Positions 1 through 64,000 of a stretch of DNA of 64,000 nt are shown here, piece after piece. A program made the translations under genes and the position numbers. Numbering within the stretch: position 1 is the stretch's first letter; each line of letters starts with the position of its first letter. This DNA comes from Haladaptatus paucihalophilus DX253 (GTDB lineage Archaea > Halobacteriota > Halobacteria > Halobacteriales > Haladaptataceae), in NCBI RefSeq assembly GCF_000376445.1, contig NZ_AQXI01000004.1, positions 248,001 to 312,000 on the forward strand. The letters run 5' to 3'. The notes below the pieces were generated by a model. It was not told where the DNA came from. It saw only the letters and a program-made list of their open reading frames with translations, and did no database searches.

Positions 1-2
1 GA

Positions 3-98
3 GAAATTCTCGACATTCACAAATCTTCGGTAAGTCGATTGCGCCATCGGGCTGAAGGTCGAATCATCAAGAATTTCGCCGCAGAAGCGGCACAATAG
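3..98 (+). pseudogene. C-terminal end of an HTH-10 (bacterio-opsin-activator-type) regulator, cut by the window edge
   Basis: An open frame runs from the first bases to a TAG at 96-98 and gives 31 residues containing KSSVSRLRHRAEGRI. This is the recognition-helix end and terminal helix of the HTH-10 domain that closes haloarchaeal Bat-like regulators. The same pattern (SSSLSKLLRRAENRI) is seen in the remnant at 9713-9800. Whether the upstream part is intact cannot be seen because it lies outside the window. Low ambiguity about the domain, none about the truncation here being the window boundary. Confidence 0.6.
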
Positions 99-278
99 GA
101 GATAGATAACGATTAGGTCTAGGTCTTCAGCATAATGCGAGGTAGAGCCTTCGACCTCAAGCAGCGTACGAAGTGAGCAAGTAGGCCGGAGATGAAACCG
201 ACAGAGGATTTCACAACCACAGTACGGGCGCTACCCAACCCTCGTATATGTAAGTACCGTCGGATGGTAATCTGGACC

Positions 279-1122
279 ATGGAGGTGCGTCGAACTGCAG
301 CGGTTAAACTCACCGTTCTTGACGAACGGCGCGACGACCTCCACGAATCCGCCCGCCAGTTCCTTCACTGTGCAAACCGTGCGAGTGAGTTCTGCTGGGA
401 CGAAACCAGTTACAAAAACTGCATCACTGCCAACACAACGGCACGAAACGCACTCTACACGGAACTCCGGGCAGAAACAGACCTCACCGCGAATCTTGTT
501 CAAGAAGCCATCCGACGTGCCGTGCAAGCAACAAAAGGCGTCGTCGAACGATGGAAACAAGGCAAACGAGTGAACCGACCAGAGTTCACTTCGTGGAGTA
601 TGGTCTACGACAAGCGAAGTGCAACCTTCTACCGCGACCGTATTTCCCTTTCGACCGTCAACGGACGTGTCGAGTGCGACTTTGAACTTCCGGCGAATAG
701 TCCGACACCCTACGAACGATACGTTCTCTCGGAAGAATACGAGTTCCGAGCGAGTACTCTTCAATACGACAAGGAGACCGACGGGTTCTACTTCCACATC
801 ACCACACGAAAGTACGACGGGGAAGACGAAGACGGTCCCAAGGTTTCGGCAGATACCGAGCACCAAACAGTTCTCGGTATCGATCTTGGCATTAACAGTC
901 TCGCGGTCGCTTCAACCGGTATGTTCTGGCAAGGCGATAACTACGACCACTGGTGCCGTGAGTTCGAAAAACGGCGTGGTGAGATACAACAGCGCGGAAC
1001 GCAAGCCGCGCACGATGCGCTCCTTCGCCTCGGAAAACGCGAAGAGGCATGGCGAAAGCAGTACACCACACGGTCGCCAACGAAATCGTCACGAAAGCCG
1101 TCGAGAACGGCTGCGACGTAAT
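279..1122 (+). pseudogene. tnpB: IS200/IS605-family TnpB (RuvC-like, RNA-guided nuclease family), frameshifted and truncated
   Basis: The ATG at 279 (MEVRRTAAVKL) starts a TnpB N-terminal and RuvC-I region. The motif GIDLGINSLAVAS holds the first catalytic aspartate. The frame breaks near 1062: the expected continuation HTVANEIVTKAVENG is in the next frame. Similarity stops at about 1122, so RuvC-II/III and the C-terminal zinc finger are missing. TnpB proteins are usually 370-430 residues and about 280 remain. No tnpA is present. The 3' end abuts the terminator side of the convergent hydrolase gene. Catalytically dead; probably a decayed insertion sequence. Confidence 0.85.
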
Positions 1123-1132
1123 CGTGTGTAGT

Positions 1133-1927
1133 TTACTTACTGAAGTCACGGACTGCCTCGTTGAATTTCTCTGGATGTTCCCAGAACAGCATATGGCCAG
1201 CGTCCTCGAAGAACACAGTATCAGCAGTTGGTATTTGGTCACCAACGTACGCACTCTCTTCCGGGGGCGTTGCTCGGCTATCTCTGCCGACGAACACCAG
1301 CGTCGGAATTTCAATCTCGGGGAGGAATGTTCGCCAATCGAGATTGAGAAGATCACGCATGAGTTCGATTTTCGCCGTCTTCGAGCAGTTCACCATCTCG
1401 TCCACAAACCCTGACTCACCAAGCGTTACTGAATCGTATCGACCAGCCATGCGAGTGAAGACCTCCTCTTCCGCAAACTCGATGTCCTTTGCGAGTTTGG
1501 TGAATGCCTCGACGTTAAAGCAGCTTTGCCGATCCCAGTCTTGTGGGACAAGATCTTCTTTTGGGGATTGATCGACACAGACCAGTTTCGAAATGCGATC
1601 ACTCCCGAATAACTCCAAATACGACCACAACACATCTGCCCCCATTGACCATCCGACCGCGGTTACATTAGTGAGGTTCAAGTGGTCTAATAGCTCTTTA
1701 AGATCCATCGCAAGTCGAGCGATGCGATAACCGTGGCCGGGGGACTCGGATTTGCCGTGGCCACGGTGATCATATGCGATCACTTGGTAGTCCTCGGCGA
1801 GGTCGGGAATGTTTTTCTCGAAGAATTGTAACGTGCTGGACCACGCACTGACGAACACGATCGGTTTCCCTTCTCCGTGTGTTTCATAGTATAGCTCGAC
1901 GCCATCGTTCGTTGTGAGAAACGACAT
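1133..1927 (-). CDS. alpha/beta hydrolase
   Basis: 264-residue alpha/beta-hydrolase-fold protein of the esterase/non-haem chloroperoxidase type. The nucleophile elbow is GWSMG with Ser94. The oxyanion-loop region is AYDHRGHGKS (residues 51-60). The acid is probably Asp216 in VGRDS, and the catalytic His245 is in DAGHMLFW, so the triad is complete. No signal peptide, so cytoplasmic. The substrate cannot be inferred. It is transcribed alone, convergent with the tnpB remnant, in a neighbourhood of redox enzymes. The ATG at 1927 is the only start fitting the conserved N-terminal strand. Confidence 0.88.
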   Translation of the reverse strand: MSFLTTNDGVELYYETHGEGKPIVFVSAWSSTLQFFEKNIPDLAEDYQVIAYDHRGHGKSESPGHGYRIARLAMDLKELLDHLNLTNVTAVGWSMGADVLWSYLELFGSDRISKLVCVDQSPKEDLVPQDWDRQSCFNVEAFTKLAKDIEFAEEEVFTRMAGRYDSVTLGESGFVDEMVNCSKTAKIELMRDLLNLDWRTFLPEIEIPTLVFVGRDSRATPPEESAYVGDQIPTADTVFFEDAGHMLFWEHPEKFNEAVRDFSK

Positions 1928-2176
1928 CAGAATAGACTTTGATCGGAATCAGCATGGTTTCGAACAGAAACATAGTTCTATCTTTAAGTGCATGACCAGT
2001 CGAGATCACACGGGAATATTTCACAAACATCCGAATCCATCTCACGATCGTCGTCGACGACAACACCCACATAATTGAAACGCAATATCCCCATATCAGT
2101 CACTCCTTAGGCGTTCTGCTCTATTAGAACCTTTAGCAGCAACTGGAACGCCGACAAGATAGATAAACACACACAG

Positions 2177-2680
2177 TCATCCCTCAAACCATCCCGTCGC
2201 CCAGAGGAGCGAAGCAATGAAGAAGAGCTGAGTCAGACCTCGAAACCAGAGTGGTGTCGCTGGCTTCCCGTTGATCTCGATACCCTCTCTCAGTGCAACG
2301 ATGTTCGCTGGGAACATCGCCACGAGGAGTACTGCCAGTCCAAGACCAGCCCATGGAGCAATCGTTGAAACGAGGAGTCCGATTGAACCGGCAATCTCTG
2401 CGAGACCGGTGAGTGTCACTAGCAGTCCGGGAGCCGGGAGCACATCCGGAACCATCCGGACGAGAGCGTCCCGAGTTCCAGTGAAGTGCGAGAGGCTCGT
2501 GAAGGCGAACATCCCTGCCAGTGCGAGTCGAGTGGTCACCGCCCACGAGTCGAGGGTCGGTACGCCGAGCTCGCCGAGACCACGGAGCACCGCTAGTACG
2601 ACGAGTAGCAAGAAAAGCGGTACGACGAAGTACGGATTGCCGGGTCGGTCGTCTCGGTTCTCGATTGTAGTTGTTTCCAT
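2177..2680 (-). CDS. DoxX-like integral membrane protein
   Basis: 167 residues with about four hydrophobic helices (for example PYFVVPLFLLLVVLAVL near the N terminus). The family-like centre contains FTSLSHFTGTRD, LTGLAEIAGSIGLL and AMFPANIVAL, typical of DoxX/DUF-type quinone-linked membrane proteins. Start chosen at METTTIENRDD (2680); a longer frame to 2743 would overlap the upstream regulatory element. The 21-bp element at 2715-2735 ends 35 bp before this ATG, and an HTH-10 regulator gene lies just beyond on the same strand, so control by that regulator is likely. Exact function unknown; DoxX proteins are usually tied to redox stress. Confidence 0.8.
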   Translation of the reverse strand: METTTIENRDDRPGNPYFVVPLFLLLVVLAVLRGLGELGVPTLDSWAVTTRLALAGMFAFTSLSHFTGTRDALVRMVPDVLPAPGLLVTLTGLAEIAGSIGLLVSTIAPWAGLGLAVLLVAMFPANIVALREGIEINGKPATPLWFRGLTQLFFIASLLWATGWFEG

Positions 2681-2714
2681 AGGAAGTAAACGTCGGTGCC
2701 GAGAGTGAGCGTGC

Positions 2715-2735
2715 TGCCGAACAGTTCCGGTAGCA
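2715..2735 (-). promoter_or_regulatory. 21-bp element, copy A (putative operator of HTH-10 regulator)
   Basis: On the + strand it reads TGCCGAACA, AGTTC-like centre, then CGGTAGCA. The centre GAACAGTTC is a perfect short palindrome and the flanks form GCTGC/GCAGC. It lies 35 bp upstream of the DoxX-like start and about 75 bp beyond the end of the HTH-10 gene. Three further copies occur at 5184, 7240 and 9667. Position just upstream of where an archaeal TATA box would lie suggests an activator site; this is inference. Confidence 0.6.
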
Positions 2736-2809
2736 GCGGCCACTTCACATTCCGAATTACGTTCCTTGACGGTAGGGGAGGAAGCTGTATCAGGACTCCA
2801 GGTTAGAAT

Positions 2810-3454
2810 TCACTGCGCCACTTGAGAGAGAACCCGTGCCTCGATTTTCTGGAGGTGTTCGGCCACTGTGGCTACACTAAGGTCAACGTCGTCGGCAATC
2901 TCCCTGATGCTGGCTTGTCGCGGGACAGTGTAATACCCTTGTTCAACGGCCACGATCAGGATCTCACGCTGACGATCGGTGAGTAACGAGCGGAGACGAC
3001 GGCTCTCCAACTGATACCGACCTGTCCGCTCGAGTTCGGTATCGACGAGCTCCTCTGTTCCATCGAGGACACGACGTAACAACTCGGGTTCCCCGATAAA
3101 CGTAATTCGAAGACGACCATCGCGTTGAAACACTATCGGCATGTCGATAATCACTTCGGCAGTTTGCAGATTCGAGAGAAGTGATTTGAGGGGGTCGTCC
3201 AGCTTGCAATGGAGATACACGAGCCCGTCACCATGGTCGGGAACATCGTACTGGAATACGTCTGAGCTTTCATTGAAGATCGTTCGCGCATGGTCGAGAT
3301 CACCGCGAAGCTGATAGAGTAAAACAACTGTTCCATCGATTAAAACGTTGAAGTGATGGAGCGACTCACGAGTCACAGACTCGTTTTTCACCGAATCAAA
3401 AACCGAGACGAGGTTGCTTCCACCAGGATCAATCAAGATCGTCATGAATCTCAT
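2810..3454 (-). CDS. HTH-10 family transcriptional regulator (bacterio-opsin-activator-like)
   Basis: 214 residues. The N-terminal about 150 residues form the sensor-like domain of Bat-type regulators (pattern LYQLRGDLDHAR and DGLVYLHCKLDD). The C-terminal HTH-10 domain begins at LLTDRQREILIVAVEQGYY and continues through REIADDVDLSVATVAEHL to the end. Start at 3454 (MRFMTILI) matches the start of its paralogue at 7975 (MKYITVVI), and both are 214 residues. It precedes the DoxX-like gene on the same strand, with the 21-bp element between them. Probably activates that gene; ligand unknown. Confidence 0.88.
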   Translation of the reverse strand: MRFMTILIDPGGSNLVSVFDSVKNESVTRESLHHFNVLIDGTVVLLYQLRGDLDHARTIFNESSDVFQYDVPDHGDGLVYLHCKLDDPLKSLLSNLQTAEVIIDMPIVFQRDGRLRITFIGEPELLRRVLDGTEELVDTELERTGRYQLESRRLRSLLTDRQREILIVAVEQGYYTVPRQASIREIADDVDLSVATVAEHLQKIEARVLSQVAQ

Positions 3455-3779
3455 AGTCGTTCTCTAGGAGGGCGATAAAGATAAGAAATCGCTCGAACCA
3501 CCCGGGAACGATTTAAAATGCCAGGAATGACACACCACGCTTGTGAGTACGCTCCGGCTATCTTGAGTCTGGTCGCATTGATAATGTGAGGTGCGATGAT
3601 GCGGTTCCCAGAGACTTGGTCGGTAGATTCAACGACGCAGTTGATAAAAAATATGAGACTGATTCTCTCAATGCGGCCGACGTTACTCTTACGGTGATCA
3701 ATTGATACCCTACCCAGATCCAGCGTCATTCAACCTCCATCGTTGCTATCAAAAGAAGGTGGGTTTTCACTGACCAATC
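3455..3779. other. intergenic region without recognisable gene
   Basis: 325 bases between an HTH-10 regulator and a RibD-like reductase, both on the - strand. A 92-codon frame is present on the - strand but has no haloarchaeal codon bias or recognisable domain. Unlike the equivalent positions at 5472 and 8150, it lacks the GTGGAGCGTCCATA motif and the small divergent gene pair. Confidence 0.5.
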
Positions 3780-4346
3780 CTAATTGACCGATTGCACTTC
3801 ATAGGTTAGAGATGCAAAAACACCGCCATAGTTTTTCACGTCAACCAGTTTCAGGGGTGGGGTGGCGATTCTTCGCGGCAACAGGGGTGCACCCGATGCG
3901 AGCGTGACCGGAGCAACACTGAGAATAATCTCGTCGAGGAGACCGTGATCGTGAAATTGTCCGACAAGATCGCCACCACCGACTAACCAGATGTTCTTGC
4001 CATCTGCGGCTGTCACCATATCCGCATGGACAGGCGCTACATTCCCCTGCACGAACCGGATGTTCGCACCGTCAACCGCCGGTAATTCTCGACTGCTAAA
4101 CACCCAAACTGGAACCTCGTACGGCCACTGTTCCGGGTGTTCCAGTAGGTTTTCATGCTTGATGATCCACTCGTAGGTCGTCGAACCCATGGCAGCGGCA
4201 CCGATCTGGCTTATGAATTGCGGATAGTCATCCTTCAGGTCCTCGTTCTCCTCGATATCTCCGAATTGGAAGAGCCAGTCGAGCGAGTTCTCCTTGTCGG
4301 CGATATACCCGTCGACGCTCGTTGCTGTATAGTATTGAGTCTTCAC
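3780..4346 (-). CDS. RibD C-terminal/dihydrofolate-reductase-like protein
   Basis: 188 residues of the DHFR-like reductase superfamily: N-terminal YYTATSVDGYIADKENSLDW, central AAAMGSTTYEWI, and the nucleotide-binding stretch NIWLVGGGDLVGQF near residues 118-131. The end ASLTYEV is typical. Family members reduce folate-, pterin- or riboflavin-precursor-like substrates with NAD(P)H; the substrate here is unknown. It sits 18 bp downstream of another member of the same family (4365-4988) and probably shares its transcript. Complete length for the family. Confidence 0.87.
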   Translation of the reverse strand: MKTQYYTATSVDGYIADKENSLDWLFQFGDIEENEDLKDDYPQFISQIGAAAMGSTTYEWIIKHENLLEHPEQWPYEVPVWVFSSRELPAVDGANIRFVQGNVAPVHADMVTAADGKNIWLVGGGDLVGQFHDHGLLDEIILSVAPVTLASGAPLLPRRIATPPLKLVDVKNYGGVFASLTYEVQSVN

Positions 4347-4364
4347 GATATGCTTACCTCCTTG

Positions 4365-4988
4365 TTAGTCTTCACTCTGAAGATAGTAGCTGAGATGTGT
4401 CACAGTGGGTGAGCTGATCACTCGTTTGATTTTCAGTTTATTCGGCTCGAGGTTCATATTGTCGAACAATCGGATTCCGTCGCCGAGTAACACGGGTGCG
4501 ATGTGAATCTGGAGTTCGTCGATCAGCCCGGCTTCGAGGAATTGCTGGACGACAGCTGCACCGCCTGCGATTCTGACATCCTGTTTTCCGGCAGCTTCCG
4601 TCGCCTGTTCAAGCGCGCTATCAATACCATCAGTAACGAATGTGAAGGTAGTTCCCCCTTCACGGACCCATGGATCTCTCCTTTGATGAGTGAGGACGAA
4701 GACTGGCGCTTGGAATGGTGGCGGATTCGGCCAGCTTACTTCACCCTCGTCAAACATTCGACGGCCCATTATGTAGGCACCGACGCGGTCGAATGCTTCC
4801 CGGACCACTTCATCGTCTTTGTTCTTCTCGCCTCCCGTGCGATCCTGTCGTTCACGCCAGCTTTCGAGCTCGTACATCCACTGGTGAATCTGCTGTCCAT
4901 TATCCCCCAAAGCGTTCTGGGGGCTACTGTTCGGACCGGCGATAAACCCATCTACTGACATACCGATGCCTACGATTACATTACTCAT
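4365..4988 (-). CDS. RibD C-terminal/dihydrofolate-reductase-like protein
   Basis: 207 residues, same superfamily as the next gene in the operon but clearly divergent from it. N terminus VIVGIGMSVDGFIAGP, then GAYIMGRRMFDEGE, RIAGGAAVVQQFLEAGLIDEL and HIAPVLLGDGIRLF mark the cofactor-binding and core strands. NAD(P)H-dependent reductase, substrate unknown. It lies 17 bp after the small fragment at 5006-5149 and 18 bp before 3780-4346, so three related frames form one operon behind the regulatory element at 5184. Confidence 0.88.
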   Translation of the reverse strand: MSNVIVGIGMSVDGFIAGPNSSPQNALGDNGQQIHQWMYELESWRERQDRTGGEKNKDDEVVREAFDRVGAYIMGRRMFDEGEVSWPNPPPFQAPVFVLTHQRRDPWVREGGTTFTFVTDGIDSALEQATEAAGKQDVRIAGGAAVVQQFLEAGLIDELQIHIAPVLLGDGIRLFDNMNLEPNKLKIKRVISSPTVTHLSYYLQSED

Positions 4989-5005
4989 GGGGTAGTTTCT
5001 GGAAA

Positions 5006-5149
5006 TTAGCTTTCGTCATTAGAATCTTCGCGCCAAGCTGCTAGGTCGGTAGGTTCAATCCAACCATCGACAGCTTCATCTGGCAATACGGGTGGTTGTA
5101 TCCCTCCGTCTGAGGACAGGAACTCGGATACGATTAGTCTCCGTTCCAT
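5006..5149 (-). pseudogene. truncated N-terminal fragment of a DHFR-like reductase
   Basis: 47 codons from the ATG at 5149. The first part, MERRLIVSEFLSSDGG, matches the N-terminal strand and loop of DHFR-like reductases, but the rest does not follow the family and ends after only 47 residues. The start was chosen because it lies exactly 35 bp from the 21-bp element (5184), the same spacing as for the DoxX-like gene. It is first in a three-gene operon. Probably a remnant, though it may still be translated and couple to the next gene. Confidence 0.6.
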
Positions 5150-5183
5150 GACCCTCCAACGTCGTAATGAAAGTTGAACGTGC

Positions 5184-5204
5184 TGCCGAACAGTTCTGGT
5201 AGCA
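5184..5204 (-). promoter_or_regulatory. 21-bp element, copy B
   Basis: Differs from copy A at a single base (AGTTCT instead of AGTTCC in the centre). It lies 35 bp before the ATG at 5149, and the flanking sequence continues to match copy A for roughly 25 more bases (cacttcacattccga-like). The decayed HTH-10 gene lies on its other side, 75 bp away, so the whole regulator-spacer-element arrangement was duplicated. Confidence 0.6.
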
Positions 5205-5279
5205 GTGGCTACTTCACATTCCGAGTTACATTCCCCCGGCGGTAATGGAGGTAGCTGTGTCAATACTCCAGATTCCAAA

Positions 5280-5400
5280 TCATTGCATCGCTCGAGAGAG
5301 AATCCGTGCCTTGATTTACTGTAGGTGGTCAGCCAGTGTGGCTACACCAGAGTTAATGTGGTCGGCGATCTCCCTGTTGCCTTCCTGTCGCGGACAGTGG
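5280..5400 (-). pseudogene. decayed 3' end of an HTH-10 regulator
   Basis: Reading the - strand from 5400 gives PRQEGNREIADHIN, then SGVATLADHLQ, an in-frame TAA, then IKARILSRAMQ and a TGA at 5280-5282. This aligns residue by residue with the last 39 residues of the intact regulator at 2810-3454 (PRQASIREIADDVD...). No upstream part of the gene is present. It occupies the same position relative to element B as the intact genes do to elements A and C. Confidence 0.8.
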
Positions 5401-5471
5401 CACATCAAAATAGAAGATTACAGCGCACCCATATAAACACCATAAATTTCCGGCACAATCTGCATGTGGAA

Positions 5472-5485
5472 GTGGAGCGTCCATA
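5472..5485 (+). promoter_or_regulatory. GTGGAGCGTCCATA motif, copy 1
   Basis: A 14-bp motif that ends 11 bp before the ATG at 5496. An identical 14-mer ends 11 bp before the ATG at 8174. An A/T-rich TATA-like stretch (ATATAAAC, 5431-5438) precedes it by about 40 bp, so it lies in the leader or at the start site. Possibly a shared regulator site or a translation-control element. Confidence 0.5.
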
Positions 5486-5495
5486 TGATTAACGC

Positions 5496-5696
5496 ATGTC
5501 AAGCGAGAAAACTGAAAGAGGCGCAGTGAACCGGGCGGATACGAAACGACCGACTCCCGGCCAGTCGATCGTCGCCATGCTTGCTGAGTGCTTCGGCCGT
5601 ACCGCGCTATTCAGGGGACCCCCCGAATTTGGCGGTATCGATGCTTCCGGAGGTAAAGCCGCCCTTGAAGTGCTCACTGATCTGGTGGAGGGATAA
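5496..5696 (+). CDS. small hypothetical protein, paralogue of the one at 8174
   Basis: 66 residues, no recognised domain. Its N-terminal third (TKRPTPGQSIVAMLAECFG) matches TKPLTPSQPVAAALTERFD in the 116-residue protein at 8174-8524; the rest diverges and the protein is shorter, so it may be decayed. Start chosen because the upstream 14-bp motif lies at the same 11-bp spacing in both copies. Followed after 6 bp by a small membrane protein, as in the second copy. Function unknown. Confidence 0.55.
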   Translation: MSSEKTERGAVNRADTKRPTPGQSIVAMLAECFGRTALFRGPPEFGGIDASGGKAALEVLTDLVEG

Positions 5697-5702
5697 TCAC
5701 CC

Positions 5703-5924
5703 ATGGCACCCCACACCTTCCTGCGCCGTGCCCACCGCGTCATCGCAATCCTGTTCTTACTCTCCATCCCCCCTGCTGGCTACTTTTCGTTCTCTACTAC
5801 AGGCGGTGAGGTATCTTCCGTAGTCTACCTCCCTCTCTTCCCCCTCCTTGGCCTTATCCTCACAGGCGGGTACCTCCTTATCGACCCGTGGATCAAACGG
5901 TTCCAGGAACGTCGAATAACATGA
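5703..5924 (+). CDS. small membrane protein with two transmembrane helices
   Basis: 73 residues with two hydrophobic segments (about residues 13-29 and 40-61, the second containing VVYLPLFPLLGLILTGGYLL) and a basic C terminus. No known domain. It follows the 66-residue protein by 6 bp, and the second copy of the module (8174-8755) has the same soluble-then-membrane order. Probably acts with its partner at the membrane; purpose unknown. Confidence 0.55.
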   Translation: MAPHTFLRRAHRVIAILFLLSIPPAGYFSFSTTGGEVSSVVYLPLFPLLGLILTGGYLLIDPWIKRFQERRIT

Positions 5925-6216
5925 ACAGGACCCGAATTGTCGGCGCTATTATGACGTTCCTGGTGTATCGAACCAGCGTTCCGCTCGTGGGGATTCGTTC
6001 TCGATGACTATGCCTGTATGGAGGGCAGGAGGGAGTTCTGGCACTTCCTCATCTGAACCGGTCAGGAGACACTGAATCGAATGCTTGGCGACATTCGTAT
6101 CGAGCACGACGCCGAGCTTACCGTTTTCACAATACCGGCTCGACTATGGTCAATTCGACGGTCGAAGATGTGAGCTTTTAGCAGCATTGCATATATGGTT
6201 TTTATCGGAGATTGAA

Positions 6217-7197
6217 TCAAGCGCTTCGTTGTGCCCACTTGTCGAATCCGTAGTTTTCGATCCCATTCAATCGACGACATTCCTCGTCGGTGAAGATTAC
6301 ATCAGAGGCGGCAAGATTCATTTCTAGCTGCTTGAGGGTACTACAACCGACAATGGGAACCGTTGGGTGGTCACGTTCAAGCATCCAGGCGAGCACGATT
6401 GTGTTGCCGCTTACGTCATGTCGATCAGCAAGTTCCTCGACAAGAGCCATCTTAAGTCGATTTTCCGATCGAACATAGGTATCGGGAATCGAACGATCAT
6501 CGCGACCATAGCAACCGCCCAGTGTCGGCGAATACGGTAGTACAGTCAGGTCGGCTGTGACACAGTAGTCTACCAATTCATCCGTCATCGGCAATTGGAC
6601 GGCCGCATCGAAGCTCGGATTGCGCTCGGGAATCAAGTAGGAAAACCGAGGCTGGACGAACTCGAACCGGGGCCAGTTACGCTCTTCAGCGATGCAATTC
6701 GCACGTGCGATTCGCCAGGCTGGCATGTTACTCGCGCCAATATAACGGACGTTCCCAACATCGACCTGCTCGGCTAACGTACGCATCACGTCGACCTGTG
6801 GCGTCTCTGGATCGTCGACGTGGACGTACAACAGGTCGATCGTCTCGATTCCGAGCCGTTCGCGACTTCGGTCGACTTCCTCCTGGATTACTTTGGGCTC
6901 AAGACTTCGTGGAACGTTCCCGTATTCAGCCCCGACCTTTGTCGCGATTGTCACCTCATCACGAATCCCTCGCTCTGTGATCCACTCCCCGAGTAATGAT
7001 TCACTCTCGGGTTCTTCGTGTCCCTCAACCCAGGTAGCGTACACGTTAGCAGTATCGATGACTCGCCCTCCAGCATCGTAGTATCGATCTAGCAGTTCAA
7101 ATGATGTTTCTCGGTCGAGACGGCTCCCAAAATACATTGCCCCTAGACAAAGTTCACTTATCGATTCACCAGTCTTCCCGAGTTGTTTCATTTTCAT
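6217..7197 (-). CDS. aldo/keto reductase
   Basis: 326 residues from MKMKQLGKTG. The catalytic tetrad is visible: Asp48 and Tyr53 (VIDTANVYATW), Lys87 (TIATKVG) and His126 (LLYVHVDDP). The C-terminal cofactor region VPIVGCSTLKQLEMNL is typical of the NADPH-binding end. Length is normal for the Tas/YajO-type group. A longer frame to 7398 would run into the regulator gene and is rejected. Element C (7240-7260) lies 43 bp upstream and an HTH-10 regulator beyond it, so control by that regulator is likely. Substrate unknown, presumably a carbonyl compound. Confidence 0.9.
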   Translation of the reverse strand: MKMKQLGKTGESISELCLGAMYFGSRLDRETSFELLDRYYDAGGRVIDTANVYATWVEGHEEPESESLLGEWITERGIRDEVTIATKVGAEYGNVPRSLEPKVIQEEVDRSRERLGIETIDLLYVHVDDPETPQVDVMRTLAEQVDVGNVRYIGASNMPAWRIARANCIAEERNWPRFEFVQPRFSYLIPERNPSFDAAVQLPMTDELVDYCVTADLTVLPYSPTLGGCYGRDDRSIPDTYVRSENRLKMALVEELADRHDVSGNTIVLAWMLERDHPTVPIVGCSTLKQLEMNLAASDVIFTDEECRRLNGIENYGFDKWAQRSA

Positions 7198-7239
7198 ATT
7201 CTCGAGTTGCTCAAAGGCTGTGGTAGTGCATGAGTGCGG

Positions 7240-7260
7240 TGCCGAACAATTCTGGTAGCA
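7240..7260 (-). promoter_or_regulatory. 21-bp element, copy C
   Basis: Same as copy B except AATTC in place of AGTTC at the centre. It lies 43 bp before the aldo/keto reductase start and 70 bp beyond the end of the HTH-10 gene, so order and orientation match copies A and B. Confidence 0.6.
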
Positions 7261-7330
7261 GAGGTTCACTCGACGCACGGATGACATCCGATGCCAATGG
7301 CGAAGACAGTTGTAGTGTAGAGAGAGCAGT

Positions 7331-7975
7331 TCACAGCACCGCTTGAGAGAGGATTCGAGCCTCGATCTTCTGAAGATGTTCGCCCACTGTCGCAACACTG
7401 AGGTCTATTTCGTCGGCGATTTCTCTGAGACCTACCTGGCGCGGTACATCGTAGTATCCCAGGTCAATCGCTAGTTTCAACAGTTCTCGCTGGCGCTCCG
7501 TCAGCAGCGACGCGAGTTGGCGCATATCTGAATGATACTCGCCGATCCCTTCGAGGTTAATCTGAACCCCTTCAGGTATTTCTCTGATAACCTCTCGGAT
7601 TTTCTCATCGTCTCCAATCCAGGTAATTCGAAGCGCACCCTGAGCAGTGTATTCCATCGGCCAGTCCACAACGACCTCGTGCCGTCGAAATAGACCGAGG
7701 AGTTCAGTCATAAGCGCATCCGCCTGAAAATGGAGATAGACAAGCCCGTCCGCTGCCTCGGACCGCTCTATTGATAGCACCTCCGGGTCTTCCTCCAGTG
7801 CTTTTGCACTCTCTTCGAGGTCACCACGGAGTTGGTAGAGTGCTACACCAGTTCCGTCATCCAAGAGAGTAATGTAGTGAATTGCTTCACCTTCTACCAC
7901 TGAATCGGTAGCGTCCTCTCCCTTAGAGCAGTTTTCATCATCAACTTTGGAAATGACGACTGTGATGTATTTCAT
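7331..7975 (-). CDS. HTH-10 family transcriptional regulator (bacterio-opsin-activator-like)
   Basis: 214 residues from MKYITVVISK; a longer frame to 8029 adds 18 unrelated residues. Paralogue of the regulator at 2810-3454: shared LYQLRGDLEESA, ADGLVYLHFQAD, and the HTH-10 end LLTERQRELLKLAIDLGYY, REIADEIDLSVATVGEHLQKIEARILSQ. N-terminal sensor domain, C-terminal DNA-binding domain. Precedes the aldo/keto reductase on the same strand with element C between them, and is divergent from the small-gene pair at 8174-8755. Likely local activator of one or both; signal unknown. Confidence 0.88.
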   Translation of the reverse strand: MKYITVVISKVDDENCSKGEDATDSVVEGEAIHYITLLDDGTGVALYQLRGDLEESAKALEEDPEVLSIERSEAADGLVYLHFQADALMTELLGLFRRHEVVVDWPMEYTAQGALRITWIGDDEKIREVIREIPEGVQINLEGIGEYHSDMRQLASLLTERQRELLKLAIDLGYYDVPRQVGLREIADEIDLSVATVGEHLQKIEARILSQAVL

Positions 7976-8149
7976 ACACTCGAACCAATATTTGTGTTTG
8001 TTTCTCTGAGAGTTTCTATAGTGGGACAATCAGTCGAGTAACGAGTCGATTGTGCTGTGTCTGTTGTTGATAGTGGTGCATAGGTAGAGGAGTATGCGTC
8101 AAATGTATTTAAACCCACCATAGCTGTACGGCGCTATTCGCATGCCGAT

Positions 8150-8163
8150 GTGGAGCGTCCATA
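8150..8163 (+). promoter_or_regulatory. GTGGAGCGTCCATA motif, copy 2
   Basis: Identical to 5472-5485 and also 11 bp before a start codon (8174). A TATA-like TATTTAAACC lies at 8106-8115. The flanks (GCATG before, CTCATGTCAG after) also resemble copy 1, showing duplication of the whole promoter segment. Confidence 0.5.
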
Positions 8164-8173
8164 ACATCACCTC

Positions 8174-8524
8174 ATGTCAGGCATACAAGCTGGAACCAAC
8201 ACCACAAACCGGACCGAAACGAAACCACTAACTCCCAGTCAGCCAGTCGCTGCCGCGCTCACCGAGCGCTTTGACCTTGCCAAACATCGACGGTATCTCA
8301 CACGCGATCTTCAGGGGTCGACACTACATCAGGGCGCTGGTGGTTTCACACTGGACGAAATCGAAACGCTACGTTTCGGCATGAACTCTGTTCGGCCATT
8401 CGTGCGCGAAACCGCCACGCCTGTAAGCGATACCGAGACTGATTACCGGGTCGAAATAAGAGACTCTGCCTCTTCGTCCCTGGTAGTATCCTCAGATGAT
8501 GATAGTTCTCAAGAGGTGCGCTGA
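8174..8524 (+). CDS. hypothetical protein of the duplicated two-gene module
   Basis: 116 residues, acidic and serine-rich towards the C terminus (about residues 85-116), no recognised domain, no membrane segment. Residues 14-36 resemble the paralogue at 5496-5696. The stretch GGFTLDEIETLRFGMNSVRPFV could form the folded core. It is followed after 3 bp by a small membrane protein and diverges from the HTH-10 regulator at 7331-7975. Function unknown. Confidence 0.6.
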   Translation: MSGIQAGTNTTNRTETKPLTPSQPVAAALTERFDLAKHRRYLTRDLQGSTLHQGAGGFTLDEIETLRFGMNSVRPFVRETATPVSDTETDYRVEIRDSASSSLVVSSDDDSSQEVR

Positions 8525-8527
8525 AAC

Positions 8528-8755
8528 ATGAACGTGAAGGCGATCGCATTAGCGACTTTTGGCGCCGTCGTAGGGCTTCTCGGAGTGTTATGGCTGGTTC
8601 AAGGCCTCGGACTCGTCGAGATCGGCCCCATCTTGTGTGTCGCTGACTGTGAGCCAATCACTGGAGAATCAACGCAGTGGACCGTCATCGGCATGATAGC
8701 CCTAATTCTGGGATTCACCATTGTCCGAGCGGGATTGAGACGCGCGAGTCGATGA
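8528..8755 (+). CDS. small membrane protein with two transmembrane helices
   Basis: 75 residues. Two hydrophobic segments (about 4-28, with AVVGLLGVLWLVQGLGLV, and 50-67, with WTVIGMIALILGFTIV) flank a short loop holding two cysteines (LCVADCEP). The C terminus is arginine-rich and so probably cytoplasmic. It overlaps no neighbour and lies 3 bp after the soluble partner. It has the same genomic role as the protein at 5703-5924 although the sequences differ. Function unknown. Confidence 0.62.
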   Translation: MNVKAIALATFGAVVGLLGVLWLVQGLGLVEIGPILCVADCEPITGESTQWTVIGMIALILGFTIVRAGLRRASR

Positions 8756-8999
8756 TGGCACTTGAAATCCTTACGAGGATCGCCAGGAATGAACCATTGG
8801 CAGTGGGACTGAAGAAGCGATTGTACCGCAGCAGACGCATGCCCTGATTGGTCTACCAATCCCGGTGTCGCCCGGCAGGATACACGCCTCGTAGACAATG
8901 GCGCGGCACTCGAAATGGTCGGAAGATGACTGACTAGTTTGCCATGCTCCAAAGCGCACTAAGGATCGAGGTGTGAAAGCACGCGCCCAAGCCGCGTTT

Positions 9000-9404
9000 C
9001 TAAGACTTATTCAGGGCCACCGCTGAGCGAACGAGGGACTTGAACGCCTCTTCCTCGATTTTATCCCCTTCATGGATGTCGATAGCGCGACTGACTTTGG
9101 CGTCGAGGCTGGCGTTGAAGAGCCCTGCCGGATCGTCGAGGGAAGCACCCTTGGCGAAGGTTAGTTTCACCTTCTCTTTGTACGTCTCGCCAGTACAGAT
9201 GTTCCCGTTGTGGGACCACACCGGGACCCCATGTGGGTTCGTCGGCTTTCTCCATTTCACTTCTTCGACCACATCGGGGTCAGCTTCCTTGATGAGACCA
9301 CGCAATCGGGAAAGCGTCTCCCCTCGCCAGTCGGACAACTCCTCGATTCTTGCGTCGATCAGTTCGGAGGGGGATTCTTCGTTCTCCGAGGCTTCACCTG
9401 CCAT
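9000..9404 (-). CDS. DUF1801 (YdhG-like) protein
   Basis: 134 residues from MAGEASENEESP. The core SRLRGLIKEADPDVVEEVKWRKP, the aromatic-basic stretch VPVWSHNGNICTGETYKEKVKLTF and KGASLDDPAGLFNASLD are the DUF1801 signature. The C-terminal helix follows AIDIHEGDKI. Small cytoplasmic fold related to frataxin-like and iron/heme-associated proteins; precise function unknown. A start at 9473 would add 23 unrelated residues. Transcribed singly or after the damaged frame upstream (to 9624). Confidence 0.82.
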   Translation of the reverse strand: MAGEASENEESPSELIDARIEELSDWRGETLSRLRGLIKEADPDVVEEVKWRKPTNPHGVPVWSHNGNICTGETYKEKVKLTFAKGASLDDPAGLFNASLDAKVSRAIDIHEGDKIEEEAFKSLVRSAVALNKS

Positions 9405-9624
9405 GATTGCTCTCCTCCAGCCTTGTGGCGTCTTTGCTGAATCGGGATGCTGAATATCCGAGTCGTGTCCCAAACCGTAACTTGCTCAGTGACTCGCGCC
9501 TCGTCGCCGACCGGGTAAGCCCCCGGATGCGAAGCGATGTATCGTTCGATTTTCGGAGCGTCTCGCGCCCGGTACGTTCGCTCGCATCGATCACCGATAT
9601 CGTTGAAGTAGTTCGATGTTTCAT
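9405..9624 (-). pseudogene. possible frameshifted small gene behind element D
   Basis: An ATG at 9624 lies 43 bp from element D, the same spacing as for the aldo/keto reductase. The frame begins MKHRTTSTISVIDASERT and then loses protein-like composition. A neighbouring frame then reads KIERYIASHPGAYPVGDEARV, which does look protein-like. A frameshifted remnant is the simplest reading; the family is not recognised. Confidence 0.3.
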
Positions 9625-9666
9625 ACTACTTCCGTCTACTCAGGAGACACACGAGCATACGAATGC

Positions 9667-9687
9667 TGCCGAACACTTGAGGTGGCA
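9667..9687 (-). promoter_or_regulatory. 21-bp element, copy D (most divergent)
   Basis: Keeps TGCCGAACA and GGTGGCA at the ends with the same 21-bp length; the centre is CTTGA. It borders the HTH-10 remnant at 9713-9800, as the other copies border HTH-10 genes, although here the remnant is on the opposite strand. Confidence 0.45.
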
Positions 9688-9712
9688 TAATTGTCGACGA
9701 CGGTCGTTCTCC

Positions 9713-9800
9713 ACCCTCACAGAGTTCGTCATTGAGTAAACTGCTTCGACGGGCTGAAAACAGAATCGTTAGCGAGGTCGTCTCCAAGGCGTCCGAATAG
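9713..9800 (+). pseudogene. 3' remnant of an HTH-10 regulator
   Basis: The + frame ends SQSSSLSKLLRRAENRI, VSEVVSKASE and a TAG at 9798-9800. This is the second half of the HTH-10 helix-turn-helix and its terminal helix, matching the fragment at 3-98. Upstream the frame has no recognisable regulator sequence, so only the end of the gene survives. Confidence 0.65.
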
Positions 9801-9996
9801 CGCGAGACGTTGAAGTTGAAACTAAACCAGTCTAATCGATCGTTAATGTAGAAACACTCTGTCGCCAGGAGATTCGTCAGACATCAATTCACTGAAGGGA
9901 AGACACACATCATTTTCATCCTCCGAGGTTGTGAAGCAGTGCTGGAGACAGAGGCATATCGGCCATACGGTCCATCGTCCCTGACCGAGCTGGCAC
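9801..9996. other. intergenic region
   Basis: About 200 bases between an HTH-10 remnant and a convergent methyltransferase gene. No gene, repeat or clear promoter seen. Confidence 0.4.
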
Positions 9997-10611
9997 TTAT
10001 CGCACGGGCGGCCACTGTGTCTCTGGATAGGATTGGGTTCCGCCGTGGCTATTGCGAGCGACGAGTTCGACGGTCGCTGAGTGTTTTCCTTCCCACTGCT
10101 CGCTCGATTCCTCGTAGTACAAGACAGTCAAGTCGAGACAGGCGTGGAGCAGTTCGTTCGAGCAAAACCGGTACCGGTCCGTACTCGGGCCTACCTCTGC
10201 TGGTGGCTCCGAACGGAGGTGATGCTGGTAGAACAACAACCCGTTCGGTTTCAGCGCCGCCTTGATGTCACTCAGTCGGTCGAGCGTTCGGAAGAAACTG
10301 ACCGTCACTACGTCGTAATACTCCTCCGGATAGTCGAACTGAGTCGCATCCGTCTGTACCAGATTGATCTTGTCAGCGACATCCTGCTCCCGCGCATTTG
10401 CTCTGGTGATACGGAGCCCTTCGATCGACTGGTCGAGCGCATCCACCTCGTAGCCCCGGTCGGCGAGGAATACCGCGTTGCGTCCCGTACCACAGGCGAC
10501 ATCGAGTGCCCGTCCGTCGGACGTCTCGTCAGCGTACTCGCGCAATACTGGCGAAGGTTCCGGCTCAGATGAATATTCGCCGGTACGAAACCGCTCGTCC
10601 CACGTTGTCAT
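9997..10611 (-). CDS. class I SAM-dependent methyltransferase (TehB-like)
   Basis: 204 residues. The SAM-binding motif I is ALDVACGTGRNAVFLADRG (residues 36-54), motif II acidic residue in VDALDQS, and motif post-I/III in LVQTDATQF and YDVVTVSFF. The small size and the start WDERFRTGEY resemble tellurite-resistance-type methyltransferases. Cytoplasmic; substrate unknown. Transcribed alone. The ATG at 10611 fits the family N terminus. Confidence 0.87.
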   Translation of the reverse strand: MTTWDERFRTGEYSSEPEPSPVLREYADETSDGRALDVACGTGRNAVFLADRGYEVDALDQSIEGLRITRANAREQDVADKINLVQTDATQFDYPEEYYDVVTVSFFRTLDRLSDIKAALKPNGLLFYQHHLRSEPPAEVGPSTDRYRFCSNELLHACLDLTVLYYEESSEQWEGKHSATVELVARNSHGGTQSYPETQWPPVR

Positions 10612-10878
10612 ACAGTAACCATACCGTCCCTCACCCTTGTCAATACCTCTCCAGATCTATTCTTGTTTACTCCGCCCCACGTCCCAATACGGACTTCATA
10701 GATTCCCTTCACTACTCAGCACACTGTCCCGAAGGAACGTCGCGGCATCTCTTCAAACGGATCGACAGTGACGACGATACTTCCGTACTCGTACACTAAT
10801 CGTCGACGACTCCGATGAGGACGAGTGGCCCGAGCAGTCGTGACCGCTTCTAGTCTAGAGTTTCCCGGCGCGGGTGCG

Positions 10879-11850
10879 CTACTCGCTCGAGTCGACCTCT
10901 CCGGCCTCGATCAGAGCCTCGACCGCCTCGCGGGTCGCTTCGAGCGAGGTGTATCGCGGTTCGTATCCGAGTTTCTCGCGCGCCTTCTCGATACTCATAT
11001 TTGGGCTGTATCGGATGTGTTCCTCGGTCATCTCGACGTCCTCCTCGTCGTATTCGGGTCGATCGGCCCACTCGTCGAACGGCAGATATGTGAGGTCGGC
11101 GTCTCGTCCGAACCACCCGGCGACGGCCTCGGCGTAGCCGCGGAGGGTGAGCGCCCGCGGCGAGACGACGTGGAAGCTCTCGCCAACGGCCGCTGACCAG
11201 TTCTCGAGCGCACGCTGGAAGCCCTGTGCTACGTCGTCGGCGTGGACGTGATGAACGGTTTCGAGTCCGAAGTTGGGGAGCGCGACTTCTTTACCCCGCG
11301 CGAGTCGCGAGAACACGTCGGTGTCGAAGTTGCCCGCCGGATTGACGGGCTCCCAGCCGGGGCCCACGATGTGTCCAGGGTGGAGGACGGTCGCCGGGAA
11401 GTCGTTCCGTCGCGCCTCATCAAGCAGGTACGCCTCAATCTCGGCTTTCTTTCGTCCGTACTCGCCGAGCGGCCGGCGCGTGCGAGGGGAGTCCTCTGTC
11501 GTGGGGACGACGTCGCTGGGACCGTGGACCCAGATCGTCCCACAGTGCAGTAGGTGTTGGACCTCACCGCGTAGGGACGCGACGAGCGCTTCGGCGCTCT
11601 CCAGCTCAAAGCAGATCAGGTCGATAACGGCGTCCGGGTTGGTGGCCGCAATCTCCTCGCCGAACTCGCCGCGTTCCTCGGCGGTTTCGCGGTCGATTTC
11701 GACCGACTCGACGTCGGTCCACGCGCTATCGTCTTGATAGGGATTACGCTCTCCCCGGCTGACTGCGACGACCTCGTGGCCTGCCCGCACCAGTCGTGGC
11801 ACCAAGTAGGTGCCAATGTGTCCGGTGGCTCCGATGACGGTAACTCGCAT
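10879..11850 (-). CDS. NAD-dependent epimerase/dehydratase (extended SDR)
   Basis: 323 residues. The Rossmann motif GATGHIG is at residues 7-13. The catalytic tyrosine is probably in GEYGRKKAEIEAYL, the YxxxK motif of SDR enzymes. The C-terminal half (ALTLRGYAEAVAGWFGRD) binds the substrate. Family members act on nucleotide sugars or related carbonyl compounds; the substrate here is unknown. 14 bp separate it from the small frame at 11865-12095 on the same strand, so they could share a transcript. Confidence 0.9.
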   Translation of the reverse strand: MRVTVIGATGHIGTYLVPRLVRAGHEVVAVSRGERNPYQDDSAWTDVESVEIDRETAEERGEFGEEIAATNPDAVIDLICFELESAEALVASLRGEVQHLLHCGTIWVHGPSDVVPTTEDSPRTRRPLGEYGRKKAEIEAYLLDEARRNDFPATVLHPGHIVGPGWEPVNPAGNFDTDVFSRLARGKEVALPNFGLETVHHVHADDVAQGFQRALENWSAAVGESFHVVSPRALTLRGYAEAVAGWFGRDADLTYLPFDEWADRPEYDEEDVEMTEEHIRYSPNMSIEKAREKLGYEPRYTSLEATREAVEALIEAGEVDSSE

Positions 11851-11864
11851 GGGTAGCGCAATGG

Positions 11865-12095
11865 CTAGTCCTCACGAAAAGAATTTGGATACCGGACTGA
11901 TTCGGCTCTCGTCCGGGCGACATGCGTGTCGCATCCGAGGAGTTTGGTGGCGCGGTCGGGGTCGGTGCGCTCGACGTCGCTGACTAGCTCGAGTTCACCG
12001 CCCTCAACGGCGAGTTCGCCGTGGATACCATCAGCCGGATCTTCATCGCTTCCACTTGCGCTACCCAAGTTGATGTTGGCCGCCTCCGTGCGCAA
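11865..12095 (-). CDS. small acidic hypothetical protein
   Basis: 76 residues, acidic (DEDPADGIHGELAVEGGELEL), no domain recognised and no membrane segment. It lies between two - strand enzyme genes with short gaps (26 bp after the methyltransferase, 14 bp before the epimerase). Composition is haloarchaeal, but the frame could also be an overlap artefact; moderate-to-low confidence. Confidence 0.42.
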   Translation of the reverse strand: MRTEAANINLGSASGSDEDPADGIHGELAVEGGELELVSDVERTDPDRATKLLGCDTHVARTRAESVRYPNSFRED

Positions 12096-12121
12096 GATTC
12101 CCCTCGCCCACGAGTGGAGCG

Positions 12122-12730
12122 TTACAGCCCGGAGTCGCCCGCGGTGCGTCGACAGACGAAGGCGTAGCTCTCGTTTTCGAAGCCAACTAATCGGTCGACT
12201 TCGAATCCGGTGTCCCCAAGCCAGTCGTGGAGTCGATCCGGCGCGAGTCGGTGATTGATAGGTGGTCCCTCCTCACCAGGGCCGTTGGGGTGGTACTCGC
12301 AGACGAAGAGGCGAGACTCGGTGGGCAGTGCCTGAGAGAGTTCGGCGAGCAGACGCGTCGGGTGGTCGGCATGGTGGAGGACGTACGTGAGGAGCGCGAC
12401 GACCGGCCGGTTGAACCGAACAGGGAGCGCCTCCGCGTCGGCGTGAATCGGCTCCACGTTTCCGACGTCTGTCTTACCCATCGTCCTCTGGAGGTAGCGG
12501 AGGGCGTCTCCATTTCTCTCGACGGCGTACACAGTACCCGACGGTCCGACTCGCTGAGCCGTGCGTAGCGCCGTGTGGCCGGGACCGCTCCCGACCTCGA
12601 CGACCACGTCACCAGTTTCGAGCGAGATCTCGTCGAGCCACCTGGAAACGTATTCATCGCGTGCAACCTGTCGATCGTACACTTCCTCCCAAGTGAGGTG
12701 GCTCAGATCTCTGTGGAAGTCGTCGGTCAT
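12122..12730 (-). CDS. class I SAM-dependent methyltransferase
   Basis: 202 residues from MTDDFHRDLSHL; a start at 12766 would add 12 unrelated residues. Motif I is VVEVGSGPGHTALRTAQ (about residues 44-60), followed by GTVYAVERNGDAL (acidic ribose-binding residue) and VALLTYVLHHADHP (motif post-I region). UbiE/COQ5-like methyltransferase with unknown substrate. First of three - strand genes (methyltransferase, small protein, epimerase) that could be co-transcribed. Confidence 0.87.
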   Translation of the reverse strand: MTDDFHRDLSHLTWEEVYDRQVARDEYVSRWLDEISLETGDVVVEVGSGPGHTALRTAQRVGPSGTVYAVERNGDALRYLQRTMGKTDVGNVEPIHADAEALPVRFNRPVVALLTYVLHHADHPTRLLAELSQALPTESRLFVCEYHPNGPGEEGPPINHRLAPDRLHDWLGDTGFEVDRLVGFENESYAFVCRRTAGDSGL

Positions 12731-13018
12731 TCGTCTGTGTTGACCATCGAATCCCCACGCTATCACCCTGTCTACTCACTCCCGTGGGATCAAGTCGACC
12801 ACCTCTCCGGTAGCACCCAGATATTTACCAGTTGCCCGCGACTTTTCGGATAGCAGCTTCTCTGTGCGTCGTGGGTACGGAGTTGACTCGACCCGCCCGT
12901 TGGATTAGGTAGAACCGAAATACGATCCCGAAAGCGAACACTAGCAGGTAGTCGAGAGAGCGCGTGCCAACGACCTTCTGAACGTTTGCGGAAACGACCT
13001 CCCGATTATTGATGTCAT
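12731..13018. other. intergenic region with a possible gene end
   Basis: Mostly non-coding. A - strand frame ending at 12825 reads NREVVSANVQKVVGTRSLDYLL followed by one hydrophobic segment, which may be the C-terminal end of a lost membrane protein. No start or family can be assigned. Confidence 0.3.
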
Positions 13019-13111
13019 AGTTACATATTTTATCGAGAGTTGTTAGTTCGTGCGGCGGTGAGTGTGGTATCTTCCAATAAAGAGGTACAACACTCCCAGA
13101 TGAACGTGTAG
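13019..13111 (+). pseudogene. short 3' remnant of a family B DNA polymerase gene
   Basis: FYRELLVRAAVSVVS here matches FYRELLVRATASVLS at the C terminus of the polymerase encoded at 20106-22205, with matching DNA over about 45 bases (13025-13068 versus 22080-22125). After that the sequence diverges and ends at a TAG (13109-13111). It is a fragment of a second polB copy. Confidence 0.6.
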
Positions 13112-13472
13112 TGAGATTCGAACAACTGCTTGATGAGAAATCCGAATTGGAGCTCACGGAGACGATGGCCACAGTCTGTGGAGTCCATATAGCAGCATTC
13201 CGTGTATACCTCACTGTTCTCGATCATCCCCACAGCACGATGCTGAAATCGCGGAAATTCTCGACCGTGATCAGAGTACGATTGGGAAGCAACTGCAGTC
13301 GCTATATGAGCAGGAGTTGGTCACTCGGTATCCACGCACTGTCAATAGTGGTGGTGTCAGGTATTTGCATGTCGCTCAACCACTTGCAGAAACCACGGAG
13401 TGGCTACAGCAGGAGCTATACATGTGGACAGATGCAGTCATGACCCAACTATCACGTCTTGGCGCAAACTAG
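13111..13472 (+). pseudogene. winged-helix (TrmB-like) regulator with a frameshift
   Basis: Starting with GTG at 13111, the frame gives an N-terminal segment ending YLTVLDHPHST. Near 13240 the reading frame shifts and continues AEIAEILDRDQSTIGKQLQS, LYEQELVTRYPRTV and WLQQELYMWTDAVMTQL to a TAG at 13470-13472. Joined, they form a complete small winged-helix transcription factor of about 120 residues. A one-base insertion or deletion is needed, so it is inactive unless the shift is a sequencing error. It lies just upstream of the repeat array of the partition locus. Confidence 0.7.
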
Positions 13473-13523
13473 CATATGGGATAAGTTTGGGTATATCGCT
13501 AATTGCGATGTGAGAAGTTCGAC

Positions 13524-14131
13524 CGATGTTCACGATTCGTAGAGTTCGTTGGACAGCCTTGTTTCTCACCTCTGAACCGACGTAAGAAGACCACGTACTT
13601 TGAAAGTCGTGCGATGTTTGTAATTCGTACGAAGTCTACGATTCATAGGAATCGTACAGTTCGTTAGAATAGCTTTGTTTCTTAGCCCCTGAACCGACGA
13701 CGGCAAGTCTCGTAGCTTAAGATTCTCGCGAGGTTTACGATTCGCGAGATTCGCTGATAACAGTTATACAATCCTGATGAGACGGTTGGAGCATAGGCAC
13801 GCGCATAGTTGACGAGCTTTGGGATTCGTGCGATGTTTACGATTTGAACGATGTTTACGGTTCGTACGACTCGTAGAATTCGTTAGGGGCAGCCCGTCTC
13901 TCAGCTTGTGGACTGGTGGAGAAGATTTTGTACAGTGAACCGTCACAGGGTCAAGTCCCGAGGGGGAGGCCGTACGCTCTACCGGTAGACTTCGTACGAT
14001 GTTTACGATTCTCGAGATTCGTACGATTCGCACATAACGTTTATACAATTCTGATGAGATGGTTGGAACAGAGGCACTCGCGAAGTTTACGAACTTCAAG
14101 ATTCAAGCGATGTTTGCGATTCGTACGAATC
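13524..14131 (+). repeat. array of CGATGTTTACGATTC repeats (putative centromere of partition locus 1)
   Basis: Copies or near-copies of CGATGTTTACGATTC occur at 13524, 13613, 13729, 13831, 13849, 13997 and 14108, often flanked by TTCGTACGA-type palindromes. Larger imperfect units are also repeated: 13756-13850 resembles 14030-14130, and 13549-13590 resembles 13660-13700. The array ends about 40 bp before parA. Such arrays next to parA are the expected form of a partition site; binding by the partner protein is inference. Confidence 0.7.
13935..13990 (-). mobile_element. IS200/IS605-type (tnpB) end remnant
   Basis: The reverse complement reads CTACCGGTAGAGC, then CTCGGGACTTGACCCTG and ACGGTTCAC. 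It aligns with 22427-22480 (CTCTACAGGCGGAGC, CCTCGGGGCTTGACCCCGAGG, CGGTTCAC). This conserved segment resembles the 3' terminal part of haloarchaeal tnpB elements. No transposase remains here; it lies inside the partition repeat array. Confidence 0.5.
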
Positions 14132-14171
14132 TCACGAATCGTGGAGTTCGTTGAGTGCAGGAGAATCAATC

Positions 14172-15053
14172 ATGGCAGGGGAACACAACAGCGGAGAACC
14201 GCGCGCCGTTTCTGTCGGCGTACTCAAAGGCGGGTTCGGAAAGACAACGACGGCGATTAACCTCGCTCGTGAGTTAGCTCATCGAAACGGCTCAGCTCTC
14301 GTTGTCGACCTCGACGACAACGGCCACATGAGCCAGAACCTCGGATTCACAGAACAGTATAGTGCCGAAGAGAATCACGCCGAAGCCGTTCTTATCAACG
14401 GAGAGGATCCAACGCAATACATTCAAACAGTAAGCCACGGGCTCGATATTTTCCCTGCCCACGTGCAACTCGAAGACGTCCAGAGTGGGCTAAAGGAAGC
14501 GACAATGGGAACGACACGACTCAAGGAGAACCTCATCAATCCGCTTCTCGGTGACGAGTACGAGTACATTGTGGTCGACTGTCCAGCAAATCGCGGGAAG
14601 TTGAACGACAACGCCATGTACGCAACAGGGAACATTATCATCCCCCTTCGCGCAGAGAGCGGGTATGAAAGCGGGCTCTCTAGCACTGTTCAACGGCTCG
14701 TTCAAGAAGCACGGCAGTACTTTGAGTTGAACATCCTCGCGATTACACCCACGGACTTACAAGATCGTATCGACCAAGATACCCGCGACCGGTCACTCCT
14801 CAAGGAGATCAACAATCGGGATGGTGTTTCAAAGCTCGTACCGAACTATGCACGAATAACCAGTGATGATTGGGAAGCGATCGATCAAGGGAAACAAAAC
14901 GGTAATCTTCCGGGGATTCGACACCGAGCGGCGATCGATCGTGCGCACGATGAAGGTGTTCCACTTCGAGACTACGATGAGGCGTGCGATCAGCTCGAAG
15001 CCTACGACGAGCTCGCTCAAATCGTCGAGCAGGGGGAGGTGGTGCACAAATGA
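14172..15053 (+). CDS. parA: ParA family ATPase (partition system 1)
   Basis: 293 residues from MAGEHNSGEP. The deviant Walker A motif is KGGFGKTTT (about residues 19-27) and the Walker B region is YIVVDCPANRGKLNDNAM. Start at 14172 leaves the signature near the N terminus, so there is no separate DNA-binding extension (type Ib-like). Overlaps the partner gene by ATGA (15050-15053), so the two are translationally coupled. ParA ATPases move plasmid copies by binding nucleoid DNA and a partner bound at centromere repeats. Homologous to 61921-62793. Shares PNYARIT and GIRHRAAIDRA-type blocks with it. Confidence 0.92.
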   Translation: MAGEHNSGEPRAVSVGVLKGGFGKTTTAINLARELAHRNGSALVVDLDDNGHMSQNLGFTEQYSAEENHAEAVLINGEDPTQYIQTVSHGLDIFPAHVQLEDVQSGLKEATMGTTRLKENLINPLLGDEYEYIVVDCPANRGKLNDNAMYATGNIIIPLRAESGYESGLSSTVQRLVQEARQYFELNILAITPTDLQDRIDQDTRDRSLLKEINNRDGVSKLVPNYARITSDDWEAIDQGKQNGNLPGIRHRAAIDRAHDEGVPLRDYDEACDQLEAYDELAQIVEQGEVVHK

Positions 15054-15454
15054 CTGCGTTTGACGATCTCGAAAATGCAATCAACGAGGGAACAGAGAAG
15101 CCATCAATTTCGAGCAGTTCGTCCGAGTCTGGCGCATCGGAAGAATCGCAAACATCGAACGAATCGCACGAGTCGCACGAATCGAAAACGTCAGAAGAAC
15201 CAAAAGACCCACGAGAGACGCCCGCATTCGAGTTTTCTCCAGATCTCCGACGGAGTATCTACACACGCGAAGAATCGTGGCAGGAGCTTGAGGATGCACG
15301 TGATTTAGAGATGACGCGAGAGTTGCGGGATGCTGGTGTCCGGAATCACGAGAGTCGTGAAGTTCACGATGCGATGGTTCGGTTAGCGGCGGAAAATCCC
15401 GAAAAGATGGCACAGTTAATCCTTGACGCACGCGGTGTCGACGAAGAGCAGTAG
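15050..15454 (+). CDS. ParA partner (putative centromere-binding protein), system 1
   Basis: 134 residues. Residues about 18-50 are a low-complexity Ser/Glu/His linker. The C-terminal 75 residues (FEFSPDLRRSIY, WQELEDARDL, REVHDAMVRLAAENPEKMAQLI) are homologous to the partner at 61508-61924 (REIHDAVLTLAAEEPERLVEII). No ParB HTH motif is recognisable. Position and ATGA overlap with parA make it the ParB-functional analogue. The linker DNA contains an exact reverse-complement copy of the upstream 15-bp repeat (15143-15157), so the gene probably carries a binding site for its own product. Confidence 0.8.
   Translation: MTAFDDLENAINEGTEKPSISSSSSESGASEESQTSNESHESHESKTSEEPKDPRETPAFEFSPDLRRSIYTREESWQELEDARDLEMTRELRDAGVRNHESREVHDAMVRLAAENPEKMAQLILDARGVDEEQ
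15143..15185 (-). repeat. partition repeats inside the partner gene
   Basis: GAATCGCAAACATCG at 15143-15157 is the exact reverse complement of the repeat at 14108-14122. It is followed by ACGAATCGCACGAGTCGCACGAATCG-type units to 15185, the same TTCGTGCGA half-sites found upstream. In the protein these bases encode the SQTSNESHESHES linker. Confidence 0.65.
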
Positions 15455-15660
15455 CTAGGGGAGTGCTTCAGCACATTCCAAAAGTTCGTCCTCGGTCTAC
15501 CAAGCACACAGGCGGCCTGCATCATCTAGACTATCAAAGATTGCAGTCTGCATTCCACGATACGGTTTCTCGAGATCGATGTTCATATCAACTTCATTGG
15601 GTTCGATGTCGGAAAAGTCACGCTGGAAAACAGCGTCTTTGTGAAATACCCTGCCCTACA
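15455..15660 (-). pseudogene. gene fragment with an internal stop
   Basis: The - strand reads VFHKDAVFQRDFSDIEPNEV, DMNIDLEKPYRGMQTAIFDS, LDDAGRLCAW, a TAG (15497-15499), then TEDELLECAEALP and a stop at 15455-15457. Composition is clearly protein-like, but no family is recognised and no start is present. Probably the 3' end of a deleted gene. Confidence 0.5.
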
Positions 15661-15719
15661 CGCTCGCTGACGCTCCCCCCTTAAGACGTGCGAGAATGTC
15701 ACAGTCGTTTAACCGTTAG

Positions 15720-15733
15720 GATGTTTAAACATC
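15720..15733. repeat. 14-bp perfect palindrome GATGTTTAAACATC with partition-like half-sites
   Basis: GATGTTTAAACATC is perfectly self-complementary and contains GATGTTTA, the core of the upstream partition repeat. It is followed by CGTGCGATTCT and CGTGCGAATCGTACGAATC. A downstream outlier of the partition-site family, about 270 bp after the partner gene. Confidence 0.5.
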
Positions 15734-15865
15734 GTGCGATTCTACCGACTCGTGCGAATCGTACGAATCTCAGACATCGCAGCAGTCAGAAAATTTGCGA
15801 ACTACGCTTACAGACCAGTCCTGGCACGATCTGACGGAGAGCAAACTCGAGAAAAACGATTCGGT

Positions 15866-15884
15866 GTTAGTATCGGATACTAAC
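15866..15884. repeat. palindrome GTTAGTAT-CGG-ATACTAAC, copy 1
   Basis: Perfect 8-bp arms with a 3-bp spacer. Identical arms occur at 17313-17331 and, with one mismatch, at 16854-16872. It lies 59 bp beyond the end of the truncated orc1/cdc6. Looks like an operator for a dimeric regulator; which protein binds it is unknown. Confidence 0.65.
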
Positions 15885-15942
15885 TTCAGCTAGAATAGGT
15901 TATTTGAACCAGCAACAGCTTTCTTGAATGTTCAACGTAGGA

Positions 15943-16556
15943 TCAGCTGTTTTGAAGATCAAACACGATATTCTGCTTCGTTTTTGGCTGTTCAAATACA
16001 GTATCGAGAACCATATCCGAGTCGCGCAAGAGGGAGCGTTCCCGATAGCTCCCTTCACTCTTGCCACCATCAGTATGCCGATTTTCAGTGACGTCACTAA
16101 AGGCCCATACCTTCAACAGTTCCAGCACTCGCTGGTGACTGAGAGGATCAGTTCCTTCACTCTTACAGACGTCTTCGTACACACGGTAGATCTCGCCTGT
16201 GTTGAATGCTTGTTTCAGGGAAGATTTCTGGAGATAGGCGAGCGCGAATAGGATATATTTCGAATGGGGAGTCGATCCCCGAATTAGCTCTTGGAACCGC
16301 GACATTTCCGCATAATCCTGTGCTGCATCGACATGCTCCTCTGTGACACTAGAAACGCTATTCCGAGCAGCCAACTTTCCAGTGCTCGAGAGAATTACAA
16401 TTGCTTTCCGTGCGTCACCATGCTCACGCGCGGCAAGCGCTGCTACGCGTGGGATAACACCATCTTCGAGAACATCGGGTTGGAATGTATCTCGCCGTTT
16501 ACTCAGAATTTCACGGATTTGCCCGGCATCATACGGATGGATATGGACGGTTAGTG
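15943..16556 (-). pseudogene. truncated Orc1/Cdc6 initiator (C-terminal half only)
   Basis: The - strand frame opens at 16556, right after a TGA, with PLTVHIHPYDAGQIREILS. This is the AAA+ lid region, followed by sensor-2-type HGDARKAIVILSSTGKLAARN and the winged-helix DNA-binding domain (SRFQELIRGSTPHSKYILFA through SYRERSLLRDSDMVLDTVF). Walker A and B, roughly the first 200 residues of a 400-residue protein, are missing. The break lies only about 20 bp from the first origin-box repeat. An internal ATG at 16374 could still give a winged-helix-only protein. Confidence 0.82.
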
Positions 16557-16574
16557 GTCAAAAAGCGACGAGAG

Positions 16575-16600
16575 ACACCCCTCATTTTCAGTGAAAACAG
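16575..16600 (-). repeat. origin-recognition-box-like repeat 1
   Basis: On the + strand it reads ACACCCCTC then ATTTTCAGTGAAAACAG. Its reverse complement matches 16813-16838 at 24 of 26 positions. Dyad TTTTC-N-GAAAA plus a G-string on one side is the ORB layout bound by Orc1/Cdc6. Confidence 0.65.
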
Positions 16601-16670
16601 TCGAGTGAATACCTACTTGATTCGAGCAGAACACGATAACTTAAAAGCGAGGGAATGGCTTCATTGTCAG

Positions 16671-16694
16671 ACACCACGCTTTCAGTGAAAAACA
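16671..16694 (-). repeat. origin-recognition-box-like repeat 3 (degenerate)
   Basis: ACACCACGC then TTTCAGTGAAAAACA: same orientation and order of elements as repeat 1, with mismatches in the G-string complement. Confidence 0.45.
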
Positions 16695-16812
16695 CGACGA
16701 CTACAACCGATTTTCACCCTCATAACCACGCCGCCAATATTGCTTCTACCCATAGATACTTACTATACATTCTAGTTAAACTAGTAGAGTAGTTGAGAAT
16801 CAGCTAGCGGTT

Positions 16813-16838
16813 CTGTTTTCACTGAAAACGAGGGGTGT
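16813..16838 (+). repeat. origin-recognition-box-like repeat 2 (inverted relative to repeat 1)
   Basis: CTGTTTTCACTGAAAAC followed by GAGGGGTGT. It faces repeat 1 across 212 bp of A/T-rich DNA, the usual paired arrangement in archaeal origins. Confidence 0.65.
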
Positions 16839-16853
16839 GGGGATCCGTCTTCC

Positions 16854-16872
16854 GTTAGCATATTATACTAAC
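16854..16872. repeat. palindrome GTTAGCAT-ATT-ATACTAAC, copy 2
   Basis: One mismatch in the left arm relative to the other two copies. It lies 15 bp from origin repeat 2 and 15 bp beyond the end of the 139-residue gene (16888-17307), so that gene is bracketed by two copies. Confidence 0.6.
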
Positions 16873-16887
16873 CAAGAGCGGACGATT

Positions 16888-17307
16888 TCACACCTGCTCT
16901 CGACGAATCGTCGCTATGTCGGCTGCCACTCGTCCCGATTCATCTGCTGCAATCACGAGTAGATTTGGCGCTGGTGTGCAGGGTGCTCGATCACCGACGT
17001 GAAATCCTGCATCTGCGGCACCCGGCAGTTGGACCTGATAGCCGTTCCCTGCGATCTGAAGTGAAGCGTTTGCAACTCGGTGGATCGAGACGGTGTCGAG
17101 CGGGGCTGATGTCGCGAGTTCGACGATATTCTCGTCGGTGATTCGGTCGAGGTCGACGACAAGAAGAAGGCCGTCAAATGCGAATACGCGGATGTCTGCG
17201 AGACGGGTTGGCTCGTCGTCGGCCTCTTCGACGAGTTCAGCGGCTCGGGCAGGCTTTGTGACTTGGAGAGCGAGGCCATCGCCGGACCGCTTGATCGTGT
17301 TGGGCAT
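16888..17307 (-). CDS. hypothetical protein bracketed by palindromes at the origin
   Basis: 139 residues, acidic, no recognised domain and no membrane segment. It contains VFAFDGLLLVVDLDRITDENI and GNGYQVQLPGAADAGFHVGD, and begins MPNTIKRSGDGLALQVTKPA, an arrangement faintly like AbrB-type swapped-hairpin proteins but not convincing. Start at 17307 lies 5 bp from palindrome copy 3, and its end is 15 bp from copy 2. Such placement fits an autoregulated DNA-binding or copy-control protein; this is inference. Confidence 0.62.
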   Translation of the reverse strand: MPNTIKRSGDGLALQVTKPARAAELVEEADDEPTRLADIRVFAFDGLLLVVDLDRITDENIVELATSAPLDTVSIHRVANASLQIAGNGYQVQLPGAADAGFHVGDRAPCTPAPNLLVIAADESGRVAADIATIRREQV

Positions 17308-17312
17308 TGGCG

Positions 17313-17331
17313 GTTAGTATAGCATACTAAC
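17313..17331. promoter_or_regulatory. palindrome GTTAGTAT-AGC-ATACTAAC, copy 3
   Basis: Perfect 8-bp arms. It lies immediately upstream (5 bp) of the ATG of the 139-residue gene on the - strand, where a bound protein would block transcription or translation start. Same arms as at 15866-15884. Confidence 0.65.
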
Positions 17332-17621
17332 TCATGGATATTCGCCTTGGCAATGCGCTCTCGGCTCGACGTTGTTAGTGCCGCGAATCTTCCCGTATCT
17401 TCAGTTTTACTTCCGCTCTGGTTGGCTGACGTCTTTATCCATCGGATACGAAGCGTCGATTGCAGTCAGCGTACCCCAGTAGACGACGTGAGCTCCTGGC
17501 CCAGACCAACCCATCTTTCCACGTCGTTTGCTCGTTCCCCTTGTTACGATAAGCTAGGTAGTGTCACGAGTGGACTCTGTCCGAGGGCTTACCTGTCGTG
17601 TCCTCGAATTTGGTCGCACGT
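17332..17621. other. intergenic region
   Basis: 290 bases with no gene recognised on either strand. It separates the origin-side gene from the small + strand gene at 17622. Confidence 0.4.
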
Positions 17622-17858
17622 ATGGGTCCAAACGAGACGTCGCCGCTCACTCCACTTGCGCAAGAAGCACTTGATGCGCTCGCGAGCACACTCCCACCCG
17701 GTGGTGAACTTACTTACGAGCAAACCTATGCTATTCTAGCTGAGAAAGAAGATCTCGAGCGGCCTGCTGCCGAAGATATCATCGAACGATTGTACAATAA
17801 GGGCCATGTTTACGAAGTCGAAGGAAAACTCCGACTCACTGATTACGGGGCTGAATAG
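17622..17858 (+). CDS. small winged-helix-like hypothetical protein
   Basis: 78 residues from MGPNETSPLTPLAQEALDAL. The pattern of helices (TYEQTYAILAEKEDLERPAA, EDIIERLYNKGHVYEV) and a final beta-hairpin (EGKLRLTDYG) fits a small winged helix-turn-helix. A start at 17598 adds eight weakly supported residues. It precedes the Orc1/Cdc6-like gene by 229 bp. Role unknown, perhaps replication control. Confidence 0.6.
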   Translation: MGPNETSPLTPLAQEALDALASTLPPGGELTYEQTYAILAEKEDLERPAAEDIIERLYNKGHVYEVEGKLRLTDYGAE

Positions 17859-18087
17859 CGAAGCCGTCATGTTTTGTCAATCATTATTCAGGAGACGATC
17901 GAACCAGCGTCACACTTGATTACGGCATCCAGATCGTCGCTTCGATCTAGTGTGGAAAACGGTCGAGATACCACTGCTTCTTATTGGGTGTCGTCAATAC
18001 CGCTCCTGAACGGACGATGTTTTCGGAAGAATTGGAACTTGCCCACTTCCGTTTATTATCGCGGGCGGAATAGACACGGACAACACA

Positions 18088-19089
18088 ATGATTCACGATG
18101 CTCGCGTCCTGCAACCACAGTTCGTCCCGGAAGAGGTCGAGCATCGCAACGCCGAGATCAACACCCTCTCGAATACACTCAAACCCATCATGGACGGTCA
18201 AAACGGCGAAACATCGCTCCTATTGGGACCGTCCGGCGCGGGGAAAACCTGTATCGCGAAGTTCACCATCGAGCGACTACGTGAGAACGTTCTCGATATC
18301 GACCGCCAGTACGTCAACTGCTGGCAGGATTACACGCGATTTCAAGTCCTCTATCGTATTCTCGAAGGCATTGGCGAAACTGTCAACATCCATCGTCGAT
18401 CGACACCGAAAGACGAACTCCTCGACCGTCTTCAGCGGTACGATGGACCACAGTTCATCGTCATCCTCGACGAAGTCGACCAACTCGAAGACAAGAGCGT
18501 CTTGTATGATTTGTATCGGATGCCGACCATCTCGATGGTACTCATTACGAACCGCGAGGACGAGCTATTTTCCCATCTCGACGGTCGATTGGCCAGCCGG
18601 TTGCGGACGTGTGTTCGCGTTCCGTTCGAAAAGTACCACCTCGACGAACTCGTTTCGATCCTTCGTGCTCGTGTCCAATGGGGACTTTCGGAAGGCGCAA
18701 TCGGAAACCAGGAACTCGAACTGATCGCAGACGCAGCAGCGGGTGATGCACGGGTCGCAATCGGCATTCTCAGGAACGCGGCACGTCGCGCCGACCAGAG
18801 TGGTCTGGATTACATTTCAACCGATATCGTTGATGAGGCAATCCCGGATGGCCAGCGCGAAGTTCGGCAGAAAACGATCAGTCAACTCAACGCTCATCAG
18901 CGCGCCCTCTACGACATTTTGGAAGAAGAGGGTGAACTCAATCCAGGGGAACTCTACGAGGCATATCAGGAACGCGTCGAGAATCCGAAAACAAATCGGA
19001 CAGTCAGAAATCACCTCTCGAAAATGGAGCACTATCGGCTCGTCGTGGCCGATGGGAAGAATCGAGCGCGAACATACCAACTCCGCTGA
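18088..19089 (+). CDS. Orc1/Cdc6-family AAA+ ATPase
   Basis: 333 residues. Walker A GPSGAGKT (about residues 48-55), Walker B FIVILDEVDQ (about 125-134), sensor-type ITNRED, arginine region SRLRTCVRVPF, and lid GDARVAIGILRNAARRAD. The C-terminal winged helix includes LNAHQRALYDILEEEGEL and RTVRNHLSKMEHYRLV. It is shorter than replicative Orc1/Cdc6 (about 400) and belongs to a divergent group. It can bind DNA and load or recruit replication factors. It lies 1.2 kb from the putative origin and heads the PolB cassette, so it may serve either. Confidence 0.87.
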   Translation: MIHDARVLQPQFVPEEVEHRNAEINTLSNTLKPIMDGQNGETSLLLGPSGAGKTCIAKFTIERLRENVLDIDRQYVNCWQDYTRFQVLYRILEGIGETVNIHRRSTPKDELLDRLQRYDGPQFIVILDEVDQLEDKSVLYDLYRMPTISMVLITNREDELFSHLDGRLASRLRTCVRVPFEKYHLDELVSILRARVQWGLSEGAIGNQELELIADAAAGDARVAIGILRNAARRADQSGLDYISTDIVDEAIPDGQREVRQKTISQLNAHQRALYDILEEEGELNPGELYEAYQERVENPKTNRTVRNHLSKMEHYRLVVADGKNRARTYQLR

Positions 19090-19161
19090 TTCGCGCTTTC
19101 GGAAGCGTTGGAAACGACCCAGTCTTGCCTATGGTTGTACCGAGAGACACGTCTATTCGTG

Positions 19162-19842
19162 ATGATGAATCAGAACTCACCGACGCTTCCGACGCTCGGC
19201 AGTGGAATAACACTTCTCGAAGTGGATGACCGAACGACTGGTGCACTTCAGTCGCTCGTTCTCGACCACCTCTTGCTCGAAGATGGCTCTGCCATCTGGG
19301 TTGATGCACAGAGACACGGAGCCACACAGCCACTCGCACGAATTGCACCATCGATGCGCTTGCTCGACCGCATTCGTATCGCTCGTGCGTTCACGCCGTG
19401 GCAACATTCGAGCCTTCTGCAGGACCTCAAGTCGGCCGTCACGGCTGACACGACGCTCGTGATTCTCCCCGCGTTCGACTGGTTCTACCGCTCCGACGAC
19501 TTGGGTCAGGGTGATGGAAAACGGATGCTGGCAGCGGGTCTCGAGTTCGTCACCGAACTCGCGGGTGAAACCGACAGTCCGATTCTAGTGACTCTGGATT
19601 CCGACGATTCGTTTACCGCACCGATTCGAGCGGCGGTAGACGACGTCGTTCGTTGTCGAGGGACGACGTTCGGCCCTCGATTTACCGGCGACGACTTCGA
19701 AACGCTGGTCTACTCGCTGGAGAACGGCTTGGTGCAGACGACATTCGCGTTTTGGAAACAGGTGCTCACGACGCGGCATCCATCTATCGAAGGTGCGAGT
19801 GCCACCACTCGAACGGAGGTGAGCCTCCATGGGGCGAACTAA
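19162..19842 (+). CDS. RecA/RadA-fold-like protein without a Walker A motif
   Basis: 226 residues from MMNQNSPTLP; a start at 19108 adds 18 unlikely residues. The order GSAIWVDAQRHGATQPLAR, RIRIARAFTPWQHSSLLQDL and TTLVILPAFDWFYRSDDL mimics the RadA/KaiC core (strand with the donor acid, VARAF-type helix, Walker B strand), but no P-loop is present. Probably an inactive RecA-like accessory subunit. It overlaps the next gene by 14 bp in the cassette with the polymerase. Assignment to the fold is by pattern only. Confidence 0.6.
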   Translation: MMNQNSPTLPTLGSGITLLEVDDRTTGALQSLVLDHLLLEDGSAIWVDAQRHGATQPLARIAPSMRLLDRIRIARAFTPWQHSSLLQDLKSAVTADTTLVILPAFDWFYRSDDLGQGDGKRMLAAGLEFVTELAGETDSPILVTLDSDDSFTAPIRAAVDDVVRCRGTTFGPRFTGDDFETLVYSLENGLVQTTFAFWKQVLTTRHPSIEGASATTRTEVSLHGAN

Positions 19843-20101
19843 TTCGACGTATCGTGACCTCCTTCGGGCGATGGAGAATCGATGGGGGGAGTATCGACGC
19901 GGCCTTCGTCGTGCTGACCAGCAGGTGTTCGACCGGCTGTTCGAGTTTGCACGGGCACACGCGGATGCGAGCGGATTGCAGACGCCTCGGCTCGTAGAAA
20001 TCCCCGCTCTCGTCTCGATTATCCTCGAACAGCAAAAGCAGATTGACGACCTCGAAGACCGTCTCGACCATCTCGAGCAGGATCTCAACGATCGGGAATG
20101 A
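19829..20101 (+). CDS. small helical/coiled-coil protein of the PolB cassette
   Basis: 90 residues, almost entirely helical. The C-terminal third (IILEQQKQIDDLEDRLDHLEQ) is a clear coiled coil. N-terminal RDLLRAMENRWGEYRRGLRRADQ is amphipathic. It overlaps the preceding gene by 14 bp and ends 4 bp before the polymerase start, so it is tightly coupled to both. Likely a bridging subunit between the RecA-like protein and the polymerase; no family name recognised. Confidence 0.72.
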   Translation: MGRTNSTYRDLLRAMENRWGEYRRGLRRADQQVFDRLFEFARAHADASGLQTPRLVEIPALVSIILEQQKQIDDLEDRLDHLEQDLNDRE

Positions 20102-20105
20102 GACG

Positions 20106-22205
20106 ATGGTGTACAAAATCGACTCCGTTGACGGCGACGTGTTCAGGTGGTCGGTAACCGAGTCGGGGGTGGAATGTGAAGTAGATGAATCGTACACGCC
20201 GACGATCCATGTGTCCGTCCATGGTGATGGCGACTTTTCGACGGCACGTGCTGCACTTCGGGACCATCCTGCCGTTACGCGGGTTGCTGTGGTTGAGGGA
20301 CGCGTGAGCTTTCGGCACGACCCCGAGCAAGTACTCCGAGTGGATGTAGTTGACCTCAAGGCGGTGAATTCAGTGGCACGAATGGTGAGCAAGTGGGGCT
20401 CTCCTGGTGAGTATCGCTGCTACAACGTTGATTTCTCGCGAGAGTTCCGCTACTGTCTCGAAGAAGGAATCGATCCGTTGCCGAAACACGAACTCTCGAA
20501 GATGCAGATTGCTGTGTCGGAGACGGAGCTTGCGAGTGAGCAAGTTACTGAACTTACGATCGACGATGAGATGGTGACTGGGAGTGGTGCGGACGTGTTA
20601 ACGGCATTGTCGGCTCGTGTTGAGTCGGTTGACCCCGACGTTCTGTTCCTGAACACCAGTGACCTCATTCCCATCCTCTTCCAGCAGGCCGACCGACTCG
20701 ACGTAGAGTTCCAGCTTGGACGACGACCCGGATGGCAGCAGTTGGCGGGTGAATCGACCTACGAAAGCTACGGGCAAGTCGGGCACTCCCCGGCACGCTA
20801 CAATCTGCCCGGTCGGGTGATCATCGATGGCTCGAATACGTTCATGTGGAATCAGACGAATCTCGACGGCTGTCTGTATCTCGTCGAGCAGTCGGGCAAA
20901 CCGCTGCAGGAGTTGGCATGGTCCTCGATTGGGAATGTTCTGACCGGGATTCAGATCCAAGAAGCTCGTGAACGGGATGTGCTTGTCCCGTGGCGTTCGT
21001 GGCGACACGAGCAGTTCAAAACGATGCGCCAGTTGCACGACGCCGACCGAGGTGGGTTCACGTTTACACCGGACGTCGGGCTGCACGAGGATGTCCACGA
21101 ACTCGACTTCTCCTCGTTGTATCCGAGTATCATCGTCACGCGGAATGTGAGCCCTGAGAAGATTCGGTGTGAGTGCCATGCTGGTCGAGAAGATGTGCCG
21201 GGCATCGGGTATTCGATTTGTGATGAGCGTGGGTACCTTCCGGATGTGCTTGAGCCGTTGATCGAAGATCGTGATGCGATTAAAGCCGAGATTCGGGAGA
21301 CTGAGGACGAAGAACGTCGCGACGAGTTGGAAGGCCAATCGAGTGCGATCAAGTGGATTTTGGTCTCCTGTTTCGGCTATCAGGGGTTTTCGAACGCGAA
21401 GTTCGGACGGATCGAGTGCCACGAGGCGATCAACGCGTATGCTCGGGAGATTCTGTTGGAGACGAAAGCAGTGCTCGAGGAGAACGGGTGGCGCATTGTG
21501 CATGGTATCGTCGATAGTGTGTGGGTGACGCCGATCGAAGGCGAGGAACAGACGTCGCTTTCGGAGCTTGTCTCGGAGATTTCTGAAGAAGTGGAAATTC
21601 GGCTCGAACACGAAGCGCACTACGACTGGATTGCGTTTGTGCCATTGCGTGATTCGGATGCTGGTGCCTTGACGAAGTACTTCGGGAAGGTCGCTGATGA
21701 GGACGCGTACAAGTATCGGGGCATCGAGTGTCGCCAGCGGAGTACGCCGTCGTATATCGATGAGGCGCAGAAAGCGTTGATTCGAGCGGTGGATGCGTAT
21801 CGTGATCCAGAGGCGGTGTGTGGGGAACTACGGTCGTGGGTCAATCGTCTTGAGCGTGGGGTAGTCGATCCGAGTGAGTTGGTGATCACGAATCGTGTTT
21901 CGAAAAAGCGGGAGGACTACACGCAATCGACGCGGAGTGTGGCGGCACTGGAGCGGGCGGCGGATTTGGGGTTGGCGCGTGCGCCTGGTCAGAGTGTCTC
22001 GTATGTGGTGGTGGACGATTCGAAGAAATCGCGGGAGCGGGTGAAATTGGCAAGTGAGGAGGTAGACGAGTATGATGTCGAGTTTTATCGGGAGTTGTTG
22101 GTTCGTGCGACAGCGAGTGTATTGTCACCGCTTGGGTGGCGAGAATTGGATATTGAACGGGAGTTAGAGCAGTATACCGAGTCGAGTTTGACGTCGTTTA
22201 GGTAA
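20106..22205 (+). CDS. polB: divergent family B DNA polymerase (PolB2-type)
   Basis: 699 residues from MVYKIDSVDG. Polymerase motif A is LDFSSLYPSIIV with Asp334. Motif B is in IKWILVSCFGYQG with Lys416. Motif C is HGIVDSVWV with Asp470, so the usual YGDTDS has lost its first aspartate. The exonuclease region (about residues 130-220) lacks the DIE motif, so proofreading is probably absent. Archaeal PolB2 proteins share these changes. Start 4 bp after the coiled-coil gene. Likely an accessory, repair or translesion-type polymerase rather than the main replicase. Confidence 0.9.
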   Translation: MVYKIDSVDGDVFRWSVTESGVECEVDESYTPTIHVSVHGDGDFSTARAALRDHPAVTRVAVVEGRVSFRHDPEQVLRVDVVDLKAVNSVARMVSKWGSPGEYRCYNVDFSREFRYCLEEGIDPLPKHELSKMQIAVSETELASEQVTELTIDDEMVTGSGADVLTALSARVESVDPDVLFLNTSDLIPILFQQADRLDVEFQLGRRPGWQQLAGESTYESYGQVGHSPARYNLPGRVIIDGSNTFMWNQTNLDGCLYLVEQSGKPLQELAWSSIGNVLTGIQIQEARERDVLVPWRSWRHEQFKTMRQLHDADRGGFTFTPDVGLHEDVHELDFSSLYPSIIVTRNVSPEKIRCECHAGREDVPGIGYSICDERGYLPDVLEPLIEDRDAIKAEIRETEDEERRDELEGQSSAIKWILVSCFGYQGFSNAKFGRIECHEAINAYAREILLETKAVLEENGWRIVHGIVDSVWVTPIEGEEQTSLSELVSEISEEVEIRLEHEAHYDWIAFVPLRDSDAGALTKYFGKVADEDAYKYRGIECRQRSTPSYIDEAQKALIRAVDAYRDPEAVCGELRSWVNRLERGVVDPSELVITNRVSKKREDYTQSTRSVAALERAADLGLARAPGQSVSYVVVDDSKKSRERVKLASEEVDEYDVEFYRELLVRATASVLSPLGWRELDIERELEQYTESSLTSFR

Positions 22206-22426
22206 CGTTTGTATGCTGCGAGAGCGAGCCCGGATGGTGTACCAATCAACAGTACCCAGTGCCACGGCTTCATACTGACAATCGTGCACCAGCACCGGAG
22301 CGGGAGGTATCTGAGCTGCCCGAGAGTGAGTTGCCACTGCAGGTGATTGCCGCGGTTGTCCTCCCATGCAGACATATGTACTAAGCATAGCCGAATTGAT
22401 ATAGTGGTTCGGTGTGGCAGTTCGCA

Positions 22427-22480
22427 CTCTACAGGCGGAGCAGGCCGAGTGCCTCGGGGCTTGACCCCGAGGCGGTTCAC
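22427..22480 (+). mobile_element. IS200/IS605-type (tnpB) end remnant with hairpin
   Basis: GCCTCGGGG (22451-22459), CTTGA loop, CCCCGAGGC (22465-22473) form a perfect 9-bp hairpin, preceded by CTCTACAGGCGGAGC and followed by GGTTCAC. The same segment, degenerate and inverted, is at 13935-13990. It matches the kind of structured 3' end carried by tnpB elements. No transposase gene remains beside it. Confidence 0.55.
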
Positions 22481-22636
22481 GTGAAACACGAGAAACCGGA
22501 CACCCCCGAGAAGGTGCAAAACTGGCTGCCAGCCCCCGACGGTGGCATGCGCTTTGCGGCTCGATTCTATGGACCCCACTGGTCGCTGGTCGACGGGCCA
22601 TATGACATGCCCGAAGTCGTCCTTGCGGAGGAATGA
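22481..22636 (+). pseudogene. C-terminal fragment of a DUF1254/DUF1214 protein
   Basis: The frame KVQNWLPAPDGGMRFAARFYGPHW followed by DMPEVVL is the conserved end of DUF1214 proteins. Nothing upstream belongs to the family: the preceding bases are the tnpB-type end, so insertion and deletion removed the rest. About 50 residues of a protein normally over 400 remain. Confidence 0.7.
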
Positions 22637-22795
22637 CGACTCCTCACTTCATCTCCAACCAGACAGTTGGCCTGCTGCATACTTCCTATTCGGTAGCCCA
22701 GTCTTAGCTGAGTGCTGGTAGTTCGACCAGCTACTGCTGAATAGAACGCGCTTATTCACCATGTGTCGTCGGAAGTTCGACGCCACTGTCTCTGA

Positions 22796-23341
22796 TTACT
22801 CGCCCGTGGGCTCAGATGTGGACGCTTCGTTTCCGCCCGAGTCCCCTCCGGCGCCACCACGCTGGCCGAGTTCCTGATCAACCATCAGGAGGCCGGGACC
22901 GTCGTCACCGACGTGCTTGAGTTTATCCAGAACGGCCTGTGCTGTCGCCTCCTCCTCGACCTGCTCCGCAACGAACCACTGGAGCATGTTCTCGGTCGCG
23001 TTGTCGTTCTCTTCACGGGCGAGTGCGACGAGGTCATTGATCATCCCGGTTATTTCGACCTCGTGTTCGTAGGCTGCCTCGAAGGCGTCAGACGGACTGG
23101 ACCACTCCTTTGGCGGACTGTCAATAGTATCCAGAGTAACTCGTCCGTCGCGCTCGATGACGAAGTCATAAATTCGCATCGCGTGAGCACGCTCCTCGTC
23201 GGCCTGGGCCCGCATCCACGACGCGAACCCGGGCAGACCTTCATCCTCGTAGTAGGCCGCCATCGAGAGGTACAAGTACTCCGAGTAGAGTTCAGCGTTG
23301 ATCTGTTCGTTCAATGCCTCCTCGAGCGAATCTTTGAGCAT
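22796..23341 (-). CDS. ftn: ferritin
   Basis: 181 residues from MLKDSLEEALNEQINAELYS; longer frame to 23395 rejected. Ferroxidase residues are visible in EQINAELYSEYLYL (first Glu), DEERAHAMRIYDF (E-x-x-H) and NMLQWFVAEQVEEEATAQ (late Glu/Gln pair). Four-helix bundle that assembles a 24-mer iron store, oxidising Fe(II) and limiting oxidative damage in the cytoplasm. The glycine-rich C-terminal tail (about 25 residues) is an unstructured extension common in haloarchaea. Monocistronic. Confidence 0.92.
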   Translation of the reverse strand: MLKDSLEEALNEQINAELYSEYLYLSMAAYYEDEGLPGFASWMRAQADEERAHAMRIYDFVIERDGRVTLDTIDSPPKEWSSPSDAFEAAYEHEVEITGMINDLVALAREENDNATENMLQWFVAEQVEEEATAQAVLDKLKHVGDDGPGLLMVDQELGQRGGAGGDSGGNEASTSEPTGE

Positions 23342-23610
23342 AACGTCTAGGTTAACGCTTGGCCATGGCATCATTGTTGGGGTCAACGAAACCAACCCCT
23401 ATTCGAAGTATATGATGGATGGGTGATGGGTATGTGCAGTTCTGGAGATACTGACTACGCCCTCTGTATCCGGCACAACACCCCTGACAGCTATAGTGCG
23501 TTGCCACCTCTCGATAGACCAACCGTGCGACCATCACGTCGTTCGTCTTGGTGACGTTCTTCGCGTGTTCGAGGACGTTGAGATACTTGTCCTCAACCTG
23601 CTGACTTTCC

Positions 23611-23870
23611 TCAGTCTTCCTTTTGTAGTTGATCTACGAGTGCATCCATTCGGTCGACGAATACTTCTGTTCGAGTACGAAGTGCGCTCAAATCGAGATC
23701 GAGTGGTTCGTAGCCATAGTCGGCTTGCTCACATTGGTCCCACAATTTGGATGAAAATCTCCCGTCGTCTCGTGGCGCATCCCCTTCGCGTCTACTTCCC
23801 TCCTCATTCCCTCGTAGTGGAATGATGAACGGCGAGCCGACCGAGTGGAGATTCGGTCCCAGACTGGTCG
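23611..23870 (-). pseudogene. 3' end of an unidentified gene
   Basis: The - strand frame runs without a start from about 23890 and ends FSSKLWDQCEQADYGYEP, LDLDLSALRTRTEVFVDRM, DALVDQLQKED and TGA at 23611-23613. The acidic helical end is convincingly protein-like. No domain is recognised, and the 5' part has been lost. It overlaps nothing functional on the + strand. Confidence 0.38.
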
Positions 23871-23918
23871 ATCTGAACCTGCAAAGCGTTTATGAGGGAG
23901 AAATTCGTTTCGACGGGC

Positions 23919-24152
23919 ATGGACGAGGTAGACCTCAAGTCCCTGGTGTCGTCACTAACGCCCCAGGAGGAGAACCAGTCGATCAAGTCGTACCAGAACA
24001 CGGTTTCAGTGGCATGTCCGGCATGCGACGAACCATTCGAAGACCTCGTCGTCTGCAAGCAGAACCCGACGAGCCTCAACCTCTCATTGCAACTCGACCT
24101 CTGCGTCGGCGTCGAAGACGATCGCGCATTGATCTTCACGCACAGACATTAG
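23919..24152 (+). CDS. small zinc-finger protein (haloarchaeal DUF7385-like)
   Basis: 77 residues from MDEVDLKSLVSSLTPQEEN. One CPACDEPFEDLVVCKQ zinc-binding knuckle near the middle (CPAC plus a later cysteine) and a conserved C-terminal LNLSLQLDLCVG. Such small proteins are widespread in haloarchaea and are mostly uncharacterised regulators or adaptor proteins. A longer start at 23892 adds nine residues with poor support. Preceded by an A/T-rich stretch suitable for a promoter. Confidence 0.75.
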   Translation: MDEVDLKSLVSSLTPQEENQSIKSYQNTVSVACPACDEPFEDLVVCKQNPTSLNLSLQLDLCVGVEDDRALIFTHRH

Positions 24153-24404
24153 TCGAAGGGGACTACCACGTCACTCCGAAGCAGACGGCGATGGCGCCAA
24201 ATATACGCTCTGTAACAATTGTAAACTCGTCTCCATCATCTCCATCTGCCCAACTTGTCGATTATGGCGTGATTGAGTACAACTCCTCACTGCAGGTCGT
24301 TTCGTACACAGAACAACCTCACCACGAAGCGCTGGTGCAGGCGAGATAGAACCTCGGTGACGGCGGTAATGAATCGGATGTGAACAGCTCCAACTCGGAG
24401 CACT
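24153..24404. other. intergenic region with a zinc-ribbon-like fragment
   Basis: A + strand frame ending at 24276 reads YTLCNNCKLVSIISICPTCR. It resembles the end of a small zinc ribbon but has no start codon. Otherwise non-coding. Confidence 0.3.
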
Positions 24405-24667
24405 CTACGTATCTATGTCAGCAACGGAAACCGTGCGATCAGAATCAATCGTAACGTGAAACCCGATATACTCGAAGCTCACCATCGGTGAGCCATGCTG
24501 ATAGAGATCCTCGAGTGCATCGGGGTCAATCACCTCGTAGAAGGGGTCGCAGGCGCCGTCCCATTCGCTTCAGTCACCGCCGTCACCACGGCAGCAGTAA
24601 TCGACTCAGTATCTGAGTGTGTCGTTCGTATCGATGGCTCTGGCTGCGATGATGACGTGTTCTCCAT
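24405..24667 (-). pseudogene. HalOD1 domain protein with a frameshift
   Basis: ATG at 24667 opens MENTSSSQPEPSI and continues SITAAVVTAVTEANGT. Near 24550 the frame shifts and resumes as FYEVIDPDALEDLYQHG, SPMVSFEYIGFHVTIDSDR, TVSVADIDT and TAG (24405-24407). Together these are a complete HalOD1 domain (haloarchaeal output domain 1, usually linked to signal transduction). One-base shift; inactive unless sequencing error. Confidence 0.75.
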
Positions 24668-24876
24668 ACGCTCTGCCCAAGCAAGGTGTACTATAGGTTT
24701 TAGATGTTACTCGGTAACATATAGCATTCTTTTTGAACGATCAACAAACTCTCCTACCAGGTGGACAGTCGGCCAACAGAAACGGAGTGCTCACTTCGAT
24801 TGAACATCCATTACCGTAGCGACGACAGAACGGGCCTTGGAATCGGTTCCCCCCGGGCATCCGGTTCCGCTATGGG

Positions 24877-25188
24877 CTACCCGCGCGAATGCAGCGAGTA
24901 GGCGATCAGCAGAACGCCGAAGAACTGAAACAGTCGCGTGACGAGCGTGAGCGGTTGCTGGTACTGCAAACCGAGGTAGCCCTCGCGGAGTAGCAGCGAA
25001 CCGACGAAGGCGATGCTGAACGCGACGGCAGTGAGGAAAAACAGGCCCATGGAGAGTGCTTGCATCGTTCGGCTGTCGTGGCGGCGATACCCACGGTAGG
25101 CCTGATAGCCAACGTAACTACCGACGAGCGTCGACCCGAGGGCGAGCGCGATGATAACCCAATCGATGACGGTGGCTACAGGTGCCAT
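24877..25188 (-). CDS. DUF7521-like membrane protein
   Basis: 103 residues with three hydrophobic helices (about 8-29 VIDWVIIALALGSTLVGSYV, 44-68, and 78-97). The order fits the small haloarchaeal membrane proteins found next to ArsR-type regulators. It begins 1 bp after the stop of the regulator gene at 25190-25558, so the two are one operon. Possibly the regulator's sensing partner or its target; no molecular function known. Confidence 0.75.
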   Translation of the reverse strand: MAPVATVIDWVIIALALGSTLVGSYVGYQAYRGYRRHDSRTMQALSMGLFFLTAVAFSIAFVGSLLLREGYLGLQYQQPLTLVTRLFQFFGVLLIAYSLHSRG

Positions 25189-25189
25189 C

Positions 25190-25558
25190 TCAGAGGTCCT
25201 CCCACATCTTCTTGAAGCGGTCGGCGGTGTCGCTCTCCCGTTCCCCGGGAAACGATTCGTCAGTGCGCGTTACGGCCGCCTCGAAGGACCCGGTGTCCAA
25301 CTCGATAGAGACCTCCGACAGCGTGGCCGTATAAACGCTGTAGTGATTGTTGCGGGTCCGAATCTTGGTCTGCTCTTCGAGGAGTCCGTGTCCCTGTAAC
25401 CGTTCCACTCGGCGGTAGACCGTCGGTTTGGACATCTCACATTCGTCGGCAAGCTCTTGTGCGGACATTGGTTTGATACTCGTTGCTGCGAGGATTTCCC
25501 GGGCGTACTCGTCACTGAGGATATCGAGAAGCTCACCCAGCGCTGGATCCTCACTCAC
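25190..25558 (-). CDS. ArsR-like winged-helix transcriptional regulator
   Basis: 122 residues. Helix-turn-helix: LLDILSDEYAREILAAT, SAQELADECEMSKPTVYRRVERL, with the wing LLEEQTKIRTRNNHYSVY. The C-terminal third is an acidic helix. Cytoplasmic repressor or activator of small target sets; here co-transcribed with a DUF7521-like membrane protein. Ligand unknown. The ATG at 25558 gives the normal N-terminal length for this group. Confidence 0.88.
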   Translation of the reverse strand: MSEDPALGELLDILSDEYAREILAATSIKPMSAQELADECEMSKPTVYRRVERLQGHGLLEEQTKIRTRNNHYSVYTATLSEVSIELDTGSFEAAVTRTDESFPGERESDTADRFKKMWEDL

Positions 25559-25856
25559 GTTTCGGTCGAATGACTGCCTGTCGGATTAATAGGTCCATGG
25601 GTTTTGAACGCGGACGGTTGCGGCGACCGATTCCGGGAGTATGACGGGGGTGTTGCAGCGATACGGCGTTACTCTGGAGGGGCTGGTACGTCAACGGTGA
25701 CCGCGATGGGTAGCCTCGTGCTGTCAGAGGGCACATCACCGTACTTCCGGTGTGGCTGCACGCTATCAATTCGTTGGCACCCATCGCATTTCGATGAAGG
25801 TGCCGTTAGATAATATAAAAGTAGGGCGAGTTTCTGACCCGGAAATTCGCGCGATT

Positions 25857-27041
25857 TTAGGCGTGACAGCCCACCGAACGGCCGACTTCGACGATGAGGT
25901 CGATTTTGACACCGGTTCCCCGGACAGTGTAGCCGTAGCCGTTGCAGTTCCACGAGAGCGAATTGGTCGTTCCGTGGTCGATAGTCGCCGGCTGTCCGTC
26001 GATCGTCACGTCGTGTTCGTCCTCCTCGATGTCGAGGGTGTAGTTGAACTTCGCAACCGAGAGTTCGCGTCCGTCAGCGGCGTACCGGAGGCCGACCCCC
26101 TCGATGCGGCCGGTCGTTTGCGTCGCGTAGACCAGTTCGAACGCGGGCGGCACGGTCGGGTCCGGCACCGCAATCGAACTCTGCGCCTCTAAGTCGGCGC
26201 GGCTCCGGTACCACTCCGTGTTCGGAGTATCCGGCCGCCGCACCGTCGTGTTGTCGTCTATCTCGGAACGGAACGTGTCCGCCGACACCTGCGGGTCGAA
26301 CGTCACGTTCGTGTACGTCGTCGTCACCGACTGACGGGTATCGTTGACGGTCCACGCCGTCTCCTTGCGCAACGGGTAGAATCGCTCGGTGTCTACCCAC
26401 AACCGCTGTCGGTAGCTGTCCTCGCTCCGGTTGTCCGCGGGAGTGATGTCGAGTACGTACGCGTCTCGCCCGCCGACGGTCCCGGTCTTGACGAACTCGA
26501 CGGCGTAACTACGGTTTCCGTCCATCTGGGGGGTGGCACCGGCGTGTCGCGGCAAGGCGGGTAACGGCGACACGCCGATGGATTTGGGTCGCCCCGCGTC
26601 GTCGGTCAGCCCCGCGGCTGCGACGAGCCGTTGGAGTCGAACGGCCGTTTGAGAATCGGTCGGTGGTCCCGTCAACTCGACGGTCGTCACGACGTTCTGG
26701 TCGATATCGTGGAGCCAAAGCGTCGAACCGTTCGAGACCTGCAGTTCGTACCGTCGATCCGATGCGTTTTGGAAGCGGACTCGTTTCCGGTCGGTTCCCG
26801 GGACGAGCGTGACGGTGGCGACGTTTCGAGACGTGACGGTGCCGTTAGTCCGCATCGTGACCGCCCGCGTGCCTGTGAACGCGTCGATGGAGCGGTAGCG
26901 CTCGGTCACGTTGGCGTCGACCGAAGGGTTCGCGTCGTCTATCGTACCTCCCGCGGCCCAGAGGACCGCGGAGAGCACGACGCCGAGGAGCAAGAGCGCG
27001 ACGAATGTGCGTCGGTTGAATCGGAGTCGCGTGGGGCTCAT
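25857..27041 (-). CDS. secreted or membrane-anchored LolA/outer-membrane-lipoprotein-sorting-like protein
   Basis: 394 residues. A single N-terminal hydrophobic helix (about 11-32, RTFVALLLLGVVLSAVLWAA) directs export or anchors it. The rest is beta-rich and follows the LolA/DUF4367-like plan: repeated strands such as RYELQVSNGSTLWLHD, DAYVLDITPAD, RLWVDTERFYPLRKE and FELVYATQTT. Many NxT/S sites suit surface N-glycosylation. In archaea these proteins are extracytoplasmic with unknown ligand, perhaps lipids. Monocistronic. Confidence 0.78.
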   Translation of the reverse strand: MSPTRLRFNRRTFVALLLLGVVLSAVLWAAGGTIDDANPSVDANVTERYRSIDAFTGTRAVTMRTNGTVTSRNVATVTLVPGTDRKRVRFQNASDRRYELQVSNGSTLWLHDIDQNVVTTVELTGPPTDSQTAVRLQRLVAAAGLTDDAGRPKSIGVSPLPALPRHAGATPQMDGNRSYAVEFVKTGTVGGRDAYVLDITPADNRSEDSYRQRLWVDTERFYPLRKETAWTVNDTRQSVTTTYTNVTFDPQVSADTFRSEIDDNTTVRRPDTPNTEWYRSRADLEAQSSIAVPDPTVPPAFELVYATQTTGRIEGVGLRYAADGRELSVAKFNYTLDIEEDEHDVTIDGQPATIDHGTTNSLSWNCNGYGYTVRGTGVKIDLIVEVGRSVGCHA

Positions 27042-27323
27042 ACTACTACCACGCTGAGCGAGGGTTTAATTGCGTGTCGAATAACTGGCGGCGAATTACT
27101 TCCGGATGATCGGCGAGCACCGACGGTTCCCGCCGACCGTGCAAAACGAGGAAGCCACTAGCGAGGGGTGGCGCAGCGGAAAACAGTCGCTCACGGTTTC
27201 GACCGAATCGAGTCGGACGAGCCCCAATTCGTTTTGTTTTGATGAGCTAGTAATAAATGTGTTTTCAGCACGTGAGAATTGGAGAAGGTTTTACTCCACT
27301 TCGTATCATATGCCTGTGCAGTA

Positions 27324-27692
27324 ATGAAAACACCGAACGACCAACAGACGCTCTCGCCAGATACCGTCTTCGACGTACTTCGGAACCCTCGTCGCCAGTT
27401 CGTCTTAGCGTATCTCCGACAGCAGAATCACCCGGTGACGCTCACCGAACTCGCGCGCCAGACTACCGCGTGGGAAGCAGATGTCCCGGTGTCGGAGGTC
27501 GATGAGGAGTCGATGAAACCGGTGTATACATCGCTATCACACGCCCAATTGCCGAAACTCGTGGACCACGGACTGCTCGAATACACGAGCGATGATCGAC
27601 GGACCGTCGATACTACGGGTCGAATGCGGATACTCGAAGCCGATTTCGATTTTACTGCTCTCGTCGAACCGCAGCGGTACTACACCGAGTGA
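27324..27692 (+). CDS. DUF7344 winged-helix-type protein
   Basis: 122 residues from MKTPNDQQTL; a start at 27279 is in-frame but adds an unlikely leader. The core FDVLRNPRRQFVLAYL, LTELARQTTAWEA, KPVYTSLSHAQLPKLVDHGL and EYTSDDRRTV is the DUF7344 pattern, a haloarchaeal winged helix present in many paralogues. Probable transcription regulator. Convergent with the M48 protease gene, 15 bp apart. Confidence 0.85.
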   Translation: MKTPNDQQTLSPDTVFDVLRNPRRQFVLAYLRQQNHPVTLTELARQTTAWEADVPVSEVDEESMKPVYTSLSHAQLPKLVDHGLLEYTSDDRRTVDTTGRMRILEADFDFTALVEPQRYYTE

Positions 27693-27707
27693 TACCCGAC
27701 AGTGTTG

Positions 27708-28619
27708 TTATGCGATCTGACGCGGTCGATACGGACTGGCCCACGTGGGGATATCACAGCCGAGTCGAGCCACGCGGTTTTCTATCGATGGATGGGTTGC
27801 GAACAAGGAAAAGAGAAGTGAACGATCCGTGTTCCACGGAATCGGACCCGCGATATCCTCGATGTTCTCGCCAGTTGCGATAGCTGCGACTCGATAGAGC
27901 GCATCGGCGAGCGTTTCGGGGTCCACGACGTGGGCGGCGTAGGCGTCCGCGCGGTACTCTTCCATTCGATTCGCATACCGACTCAGCGCGAGCGCGAGTG
28001 GTTCGACACCCAACCCGAGTGCATACCGAACGAGGCGGATTGGTCGCTCTTCGATGAACGCGAGGGCGCTGAACAACAGTGACCCGATGGCGGCTACGAA
28101 CGGGCCGCGTCCTGCAAGAAGGACGAGCCAGAACGCGCTGAAACCGAGTATCTGGGGAGTGTACGCACGGATCGCGTCCGTGTGGATATCCGTTCCCAAA
28201 TGACCGAGTTCGTGTGCGAACAACGCACTCACGCCTACTCGCCCGACGATTTGCGGGAGGAGCGGGTCGAACGCGACGACGGGTTCACCGTCGTCGTAGC
28301 CGACGACGGCACCCGGCGCGTCCATCTCCATGAGGACGATTCGAGGAACGGGACGACCCGCAGTTTCGCAGACTTCGAGTACCGCCCGCTGAACGTCTGG
28401 TAACTCGTTGGGGTCGAACGGTCTGGCGTGTTCGTGTTCGAACTCGTAGCGACCACCGGAGCGGTACGACAGAAAGGCGATGATACCGAACACGAACAGC
28501 CCGAGGCCAACGACAGGGAGGGGGGCACCTGTCCGAACGACAGCTGCAACCGCGAGGAGCGTGGCGGCCAATAGCCCGAGCGTGATTCCCCACGCACGAA
28601 CGATCAGCGAAATCGTCAT
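27708..28619 (-). CDS. M48-family zinc metalloprotease (HtpX-like)
   Basis: 303 residues. Zinc-binding HELGH is at residues 136-140 (ALFAHELGHLGTD), and the third ligand is probably Glu in EEYRADAYAAHV. Two hydrophobic helices at the N terminus (about 3-26 and 36-51) and two more in the middle (ILGFSAFWLVLLAG, FVAAIGSLLFSALAF) place it in the membrane with a cytoplasmic catalytic domain. HtpX-type proteases degrade misfolded membrane proteins. Complete, monocistronic. Confidence 0.9.
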   Translation of the reverse strand: MTISLIVRAWGITLGLLAATLLAVAAVVRTGAPLPVVGLGLFVFGIIAFLSYRSGGRYEFEHEHARPFDPNELPDVQRAVLEVCETAGRPVPRIVLMEMDAPGAVVGYDDGEPVVAFDPLLPQIVGRVGVSALFAHELGHLGTDIHTDAIRAYTPQILGFSAFWLVLLAGRGPFVAAIGSLLFSALAFIEERPIRLVRYALGLGVEPLALALSRYANRMEEYRADAYAAHVVDPETLADALYRVAAIATGENIEDIAGPIPWNTDRSLLFSLFATHPSIENRVARLGCDIPTWASPYRPRQIA

Positions 28620-28681
28620 ATAACTTCACACTCACAGGAGGAATAATAATAGAATCGATTATCGAGGAGGTGACCGACGTC

Positions 28682-28915
28682 CTAATCGCTCGTCTGTGTC
28701 CAGACGGCGGCTTTCGCCGGAATATCGGCGAGACACGCGTCGATATCGAGTATCCGTTTCACCTCGAAAACATAATAGAAGACCTCGGATTTCTCCACGA
28801 TTTCGTCGTACTTTCTCGTGAACGTGTTCGGGATACCGTCGTGGGGTTGCTCCGCCGTGAACCACGACCGCCCGCGTTTGCCGCAGCCGCGTCGTCGAGA
28901 GCTCGTCAGATAGAG
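28682..28915 (-). pseudogene. fragment of an unidentified gene
   Basis: The - strand reads CGKRGRSWFTAEQPHDGIPN, TFTRKYDEIVEKSEVFYYVF, EVKRILDIDACLADIPAKAA, VWTQTSD and TAG at 28682-28684. An in-frame TGA lies just upstream and no ATG or GTG gives a sensible start. Protein-like composition suggests a truncated gene; family not recognised. Confidence 0.45.
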
Positions 28916-28940
28916 ATGTCAAATGAGCCGCGGTGAAAAA

Positions 28941-30011
28941 TCACGGTTTGACGAAGATTTTCACTTGGTCGCTACTTTCGTCGAGGAGGGATTCGAACCC
29001 CTCGTCGACGATATCATCGAGTTCGATGCGGTCGGTAACGAGCGGATCGGGGTCGAGTGTCCCGTCCGCGAGCATATCAATAACCATCCCGTATTCTTCG
29101 TTCGAGCGTGGTCCCCCCAGATATGCGAGCGTCCCGGTGAGCGTTCGTTCGCCGAGGACGACCGTATTCGGAGGCATATTCACCGTCTCTTCCCAGATGC
29201 TCACAACGGTAACGGTTCCACCCGGTCGGGTGCTTTCGAGCGCGGCGTTGAACGTCGCTTCGATGCCAGCGACTTCGAATGCTGCATCGACGCCACCGTC
29301 AGTCGATGAGAGTATTTCGCCGACGGCATCCACCTCAGTCGGGTCGATGAGATGGTCGGCTCCGGAGTCTGCCGCTCGGTCGCGGCGGGCCGCCCGAGGT
29401 TCCGAGACGAAGATGCGTCTGGCACCGGCCGCCCGTGCACACTGAATCACCGATAGGCCGATAGGACCGCTGCCGAAGACTGCGACAGTGTCGCCAGCGC
29501 TAATACCGGAACGACGAACGGCGTGGAGCCCGACACTCAACGGTTCGACGAGCGCACCGTGTTCGAGCGGAACATCCTCTCCAAGGGGGACTGCTTGCTC
29601 CGCGCTCACGACGACGTTTTCGGCGAACCCACCGCCGCCACCGGACAGACCGATGAAGCCACCAGAATCACAGAGGTGATACGTTCCCTGTCGACATTGG
29701 CGACACTCGCCACAGTAGAGAATGGGATTGATCGCCACCGCATCACCTTCACTGAGATCTTCCACGTCCGCTCCGATTTCGCTGACGACACCGCTGAATT
29801 CGTGTCCCATCGTAATGGGCGCCTTTTCACCCGAAACCGCATGCGGCTCCCCTTCAGGGATGAATATGGGTCCCGCCGCGTACTCGTGTAAATCGGAGCC
29901 ACAGATGCCACACGTATCGACCGCTACGCGCACATCCGTTGCTCCGACACTCGTTTCCTCCGTCTCTTCGACGCGAATATCATGTTGTCCATGCCACCGT
30001 GCAGCTTGCAT
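28941..30011 (-). CDS. zinc-dependent medium-chain alcohol/polyol dehydrogenase
   Basis: 356 residues. Catalytic zinc ligands Cys37 (CGICGSD), His70 and Glu71 (TMGHEFSG). Structural zinc cysteines 100, 103, 106 and 114. NAD(P)-binding motif VFGSGPIGLS (about 178-187). The extended loop between residues 44 and 66 and the overall form resemble 2,3-butanediol/threonine dehydrogenases. Oxidises a secondary alcohol with NAD(P)+. Monocistronic; the upstream 325 bp carry CTATTGTA motifs. Confidence 0.92.
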   Translation of the reverse strand: MQAARWHGQHDIRVEETEETSVGATDVRVAVDTCGICGSDLHEYAAGPIFIPEGEPHAVSGEKAPITMGHEFSGVVSEIGADVEDLSEGDAVAINPILYCGECRQCRQGTYHLCDSGGFIGLSGGGGGFAENVVVSAEQAVPLGEDVPLEHGALVEPLSVGLHAVRRSGISAGDTVAVFGSGPIGLSVIQCARAAGARRIFVSEPRAARRDRAADSGADHLIDPTEVDAVGEILSSTDGGVDAAFEVAGIEATFNAALESTRPGGTVTVVSIWEETVNMPPNTVVLGERTLTGTLAYLGGPRSNEEYGMVIDMLADGTLDPDPLVTDRIELDDIVDEGFESLLDESSDQVKIFVKP

Positions 30012-30109
30012 AACAGAACAGCTTCACCACGATCCATGATAGCAATTGTGGTGGTTTCACGAGAAGTCAGCGCGGGACGGATGACCGGTCGGTAATAATC
30101 ACCCAGATT

Positions 30110-30136
30110 ACCTATTGTAGCTATTGTAACTATTTC
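30110..30136 (+). repeat. ACCTATTGTA cluster upstream of the alcohol dehydrogenase
   Basis: ACCTATTGTA at 30110-30119 is followed by GCTATTGTA and ACTATTTC, three phased CTATT units 9-10 bp apart. ACCTATTGTA is also the repeat beside the second parA operon (62849 onward). It lies about 100 bp upstream of the dehydrogenase ATG. Either a regulatory site or a stray partition-type site. Confidence 0.45.
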
Positions 30137-30336
30137 AGCTGGCGCTATCAGATGCACACTCGCGGCCCCGACTTCCTTCGTTCAACGGTTCCATCTTCGC
30201 GCCCTCACAAGCCGTCGGTGCGCGGATAGAAGGTCGGTTTCGAGCGTATCCGCCTCTCACCGGGTAGCCACGGCGGAGAATACCAACGTAACCACTGATG
30301 GTACAGACATAGTTCTCCTCCAAACCATCTAGCAAA
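30137..30336. other. intergenic region
   Basis: No gene recognised between the alcohol dehydrogenase upstream region and the end of the MFS gene. No repeat or terminator seen besides the cluster at 30110. Confidence 0.4.
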
Positions 30337-32025
30337 CTACTCTGATTCGGGCTGGCCGGTTCGTTCATCGGCTTCCGGAATCCGTCGTGGCAAGAACGTC
30401 GATACGATAAGCAGGAGGAGCACGAACAGTACGAGGAGAAGCAGCGCCGCCCGTTGCGCGTCGAACATCGCGGCCTCGAAGATACCTTTGACCAATCGAC
30501 GTTGTGACGGGGTGAGTTGGGCCAGGAACTGCCGTTGCGTGGCTTCGGTCGCCGTCTCTGCTGCATCTTCGAGCGCGATTATCAACTCGTACCGCTGCTT
30601 CATCGAGACCGTCACGTTCCGTACGCGCAGCACGCCGTCGACGACGCTGCCGTAGAACTGTCCGAGAAAAAACGAGCCGACGACTGCCGTCCCCAGGGAA
30701 AATCCTATGGAACTGCTCACATTCAGGACGCCGGACGCCTCCGCGGAGTCCGCGGTCGGGACAGCCGACATCGTCATATTGGTGATCTGTGCCAGTATGA
30801 GTCCGACACCGGCACCATACAGCGCCACCGGGATAACCATCGTGCTGATCGTCTGATCGGGCCCCGTCTGCTCGTACAACAGCACCAGTCCAACGCCGAT
30901 ACAGACGATGCCGACCTGAATGAGCGTCTTTGGCGAGATGTACTTCCGCCAACCGGGAGTAAACGCCGAAAAAAGAACCGACGCGAGAGAGTACGGTAAC
31001 AACGCGACCCCGGTTTCGAAGGCGGTGTATCCGAGCACGGCCTGGAGATAGACCGGGACAATAAACATGAAGCCAGCCGAGATTATCGAGCGAATGTTGT
31101 ACGTGATGACACCGGACAAAAAAGAGCGGTTCGTCAGTACGTTCAGCGGAACGAGCGGTTCCCGGTCGGCGCGTTCCATCCGGCGTTCGTACTGAACGAA
31201 CGCGGCGAACGCGAGCAGTCCGACCCCGAGGAACCAGATCGTCGGCGACGTGCCGAACGGGTTGAGCTGCACGTCGCCGACGAAAAACGGTCGCCTCACG
31301 AGTAGCCACCCGTACTTCCCACTGAGAAGGAATCCGGTGACGAGCGACGTTGCACCGACGATGGACAGAGCAGTCCCGCCTTTGTCCAACGATTCGCCTG
31401 TTTCTGACAGTGGGTTCGGATTCACGTACCGAACGAAGAAGAGAATAACTCCCACACCGATGAGTTGGAGCGTAAACCCCCACCGCCAACTGGCGTACGT
31501 GGTTAGTGCACCACCGATAATCGGCCCGAGAGTCGACCCGACCCCGTTCACGCCAGCCAACAGACCGAATGCCTTCGCCCGGTCGTTGTCTTCGTAACTG
31601 ACCGTCAATACGGTGAACGTCAGGGGAAACAACACGGCGGCCGCGGACCCCTCGATGAACGACCAGCCGATGTAGAGGACCGTCGTATTCCAGCTAATCG
31701 ACGCCACAATCGTCCCACCGGCGTAGACGAGCAGTGCGATTGTCATTACACGACGACTACTATGCCGAGACGGCAGCGTACCCGCCGGGAGAATCAGCGC
31801 CGCTATCACCAGCGAGTAGAGCGCGACCGCCCCTTGAATCGCGGTCACCGTGGTATCGAACTCGTCCACCATCGTGGGAATCGCCACGTTCATCAGGGAT
31901 GCATTGATGACCACGATGAACGTCGTCAGACTCACGGCAATTGCTGGCCCCCAGTATCGTACTCTCGTCTGTACGTCAGTCGAGAGACGAGAACTTCCGT
32001 TGGAAGCAGACCCATCTGGAGGCAT
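30337..32025 (-). CDS. MFS drug:H+ antiporter, DHA2 (14-TM) family
   Basis: 562 residues from MPPDGSASNGSS; a start at 32052 is also in frame. Motif A-like LPAGTLPSRHSSRRVM, motif C-like LLAGVNGVGSTLGPIIGGAL (the antiporter signature), and about 14 hydrophobic helices fit EmrB/QacA-type exporters. The last 130 residues include a long loop before a final helix (AALLLLVLFVLLLLIV). Exports toxic compounds from the cytoplasm using the proton gradient. No regulator gene directly adjacent. Confidence 0.9.
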   Translation of the reverse strand: MPPDGSASNGSSRLSTDVQTRVRYWGPAIAVSLTTFIVVINASLMNVAIPTMVDEFDTTVTAIQGAVALYSLVIAALILPAGTLPSRHSSRRVMTIALLVYAGGTIVASISWNTTVLYIGWSFIEGSAAAVLFPLTFTVLTVSYEDNDRAKAFGLLAGVNGVGSTLGPIIGGALTTYASWRWGFTLQLIGVGVILFFVRYVNPNPLSETGESLDKGGTALSIVGATSLVTGFLLSGKYGWLLVRRPFFVGDVQLNPFGTSPTIWFLGVGLLAFAAFVQYERRMERADREPLVPLNVLTNRSFLSGVITYNIRSIISAGFMFIVPVYLQAVLGYTAFETGVALLPYSLASVLFSAFTPGWRKYISPKTLIQVGIVCIGVGLVLLYEQTGPDQTISTMVIPVALYGAGVGLILAQITNMTMSAVPTADSAEASGVLNVSSSIGFSLGTAVVGSFFLGQFYGSVVDGVLRVRNVTVSMKQRYELIIALEDAAETATEATQRQFLAQLTPSQRRLVKGIFEAAMFDAQRAALLLLVLFVLLLLIVSTFLPRRIPEADERTGQPESE

Positions 32026-32173
32026 ACAGCGAAATACCACCGTGATCCCCAAATAGCATAGACCTGAGTATCACCGAGAGTCGGAGATACTACCCGGCCC
32101 TTCGGGGCGGAGGGGTGTCAGTTCGGTTCGTCAGAACGGCCTCGCGTGCGTGGTCGCCTGCCCGTTCCGCGGA

Positions 32174-32476
32174 CTACTCGGTCTCTTCGACGTTCCCGCA
32201 GTTCCGACAGCGTTTCATTCCACCGTGCGCGTCGCCGTAGTCGTGTCTGATGCCCGAGATGCACAGCACGTCTTGGAGGAGTCCCATACGTGGCAGATAT
32301 CGCGGCGACCGGATAACGGTTTCCCGTTCTGCTCGCGGACCTGTGAGCCACTGAGTCGTCACCGCTGGAAACGCTGACTCCCCGGTCGCCAAGAGAATAT
32401 CGTCGTCGGTCGTTTCCTCTACATGCCGATAGCGCGTCTCTCTCTCTTTCTGGTATCGCACACTGCCGTCTGTCAT
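32174..32476 (-). CDS. small hypothetical protein with a C-terminal zinc knuckle
   Basis: 100 residues from MTDGSVRYQKERETRYRHVE. Ends KRCRNCGNVEETE with a CxxC pair; HDYGDAHGG precedes it. No family recognised. The short C-terminal CRNCG motif suggests zinc or nucleic-acid binding. Start could also be 32515 (13 extra residues). Gene reality supported by haloarchaeal-type N terminus but not by homology. Confidence 0.45.
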   Translation of the reverse strand: MTDGSVRYQKERETRYRHVEETTDDDILLATGESAFPAVTTQWLTGPRAERETVIRSPRYLPRMGLLQDVLCISGIRHDYGDAHGGMKRCRNCGNVEETE

Positions 32477-32560
32477 TGATGCAGACACGTTATCCGGCGC
32501 GACTACCGTGAGCACGGTACCGATTACGCGGTGCCCCCCACGACGGTGAAGCGGGATTGG

Positions 32561-33445
32561 TTAGTCTTCGGTCTCGTGGCCGTTCGATTTGCGTTCTTGG
32601 TCAGGATGGTCGGAGACGTACACCGTGGTGTTCGAAGGAATATCCTCGGTAATCCAGGAATTTGCGCCGATACTGACGTGATCGCCGACGGTGATGGCGC
32701 CGAGGACGTTCGACCCGGCACCGATGACGACGTGGTCGCCGATGTCGGGGTGGCGCTTGTACCCTTTCTTGAGTGCGTGGTCGGTGTCCTCCTCCTCTTC
32801 GAAGTGGAGGGCACCGAGGGTGACGTTCTGGTAGAGTCGGCACCAGTCGCCGATAGTGGCGGTCTCACCGATGACGACGCCGGTGCCGTGGTCGATGAAG
32901 AAGTAATCTCCGATCTCGGCGCCGGGATGGATGTCGATGCCCGTGTCGCTTTTCGCGGCTTCGGTGAGTTCGCGTGCGTACTCCTGCCTGCTCTCCTTGT
33001 ACAGTTCGTGAGCGACACGCTGCGCGACGATGGCGTGGAATCCCGGATACGCCCGGATTACCTCGATGTAGGACTTCGCAGCAGGGTCGCCTTTATACGC
33101 GGCTTCGACGTCGTGTTTGAGGCGTTCTCTGATGGCGGGAAGTTGGTCGATGACGGCGCTGATACAGTCCCGAGGGTGATCGCTGGGAGCGTACAGTTGG
33201 CAACCTCGGGTGAGTTGCTCGCCGAGTTCAGTGAGGGTCTCTCGAACGTCATCGGGGTCGGTGTGGTCCGCGTAGGCGTTCCAGCAACTCGGGAAGAGGA
33301 GGCGATGAAGGAGGTTGAGTTCAGTGCTCGCGTGCGAGGTCTCGGGGGCGGCCCGTGGCTCGTGGACCGGAAAGGGAGGCTCGTCGGCCTCGTAGGCGGC
33401 GACTAAGCTGTGGTGAGCGTTGCCGGTGTAGCGGTACTCCATCAC
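32561..33445 (-). CDS. cysE: serine O-acetyltransferase (CysE/EpsC type)
   Basis: 294 residues. The N-terminal helical domain (about 1-165, with AIVAQRVAHELYKESRQ) precedes the left-handed beta-helix of hexapeptide repeats: GIDIHPGAEIGDYFFIDHG, GVVIGETATIGDWCRLYQNV, ending DIPSNTTVYV. The His-Asp pair in FIDHGTG is the CysE catalytic site. Forms O-acetylserine from serine and acetyl-CoA, the first step of cysteine synthesis. Longer than typical CysE. No cysK nearby. Confidence 0.88.
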   Translation of the reverse strand: MMEYRYTGNAHHSLVAAYEADEPPFPVHEPRAAPETSHASTELNLLHRLLFPSCWNAYADHTDPDDVRETLTELGEQLTRGCQLYAPSDHPRDCISAVIDQLPAIRERLKHDVEAAYKGDPAAKSYIEVIRAYPGFHAIVAQRVAHELYKESRQEYARELTEAAKSDTGIDIHPGAEIGDYFFIDHGTGVVIGETATIGDWCRLYQNVTLGALHFEEEEDTDHALKKGYKRHPDIGDHVVIGAGSNVLGAITVGDHVSIGANSWITEDIPSNTTVYVSDHPDQERKSNGHETED

Positions 33446-33474
33446 TCTTTTTGTAAGGAGCTAGTTGGGAAGAA

Positions 33475-33690
33475 GCTATGGGATAACGGAATTGCGGTCC
33501 ATCCGGGAAACTCACCATCGATGGCGAGGAAGAGAGAATGCACAGTTGGTCGACAGAGCTGTCCGGCGCGTCGTGGCAAATCGTTCCTGCCGTCATCTCC
33601 GAGTTTCTGCAGAACACGGACGCCGAAAATCGAAACGAGTTATCGAATCAGTGCTCCAAATGAAGACCATCAAGATATTCACATCGATGG
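33475..33690 (+). pseudogene. PhnB-like VOC-family protein remnant
   Basis: One frame reads GEEERMHSWSTELSGASWQI then VPAVISEFLQNTDAENRNE. The neighbouring frame continues RVIESVLQMKTIKIF. SWQIVP followed by the VLQMKKID-type ending is the signature of PhnB/glyoxalase-like proteins. The N-terminal half is missing and a frameshift splits the end. The surrounding bases (33446-33882) contain nothing else recognised. Confidence 0.65.
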
Positions 33691-33882
33691 GAGCGTACGA
33701 CAGCTATGTGAAGGGGAATATCGGCTCTGATATCCATTTCTCACGTCCCACATCGCTTCGTGAATTTCTGTAATGGTTCTCTTTTTGTCAAGTGTGAGAA
33801 CGGAAGTGGTCGCGAACGACCGTCTCTGTCGGTGGGATACTGTAAGTTGATTAATACCTAATGAGCCCGTTATTGGTGGTGG

Positions 33883-35145
33883 ATGCCAACCCAGAAATTT
33901 CGAGTGTCGATCTTTATCGTCGTGCTGATACTTCTAGCACCTGTCGCGACGAGCGGATTGATGCACGAGGATTTGACGGTCTCGAAGGACGCAAATCAAC
34001 GAGCAAACGATATCCCGGTCGAGGACGTCACGTTCGTTTCCGCACAGGGAAAGGAGTTTCCGACGGGACAGGCGAGATTGGTAGCGTTCGACACGGCGAC
34101 GAACAAACCGGTCTGGATACACAGCAAGTACGACCGATATATGGACGTGGATCCGCTCGGAGAGAGTCGGGTTCTCTTCGTCGCACGTGATGGGAGTATG
34201 AACAAGTCCGCGTTTTCGTTCGACGTGACGTTTTACGCCATCGAGATGAACTGGCGGACGGGGACGGTACTCAAGAAGTTCGAGATTCCACCCGGAACGC
34301 ACGACATCGACTACCTCGGGGGGGATCGGTACGCCATCGCCGACCTGAGCAAGGAAAACCGCGTGTTCGTGTACGACCGCTCCGAGGACGAGGTCGTGTG
34401 GGAGTATCGGTTCCGCAAGCACTTCCCCAAGAGTGCGGGGGGCGGTCCCGGTGGATACACTCACTTGAACGACATCGATGCGGTCGACAACGGGTCCGCG
34501 TTTCTCGTCAGTCCGCGGAATTTCGACCGTGTTATGCTTATCGACCGGGAATCGAAACGCGTTCGCTGGACGCTGGGGGAGGAGGACAACTACGACATCC
34601 TCAACGAACAGCACAACCCGGTTCTCCTCTCGCAGGACCCGGTCACAGTTCTCGTCGCGGATAGCGAGAACAACCGCGTCGTCGAGTACGAAAAGACGGA
34701 GAGCGGATGGAAACAGACCTGGTCCTACGGAACGGGATTGGATTGGCCGCGGGACGCAGACCGACTTCCGAACGGAAACACGCTCATCGTCGACAGTAAC
34801 AACAATCGCGCTCTCGAAGTGACGCCGGGCGGAGACGTCGTCTGGAAAGTGAAGATTCCCTTCGAACCGTACGACGTCGAACGGCCGGTGTACGGGGACG
34901 AACCGTCGGGGCCACCGATAGCCGAACTCGAGGGAAGCGATGCCGTCGATACGAAAGCAGTCGGGCAAGATGGGAATGGCCTAGTGGCCAGAATCGATGC
35001 CACGTACACGTACGTCTACACCACCGCCCAATGGGTTCTTCCGACGTGGATCGGTCCGCTAGAATTCAATCTCCTCGTCCTCGCGGTGCTCATCGTCGTA
35101 CTGTGGGGTGCTGTCGAGGTGGTTCATTGGAGAGGGTGGACGTAA
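33883..35145 (+). CDS. arylsulfotransferase (ASST)-like beta-propeller, membrane anchored
   Basis: 420 residues. N-terminal hydrophobic segment (about 7-25) and a C-terminal helix (about 390-411, FNLLVLAVLIVVLWGAVEVV) anchor an external beta-propeller. Repeats such as HDIDYLGGDRYAIADLSKEN, HLNDIDAVDNGSAFLVSPRN and WPRDADRLPNGNTLIVDSNN are the ASST pattern. Family enzymes transfer sulfate between phenolic compounds. In haloarchaea such genes often neighbour envelope or glycosylation genes, and a large membrane protein follows here. Activity not proven. Confidence 0.82.
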   Translation: MPTQKFRVSIFIVVLILLAPVATSGLMHEDLTVSKDANQRANDIPVEDVTFVSAQGKEFPTGQARLVAFDTATNKPVWIHSKYDRYMDVDPLGESRVLFVARDGSMNKSAFSFDVTFYAIEMNWRTGTVLKKFEIPPGTHDIDYLGGDRYAIADLSKENRVFVYDRSEDEVVWEYRFRKHFPKSAGGGPGGYTHLNDIDAVDNGSAFLVSPRNFDRVMLIDRESKRVRWTLGEEDNYDILNEQHNPVLLSQDPVTVLVADSENNRVVEYEKTESGWKQTWSYGTGLDWPRDADRLPNGNTLIVDSNNNRALEVTPGGDVVWKVKIPFEPYDVERPVYGDEPSGPPIAELEGSDAVDTKAVGQDGNGLVARIDATYTYVYTTAQWVLPTWIGPLEFNLLVLAVLIVVLWGAVEVVHWRGWT

Positions 35146-35152
35146 GCGAAGT

Positions 35153-35177
35153 GAGTGAATGAGTGAATGAGTGAATG
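35153..35177 (+). repeat. GAGTGAAT microsatellite (three tandem units)
   Basis: Three perfect copies of the octamer GAGTGAAT just after the stop codon of the ASST-like gene. It could shift in length by slippage but lies outside any gene. Confidence 0.6.
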
Positions 35178-35337
35178 GGGTCCCGACGTGACGGCAACAG
35201 AGAAACTGCTGCCGATTTCCCCGAGAAGTCCCATTCTCTCTCATTTCCCGTATTCTCTCTCATCTCCAATACTGTACTCCCATAATGGGCGGTCCCATCG
35301 CCTGTAGTTTATCCGATAGCGTCACGACCTACCAAGT

Positions 35338-35502
35338 ATGTCATCCGCGTCATACCGGTGTACGTGCGGTGCGACCCTCGAGTACAAGCAGGATCTCGTG
35401 AAGGAACAGGGTGAGGTCTATCCGACGTGGAAGTGCAAAGACTGCGGGACGCCGATTCCTGGACAAATCGCCGAGAAAATAAAACACCAACATCCATCGT
35501 GA
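35338..35502 (+). CDS. 54-residue zinc-ribbon protein
   Basis: ATG at 35338, TGA at 35500-35502. Two zinc-binding pairs: YRCTCGATLEY (CxC) and WKCKDCGTPIP (CxxC), spaced as in a rubredoxin/TFIIS-like ribbon, with a basic helical end (IAEKIKHQHPS). Codon use is haloarchaeal. Small single-domain zinc proteins are common in this group and mostly uncharacterised. It lies alone in the gap between the ASST-like gene and the large membrane protein. Confidence 0.7.
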   Translation: MSSASYRCTCGATLEYKQDLVKEQGEVYPTWKCKDCGTPIPGQIAEKIKHQHPS

Positions 35503-35952
35503 CGCGGTTCAATCGTTCCCTCAGGTCGATAAATCGTGGCGATTCCATTCGTTGACTACTCCGATGGTAATCGCCGCCCTGTTTAAGTCGTTCTCGCGAT
35601 GACGAGTAGATACGAGGAGGATTTTCGCGGACTGTTGTCCTTCGTGCGATGAGAAAACGATACCGTCGGTGGGACAACCACGTCTGGGTTGTAAATAGTC
35701 GGGGGAAAAAGTGCACCAGTGCGTACTATTTTCCTTCTGAATGAGAGATCGACAACAGCGAAGAGATGAGCTGAAAATAGCTGATTAAGGTGGCTATTGT
35801 ACCTATTCCTTGGACCCACCAGACCACACCCCACGGAGCCATATCCTCCGCTCTCCCCGAAAGCGATGAAAAGAAACCAGTGAGACGATGTCTCCACGGA
35901 TAGGCCGCGATACCAGTAGACCCAATACCGGTCGTTGCAATCGACCAGACGA
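35503..35952. other. intergenic region with CTATTGTACCTATT motif
   Basis: 450 bases without a recognisable gene. GGCTATTGTACCTATTCC at 35793-35810 carries two CTATT units resembling the ACCTATTGTA repeats at 30110 and 62849. About 145 bp upstream of the next ATG. Confidence 0.45.
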
Positions 35953-37548
35953 ATGTCTCTCAAGGGCCGCGTCCGTGCGTCCTTCAGCACTGGGTGGGTG
36001 GAACGTGACGGTGTCTGGCTTTCTGTCGCTGTAACCGTCGGCACGCTGGTGTATCTGACATATCTCGCCATCTATCCATATCCGGCACACGGTGCGGGAT
36101 TGTATCTCGCAATCGCAGAACAGATTAGCATGCACGGGTATCGGCTACCGGAAACGATTCCACACTACACTGCAGGAGGAGTTCCGTTCGCGTATCCACC
36201 GCTGATGTTTTACGTAATCGCGGTTCTTCACGATGCGCTCGGTCTCGATCCGATATCACTCACGCGATATCTCCCGGGACTCTTCACGGTCGTGTATCTG
36301 ATTCCCTATTATTACCTCGCGAAAGAACTCCTCGAATCACCGGCGCAAGCAGGAAGTGCCACCGTCGTACTGGCTATAACACCGGTCGTCCTCAAATGGC
36401 ACCTCGCGGCGGGCGGCATCGTCCGCGCGGCGGCGTTTCTCTTCGTTCTCACTGGCCTTTACACTGGCATACGAACGTTCAAAGCGAAGGATCGACGATG
36501 GCTTTTTCCGTCGATCGTATTGTTCACCCTTACGATTCTCACTCACCCCGTGTACACAGCGTTCTTTGGTCTTAGCTACCTCCTCATGGTCGGCTTTTTC
36601 GACCGATCGTGGAGCGGGGTAGGACTCGGTGCATCGGTCGCAATCGGGGGAATCATACTAGCGGCTCCGTGGTGGTGGCACGTCGTTTCGATGCACGGGA
36701 TATCGATTTTCACCGCTGCAGCCGGGACACACGACGGACTCGGCGGCGGAATCGCTCGTCTTTTCGACTCGTTCGTCAAACCGTTGTTATCACAGTCTCA
36801 ATGGCTCTTCTATGCCCTCTCGGTCGCCGGGAGTTTGGCCCTCGTCCGACAGCGGAAATTGTTCGTACCGACTTGGATGCTACTGACGGGATATCTCCTT
36901 ACGCAGGATCGACTGCTGTACGTCGCGGGGGCGATGGCGGCGGCAGTATTCATCTGCGAAGTTTGTCTGCCGATCGCCAAGAGGCAGCTGGGAGGTGAAC
37001 TCCGGGAACGATACATTTCACTACTTCTGCTCGCACTGATCAGCAGTTCGATAGTCGCTGGCGGTGTCCTGATGACGACCGATAGTGCCACCGAGAATCG
37101 AATAGAAACACTCCTTCCCGCATCATACATGGACCGACACGACGAACGCGCCATGGGGTGGGTAAAACGTCACACCCTCCCCTCGTCACGGTTCGTCGTA
37201 CTCGGTGATGCTGCAGAACTATTTCCGTTCCTGACACACCGTACGAGCCTCATGAGTCCGTGGGGTGTCGAGTGGAAAGGAAATCCCCAGTTCGAGCGTC
37301 AAAAGAGGTTATACGACTCGACATCGGCTTGCAAGAGCGCTGGTTGTCTCACACAGTCGTTTCAGAACGCGGACCGACAGCCGGAGTACGTGTATGTTCC
37401 AAAAGGAGAATATACGATACGACGAGACGACCACGTCCAGTCGATTCGAATGCGCCGGTCGCTCGTGCGGTCGCCGGAGTACACGCTCGTATTCGAAAAC
37501 CGGGGCGTGATGATTTACCGGGTGAGTCGTGTCACAGCGCGGACGTAA
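35953..37548 (+). CDS. polytopic membrane protein, glycosyltransferase-39/YfhO-like
   Basis: 531 residues from MSLKGRVRAS; a TTG six codons earlier is less likely. About ten hydrophobic helices in the first 380 residues, with an extracytoplasmic loop after the first helix (YPAHGAGLYLAIAEQISMHG) as in GT-C glycosyltransferases. The C-terminal 150 residues form a soluble domain (MGWVKRHTLPSSRFVVLGDA). Probably transfers sugars from lipid carriers or handles surface polymers. No catalytic DxD in the first loop is evident, so the assignment is by topology. Confidence 0.7.
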   Translation: MSLKGRVRASFSTGWVERDGVWLSVAVTVGTLVYLTYLAIYPYPAHGAGLYLAIAEQISMHGYRLPETIPHYTAGGVPFAYPPLMFYVIAVLHDALGLDPISLTRYLPGLFTVVYLIPYYYLAKELLESPAQAGSATVVLAITPVVLKWHLAAGGIVRAAAFLFVLTGLYTGIRTFKAKDRRWLFPSIVLFTLTILTHPVYTAFFGLSYLLMVGFFDRSWSGVGLGASVAIGGIILAAPWWWHVVSMHGISIFTAAAGTHDGLGGGIARLFDSFVKPLLSQSQWLFYALSVAGSLALVRQRKLFVPTWMLLTGYLLTQDRLLYVAGAMAAAVFICEVCLPIAKRQLGGELRERYISLLLLALISSSIVAGGVLMTTDSATENRIETLLPASYMDRHDERAMGWVKRHTLPSSRFVVLGDAAELFPFLTHRTSLMSPWGVEWKGNPQFERQKRLYDSTSACKSAGCLTQSFQNADRQPEYVYVPKGEYTIRRDDHVQSIRMRRSLVRSPEYTLVFENRGVMIYRVSRVTART

Positions 37549-37554
37549 CTTTCC

Positions 37555-37765
37555 CTACTCTACTCCCCCCATTTTAATCAGCGAGGGAATCCCGGCCTTG
37601 AGGCCGGGCGGAAATCGCGTAAGCGACACTGCACAGTCCACCGGGAGACGAGTGCGAAACCCGCACAGATGACGCTTTCGGCGTATTCGGACTGAAACCG
37701 ACAGCATTGCCGGAATCCTACTGTTGTGGGAAGCTCCGCCGTTTCCCGCCGGGAAAATGTCACCG
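37555..37765 (-). mobile_element. possible tnpB-type element end with hairpin
   Basis: CCCGGCC (37591-37597), TTGA, GGCCGGG (37602-37608) form a perfect 7-bp hairpin, the kind found at haloarchaeal tnpB ends. The adjoining - strand frame RTRLPVDCAVSLTRFPPGLK resembles the tail frame often read through such ends. No transposase remains. It could instead serve as a terminator for the membrane-protein gene ending at 37548. Confidence 0.4.
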
Positions 37766-38376
37766 ATGAATACTGATTTAAACAGTTCCGGCTTCGATTC
37801 CGAGATGCTGCCGTAAATCAATTCATGCGTGTGGTCTGACACCCATCTATGGAAGAACACCCTCCGATATCCATCCTCCTCCCGACTACAGTTGCTGTCG
37901 AACACTTACGTTCGGAAGGGATCACTAATTAGTGCGTGTATATTTTCATGGCGGGAGGACTGCGGGAGCTAACGCCGTCACGCTTCAACCGTCGTTCACT
38001 GTGCCGTCTATGACTCTCGTCGATTCTCGGTTACCGCGTACCAGTAGAACCGTATTTGCCATCAGATGAAGATTCCGCTCGACCATCGGGGAGTTGATTT
38101 TGCAATGAAACGACGAGTGGTCGGTCACAGTAGAAGTATTCCATCTGGCGTACTAATTTTCACCCCAGTTAGCATACAATGTCATTCCTAACGGAGAAGT
38201 TGCCATCAAACACGGTGTCTTCCCTCGGATTTTGACGCTGTTTTCGGCTTGGTCGGATGATTTCTGACCCTTTTTCTGCCCGCTTTTCGACTTCGCTTTC
38301 CACGGAGATACCAATCACTCGATCAGAACTGTATGATACGGAGTGATGAACTGGAACGGTGATGGAATACAGGAGG
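37766..38376. other. long intergenic region
   Basis: About 610 bases with no gene, RNA or strong repeat recognised. Scattered A/T-rich stretches near 38120-38180 could contain promoters. Confidence 0.35.
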
Positions 38377-38607
38377 TTATCGCTCCGAATACCACGCCTG
38401 CTTTTGTTCGTCATCCAGGCTACGTCCGTTTTTCTCGATACCCTCCTCCAACTCCGCGACGCGCTGTTGAAGTTCCTCGATCTCCGTGCCAAGCGTGTTA
38501 ATTGTTTCGCTGAGAATTCCGATTACTTTTCGCGTGTCGGGGTCGATACCGGATGCTGCCTGCATCTCGTTCACCTGCTGTAGCAGTTCACCGTGTGAGT
38601 CCGTCAT
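38377..38607 (-). CDS. small coiled-coil protein
   Basis: 76 residues. A long coiled coil (about 28-62: VIGILSETINTLGTEIEEL then QQRVAELEEGIEKN) follows a short polar head. Acidic, no membrane segment, no known domain. The ATG at 38607 is preceded by an A/T-rich promoter-like stretch. Function unknown. Confidence 0.62.
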   Translation of the reverse strand: MTDSHGELLQQVNEMQAASGIDPDTRKVIGILSETINTLGTEIEELQQRVAELEEGIEKNGRSLDDEQKQAWYSER

Positions 38608-38870
38608 AGAACGGGTATAGAATGGAACTACTACAAATCCTTTGGCACGTATCTAATATGACAGACTTTATATGGGGTGTAACTGAGTGTTGTGATTCTC
38701 AGCATCGAATGGGCCTCGTTCGTTGAATCGATCGCGGCGATGAAAAACTCCATTCGGAATGGCTGGCATTTAACACGGTATCAGCTGTGTATTTGAATTC
38801 GTCTGCAACTCGGCCAAGTCAATATCCCTCGTTCACTCCCCTCAAGCCAATCGGCATGGTCGACACGGCA
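38608..38870. other. intergenic region
   Basis: 263 bases between two - strand genes, with no feature recognised. Confidence 0.35.
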
Positions 38871-40004
38871 TCAGTTGTCATCTGGATGCTTATCGCGCAC
38901 CAGAATCCGGCCACGTGACCGGAAACGGTTTAACCACGGGGTATGGCTTCCCCCGAGTTCTATGATGTGCACCTTCGCCAAGAAGAGATAGACCGCCAGC
39001 GAAAGAACGTATACCACCGGCGTTATCGCCAGTTGCCAGAGAATCGTCGACGTGAGGTCGACCCCGATAATCGGATGCCAAACTCTGTTCATCGTCCGGA
39101 AGAGACGAATCAATGGGACGTGGAGCAGATATATCCCGAGGGCGTGTCGCCCCACTTTCGGGAGAATCGTATTCTTCCCCAACTGTGGGTTCGAGAGCAC
39201 GTATGCGAAGAGAGCGAGAACGAAGAATATCGTCGAGATGGTGTACTCCGTCAAGTATATCTCTTGGTGAAGAACGTTATTGCGAATGATGTAGCCGATA
39301 GCATACTGCTCGACGAGTTGGACTCCCGCGAGAAGGCCGACCGCTCCGAGATAGATGTGGCGACGGTTCTCGTTCGGCGTCCAGTCGGACGAGTTGATGT
39401 GGTATCCAAGAGCGACGTAGAAGAAGCCGAAGAAGAGGGCGTCCCGCGTTCGGAACGGTACGTTCGCGATCATTTGATAATTCGTTCCGACGAGGCCAAC
39501 GATGTGAACGAGCGCAGCGATGGGCAACAGATAACGGGTTTTTCGGAACTTGACGAAGCAAGCGACGAAACCGAGGGAGAAGATCAATGCCGTCAGAAAC
39601 CACAGCGGAACGGCGAGTGCGTTTCCATAGTACAGTAGGTCGATGGTGGAGATGTCACCGAGGCCGTGAGCGATGAGAGCATTCGCTACGGGAACGCCTT
39701 GGAATAACGCGAGCCCGATCACTGCCGTTATAGAGAGGAGTCTCCCGAACAGATAGATCGACCCGAGTTTCTGGACGGAGCCACTCACGGTAGATTTGAC
39801 GTTGTTGACATTCACCGTCTCCGCGAGGAAGTATCCGGACGTTACGAAAAAGAACGGAACGTCGAACTGGCCGATAGTGTCCAGTACGAAGTAGACGTAA
39901 TTCCCGCCCGTTCCGAAGCCCCGGAACGGTTGAACGTGTGCGATGACAATGAAGAATATAGCGATTGCTCGCAGCGTATCTATGCTGTGAATTCGATCAC
40001 TCAT
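38871..40004 (-). CDS. membrane acyltransferase family 3 (OafA/YrhL-like)
   Basis: 377 residues with about ten transmembrane helices. The family start SIDTLRAIAIFFIVIAHVQPF contains the conserved TLRAIA and His of the active-site motif; FDVPFFFVTSGYFLAE is the second family motif. Such enzymes O-acylate surface sugars, lipids or peptides. The C-terminal cytoplasmic tail is basic. The neighbourhood (ASST-like and GT-like proteins) also points to the cell envelope. Monocistronic. Confidence 0.9.
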   Translation of the reverse strand: MSDRIHSIDTLRAIAIFFIVIAHVQPFRGFGTGGNYVYFVLDTIGQFDVPFFFVTSGYFLAETVNVNNVKSTVSGSVQKLGSIYLFGRLLSITAVIGLALFQGVPVANALIAHGLGDISTIDLLYYGNALAVPLWFLTALIFSLGFVACFVKFRKTRYLLPIAALVHIVGLVGTNYQMIANVPFRTRDALFFGFFYVALGYHINSSDWTPNENRRHIYLGAVGLLAGVQLVEQYAIGYIIRNNVLHQEIYLTEYTISTIFFVLALFAYVLSNPQLGKNTILPKVGRHALGIYLLHVPLIRLFRTMNRVWHPIIGVDLTSTILWQLAITPVVYVLSLAVYLFLAKVHIIELGGSHTPWLNRFRSRGRILVRDKHPDDN

Positions 40005-40232
40005 CGTATCTCAAATATCCATTGAGAAGTCACTCCCTCCTATTTAAAACGCCTCCGATTATGACGGGAACGCAGAAATCAATCAGCGCCGTGCTCACAA
40101 ATTATTTCTTCGCCCGTCTCACCGTTGTGTTGGAAATAGAAGCGATGCATAACGTCGGGATTCGCGGATTGGCGCAGCATGTCCATCGCGTGACCTCCGC
40201 TTGAAAACAGAAGTGTGAGCTATCGGTCTATT

Positions 40233-41000
40233 TCATCGCCACCTCGACACCCATTTCGCGATGGTATCCGCTGGTATTGCAGTGGCGACCGTGAGTCGTC
40301 TCGGATACGTGGTGTACACGGTTTTCGGTCGATTTTTACGCGCTATCGTGTGTGTCTCCCGAGTCGTTCCATTGACACAGCCGATGACGCCCCCGTCCAT
40401 CAGCAACAGCGGCGAGCCGCTGTTACCATCTCCGGTCGGAATCGTCGCTTCTATCCAATCCGAATGTGGGTTGTAGCGCTCGTACCGGCCCAAGGATGTC
40501 ACCCAGTCACCCACCATTTTTGGATGTCCGACCGCGAGCACGACATCGTTCCGAGAGGGGTGTGCATTCGTCGCCAGTGAAAGCGGAGGCGGGGTTTCGA
40601 GGTCCGTCTTGAGCAAGGCGATGTCCGGAAAGAGGTCCCGGTGAAATCCGACGCGAGTAGCCGTTCCCGTTCGGTTATCGAACGTTTCGAACGCTACCGA
40701 TGTCGCTTCTCGAACGATATGAGAATTCGTAAGGATGTATCCACTATCGACGACCCACCCGGTCCCACCCCCGGAATCGGTCGATAGTCGGACAACCGAC
40801 CGTTGTACCGTTTCTCCGAGCGTACGGGCTCGGTCGCGGATTTCCTCGGAAAACGGCTCGAAATCATCGACAACAGTGGTCCGATACTCGGACGCGGCCG
40901 ATTCGGCGCGCCGACAATTTCCGAAGCCGCCGACGAAAGGGGAGACGGAAGCGAGGCCAGTCACGCGAAGAATCCCTCTTCGGGAATAGGAGGGCGTCAT
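40233..41000 (-). CDS. Tat-exported trypsin-like/HtrA-type serine protease
   Basis: 255 residues from MTPSYSRRGILRVTG. SRRGILR followed by a hydrophobic stretch is a Tat signal. Catalytic triad: His in GYILTNSHIVR, Asp in FPDIALLKTD, Ser in GDGNSGSPLL. No PDZ domain. Exported protease acting at or outside the membrane. Substrates unknown; quality control or processing of surface proteins is plausible. Longer start at 41015 gives five extra residues before the signal. Confidence 0.9.
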   Translation of the reverse strand: MTPSYSRRGILRVTGLASVSPFVGGFGNCRRAESAASEYRTTVVDDFEPFSEEIRDRARTLGETVQRSVVRLSTDSGGGTGWVVDSGYILTNSHIVREATSVAFETFDNRTGTATRVGFHRDLFPDIALLKTDLETPPPLSLATNAHPSRNDVVLAVGHPKMVGDWVTSLGRYERYNPHSDWIEATIPTGDGNSGSPLLLMDGGVIGCVNGTTRETHTIARKNRPKTVYTTYPRRLTVATAIPADTIAKWVSRWR

Positions 41001-41359
41001 CCGCCCGAACTCCATCGTTCAGCATCGGCCGTGACGGATGAATTCAGCCCCCCGGATGTCTTTTGACTCGTTTCGAGCGCATTCTCATCCGCTAGAACTA
41101 GACGGATTCATCCCAAAGGGTTGTGGCTGTGAGTGCTTTTCGTGACCGGAGGGCCGCTTCGTCCATCGGATGAACTGCATACGAAATTTTTTATCGCATA
41201 TCTTCGAGAGCGTCGTACTCCCTGTCGGCGGTTCGCTCGTTCTCGTCGTGAGTACGCTCATCCCGACGACCGGTATTGTTCGAGCAACCAACCGTGTTCG
41301 TCGTGCTGGAAGGACTGAGACGGCCCTTCGACAGTTTTGTTTGACGCGGCGGTGCTGAC

Positions 41360-42658
41360 TCAGGGCCACAGTCCGCGGGATTCTTTGGCCTCGGCGATTC
41401 GAGAGAGGGCGACCACGTAGGCGGCATCGCGCCACGTCACGTCGAATTCCGCTTTGGCATCGGACACGTCGTCCCACGCGCGGAGCATCGCCGTCTCCAG
41501 TTCGTCGTTCACGCGTTTGAGCGACCACGACCGACGGTTGATGTTCTGGAGCCACTCGAAGTACGAGACGGTCACACCGCCCGCGTTGGCGAGGATGTCG
41601 GGAACGACGGCGACATCATTCGATTCGAGGATTTCCGCGGCTGCGAACGTTGTCGGCCCGTTGGCACCCTCGATCACGATGTCGGCTCGGACGTCTTCCG
41701 CGTTCTCCGCGGTGATGACGTCGCCGATGGCGGCGGGAATGAGAACGTCCACGTCGAGTTCGAGGAGGTCCTCGTTCGAAATCTTCGCGGGCGAATCGTA
41801 CTTCATAACGCCTTCTGGCTGTTCCTCGTGGGTCGGTACGGCGTGGGTATCGAGGCCATCGGGGTCGTATATGCCACCGTTCACGTCCGAGACGGCGACG
41901 ATGGTCGCACCGTAATCGTCGAGGATACGGGCGGCGTTCGCGCCGACGGAACCGAATCCTTGGACCGCGACGGTCGTCTCTTCGATGTCCATCTCGTAGT
42001 GGTCGATGACCTCACGAGCGATGATAGCGACCGACCGGCCGGGTGCGGCCGCGCGACCGTAACTTCCGCCGAGAACGGGCGGCTTGCCGGTGACGACGCC
42101 GGGTTGGGTTTCTCCTTCCTGCATCGAGTAGGCGTCCATGAACCACGCCATCGTCTGCGCGTCGGTCCCCATGTCCGGTGCGGGGATGTCCTTCTCCGGG
42201 CCGACGAAATCGCGCACCTCTTCGGCGAACCGACGGGTGAGCCGTTCTTTCTCGCCGAGCGAGAGGTCCTTCGGGTCCACGACGATGCCGCCCTTCCCGC
42301 CGCCGAAGGGGAGGTCCATCACGGCGCACTTCCACGTCATCCACATCGAAAGACCGACGCACTCGTCTTCGGTGACGTTCGGGTGGTAGCGAAGGCCGCC
42401 CTTGTACGGCCCGCGAACGTCGTCGTGCTGGGAGCGGTAGCCGGTGTAGACTGTAACGGTGCCGTCGTCGCGCTTCAGCGGGACCGCCACCCGTTGGACC
42501 TTCGTCGGATGTTTCAACCGTTCGATGATACCCGGGTTCACGTCTACGAGTCCCGCGGCGCGCTCCAGTTGCCGCCGGGCCGTTTCGAGCGCCGTCTCGG
42601 ATTCGGGTTCCGCGTTCGACTCCTCGGCAGCGACCGCGTTCTCCTCGCTCTGCGCCAT
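41360..42658 (-). CDS. gdhA: glutamate dehydrogenase (Glu/Leu/Phe/Val family)
   Basis: 432 residues. The catalytic region [17 protein letters not shown] (about 112-128) holds the active-site lysine; substrate lysine in [11 protein letters not shown]. The NAD(P)-binding domain has [14 protein letters not shown]. Interconverts glutamate and 2-oxoglutarate plus ammonia. Its start overlaps the stop of the aminotransferase upstream (TGATG at 42656-42660), so the two are coupled. Transamination yields glutamate, which this enzyme can reoxidise, fitting amine catabolism. The first 25 residues are an acidic extension. Confidence 0.95.
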
Positions 42659-44013
42659 CAGGTGGTCACCTCCGGCTTGATGCGGCGGTAGACCGTTTCA
42701 ACCGAATCGATGACGGCGTCGGCGATTCGAGAGGCCGAGGCCTCACTGAGTGTCAGCGGCGGAGCGAGCATCAGGTGGTCGCCCGCCAACCCATCGACCG
42801 ACCCCTTTCCGGGGTACGTGTAGACGCCGCGGTCGAGTGCGGCGTCGTAGACCCGCTTGTAGACCTTCGAGGAGGGGTCGAAGGGCTCTTTCGTCGCCCT
42901 ATCGGCGACGAACTCCAGTCCGACCATCGGCCCCATCGCGCGGAAATCGCCGACCATCGGGTGGTCTCGGAGTGCGTCGAGTTCGGAGACGAGTTGGCGG
43001 CCGCGAGCGCGACCCTGTTCGAGCACGTCGTCCGTGTACCGGTCCACGACGAAGTTCGCCACGGCCGCGGACAGCGGATTTCCGGCGAACGTGTGGCCGT
43101 GGGCGAACGAGGCACCGTCGTGGGTGAACTCCTCGGCCACGTGGTCACGAACGAGCACGGCACTCATCGGCGTGTAGCCGCTCGTGAGGCCCTTTCCGAG
43201 CGTCATCATGTCGGGAACGACGCCGTAGTGTTCCATGGCGAACAGCGGTCCGGTTCGGCCGAATCCGGTCATCACCTCGTCCGCGATAAAGAGCACGTCG
43301 TACTCGTCGCAGATGTCGCGGACTTCCTCGTAGTAAGCGGGGTGCGGTGCGGTCGCAGGGATGCTGGCGCCGCCGACCGGTTCGGCGATGAAGGCTGCGA
43401 CCGTCTCGGGACCGCGTTGGCGAATCGTCGTTTCGAGTTCACGCGCGGCGGCACGGGCCTGCTCTTCGGGCGTTCCCTCGAACGACCACCGGTACGGGTA
43501 CGCCGGCGAAATGTGCTCCCAATCGGCCAGGAACGATTCGTAGCCCCGCCGTCGAAGCGTGTTCCCGGTCGCGGACAGTGCACCAAACGTTGCGCCGTGG
43601 TACGACTGCCAACGGGAGATCACGACGGACTTCTCGGTCTTCCCACGCGAACGAAAGTACTCGCGTGCGAGCTTGAACGCCGCCTCATTTGCCTCGCTCC
43701 CCGAGTTCGTATAAAACACTTTGGAGAGATCACCGGGAGAACGCGTTGCGAGCGTGCGCGCGAGTTCCTCGGGTGCGTCGTGGGAGAAGTGAGACAGACT
43801 GAGATACGAGACGTTCGACGACTGTGACTCGAATATCTGGTCGATGCCCGGAACCGAGTGGCCGAGATTAGTCACGGCAGCGCCCGACGCGGCGTCGATG
43901 AGTTGCTCGCCGTCTTCGGTCACGAGAAACTCGTCTGTGGCGTGGTCTATCCTCGGCAGGTCGGGCTCGATTCCCCCTCCCCACTTGTAGAAGATGTGGT
44001 TCTGATGTGCCAT
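42658..44013 (-). CDS. class-III (omega) aminotransferase, PLP dependent
   Basis: 451 residues. PLP lysine in [14 protein letters not shown], cofactor-binding [29 protein letters not shown]-type phosphate site ([14 protein letters not shown]) and [14 protein letters not shown]-type motif. Group includes taurine/putrescine/beta-alanine:pyruvate aminotransferases. Converts a primary amine or omega-amino acid to the aldehyde. Overlaps gdhA by one base. Located with aldehyde dehydrogenase, so product aldehydes can be oxidised next. Exact amine unknown. Confidence 0.92.
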
Positions 44014-44178
44014 CTATCACGATTGACTGCACCCCATAATAAAATAAGTCTTACTAAGAAATCCGAATTTTGTAGAAGTTCCAAAACGCACCGGAGTAAT
44101 CTAAACCAGTACCAGACAGACTCGCGTCACGGGATCGGTGTGAACGGAATAGGTAGGAGGCCAGAATCGACGGTGGAT

Positions 44179-45705
44179 TCAGAGTGTCGGGTCCTGGTCG
44201 ATGGGGACGTGGACCGTCTTCTCTTGGGTGTAGGCGTTGAGCGTATCACGGGAGCACTCGCGGCCCATGCCGGAGCGTTTGAACCCGCCGAACGGGCTAC
44301 CGGTGACGGTGCGTCCGTAGAACTTGTTGACCCAGACGCTTCCCGCGTCGATGTCGGCGGCCGCGCGGTGGGCGAGCGAACCGTTCTCCGTCGCCACGCC
44401 CGCGGCGAGGCCGAACTCCACGTCGTTAGCGAGTTCGATGGCCTCGTCGTAGTCGCTGAAGGTGATGACCGTCTCGACCGGGCCGAATATCTCCTCTTGC
44501 GCGATTCGCATGTCGTTGTCGGCGTCCACGAAGACTGCGGGTTCGACGAACCACCCGTCGTCGGTGCCCTCGGCTTCGACGGCGTTTCCGCCGGTCGCGA
44601 GGGTGGCACCTTCTTCGACGCCGAGTTCGAGGTACGAGGTCACCTTCTCGTACTGCGCTTCGGAGACGAGCGGGCCGAAGGTGGTCCCCTCGGCGAGCGT
44701 GTCGCCGATTGTGTGTGACTCCATCTCCTCGACCAACTTCTCGACGAACTCGTCACGAACGTCCTCGTGGACGAGCGCGCGTGAACAGGCGTCGCACGAC
44801 TGGCCGGTGTTGTACGTGATGCTCCCGGCGACGGTCTCGGCGGCCTGTTCGATATCCGCGTCGGGAAAGACGACGAACGGCGATTTGCCACCGAGTTCCA
44901 GCGTGACGGGCGTGATGTTCGAGGCGGCCGACTTCATCACTTCCTCGCCGGTCACGTCCTCGCCGGTGAACGAAACCTTCTGCACGTCGGAGTGACCCGT
45001 GAGGGGCGCGCCCGCCTCTTGGCCGAAGCCGGGGACGACGTTGAAAACGCCATCGGGCAGGACGCCCTCGGAGAGTTCGGCGATTCGGAGCGCCGTGAGC
45101 GGACTCTGCTCGGCGGGTTTCAGGACGACGGCGTTGCCGGCGGCGAGCGCCGGGCCGATCTTCCACGAGGTGAGGACGAGGGGGTAGTTCCACGGCGTGA
45201 CGCAGCCGACGACGCCGTAGGGCTCACGACGGGTGTAGATGTGCGCGTCGTTCGCCGCCGCAATCTCCTTGCCGCCCTCGGCGCGGCAGATGTTCGCGTA
45301 GTACTCGATGAAGTCGATGCCCTTGTTGACCTCGCCCTTGGCGTACGACAGCGGCTTGCCCACGTCGAGGCTCTCGAGAATCGCGAGTTCTTCGATGTTG
45401 TCGCGGAGGACGGAGACCCATTCGAGGAGGGCTTCCGACCGCTCCGCGGGCGTCGCATTGCCCCACTCGTTCTCGAAGGCGTCCTGTGCGGCCTCGACGG
45501 CCGCGTCCACGTCAACCTCGTCGCAGCGAGGTACCGAGAGAATGGGTTCGTCTACGACGGGGTCTCGCGTCTCGAACGTCTCGCCGCTTTCCGCTGGGTG
45601 AGACGACCCACCGATCCACGCTTCGAACGTCCCGAATGACTGTGCCTCCTCGCTCGCTTGCTGATGGTTCTCTTGAACCGAGCCGGTGTAGTGTTCTAGT
45701 TCCAT
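44179..45705 (-). CDS. aldehyde dehydrogenase (betaine/aminobutyraldehyde type)
   Basis: 508 residues. Catalytic cysteine in NTGQSCDACSRALV, catalytic glutamate in LELGGKSPFVV, cofactor region TPWNYPLVLTSWKIGPALAAG. The C-terminal FGGFKRSGMGRE is the oligomerisation end typical of the betaine/4-aminobutyraldehyde group. Oxidises an aldehyde with NAD(P)+. Lies 165 bp downstream of the aminotransferase start region on the same strand and is separated by 198 bp from the DUF35 gene, so it may have its own promoter (A/T-rich 45760-45800). Confidence 0.95.
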   Translation of the reverse strand: MELEHYTGSVQENHQQASEEAQSFGTFEAWIGGSSHPAESGETFETRDPVVDEPILSVPRCDEVDVDAAVEAAQDAFENEWGNATPAERSEALLEWVSVLRDNIEELAILESLDVGKPLSYAKGEVNKGIDFIEYYANICRAEGGKEIAAANDAHIYTRREPYGVVGCVTPWNYPLVLTSWKIGPALAAGNAVVLKPAEQSPLTALRIAELSEGVLPDGVFNVVPGFGQEAGAPLTGHSDVQKVSFTGEDVTGEEVMKSAASNITPVTLELGGKSPFVVFPDADIEQAAETVAGSITYNTGQSCDACSRALVHEDVRDEFVEKLVEEMESHTIGDTLAEGTTFGPLVSEAQYEKVTSYLELGVEEGATLATGGNAVEAEGTDDGWFVEPAVFVDADNDMRIAQEEIFGPVETVITFSDYDEAIELANDVEFGLAAGVATENGSLAHRAAADIDAGSVWVNKFYGRTVTGSPFGGFKRSGMGRECSRDTLNAYTQEKTVHVPIDQDPTL

Positions 45706-45903
45706 GGTTACTGTGCTCGTTCGTCATGCACCTCGAATCGGGCGCTAATAAAACTAACTAGATACCAAAATGGAAGTGGATATATTGTGATGATTCTAAT
45801 TTAGGATGCGCTTGTTAGCTCATAGATGAATCAGTGGGTGGTGGCGTGGTTCGGGACGGGCAATCGACGACCCGATTATCGCGCCCTCATCGCGGGGCGA
45901 GAC

Positions 45904-46323
45904 TCACTCCGTCGCGGGGACGAACTTGAACCCGTATCTGACGATTCCCTCCTCCTCGTAGATGCGACGAATGCGACCCGAAACGGGCATACCGACCGCC
46001 ACCTCGGTCGGGTCGACATCCGTGACCTGTGCGGTGATTCGCGGTCCTTCGTCGAGGTCGACGATGGCGACGACGTACCGCCCCTCCGCCTGCGCCTGCC
46101 CGGCGAACTCCGGCGGCGCACCACCCGGCGAGAGAACGGTATAGGAGTAGATGGTGCCCTCTCCCGAGAGGTCGACCGTCTCGAACTCGTCGTTTCGGCA
46201 GTCGGGACACGCCCCCTTCGGAGGGAACGCGATGGTCCCGCAGTCGGTACAGCGTTCGCCCTCGAACGCCAATCGTTGCCCCACGGTTCGCTCGTACATC
46301 GGAATCGAGATGTGTGCTCCCAT
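45904..46323 (-). CDS. DUF35 OB-fold/zinc-ribbon acyl-CoA-associated protein
   Basis: 139 residues. Zinc ribbon with Cys25, Cys28, Cys39 and Cys42 (CTDCG and CPDCR), then the OB fold (GEGTIYSYTVLSP). DUF35 proteins form a channel for CoA thioesters between thiolase and HMG-CoA-synthase-type partners in archaea. Here it is the third gene of such a trio; its start overlaps the stop of the HMGCS-like gene (TGATG). Strongly suggests a substrate-channelling complex. Confidence 0.9.
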   Translation of the reverse strand: MGAHISIPMYERTVGQRLAFEGERCTDCGTIAFPPKGACPDCRNDEFETVDLSGEGTIYSYTVLSPGGAPPEFAGQAQAEGRYVVAIVDLDEGPRITAQVTDVDPTEVAVGMPVSGRIRRIYEEEGIVRYGFKFVPATE

Positions 46324-47300
46324 CAGTTCGACACCTCCTGCAATCGCGCGTACTCGGCGTAACTCAACTCCTCGGTCGCGTCGAGTGCGGCACCGACGCC
46401 AGCCGACGCGCCCTCGTCTTCGACTCTATCGGTCGTCTCGAAGACGAACGCGCTCGCGCCGTGGCCGTACCCGTATCCGGCGACGAGGATTGTAGAACCC
46501 GACTCCGCGGCGTCGAGAGCCGCGGCGAGACCGACGAGGGGCGAGGCGACGCCCGCGAATCCCATGCGCTTGACGACGAACCCGGCACTCATCTGGTCGG
46601 CGTCGAATCCGAGTCGAGCACCGCCGCGCCACGACATCTTCACGTCGTCCTGCGGGAACACCGCGTGGTCGATATCCTCGACAGCGCAGTTCGCTTCCTC
46701 GAGGGCGTCGTCCACGACGGTCGAGAGCGCTTCCACGAAGCCCTCGGTCGTGTATCCGCCGAGCGAGAGGTCGGTCACCTGCCCGTCCATTCGGAACTTC
46801 GCCGGGAGGTAGGCGTCCACGTAGTGGGCGCTTCCGACGCGGACCGCGAGCGGATCGTCGCCGACGACGAACGCCGCGGACCCGGCACCGAGGACGTGCT
46901 CTGCGTCCTCGTCTCGGGGGGCGTCGGGCGCATCGGATGCAACCACGAGGGACGACCCGAACGAGAGTCCGACGTCGAGTGCTTCGAGACCCGCCTTCCA
47001 CGAGTTGCCGAACTCCAGCGTCCGGCGTGCCCCGTAGATACCGAGCGCCCGCGAGAGCGGTCCACTCGCCAACGACCCCGACTGCGGGTTCGACGTGGTG
47101 GCGAACGTGAGCGTCTCCGTGCCGTCTCCATCGACTGCCCGCCCCGACTCCGTGGCCATCGTGATGGCGTCCTCGTCGTAGGCGAGGACGGTCTTGCGGT
47201 CGATTCTCGCGGCGAATCGACCCCAAACCTCCTCGTACGCCTCGGCGGTGACGTGGTAGGACGGAAGCGAGACGGCGTAGTCGGTTATGCCGACGCTCAT
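46323..47300 (-). CDS. HMG-CoA-synthase/condensing-enzyme-like protein lacking the catalytic cysteine
   Basis: 325 residues from MSVGITDYAVSLPSY. Thiolase fold of the HMG-CoA synthase/KAS III group (DEDAITMATESGRA, LGAGSAAFVVGDDP, GGARLGFDADQM). The position of the active-site cysteine is NSWKAG (residues 99-104), so it is Ser/Trp rather than Cys. It thus probably cannot form an acyl-enzyme and acts as a partner or with a changed mechanism. Overlaps the thiolase gene by ATGA (47297-47300) and the DUF35 gene by TGATG. Confidence 0.85.
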   Translation of the reverse strand: MSVGITDYAVSLPSYHVTAEAYEEVWGRFAARIDRKTVLAYDEDAITMATESGRAVDGDGTETLTFATTSNPQSGSLASGPLSRALGIYGARRTLEFGNSWKAGLEALDVGLSFGSSLVVASDAPDAPRDEDAEHVLGAGSAAFVVGDDPLAVRVGSAHYVDAYLPAKFRMDGQVTDLSLGGYTTEGFVEALSTVVDDALEEANCAVEDIDHAVFPQDDVKMSWRGGARLGFDADQMSAGFVVKRMGFAGVASPLVGLAAALDAAESGSTILVAGYGYGHGASAFVFETTDRVEDEGASAGVGAALDATEELSYAEYARLQEVSN

Positions 47301-48460
47301 GCGTCCACCTCGTAGATGAAGACGGTCGCCGCACCGCCGGACCCGCCGACGTTGTGCGAGAGTGCGACGCTGCCATCGACCTGTCGTTCGCCCGCGTCGC
47401 CGCGGAGTTGGTCGAACACTTCCACGACCTGTCCGATACCGGTCGCTCCCAGCGGGTGACCCTTCGACTTCAACCCGCCGCTCGTGTTGACGGGCAGGTC
47501 GCCGTCTCGTCGCGTCCGACCCTCGTCGATGAGTCGCCACCCCTCGCCGCGGTCGGCGAATCCGAGGTCCTCGTAGGCGAGGAGTTCCGCGATGGTGAAA
47601 CAATCGTGGACCTCCGCGAAGTCGATGTCGTCGGCGGTTCTCCCCGCACGGTCGTAGGCGTCGTTCGCGGCCTCGCGGACCGCCGAGAGCGACGTGATGG
47701 TGTCCCGGTCGTGGAGCGCGAGGTGGTCGCTGCCGCCGCCGAATCCGGTGATGTACACCGGGTCGTCGGTGTACTCGTGCGCTTCGTCGGCCGGGACGAC
47801 CATCGCACAGGCCGCACCGTCGGTCGTCGGGCAGGCGTCGTAGAGGTTCAGCGGATCGGCGATCTCCGGCGCACCCTGTGCCTTCTCCAGCGAGACTTCG
47901 CGCTGGAACTGGGCTTTGGGATTCACCGCGCCGTTCTCGTGGTTCTTGACGGCGACCCTCGAGAGGTGCTCGTGTTCGGCATCGGTCTCGTGGAGATATC
48001 GCTGGGCGGCGATGGCGTAGACGCCCGCGAACGTCATACCCGCGAGACGCTCGTACTCGGTGTCGCCGCTGACGCCCAACCAGTACTTCGACCGGTCGCC
48101 GCTGAGGTCCAGCATCTTCTCGACCCCGCCCGCGAGGACGGCATCGCTCGCGCCCGACCCGACGGCGTGAACCGCGTCGAGCAGGGCGAAGCCGCCGGAG
48201 GCGCAGGCGTTTTCGACGCGCTGGACCGGCAGACCGGTCAGTCCGAGGTGCGACGTGAGCGATGCGCCCGTGATGCCGAGTTGGTAGCCGCCGACGCCGA
48301 GACTGCCGACGTAGGCTCCGTCGAGGACGTCCGCGTCGAATCCGCGGTCGACCGACTCGACCATCGCGTCGTAGGCCGACTCGAACAGTTCCTTGATGCC
48401 AGCGTCGGGGTGTTCCCCGTAGGGACTTTGGCCCGCGCCGACGAGTGCCACGTCGCGCAC
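47297..48460 (-). CDS. SCP-x/thiolase-family acetyl-CoA acyltransferase
   Basis: 387 residues with a GTG start (48460) overlapping the TAG of the CoA-transferase gene by one base. Nucleophilic Cys86 (VENACASGG), catalytic His in KGHPLGATG; a CGxG-type second cysteine is replaced by the VGGSGG ending, as in SCP-x thiolases. Cleaves or forms 3-oxoacyl-CoA. Part of a five-gene run with overlaps (CoA-transferase A and B, thiolase, HMGCS-like, DUF35), hence one operon. Natural substrate unknown. Confidence 0.9.
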   Translation of the reverse strand: MRDVALVGAGQSPYGEHPDAGIKELFESAYDAMVESVDRGFDADVLDGAYVGSLGVGGYQLGITGASLTSHLGLTGLPVQRVENACASGGFALLDAVHAVGSGASDAVLAGGVEKMLDLSGDRSKYWLGVSGDTEYERLAGMTFAGVYAIAAQRYLHETDAEHEHLSRVAVKNHENGAVNPKAQFQREVSLEKAQGAPEIADPLNLYDACPTTDGAACAMVVPADEAHEYTDDPVYITGFGGGSDHLALHDRDTITSLSAVREAANDAYDRAGRTADDIDFAEVHDCFTIAELLAYEDLGFADRGEGWRLIDEGRTRRDGDLPVNTSGGLKSKGHPLGATGIGQVVEVFDQLRGDAGERQVDGSVALSHNVGGSGGAATVFIYEVDA

Positions 48461-49224
48461 TAGTCGCCACCACCCGTGTAGATGCCGTCGGGGTCGAGTT
48501 TCTCGCGGATGAGTCGAATCTCCTCGTCGTCGGGGGTCGGCGTCTCGGTCACGTCGTCGGCGAACTGGACCTCCCAGCCGGTGGCCTCCTGTACTTCGTC
48601 GCGGGTGACGCCGACGTGAAGCGTGTCCACGTACATCTCCCCGTTGTCGTCGAATTTCATCACGGCCTTATCGGTGATGACCGCCTCGGGGCCGCCGCGG
48701 AGTCCCATCTCCTCGCGTCCTTCGACGTACCCCGGCGAGGTGATGAAATCGACCTCCTCGGGGAATCGGCGCTTCTGATGGGGCGTGATGATGAGCGTCC
48801 GGTGGGCGTTACTGGAGATTTCGCAGGCTCCACCGCTCCCCGGAAGCCGCACCTTCGGGTCGTCGTAGTCGCCGATGACGGTCGAGTTGATGTTACCGCG
48901 TTTGTCGATCTGTGCGCCGCCGAGGAAGCCCACGTCGATGCGGCCGGACTGCAGATAGCGACTGAAACCTTCGTACATCGGAACGATGCTTCGCGCCCCT
49001 GTTGCGAGGACCGGGTCACCGATGGAGAGCGGGAGCGCGTCGGGGTTCGAATCGACGGTCCCCGATTCGTATATCATCTGGAGATCCGGCGCGTGCGTCC
49101 GCTTGGCGAGGTTACACGCGAGGTTGGGGACGCCGACGCCGACGAGAACGGTGTCGTCGTTCCGCAGTTCGAGCGCCGCGCGCGTTATCATCAGCTCCGT
49201 GTCGGTGTAGTCGAGGTCGCTCAT
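48460..49224 (-). CDS. CoA-transferase subunit B (glutaconate/3-oxoadipate type)
   Basis: 254 residues from MSDLDYTDTELM. Catalytic glutamate in QMIYESGTVDS; GVGVPNLACNLAKRTHAPDL and FLGGAQIDKRGNINSTVIGD are GctB-type motifs. Pairs with subunit A, whose stop overlaps this start (ATGA, 49221-49224). Transfers CoA from a donor such as acetyl- or succinyl-CoA to a carboxylic acid. A long frame that continues upstream in the same direction is antisense noise and is not used. Confidence 0.92.
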   Translation of the reverse strand: MSDLDYTDTELMITRAALELRNDDTVLVGVGVPNLACNLAKRTHAPDLQMIYESGTVDSNPDALPLSIGDPVLATGARSIVPMYEGFSRYLQSGRIDVGFLGGAQIDKRGNINSTVIGDYDDPKVRLPGSGGACEISSNAHRTLIITPHQKRRFPEEVDFITSPGYVEGREEMGLRGGPEAVITDKAVMKFDDNGEMYVDTLHVGVTRDEVQEATGWEVQFADDVTETPTPDDEEIRLIREKLDPDGIYTGGGD

Positions 49225-50138
49225 GCGTATCGCCCCATGTCGATGGGTTCGGCGTAGTCGTGGGTCGGTTCGAGGTCCAGCAGGCGCTCGGCACCGAGTT
49301 TCTCGACGTACTCGCGGCGGTCTTCGACGCCGTAGACCCACTCGTCGAGCCACTCTTGGGTTGACTCGTGCGTCTTCGACATCTCGTCCCATTCGAGATA
49401 CGCGGCGTTGTCGCGGCCGTAGTAGCCCTGCGTGTAGGACGGATGCGACCCGTAGGGCGCTTCGACCACGTAATCGACGACGGTTCCCGGAATTTCGGTC
49501 CGGTTGGGGTCGCTTCGGAGCGTCTCGGTGTCCACGATTTCCTCGACGCAGAGGACGACGGTGTCGGCGGCAAAGGCCGCGTCGACTACATCGCCGGTGA
49601 TACCCCAGAGGTGCGCGTCGCCCTCGGGACTCGCGCGCTGCCCCCGGACGATTGAAACGTCGGGATTCAACGGCGGGACGACGCAGACCTGCTCGTCGGG
49701 GGCGAACGGATTCTTGACGGTTCGGATACTGTCGTTGTGCTCCGGGAGACTCGACCCGACGAGGCTCCGAAGGGGAACGAACGGCATGTCCCGCGCGCCA
49801 GCGAAGAGGCGCGAGACGAGGCCGAAGTGCGAATACTCGTCGATAGTTATCTCGTTCGGAACGCCGTCTTCGACGGCGCGCCGGAAGGCCCGAAGACTCC
49901 CGACGCCGGGGTTGCCCGCCCACGAGAAGGTGACCGCCGAGGCGCATCCGGCGGCTATCATCTGGTCGAAGACGAGATCCGGTGTCGCCCGCATGAGGTG
50001 GAGGTCCTCGTACTCCTGTCTGATTATCTCGTGGCCCGCGGCGAAGGGAATGAGATGCGTGAACCCACCGAGGTAGACGCTATCCCCGTCGTCGACGGCA
50101 CCCGATATCGCGTTCGCCAAGTCTGTTACCTTCGTCAT
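49221..50138 (-). CDS. CoA-transferase subunit A (glutaconate/3-oxoadipate type)
   Basis: 305 residues from MTKVTDLANAIS. The nucleotide-type motif DGDSVYLGGFTHLIPFAAGHE and RATPDLVFDQMIAAGCASAV are GctA-like. First gene of the operon. An A/T-rich TATA-like stretch (cctatattta on the + strand, 50161-50170) centres about 28 bp before the ATG, so the mRNA is probably nearly leaderless. Longer frames up to 50678 are rejected because they run through this promoter. Confidence 0.92.
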   Translation of the reverse strand: MTKVTDLANAISGAVDDGDSVYLGGFTHLIPFAAGHEIIRQEYEDLHLMRATPDLVFDQMIAAGCASAVTFSWAGNPGVGSLRAFRRAVEDGVPNEITIDEYSHFGLVSRLFAGARDMPFVPLRSLVGSSLPEHNDSIRTVKNPFAPDEQVCVVPPLNPDVSIVRGQRASPEGDAHLWGITGDVVDAAFAADTVVLCVEEIVDTETLRSDPNRTEIPGTVVDYVVEAPYGSHPSYTQGYYGRDNAAYLEWDEMSKTHESTQEWLDEWVYGVEDRREYVEKLGAERLLDLEPTHDYAEPIDMGRYA

Positions 50139-50160
50139 CGTTGCCCAGGTTTGTAGTAGT

Positions 50161-50170
50161 CCTATATTTA
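50161..50170 (-). promoter_or_regulatory. TATA-like box of the CoA-transferase operon
   Basis: Read on the - strand, TAAATATAGG lies about 28 bp before the ATG at 50138, the spacing of an archaeal TATA box when transcription starts at or near the start codon. Confidence 0.5.
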
Positions 50171-50286
50171 TCTTCTCCTCACAAGAGTAGTTACAAATCA
50201 AGACCAGATATTTTGATTCTATAGCAATGTACGGGGCCTGTTGACAGTCGTCGTGACGGTGGTGCGCATGCGGGATAGGGAAGGAA

Positions 50287-50325
50287 AGCAATGCGAGAGA
50301 AAAGGGAGAGAGCAATGCGAGAGAA
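50287..50325 (+). repeat. direct repeat AGCAATGCGAGAGAA in a purine-rich tract
   Basis: The 15-mer occurs at 50287-50301 and again at 50311-50325, within a purine-only-like tract running about 50275-50370. It lies between the AsnC-type regulator gene and the CoA-transferase promoter, so it could bind that regulator. Confidence 0.45.
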
Positions 50326-50409
50326 GAGGAAACGAAAGTGTGGGGAGAAGAAAGGAAAGAGATACGAGGTCGTTTCGAATGACGGTTCGTCGAGAACGAA
50401 CTTCGAGGC

Positions 50410-50910
50410 TCAGGAACGAAGCGCTTCGAGGTCCTCGTCGTCGTAGTTGACGAGGAGACGGGGTTCATCCTTGAACGTCTTGAGGACGATGTTCGTGGCC
50501 GAGTGAGCGACGCCATCGGTGTGGATGATGTCGTCGATGAACTGCTGGAGGTGGTCGTGGTCGCGGAGGTGGGCGATGAGGATGAACGACTTCTCACCGA
50601 CCATGAAGTACGCCGTCTGGACGCCGGAGATGTTCGAGAGACGCTCGCCGATGTCGTCGTATCCGGGACCGTACTCACTCTTGATTTCGCTGATGACGGT
50701 GAGGTTCAGTCCGAGTTCCTTCCGGTCCAATTGCGGCACCTTCCCCGTGACGATGCCCTGCTCGCGGTACTTCTCAATGCGGTAGTAGACCGTCGAGGGA
50801 CTGATTCCGAGTTTGTCGCTCAGTTCGTCGACGCCCAAGTCCACGTCGCCTTCTCGGTCCAACCAGCGGAGTATCTCGAAATCTTTCTCATCGAGGTTTA
50901 CGTCGGCCAT
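50410..50910 (-). CDS. Lrp/AsnC-family transcriptional regulator
   Basis: 166 residues from MADVNLDEKDFEIL. N-terminal HTH (ELSDKLGISPSTVYYRIEKY) and C-terminal AsnC ligand-binding domain (SEIKSEYGPGYDDIGERLSN, IIHTDGVAHSAT). Members sense amino acids and form octamers. Located between the CoA-transferase operon (same strand, downstream) and the divergent aminotransferase gene at 51160, so it is the likely local regulator of the amine catabolic genes. A start at 50937 adds nine residues with weak support. Confidence 0.9.
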   Translation of the reverse strand: MADVNLDEKDFEILRWLDREGDVDLGVDELSDKLGISPSTVYYRIEKYREQGIVTGKVPQLDRKELGLNLTVISEIKSEYGPGYDDIGERLSNISGVQTAYFMVGEKSFILIAHLRDHDHLQQFIDDIIHTDGVAHSATNIVLKTFKDEPRLLVNYDDEDLEALRS

Positions 50911-51129
50911 GATTGTAGTAAGTCGAATAGAGTACATAAATGCTTTCCAATTTGTTGAGTTTGCTTCGGTATTTGTCGAGCAGTGGTCGCGGACGGCGGT
51001 CGTATCCGGGACTCACTCACGCTACGGCGCGAGAACCGTCGCCGCTACCCGCGCGCAGTCCCGCCATACGACAAAATAGGCCAATAATACCCGCCCATAT
51101 TGCCAACTGGTGCAATCTTTTCCCAATAA

Positions 51130-51137
51130 TTTAATAC
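51130..51137 (+). promoter_or_regulatory. TATA-like box of the second aminotransferase
   Basis: TTTAATAC lies about 27 bp before the ATG at 51160, consistent with a leaderless archaeal transcript. Confidence 0.5.
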
Positions 51138-51159
51138 CTACCACAACACACCCCGTGCC

Positions 51160-52497
51160 ATGAGCAAGCAAGACGGTCGGTCAGTAGAGGGACCAAACAT
51201 CGTGACGGACCTGCCGGGCACGAAGGCGAAGCAACTCGTCGAGGCGGACGGCGAAGTCGTCTCGCCGAGTTCGCCGCGGGCGTACCCGCTCGCCGTCGAG
51301 AGTGCGCAGGGACTGAACGTGACCGACGTGGACGGCAACCGCTTTTGGGACTTCGCCAGCGGTATCGCGGTGACGAACGTCGGCCACCGCCACCCGAAGG
51401 TCGTGGCGGCGGCGAAGGACCAACTCGACGTGCTGGTCCACCCGGCGTTCTGCGACTACTACTCGCCGGAGCCGACGCGACTGGCCGAACGACTCGAAGC
51501 GATTGCCCCCGGCGACTCCCCGAAGAAGGTGTTCTTCGGCAACAGCGGCGCGGAGGCGGTCGAAGCGGGGATGAAACTCGCGCGGCACCACACGGGCCGC
51601 CATCGATTCATCGCCTTCGAGGGCGGGTTCCACGGGCGGACGATGGGCGCGCTTTCGCTCACCGCGAGCAAGACGAAGTACAAGCGCGGGTTCGGCCCGC
51701 TCGTTCCCGGCGTGGACCACATTCCGTACCCGAAGCCCAGGAAGTACGGTAGCGACGAGGCCGCGATGGAAGCGACGTTCGACGCCTTCGAGGACCTGAT
51801 TCGAACGCGCGTTCCCGTGGACGAAATCGCGGGTATCGTCGTCGAACCCGTACAGGGAGAGGGAGGCTACGTCGTGCCACCGGAGGGATTCCACCAACGC
51901 CTCCGCGAGTTCGCGGATGACCACGGTATCCTCCTCATCGCCGACGAGGTGCAGGCCGGATTCGGCCGCACCGGCGAGTGGTTCGGGATGGACAACTGGG
52001 GCGTCGAACCCGACATCACCCTGATGGGCAAGGGCATCGCCAATGGCCTCCCGATGTCCGCGATGGTCGCCAAAGAATCGGTGATGACGTGGGGAGCGGG
52101 AACGCACGCGAGCACGTACCACGGAAATCCCGTGGCTGCCGCCGCCGCGAACGCCGTCATCGACGTCATCGAAGAGGAGAACCTCCTGGACAACGCGACC
52201 GAGGTCGGCGCGCACCTGATGGACGAACTCGACGCGCTCGCGGAGGAGTTCCCGCAAATCGCGGAGGTGCGCGGCCTCGGCTTGATGATCGGTGCCGAAT
52301 TCGTCGACCCTGAGACGGGCGAACCCGACGGCGACCTCTCCGAGGCGGTCATGCACACCGCGTGGGAACACGGCCTGATGATTCTCCCGTGCGGCCAGAG
52401 CACGGTCAGATTCGCGCCGCCGCTCACCATCACGAAAGAACAAGCCACGGTCGGTGTCGAACTCTTCGGCGAGGCGCTCGCGGAGGCGCTGGAGTAA
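51160..52497 (+). CDS. class-III aminotransferase (4-aminobutyrate/putrescine type)
   Basis: 445 residues. PLP lysine in TLMGKGIANGLPMS, DEVQAGFGRTGEW cofactor site, FFGNSGAEAVEAGMKLARHH phosphate-binding region. Resembles GABA/acetylornithine-type aminotransferases: converts an omega-amino group to a semialdehyde with 2-oxoglutarate as acceptor. It is followed after 12 bp by an M20 amidohydrolase, probably one transcript. Together with PotDABC downstream it fits polyamine or GABA use. Exact substrate not determined. Confidence 0.92.
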   Translation: MSKQDGRSVEGPNIVTDLPGTKAKQLVEADGEVVSPSSPRAYPLAVESAQGLNVTDVDGNRFWDFASGIAVTNVGHRHPKVVAAAKDQLDVLVHPAFCDYYSPEPTRLAERLEAIAPGDSPKKVFFGNSGAEAVEAGMKLARHHTGRHRFIAFEGGFHGRTMGALSLTASKTKYKRGFGPLVPGVDHIPYPKPRKYGSDEAAMEATFDAFEDLIRTRVPVDEIAGIVVEPVQGEGGYVVPPEGFHQRLREFADDHGILLIADEVQAGFGRTGEWFGMDNWGVEPDITLMGKGIANGLPMSAMVAKESVMTWGAGTHASTYHGNPVAAAAANAVIDVIEEENLLDNATEVGAHLMDELDALAEEFPQIAEVRGLGLMIGAEFVDPETGEPDGDLSEAVMHTAWEHGLMILPCGQSTVRFAPPLTITKEQATVGVELFGEALAEALE

Positions 52498-52509
52498 CCC
52501 ACCTCATCT

Positions 52510-61924: not shown

Positions 61925-62793
61925 CGCTCGACACCACCGTTGACGACGATGGAGGCCAGTTCCTCGAAGTTCTCGAGTTGGCTGTTTTCGGGGTCGTAAT
62001 CTAGGAGCGGTTGATGTTCTTTCAGCGATTTCGAAAGCGATGCACTGTATCGGATACCGGGTTTCGGCGGCTGTATCTCGCCCTCGTCGATCGCCTCGAA
62101 CTCGTCAACCGTGATTCGCGCAAAGTTCGGAACTTTCCCTTCCGTCGCCTCGGCCGTATTCAGGTTTTCGAGAAGTTCGCGGTCTTCGGTTCGCTGGTCG
62201 ATTCGCTCACGGAGTTTGTTCGGGACGAGCGCAAGAACGTCGATATCGATGTACTCCCGCGAGGGAGTGATAAGCCGCTCCATCGTCCGTTTGTACCCAC
62301 CGATGGAGCTGGACCCCGGTTCGAGGGGGATCATTACGTTTCCAGATGCGACCAGCGCGTTGTTGTTGAGCATTCCGGGATAGGCCGGGCAGTCGAACAC
62401 GATGTAGTCGTATCGCTCCCCGAGAAGCGGATCGACGATTTTCGTTTTAACCCGTGCGGACCCCTGAAGTGCACCTGCAAGGTCTTTTTCGACGTCTTCG
62501 AGCGAATCCGAGGATGGGAGGAGGTCGAAACCGAAATCGGTCTCCTGAACGAGGTCGGCGGCGGTCGCATTGCCGTGGTCGAGGATGACATCGCCGAGGT
62601 TGGTCTCACCTCGGTAGACATCACCGAAGCCGAGACCGTTGGTTGCGTGGCCGTTTGGATCGAGATCGGCAAACAACACTCGGCCACGCTCTGTCAGTTG
62701 GCGTGCAAGATTCATCGAAATCGTTGATTTGCCGACGCCGCCTTTCAAGATGACTACGCTCACAGCGCGTGGAGTGTCTACGTTAGCTACCAT
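61921..62793 (-). CDS. parA: ParA family ATPase (partition system 2)
   Basis: 290 residues from MVANVDTPRAVSVVIL; a start at 62850 is in frame but would overlap the repeat at 62849. Deviant Walker A KGGVGKSTI (about residues 17-25), Walker B YIVFDCPAYPGMLNNNAL. Shares PNFARITVDE, GIRYSAS and the overall order with ParA 1, so the two systems are paralogous or related plasmid backbones. Drives segregation with its partner. Confidence 0.92.
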   Translation of the reverse strand: MVANVDTPRAVSVVILKGGVGKSTISMNLARQLTERGRVLFADLDPNGHATNGLGFGDVYRGETNLGDVILDHGNATAADLVQETDFGFDLLPSSDSLEDVEKDLAGALQGSARVKTKIVDPLLGERYDYIVFDCPAYPGMLNNNALVASGNVMIPLEPGSSSIGGYKRTMERLITPSREYIDIDVLALVPNKLRERIDQRTEDRELLENLNTAEATEGKVPNFARITVDEFEAIDEGEIQPPKPGIRYSASLSKSLKEHQPLLDYDPENSQLENFEELASIVVNGGVER

Positions 62794-62823
62794 TGTGTCC
62801 CCGGCCGCCGGAATGTCGTTTTT

Positions 62824-63265
62824 AATAGGTACCTCATTTACACCAGCCACCTATTGTATGGTATTTGCTTACTTCGGCGGTTGAGATAGCCATCTCGCCA
62901 AGGAGACATAAACTTGCCGCAAGTAGATGGTTGAACTACAATAGGTAGCTTGGGGAAGATAGATTCAGTAGCTGAGTTACCTATTGGAGCTACCATCGGT
63001 ACCCGACCATTGAATACGAACGGAGGAGATTAGCCACCGAAGTTAGCGAAGATAGATGGCTAGGCGAGAATAGGTGGTACAGGAGTAGTAGCAAAGGTAC
63101 CGGAGGCACCTATTGTAAGTTAGGGAGACCTATTGTAACGAAGGAGAGTGGACAAAATGTCAGTGAACACGGTATCAGTGAACACGGTATCAGTGAGCGT
63201 GTATCGGTCGTGCTCGTTCAAACTGTCGGTCTAGTCTCGAAACAGGCCAACAAAAAGGAATAGGT
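62824..63265. repeat. ACCTATTGTA repeats (putative centromere of partition locus 2)
   Basis: The decamer or close variants occur in both orientations at about 62824, 62849, 62937, 62978, 63069, 63107, 63128 and 63259 in the region upstream of parA 2. The surrounding 700 bases (to 63572) have no gene. Two of the copies differ by one or two bases. Analogous in place to the array at 13524-14131 but unrelated in sequence. Confidence 0.65.
63160..63203 (+). repeat. tandem TCAGTGAACACGGTA (two perfect, one partial copy)
   Basis: Two adjacent 15-mers at 63160-63174 and 63175-63189, then TCAGTGAGCGTGTA. The core CAGTGAACAC resembles the CAGTGAAAAC core of the origin boxes at 16575, but no G-string follows. 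It could be a degenerate second origin or a regulatory site. Confidence 0.45.
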
Positions 63266-63572
63266 GGCTAAATGTCAATAGTTGCAGTAGGTAGAGAGGC
63301 TACCTCGTGAATCTACACCAGAGAGGTCAGCTGGACAGTGTGCAGTAACACCATCGTCGAAACGCGGTCTTCGCAACACGGTGCACCCAAGGAGGTACCC
63401 CGGAGAAAATCTCTACAGGGATATCCCGACGCATCGACCGAATGGCCACTGTTAGAGTAAAGGGAAAGAAGTTCGTAGGTGGATAAATTGAAGTCTTACC
63501 GCTCTCGATTTTTCTGACAGCACGATTTCCCTCAACAGCAACCGCTTCTACTCACTACTGCTACTCCTTGTT
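63266..63572. other. intergenic region
   Basis: 307 bases with no gene recognised, between the partition repeats and the small gene ending at 63573. Confidence 0.35.
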
Positions 63573-63890
63573 TTACGCATCGAATTCGACCGGTCCTTTG
63601 TATTTGGATTTGATTTTGTCGCCCTCGCGCCACTGCCAGTAGTAGCGATTGTCGTTGATCTCTTTCACCGTAATCGTAGCTCTGGAAGGAACATCGTCGG
63701 GGAGGTCATCAGGTCGCTCCTGAGCATGTTCCTCCTCTCGCTCGGCCAGTCGTCGTTCGCGCTCTCGATACTCGGCCAACTCCGTGGCGTATCTGGCAAC
63801 GTATCGGAGCAGTTCGGGTGAGCACTCGTCGAGCGTTTCGGCGAAATCAGTCGGAAGGTCTTGCGGTGGAGTTGGTGGCGAGTAGGTCAT
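63573..63890 (-). CDS. small DUF6788-like protein
   Basis: 105 residues from MTYSPPTPPQDLPTDF; longer frame to 63944 rejected. A helical middle (LRYVARYATELAEYRERERR) precedes a beta-hairpin (DNRYYWQWREGDKIKSKYKG) that is the DUF6788 pattern. Such proteins are frequent on haloarchaeal plasmids; function unknown. The inverted repeat at 63932-63976 lies 42 bp upstream. Confidence 0.7.
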   Translation of the reverse strand: MTYSPPTPPQDLPTDFAETLDECSPELLRYVARYATELAEYRERERRLAEREEEHAQERPDDLPDDVPSRATITVKEINDNRYYWQWREGDKIKSKYKGPVEFDA

Positions 63891-63931
63891 GGATGAATGG
63901 ATGACGGGTGTTTGGCGTGTGTTTGACGGGT

Positions 63932-63976
63932 GTTTAACCAACACGGATGGCAGACTCGTTGCGTTGTTGGTTAAAC
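63932..63976. promoter_or_regulatory. 12-bp perfect inverted repeat upstream of the DUF6788-like gene
   Basis: GTTTAACCAACA (63932-63943) and TGTTGGTTAAAC (63965-63976) are exact reverse complements 21 bp apart, 42 bp upstream of the gene start. Direct repeats GACGGGTGTTT lie just before it (63903 and 63925). It looks like a paired operator or a recognition site of a mobile element or replicon. Confidence 0.5.
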
Positions 63977-64000
63977 CGAGCGGTGAAAGCCGGGTTCTCG

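Follow-up and report, generated by a model that had tools for sequence, protein, structure and literature searches.

A putative plasmid partition operon of Haladaptatus whose upstream 9-bp-phased array recurs in the linker-coding DNA of the partner gene

Why does a repeat that stands upstream of a plasmid parA gene recur, exactly and on the opposite strand, within the coding sequence of the adjacent gene? The DNA analyzed here (hereafter the window, 64,000 nucleotides) is a Haladaptatus plasmid region located on a 317-kb contig, and its nearest named records are Haladaptatus plasmids. The parA gene (14172–15053, plus strand) encodes a deviant Walker ATPase with the sequence KGGFGKTTT close to its N terminus, and its assignment as a ParA of this type agrees with matches to Pfam AAA_31 (3.8e-28) and to the ParA-like PHROG family (3e-40). 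This ParA is devoid of an N-terminal DNA-binding domain. The gene overlaps by ATGA with a partner gene (15050–15454, plus strand), which encodes a candidate centromere-binding protein of 134 amino acids consisting of an N-terminal segment, a linker predicted to be disordered (about residues 21–48), and a helical C-terminal domain. As argued below, we consider it fairly probable that the two genes form a ParA-type plasmid partition operon, in which a putative centromere and operator array extends into the DNA coding for the linker of its own binder.

The surroundings contain several other frames of interest. For an open frame on the minus strand (15943–16374), the sole match is the Cdc6/Orc1 C-terminal winged helix, and the frame appears to be an orc1/cdc6 gene in truncated form. 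A longer orc1/cdc6 frame, a likely replication gene near the par locus, is located at 18088–19089, and beside it lies a 720-amino-acid open frame (20043–22205) in which motifs resembling those of B-family DNA polymerases were recognized by eye. A second, divergent parA-partner pair is present on the same contig (61511–62791, minus strand), the partner of which is 37% identical. Because its upstream repeats belong to another family, of the ACAATAGGT / CTACCTATTG type, the two par systems would be independent.

Upstream of parA, where the initial annotation had counted at least seven repeats, we found eight sites that match CGATGTTTRCGATTC with at most two mismatches (13524, 13612, 13630, 13729, 13831, 13849, 13997, and 14108), and those at 13997 and 14108 are exact. 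The window as a whole contains 10 matches versus 0.49 expected, a number attained by none of the shuffled sequences. In the 4.3-Mb genome, exact CGATGTTTRCGATTC occurs in only three copies (13997, 14108, and 15143), all within a 1.2-kb stretch, and the reversed control pattern does not occur. The repeats noted earlier are thus real, and that description had missed their 9-bp phase, a further cluster downstream of the partner gene, and their conservation across the genus. The phase corresponds to three codons, and the array is built from two unit types, GATTCGTNC and GATGTTTRC. Its outermost units on the plus strand, GCGATGTGA... and CGATGTTCACGATTCG, occupy 13505–13540. Five clusters follow on the same strand. 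Cluster 1 (13587–13687) is a run of degenerate 9-bp-phased units with periodicity at lags 9 and 18 that includes the motif matches at 13612 and 13630. The others were delimited by periodicity together with motif matches: cluster 2 (13701–13755) reads CGAGGTTTACGATTCGCGAGATTCG, cluster 3 (13808–13892) reads GATTCGTGC GATGTTTAC GATTTGAAC GATGTTTAC GGTTCGTAC GACTCGTAG, cluster 4 (13983–14052) holds the exact CGATGTTTACGATTC at 13997, and cluster 5 (14095–14153), with the exact CGATGTTTGCGATTC at 14108, lies immediately 5′ of parA. Cluster 4 flanks the sequence TTTATA (14040–14045, plus strand), which, by match to the archaeal consensus, is a candidate for the TATA box of the parA operon and lies between array clusters. 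The presence of the array on both sides of this TATA-like box at 14040 fits a combined centromere and operator. We also observed that a 127-bp block holding a promoter-like TATACAATNCTGATGAGA segment is duplicated with 76% identity and a spacing of 277 bp (13739–13865 and 14016–14142).

Of 392 genomes sampled across the order of the host, 189 encoded a partner homologue. The loci taken from these genomes gave a comparison set of parA-partner pairs from haloarchaea that numbered up to 153, and in each pair the partner gene lies directly 3′ of parA. In the 800 nucleotides upstream of parA, the top period was 9 or 18 bp at 71 of 76 loci, and 70 of the 76 were significantly above block shuffles. 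In downstream regions, these periods ranked on top in just 23 of 80. Centromere-like repeats near the operon, as expected of a ParA-type partition system, are therefore present in the form of 9-bp-phased arrays. The units themselves vary by lineage and include GTACGATTC, CACCTAAGC, CAATAGNNC, TATTGNACC, and ACCTACTGY. Similarity between arrays followed the partner (partial Mantel r of 0.41 given ParA) more than ParA (0.18 given the partner). The Haladaptatus unit is common to five Halorussus loci (L038, L044, L046, L048, and L049), in which ParA is 40% and the partners are 49–59% identical (array similarity of 0.42–0.61), and it is absent from L062, in which ParA is 72% and the partner 49% identical (array similarity of 0.09). 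Because the array unit tracks the partner over ParA, and because residues of the partner co-vary with the unit (see below), the partner is the likely centromere-binding protein. L038 has a second array of the GATTCGTAC type about 100–165 nucleotides 3′ of its partner gene, directly beyond it and not inside the gene as in Haladaptatus, which suggests that sites flanking parA on both sides may be useful.

Within the folded domain of the partner, the alignment columns with the largest effects on array type were 67 (1.1), 65 (0.7), 110 (0.6), and 69 (0.6), compared with a largest permuted maximum of 0.44; because permutation does not fully remove phylogeny, and because column 110 ranks level with 69, this association is strong, not decisive. 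Columns outside the segment 65–69, including 110, also co-vary with array type. Among 129 loci, partners with Arg67 are found with TACGA/ATTCG arrays, those with Gln67 mostly with AGGTA/ACCTA/AATAG, and those with Ala67 with AAATT/ACAGT. Residues 65, 67, and 69 are thus a possible recognition code, and their alternation suggests a DNA-reading strand, as in ribbon-helix-helix proteins. The AlphaFold model of the partner monomer consists of three confident helices (mean pLDDT of 91) and contains no strand. No matches were obtained for the partner in Pfam, among PDB sequences, or in fold searches, which were empty with two models of the protein, and its C-terminal domain has no recognizable relative among solved structures. 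The ParB N-terminal CTPase domain is absent from the 134-residue protein, which matches no ParB family, and a scan of viral contigs returned no relative.

The exact reverse-complement copy inside the partner gene reported initially was confirmed by the genome motif search (CGATGTTTGCGATTC on the minus strand, 15143–15157, coding for E-S-Q-T-S). It is not a lone 15-mer, but part of a phased array (15137–15199, minus strand) that codes for the linker sequence SEESQTSNESHESHESKTSEE and is embedded in a wider periodic run (15115–15228). The stretch from 15137 to 15193 reads TCGGAAGAA TCGCAAACA TCGAACGAA TCGCACGAG TCGCACGAA TCGAAAACG TCA, in which both unit types (GATTCGTNC and GATGTTTRC) are present on the opposite strand and in phase. 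Read as codon triplets, the units are SxE (TCG NNC GAR) and SQT (TCG CAA ACA). Since 9 bp equal three codons, the gene can acquire or lose units of the array and stay in frame. Another phased cluster is located downstream on the minus strand (15716–15793), one frame of which gives DSCESYESQTSQQSE...DQSWHDLTESKLE, and it is also present in locus L031. This cluster looks like what is left of a second partner gene, including a linker with an array of its own and the start of a folded domain.

Across nine Haladaptatus genomes, all 22 exact copies of CGATGTTTRCGATTC lie at the parA locus, either upstream of parA or antisense in the linker. Seven of the eight Haladaptatus partner genes have at least one exact copy in the linker, always antisense, and the eighth has a copy with one mismatch. 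The one genome of the nine without a close partner has no exact copy. The linker is nevertheless the fastest-evolving part of the partner, with a pairwise identity of 69% versus 90% for the C-terminal domain, a rate about twice that of the folded domain, and indels of 9 and 18 bp. Phased serines are encoded by TCG in 53 of 71 cases (75%), compared with 18 of 144 (12%) in parA and the C-terminal domain; the count pools non-independent species, and taken individually six of the eight genes give p<0.006. Synonymous recoding produces the exact 15-mer with a probability of 0.001–0.0075 (0.1–0.75%). On the genome counts, the nine-genome distribution, and the recoding rates, we rejected the idea that the 15-mer arose by chance. 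With linker divergence of up to 33%, the real array scores are 82–124, versus means of 10–61 under neutral mutation of the linker of the window. The background of this score is 5–7, and parA windows have a mean of 4.9 and a maximum of 16. The excess over the neutral expectation is significant in every relative but the closest (six of seven), with p-values that are approximate because the simulation used uniform random substitutions and pooled upstream 9-mers. The linkers share on average 14.7 9-mers with their own upstream array, 13.5 with those of other species, and 1.2 with unrelated loci. Recent gene conversion from the upstream array to the linker was rejected, as the match to the own array is not in excess (14.7 versus 13.5).

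Other tests separated the linker less clearly. When codon counts were preserved, the gene of the window gave weak results (p=0.25 for 7-mers and p=0.026 for 9-mers), and plain codon bias as the sole cause was rejected by the codon comparison and the recoding, the within-gene shuffles being weaker. In an own-versus-other test with 7-mers, Haladaptatus reached a z of about 2–3 at best, and loci above z=3 were equally many for parA and for the partner. Synonymous divergence in the linker is not below that in the rest of the gene. Per-gene best-alignment tests gave moderate separation only, because the amino-acid repeats carry part of the match. Taken together, the conservation, codon, neutral-mutation, and shared-9-mer results favor an upkeep of putative binding motifs in the linker.

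The own-versus-other scan of 147 loci picked out the Halocatena locus L152. The 7-mers of its own short upstream array cover 129 nucleotides of its partner gene, compared with 9.5 in other partner genes (z=12), and both its units (AACCTAAGG and GATGATGAG) and its peptide (DEQPQDAEDSQYDEE) are unlike those of Haladaptatus. A like pattern, weaker against its own array, is seen in another Halocatena species (L161). The linker codons of Halocatena end in A or T, unlike those of the rest of the operon: in L152, GAT accounts for 19/21 versus 22/39 and CCT for 4/4 versus 2/19, and in L161, GAT accounts for 16/16 versus 20/37 elsewhere. Because these two loci have a like design with a different motif and peptide, the intragenic array probably arose at least twice. 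L083, from another family, was considered as a third case on a likeness seen by eye and is tentative only, as its 8-mer match is not above controls. L171/L166, L182, and L094 were also flagged by the scan and were rejected on inspection, which revealed no phased array in the linker. Most homologous loci have no intragenic array, and an array in the gene is therefore not needed by the system generally. The correspondence between array and coding sequence that the initial annotation expected of homologous loci is thus missing from most of them and present in two genera, which makes it a lineage-specific trait. Its proposal that one stretch of DNA serves as both linker and putative site gains from the comparison, because all eight Haladaptatus genes keep the motif despite fast linker turnover, the codons are shifted toward the motif, and Halocatena provides a further case.

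A Ser-x-Glu linker might have been selected as protein alone, with the DNA match arising as a by-product of amino-acid repeats and codon bias. The repeats do explain part of the match, and the window is not extreme when the codon counts of the gene are kept. However, this reading does not account for the TCG preference of the phased serines (75% versus 12% in parA and the C-terminal domain), for an exact 15-mer that appears in fewer than 1% of recodings, or for the Halocatena peptide DEQPQDAED, which matches its own, different array through atypical AT-ending codons; we regard it as highly improbable. The array could also belong to a replication origin and be read by Orc1/Cdc6 (18088–19089) or by ParA, instead of the partner, which would suit its iteron-like appearance and the likely replication gene close by. 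We give this idea a very small probability, because the unit correlates more closely with the partner, and with particular residues of it, than with ParA, because the arrays adjoin parA-partner operons at 71 of 76 loci on many replicons, and because ParA has no N-terminal domain with which to bind DNA.

It is a more substantial, if still unlikely, alternative that array DNA spread into a tolerant linker and is now idle, so that the partner may bind it and nothing depends on it. A linker that is predicted to be disordered, evolves fastest within the gene, and changes by 9 or 18 bp would tolerate such an insertion; most homologous systems do without one, and a decayed copy lies downstream. On the other hand, the motif content has been kept in all eight species beyond the level of neutral mutation, ongoing copying would have produced an excess match to the own upstream array, which is not seen, and two genera carry the feature with different motifs.

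We therefore return to an array that extends into the gene of its own reader. The arrays, their phase, the match with the coding sequence, its conservation, and the co-variation of unit and partner are established by sequence. From these we infer that the partner binds the array, that it binds the intragenic copies as well, and that this binding has an effect. The small partner would use its C-terminal domain, probably the stretch near residues 65–72, to read the 9-bp-phased array that precedes parA and would serve as centromere and operator. The array appears to have grown, separately in Haladaptatus and in Halocatena, into the DNA encoding the disordered linker of the partner. The partner probably binds its own gene too, where a further group of sites lies about 1 kb away from the upstream one. 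With both sets bound, a larger or bridged partition complex, operon feedback, or both could result. We consider the chances evenly balanced for a broader claim. On this view, the coding sequence of a haloarchaeal partition protein itself contains functional centromere units, where the need for DNA sites dictates the linker repeats; at least two genera, whose sites differ, would have acquired this arrangement independently; and these loci would represent a widespread, so far undescribed par class in which the centromeres are 9-bp-phased and the residue-to-site code can be read. The analysis offers a candidate class of centromere that is present in many replicons of haloarchaea, together with a candidate for its binder and residues on which the specificity of that binder may depend. 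With the intragenic copies, nature would provide a clear example of a DNA-binding site shaping a low-complexity linker, which is made easy by a period equal to three codons. Archaeal centromeres and the segregation of many replicons at once in halophiles are among the outstanding questions in the field (PMC5120986).

Partition systems with comparable features are known. Bacterial chromosomal parS sites may lie within genes, including spo0J of Bacillus, so that a partition site is part of a coding sequence; each is a single 16-bp palindrome and forms no array that would shape a repetitive linker in the protein. The delta-omega/ParABS system of pSM19035 has short, closely phased repeats upstream of the par genes that serve as centromere and operator, but these are 7-bp heptads in bacteria, read by a ribbon-helix-helix protein and not intragenic. 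In SegAB of Sulfolobales and other archaea, the partner binds sites located 5′ of the gene for the ATPase (PMC5120986, PMC12284271). Both SegAB and the present system combine a ParA-like ATPase with a small archaeal DNA-binding partner (putative here), overlapping genes, and upstream sites. In contrast, SegB is a ribbon-helix-helix protein that recognizes the palindrome TCTAGA S TCTAGA, whereas the loci described here have direct arrays of 9-bp-phased units of other sequence, without palindromic TCTAGA-type sites, and a partner without a match among solved proteins. The AspA-ParB-ParA system of pNOB8 is an archaeal plasmid par system whose binder recognizes a site upstream of the operon and spreads (PMC5120986). 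It differs in having three genes and a 23-bp palindrome, and phased arrays or intragenic copies have not been described for it. Our search of the open-access literature found no report of an array in a partition-protein linker or of a haloarchaeal class of 9-bp par arrays. The initial statement that no such dual use had been described accordingly holds for partition genes in the literature searched and not for the principle, which is already known from the lambda origin: its iterons are located centrally within gene O, and two extra iterons in relatives add 13 amino acids to O (PMC7466680). Lambda O is a replication initiator acting at an origin, not a partition protein, its iterons are longer than 9 bp, and there is no homology. 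We know of no separate upstream array of O sites in lambda. What the two cases share is that the iterated sites of a protein lie within its own gene, where additional units lengthen the protein.

Follow-up and report, generated by a model that had tools for sequence, protein, structure and literature searches.

The iRadA-PPB2-PolB2 operon was noted by Makarova et al. 2014 (PMC4104785) and was recently named the "PolB2 mutasome" and modelled for translesion synthesis (TLS) by Timinskas et al. 2025 (PMC11791011), where it is also compared with Pol V of E. coli. As to regulation by proteins of the initiator family, Orc1-2 of Sulfolobus is reported as a non-initiator Orc1 which binds its own promoter and the promoters of damage-response genes (PMC9738581). 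A motif associated with UV-B, TTTCACTTTCA, has been described for Halobacterium NRC-1 (PMC2556686).

The window analysed here, a 64-kb stretch of DNA of the haloarchaeon Haladaptatus paucihalophilus DX253, contains a cassette of four packed genes on the + strand (18088-22205). Its features, and a parA gene on the same contig, are as follows (window coordinates):

14151-15053: parA
18024-18056 (contig 266024-266056), + strand: Cdc6L box and TATA in the cdc6L promoter, CGGAAGAATTGGAACTTGCCCACTTCCGTTTAT, strict pattern
18088-19089, + strand: Cdc6L, putative regulator of 333 aa, an Orc1/Cdc6-like AAA+ ATPase containing a winged helix
19100-19132 (contig 267100-267132), + strand: Cdc6L box and TATA-like element 5′ of iRadA, CGGAAGCGTTGGAAACGACCCAGTCTTGCCTAT, strict pattern
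19162-19842, + strand: iRadA, RadA-fold protein (predicted) lacking ATPase motifs, 226 aa
19829-20101, + strand: PPB2 (arCOG07300), helical protein of 90 aa starting with MGRT
20106-22205, + strand: PolB2, B-family polymerase with HGIVDS instead of YGDTDS and DR motif D314-R315

The last three genes are those of the published iRadA-PPB2-PolB2 operon, and the cassette therefore belongs to an already known system. They are adjacent and on the same strand (19162-22205), as expected for the operon of a PolB2 mutasome. The tight packing pointed out in the original prediction was borne out by the ORF coordinates, with reading frames of iRadA and PPB2 sharing 14 bp (19829-19842) and a gap of 4 bp between PPB2 and PolB2 (20102-20105). 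All testable sequence hallmarks of the PolB2 operon given in the text of PMC11791011 are present in the cassette. The cassette is carried on a 317-kb contig together with a second PolB2 copy devoid of iRadA, and its location is of plasmid type. New here are the specific Cdc6L family beside the operon, the shared promoter box, this plasmid-type location and the iRadA-less second copy. Association of the genes in other genomes, which had also been anticipated, was recovered in a neighbourhood survey of 59 named loci, selected by similarity to the PolB2 of the window and featuring a long PolB2 preceded by 8 kb or more of sequence: iRadA is found upstream on the same strand in 50 of these loci, and PPB2 in 55. 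Over 292 Halobacteria genomes, matches were obtained in 188 for PolB2 (E≤1e-50) and in 177 for iRadA (E≤1e-3).

The iRadA translation has no GxxxxGK[ST] P-loop, as had been stated for this 226-residue protein, and its Pfam match to Rad51 is weak (0.038). The suggestion that it is RecA-like gained support from structure prediction. The 50 best PDB matches of the AlphaFold2 model in Foldseek are RadA, Rad51 or Dmc1 structures or complexes (best E 2.8e-11, TM 0.51-0.60, rmsd about 5-7; mean pLDDT of the model 73.7, with residues 182-206 and 208-226 below 50), and the family profile matched RadA in the PDB with an E value of 7.9e-5. A RadA-like fold without ATPase residues is thus predicted for iRadA. 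The PPB2 protein begins with MGRTNSTYRD, and residues G2 and R3 of this MGRT motif, already described in PMC11791011, are conserved without exception in 37 non-redundant relatives.

PolB2 is recognised by Pfam as DNA_pol_B (9.7e-27), with no exonuclease domain detected up to E 1, and its translation features HGIVDS at the place of YGDTDS, both in agreement with the earlier description. The D(K/R) motif, here D314-R315, is kept in 29 of 29 non-redundant relatives. Replacement of the first catalytic Asp of DxD by Ile, as well as the several partial PolB2 copies found in this genome and at other Haladaptatus loci, might be taken to indicate a catalytically dead relic residing on plasmids. This appears highly improbable, however: the same 29 relatives all retain HGIVDS (including D470) and the palm motifs, which indicates that PolB2 is under selection, and Dpo2 of S. 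islandicus, with IID at the same site, is active and required for targeted mutagenesis (PMC11791011). Strains deleted for polB2 are reportedly viable in Halobacterium NRC-1 and, according to unpublished work, in H. volcanii. A loose PCNA motif pattern fits 40 of 90 distinct PolB2 C-termini, and a strict QxxLxxFF-like pattern none of them. A viral origin of PolB2 was considered and rejected, as no relative was found in viral_contigs; phage matches are weak or distant, the best being a Leptospira phage PolB with 28.9% identity.

The upstream gene had been predicted to encode an Orc1/Cdc6-like ATPase, and this assignment held. Cdc6L matches Cdc6_lid of Pfam above cut-off (9.9e-14) and Cdc6_C below cut-off (0.0037), as well as archaeal Orc1/Cdc6 in the PDB (2qby_A, 1.7e-31, spanning positions 6-326 of 328). 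By its sequence, with Walker A (GPSGAGKT) and Walker B (DEVD) motifs, Cdc6 lid and C-terminal winged helix, it fits the Orc1/Cdc6 AAA+ family, and the AAA+ ATPase motifs are kept across its relatives. Of the 150 best listed places of Cdc6L, 83 are accompanied by a listed PolB2 no more than 25 kb away, which lies downstream on the same strand in 82 of the 83 pairs. The other 67 have no listed PolB2 within this distance, and 18 of the 20 of them that were inspected are without any mutasome gene in the stretch examined. The notion that Cdc6L is a gene dedicated to the mutasome was rejected, because it also occurs standing alone.

A conserved sequence, the Cdc6L box (CGGAA-N4/5-YGGAAAC-N-ACCC), with tandem GGAA half-sites, is located immediately 5′ of the TATA element, the end of the box overlapping the TATA region. 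A looser pattern of the box has exactly two matches in the 64-kb window, those of cdc6L and iRadA (mean expected, 0.26), and at least two matches were obtained in 4 of 100 shuffles of the window. The same genome features 7 loose-pattern matches at 5 places (control, 3), two of which, C1:2039435 and C2:100242, look like chance occurrences. The second PolB2 copy retains the box despite the loss of iRadA. In Halobacterium NRC-1, the orc1 promoter also contains it. In the 292 Halobacteria genomes, the strict pattern yielded 117 sites in 84 genomes, compared to 2 in the backward control. The gene 3′ of the site is cdc6L in 53 cases, iRadA in 22, PPB2 in 3 and PolB2 in 2, i.e. one of these four in 80 of the 117, with 37 other or unassigned. 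At labelled box genes, the spacing from TATA to start codon is mostly 25-27 nt, as in leaderless transcripts.

A matrix trained jointly on Cdc6L and iRadA sites is circular for iRadA, and the independent count is that of a matrix built from a non-redundant set of 63 Cdc6L promoters and no others (51 sites; threshold, at least 12 bits). This matrix matched 34 of 59 non-redundant iRadA upstream regions, compared to 1 of 1180 dinucleotide shuffles of upstream regions and 2 of 59 on the reverse strand; it matched 4 of 60 PolB2 upstream regions and none of 44 for PPB2. The Cdc6L box is a conserved directional promoter element common to cdc6L and mutasome genes. No publication on it was found among open-licence full texts, which is a weak negative.

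The box could also be a mere strong basal promoter (BRE/TATA context) or the site of another regulator, with Cdc6L acting as a protein partner, e.g. a loader placing the mutasome on DNA or PCNA. Presence of the box end within the TATA region, conservation of the AAA+ motifs in Cdc6L and a distance of just 72 bp between cdc6L and iRadA in the window are all compatible with such an arrangement. Nevertheless, a basal element should recur in front of a great many genes, rather than at 117 strict sites in 292 genomes with 80 at these particular genes, and the box is found 5′ of cdc6L even at places without mutasome, so that we regard this explanation as unlikely. In a further scenario, Cdc6L would be a plasmid replication initiator and the box an origin recognition box, with the mutasome genes as neighbours through plasmid co-carriage. 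Cdc6L is in the same family as archaeal initiators, a relative in H. salinarum is annotated as "DNA replication protein Orc1", the parA gene lies on the contig of the cassette, and Orc1 proteins can bind beside their own gene. Alternative initiation of replication, or regulation of origin recognition, was considered as a role by Makarova et al. 2014 (PMC4104785). We give this scenario a small but real chance: the box is present in a single orientation at a near-constant distance from TATA and start codon, it also precedes iRadA, PPB2 and PolB2 elsewhere, the Cdc6L-trained matrix detected it in 0 of 27 upstream regions of other Orc1/Cdc6 genes of the same loci, and orc1 of strain NRC-1 was spontaneously lost with viability retained (PMC1906834).

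The original prediction left the upstream ATPase unexplained; the box common to the cdc6L and mutasome promoters makes regulator its likeliest role. Of 32 genomes encoding Cdc6L, 25 have an iRadA box of at least 8 bits, versus 0 of 5 lacking Cdc6L (Fisher p 0.0018), a comparison involving five Cdc6L-less genomes, uncorrected kinship and an analyst-set threshold. A scoring iRadA box is lacking in 7 of the 32, and one of the five features tandem GGAA half-sites. These sequence patterns are best explained by Cdc6L being a transcription regulator of both its own gene and the mutasome, analogous in haloarchaea to Sulfolobus Orc1-2 though acting on another box. We consider it likely that the cassette represents a haloarchaeal, plasmid-type PolB2 mutasome operon under its own Orc1/Cdc6-type regulator.

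By analogy with the published family, iRadA, PPB2 and PolB2 would assemble as a translesion polymerase complex, in which iRadA, as a pseudo-RecA, would dock PolB2, a PPB2 trimer would link the two by its MGRT arm, and PolB2 would extend damaged or mispaired ends. Cdc6L, an Orc1/Cdc6 paralogue presumably turned transcription regulator, would bind the box 5′ of, and extending into, the core promoters of cdc6L and iRadA, and thereby co-control itself and the mutasome. Upon replication stress it would probably release or activate both, with the direction of regulation and the inducing damage presumed. In our view there is an even chance that haloarchaea possess an SOS-like circuit based on the initiator paralogue Cdc6L. 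Through the tandem-GGAA box, Cdc6L would control its own gene and the PolB2 mutasome on plasmids, and in other strains also two nucleases, a stand-alone RNase H-type exonuclease and one of the PD-(D/E)XK type. If so, a mutator module under regulation could travel on plasmids and be exchanged between them. In bacteria, plasmid pKM101 carrying mucAB offers a parallel. The core operon is known; its switching in Euryarchaeota and the roles of the many haloarchaeal Orc1/Cdc6 paralogues become testable in transformable haloarchaea through the 33-bp box with its narrow set of sites.

The cassette resembles the PolB2 mutasome of PMC11791011 and PMC4104785 in gene order, MGRT start of PPB2, D(K/R) motif, loss of DxD, RadA without ATPase and proximity of an orc1/cdc6 gene, and no difference in the three core proteins was found from what those texts describe. 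The mutasome logic of the original prediction, a RecA-like pseudo-ATPase, a coiled-coil partner and an altered PolB in one operon, is thus that of the TLS "mutasome" already described and named in PMC11791011. Its proposed counterparts, ImuA-ImuB-DnaE2, and likewise E. coli Pol V (UmuD'2C-RecA), also combine a RecA-like helper, a partner and an error-prone polymerase. The similar logic stands, but their polymerase families are unrelated to PolB2, and the cassette is no member of either, since its Pfam scan yielded DNA_pol_B alone and no Y- or C-family polymerase domain. Like the Cdc6L box, the UV-B motif of NRC-1 is a direct-repeat promoter motif 5′ of TATA suggested to be a damage-regulator site, but with another sequence and at other genes (radA1, vng17, top6B, vng280; PMC2556686), and neither polB2 nor orc is named in the main texts of the Halobacterium NRC-1 UV array papers. 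Closest in regulation is Sulfolobus Orc1-2 (PMC9738581), where an Orc1/Cdc6 gene likewise has a promoter box in common with other genes. The Sulfolobus box, DDRE (ANTTTC), is absent by inspection from either strand of the Cdc6L box consensus, which instead features tandem GGAA half-sites just 5′ of TATA, with a narrow set of sites known from sequence, unlike the binding and damage response described for Orc1-2. If the proposed circuit is correct, a second lineage of archaea would have recruited initiator-family proteins for the regulation of stress responses, acting through a different box.

The cassette comprises four genes, all on the + strand (18088-22205 of the window). The window covers bases 248001-312000 of contig C4 in a genome of six contigs (4.32 Mb); since C4 measures 316,765 bp and carries a ParA gene, it is likely a large plasmid. 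The closest plasmid relatives of the window PolB, among the matches listed, are from Haladaptatus (88-92% identity). The small winged-helix-like gene upstream of cdc6L also lies near PolB2 in several Haladaptatus loci.

Features in the window, in C4 and in numbered relative loci (L)
14151-15053: ParA gene
17598-17858: 86-aa winged-helix-like protein, weak TrmB match (0.026)
18024-18056: Cdc6L box, copy 1, upstream of cdc6L
18088-19089, +: cdc6L, Orc1/Cdc6-like ATPase, 333 aa
19100-19132: Cdc6L box, copy 2, between cdc6L and iRadA
19162-19842, +: iRadA, 226 aa
19829-20101, +: PPB2, 90 aa
20106-22205, +: PolB2
G000:C4:124419-126826 (this genome): second, iRadA-less copy
L136:7130-7816, minus strand: SRAP (HMCES-like) gene
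L144:6019-6663: stand-alone exonuclease (RNase_H_2, 3.6e-7; weak PolB-exo match)
L207:7421-8761: TnpB gene

The polymerase (DNA_pol_B at 9.7e-27 in a Pfam scan) had been described as carrying HGIVDS and lacking an exonuclease motif, and both traits hold: HGIVDS and D314-R315 are unchanged in 29/29 non-redundant relatives, and the scan returned no exonuclease domain up to E 1. The RecA-like fold proposed for the 226-aa protein is likewise borne out, as it is a RadA by profile (7.9e-5) and by fold comparison, the latter on a predicted model whose confidence is middling (pLDDT averages 73.7 and drops under 50 in residues 182-206 and 208-226), and a P-loop is absent from its translated sequence. 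The 90-aa protein begins with MGRT, G2-R3 being kept in 37/37 relatives. Because PMC11791011 gives these same features for PolB2, iRadA and PPB2, the three core genes belong to an already published system, of which the cassette is a further example. The C-terminus of many haloarchaeal PolB2 proteins carries a short L-x-x-F/Y motif (SSLTSF, ELTEF, DLAAF; window 22150-22202), which might be a degenerate PCNA-binding motif.

Among 292 Halobacteria genomes, evenly drawn with one per species, PolB2 was found in 188 (E<=1e-50), iRadA in 177 (E<=1e-3) and Cdc6L-like proteins in 222 (E<=1e-40, a count that takes in other Orc1/Cdc6 paralogues). Plasmid records matching PolB2 at E<=1e-5 number 164, including other PolBs (e.g. 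7 Escherichia records), and 89 of them match at least 80% of its length. The expected co-occurrence of the genes in other genomes was evident in a set of 79 named loci retrieved through their similarity to PolB2. A long PolB2 is present in 71, and 59 of those have at least 8 kb of upstream sequence; in these 59, iRadA (50), PPB2 (55) and a high-scoring Cdc6L (35) lie upstream on the same strand. PPB2 directly adjoins PolB2 in 32/59, and in many loci the operon is interrupted between the two, the inserts including an IS605 TnpB and an RNase H-type exonuclease that stands alone.

The latter directly follows PPB2 in 6 of 12 split operons examined (L114, L119, L124, L144, L159, L162), neighbouring a PolB2 without an exonuclease of its own. 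In several species, Halobacterium salinarum among them, the TnpB gene (OrfB_IS605) stops about 240 bp short of PolB2 (L124, L119, L144, L150, L157, L167); L150 and L167 additionally repeat the opening 29 codons of PolB2 ahead of the insertion. Loci L116, L127, L136 and L148 contain an SRAP gene in the interval from Cdc6L to iRadA, oppositely oriented; SRAP enrichment near polB2 has been reported (PMC11791011).

In the named loci, the 97 Orc1/Cdc6 hits of nearly full length fall into two score groups (325-413 and 449-484 bits), and Cdc6L was defined as the upper one. This group comprises 37 genes, of which 36 share the strand of PolB2. Cdc6L has intact Walker motifs and a winged helix. At least 83 of the best 150 listed Cdc6L places in the class have PolB2 within 25 kb, downstream on the same strand in 82; the other 67 have none within 25 kb among the matches listed. 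Twenty of these were fetched: one has iRadA and a PPB2 piece, one a divergent operon, and in 18 mutasome genes are absent from the stretch examined.

Upstream of Cdc6L genes lies a conserved sequence, the Cdc6L box (CGGAA-N4/5-YGGAAAC-N-ACCC), with tandem GGAA half-sites followed by AC.ACCC and the TATA region. A looser pattern matches the window only twice (shuffles average 0.26, and 4/100 of them had two or more), modest evidence taken alone; its force comes from the relatives. A matrix built from Cdc6L promoters only (51 sites, 63 non-redundant promoters) reached 12 bits in 34/59 non-redundant iRadA upstream regions versus 1/1180 dinucleotide shuffles, and in 2/59 on the reverse strand. At this threshold it matched 4/60 PolB2 upstream regions, 39/5000 random stretches of the same loci (true sites included), and none of those of 27 other Orc1/Cdc6, 44 PPB2 and 13 small winged-helix genes. 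The second GGAA lies 53-64 nt before the start of Cdc6L and mostly 63-83 before that of iRadA. TATA-to-start distances are mostly 25-27 nt for labelled box genes, a spacing typical of leaderless haloarchaeal transcripts.

A strict pattern gave 117 sites in 84 of the 292 genomes, versus 2 for the backward pattern, and the downstream gene is Cdc6L in 53, iRadA in 22, PPB2 in 3, PolB2 in 2 and other or unassigned in 37, the last including at least one iRadA overlooked through ORF choice (L278). A stand-alone exonuclease (L257) accounts for one of these 37. Five others, almost identical to each other, lie at a single frame that reads as enoyl-CoA-hydratase-like from its sequence, and they look like chance in related genomes. 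With a matrix trained on both gene sets (Cdc6L and iRadA), boxes were also found beside lone Cdc6L genes, before the stand-alone exonuclease family (L188, L192) and a PD-(D/E)XK nuclease (L195); the Pfam scan for nuclease identity covered L188 and the L193 relative. Box-like sequences also precede large DDE-transposase-like genes beside lone Cdc6L (L192:17446, L188:8370, L195:8250).

Elsewhere on C4, a second PolB2 (124733-126826, 91% identical) belongs to a copy that has lost iRadA and kept the mutasome promoter box. The reading frame of the first codons after the box carries straight on into PPB2, joining it near residue 19, and this PPB2 therefore lacks MGRT. In 6 of 15 Haladaptatus named loci (L101, L104, L105, L106, L109, L165) PPB2 similarly starts from about profile position 13, beside PolB2 and with no intact iRadA upstream; second PPB2 copies without MGRT are reported in PMC11791011.

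In the 37 genomes whose iRadA upstream region could be used, a box of at least 8 bits precedes iRadA in 25/32 with Cdc6L versus 0/5 without (p 0.0018; best iRadA per genome, author-set threshold, kinship ignored); tandem GGAA half-sites do occur in one of these five. Cdc6L probably binds the box beside the core promoter and, through it, would set the levels of both Cdc6L and the mutasome, whose PolB2 would extend mispaired ends as in the literature. Repression that is lifted under stress is slightly favoured, since the second half-site extends to the stretch immediately preceding TATA; activation has almost the same likelihood. The orc1 gene on pNRC200 of Halobacterium NRC-1 has the box (AGAAGATTCGGAAACGACACCC) and polB2 of H. 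salinarum R1 a degenerate one, so a model strain is available. The main text of the NRC-1 UV papers makes no mention of polB2 or orc genes; spontaneous loss of orc1 in the host strain, noted in a knockout paper (PMC1906834), may or may not bear on the regulation question.

The original prediction picked this gene set out of raw sequence as an archaeal counterpart in logic to bacterial mutasomes, and the analogy of logic stands; the system itself was already in print (PMC11791011), where S. islandicus PolB2 extends mispaired ends and is required for targeted mutagenesis. The same paper records that orc1/cdc6 genes are enriched close to archaeal polB2, and an arORC2 gene is on record in many euryarchaeal polB2 neighbourhoods (PMC4104785). 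The Cdc6L box is strong as a sequence feature and marks a candidate new form of Orc1/Cdc6-type control, with a putative regulatory function.
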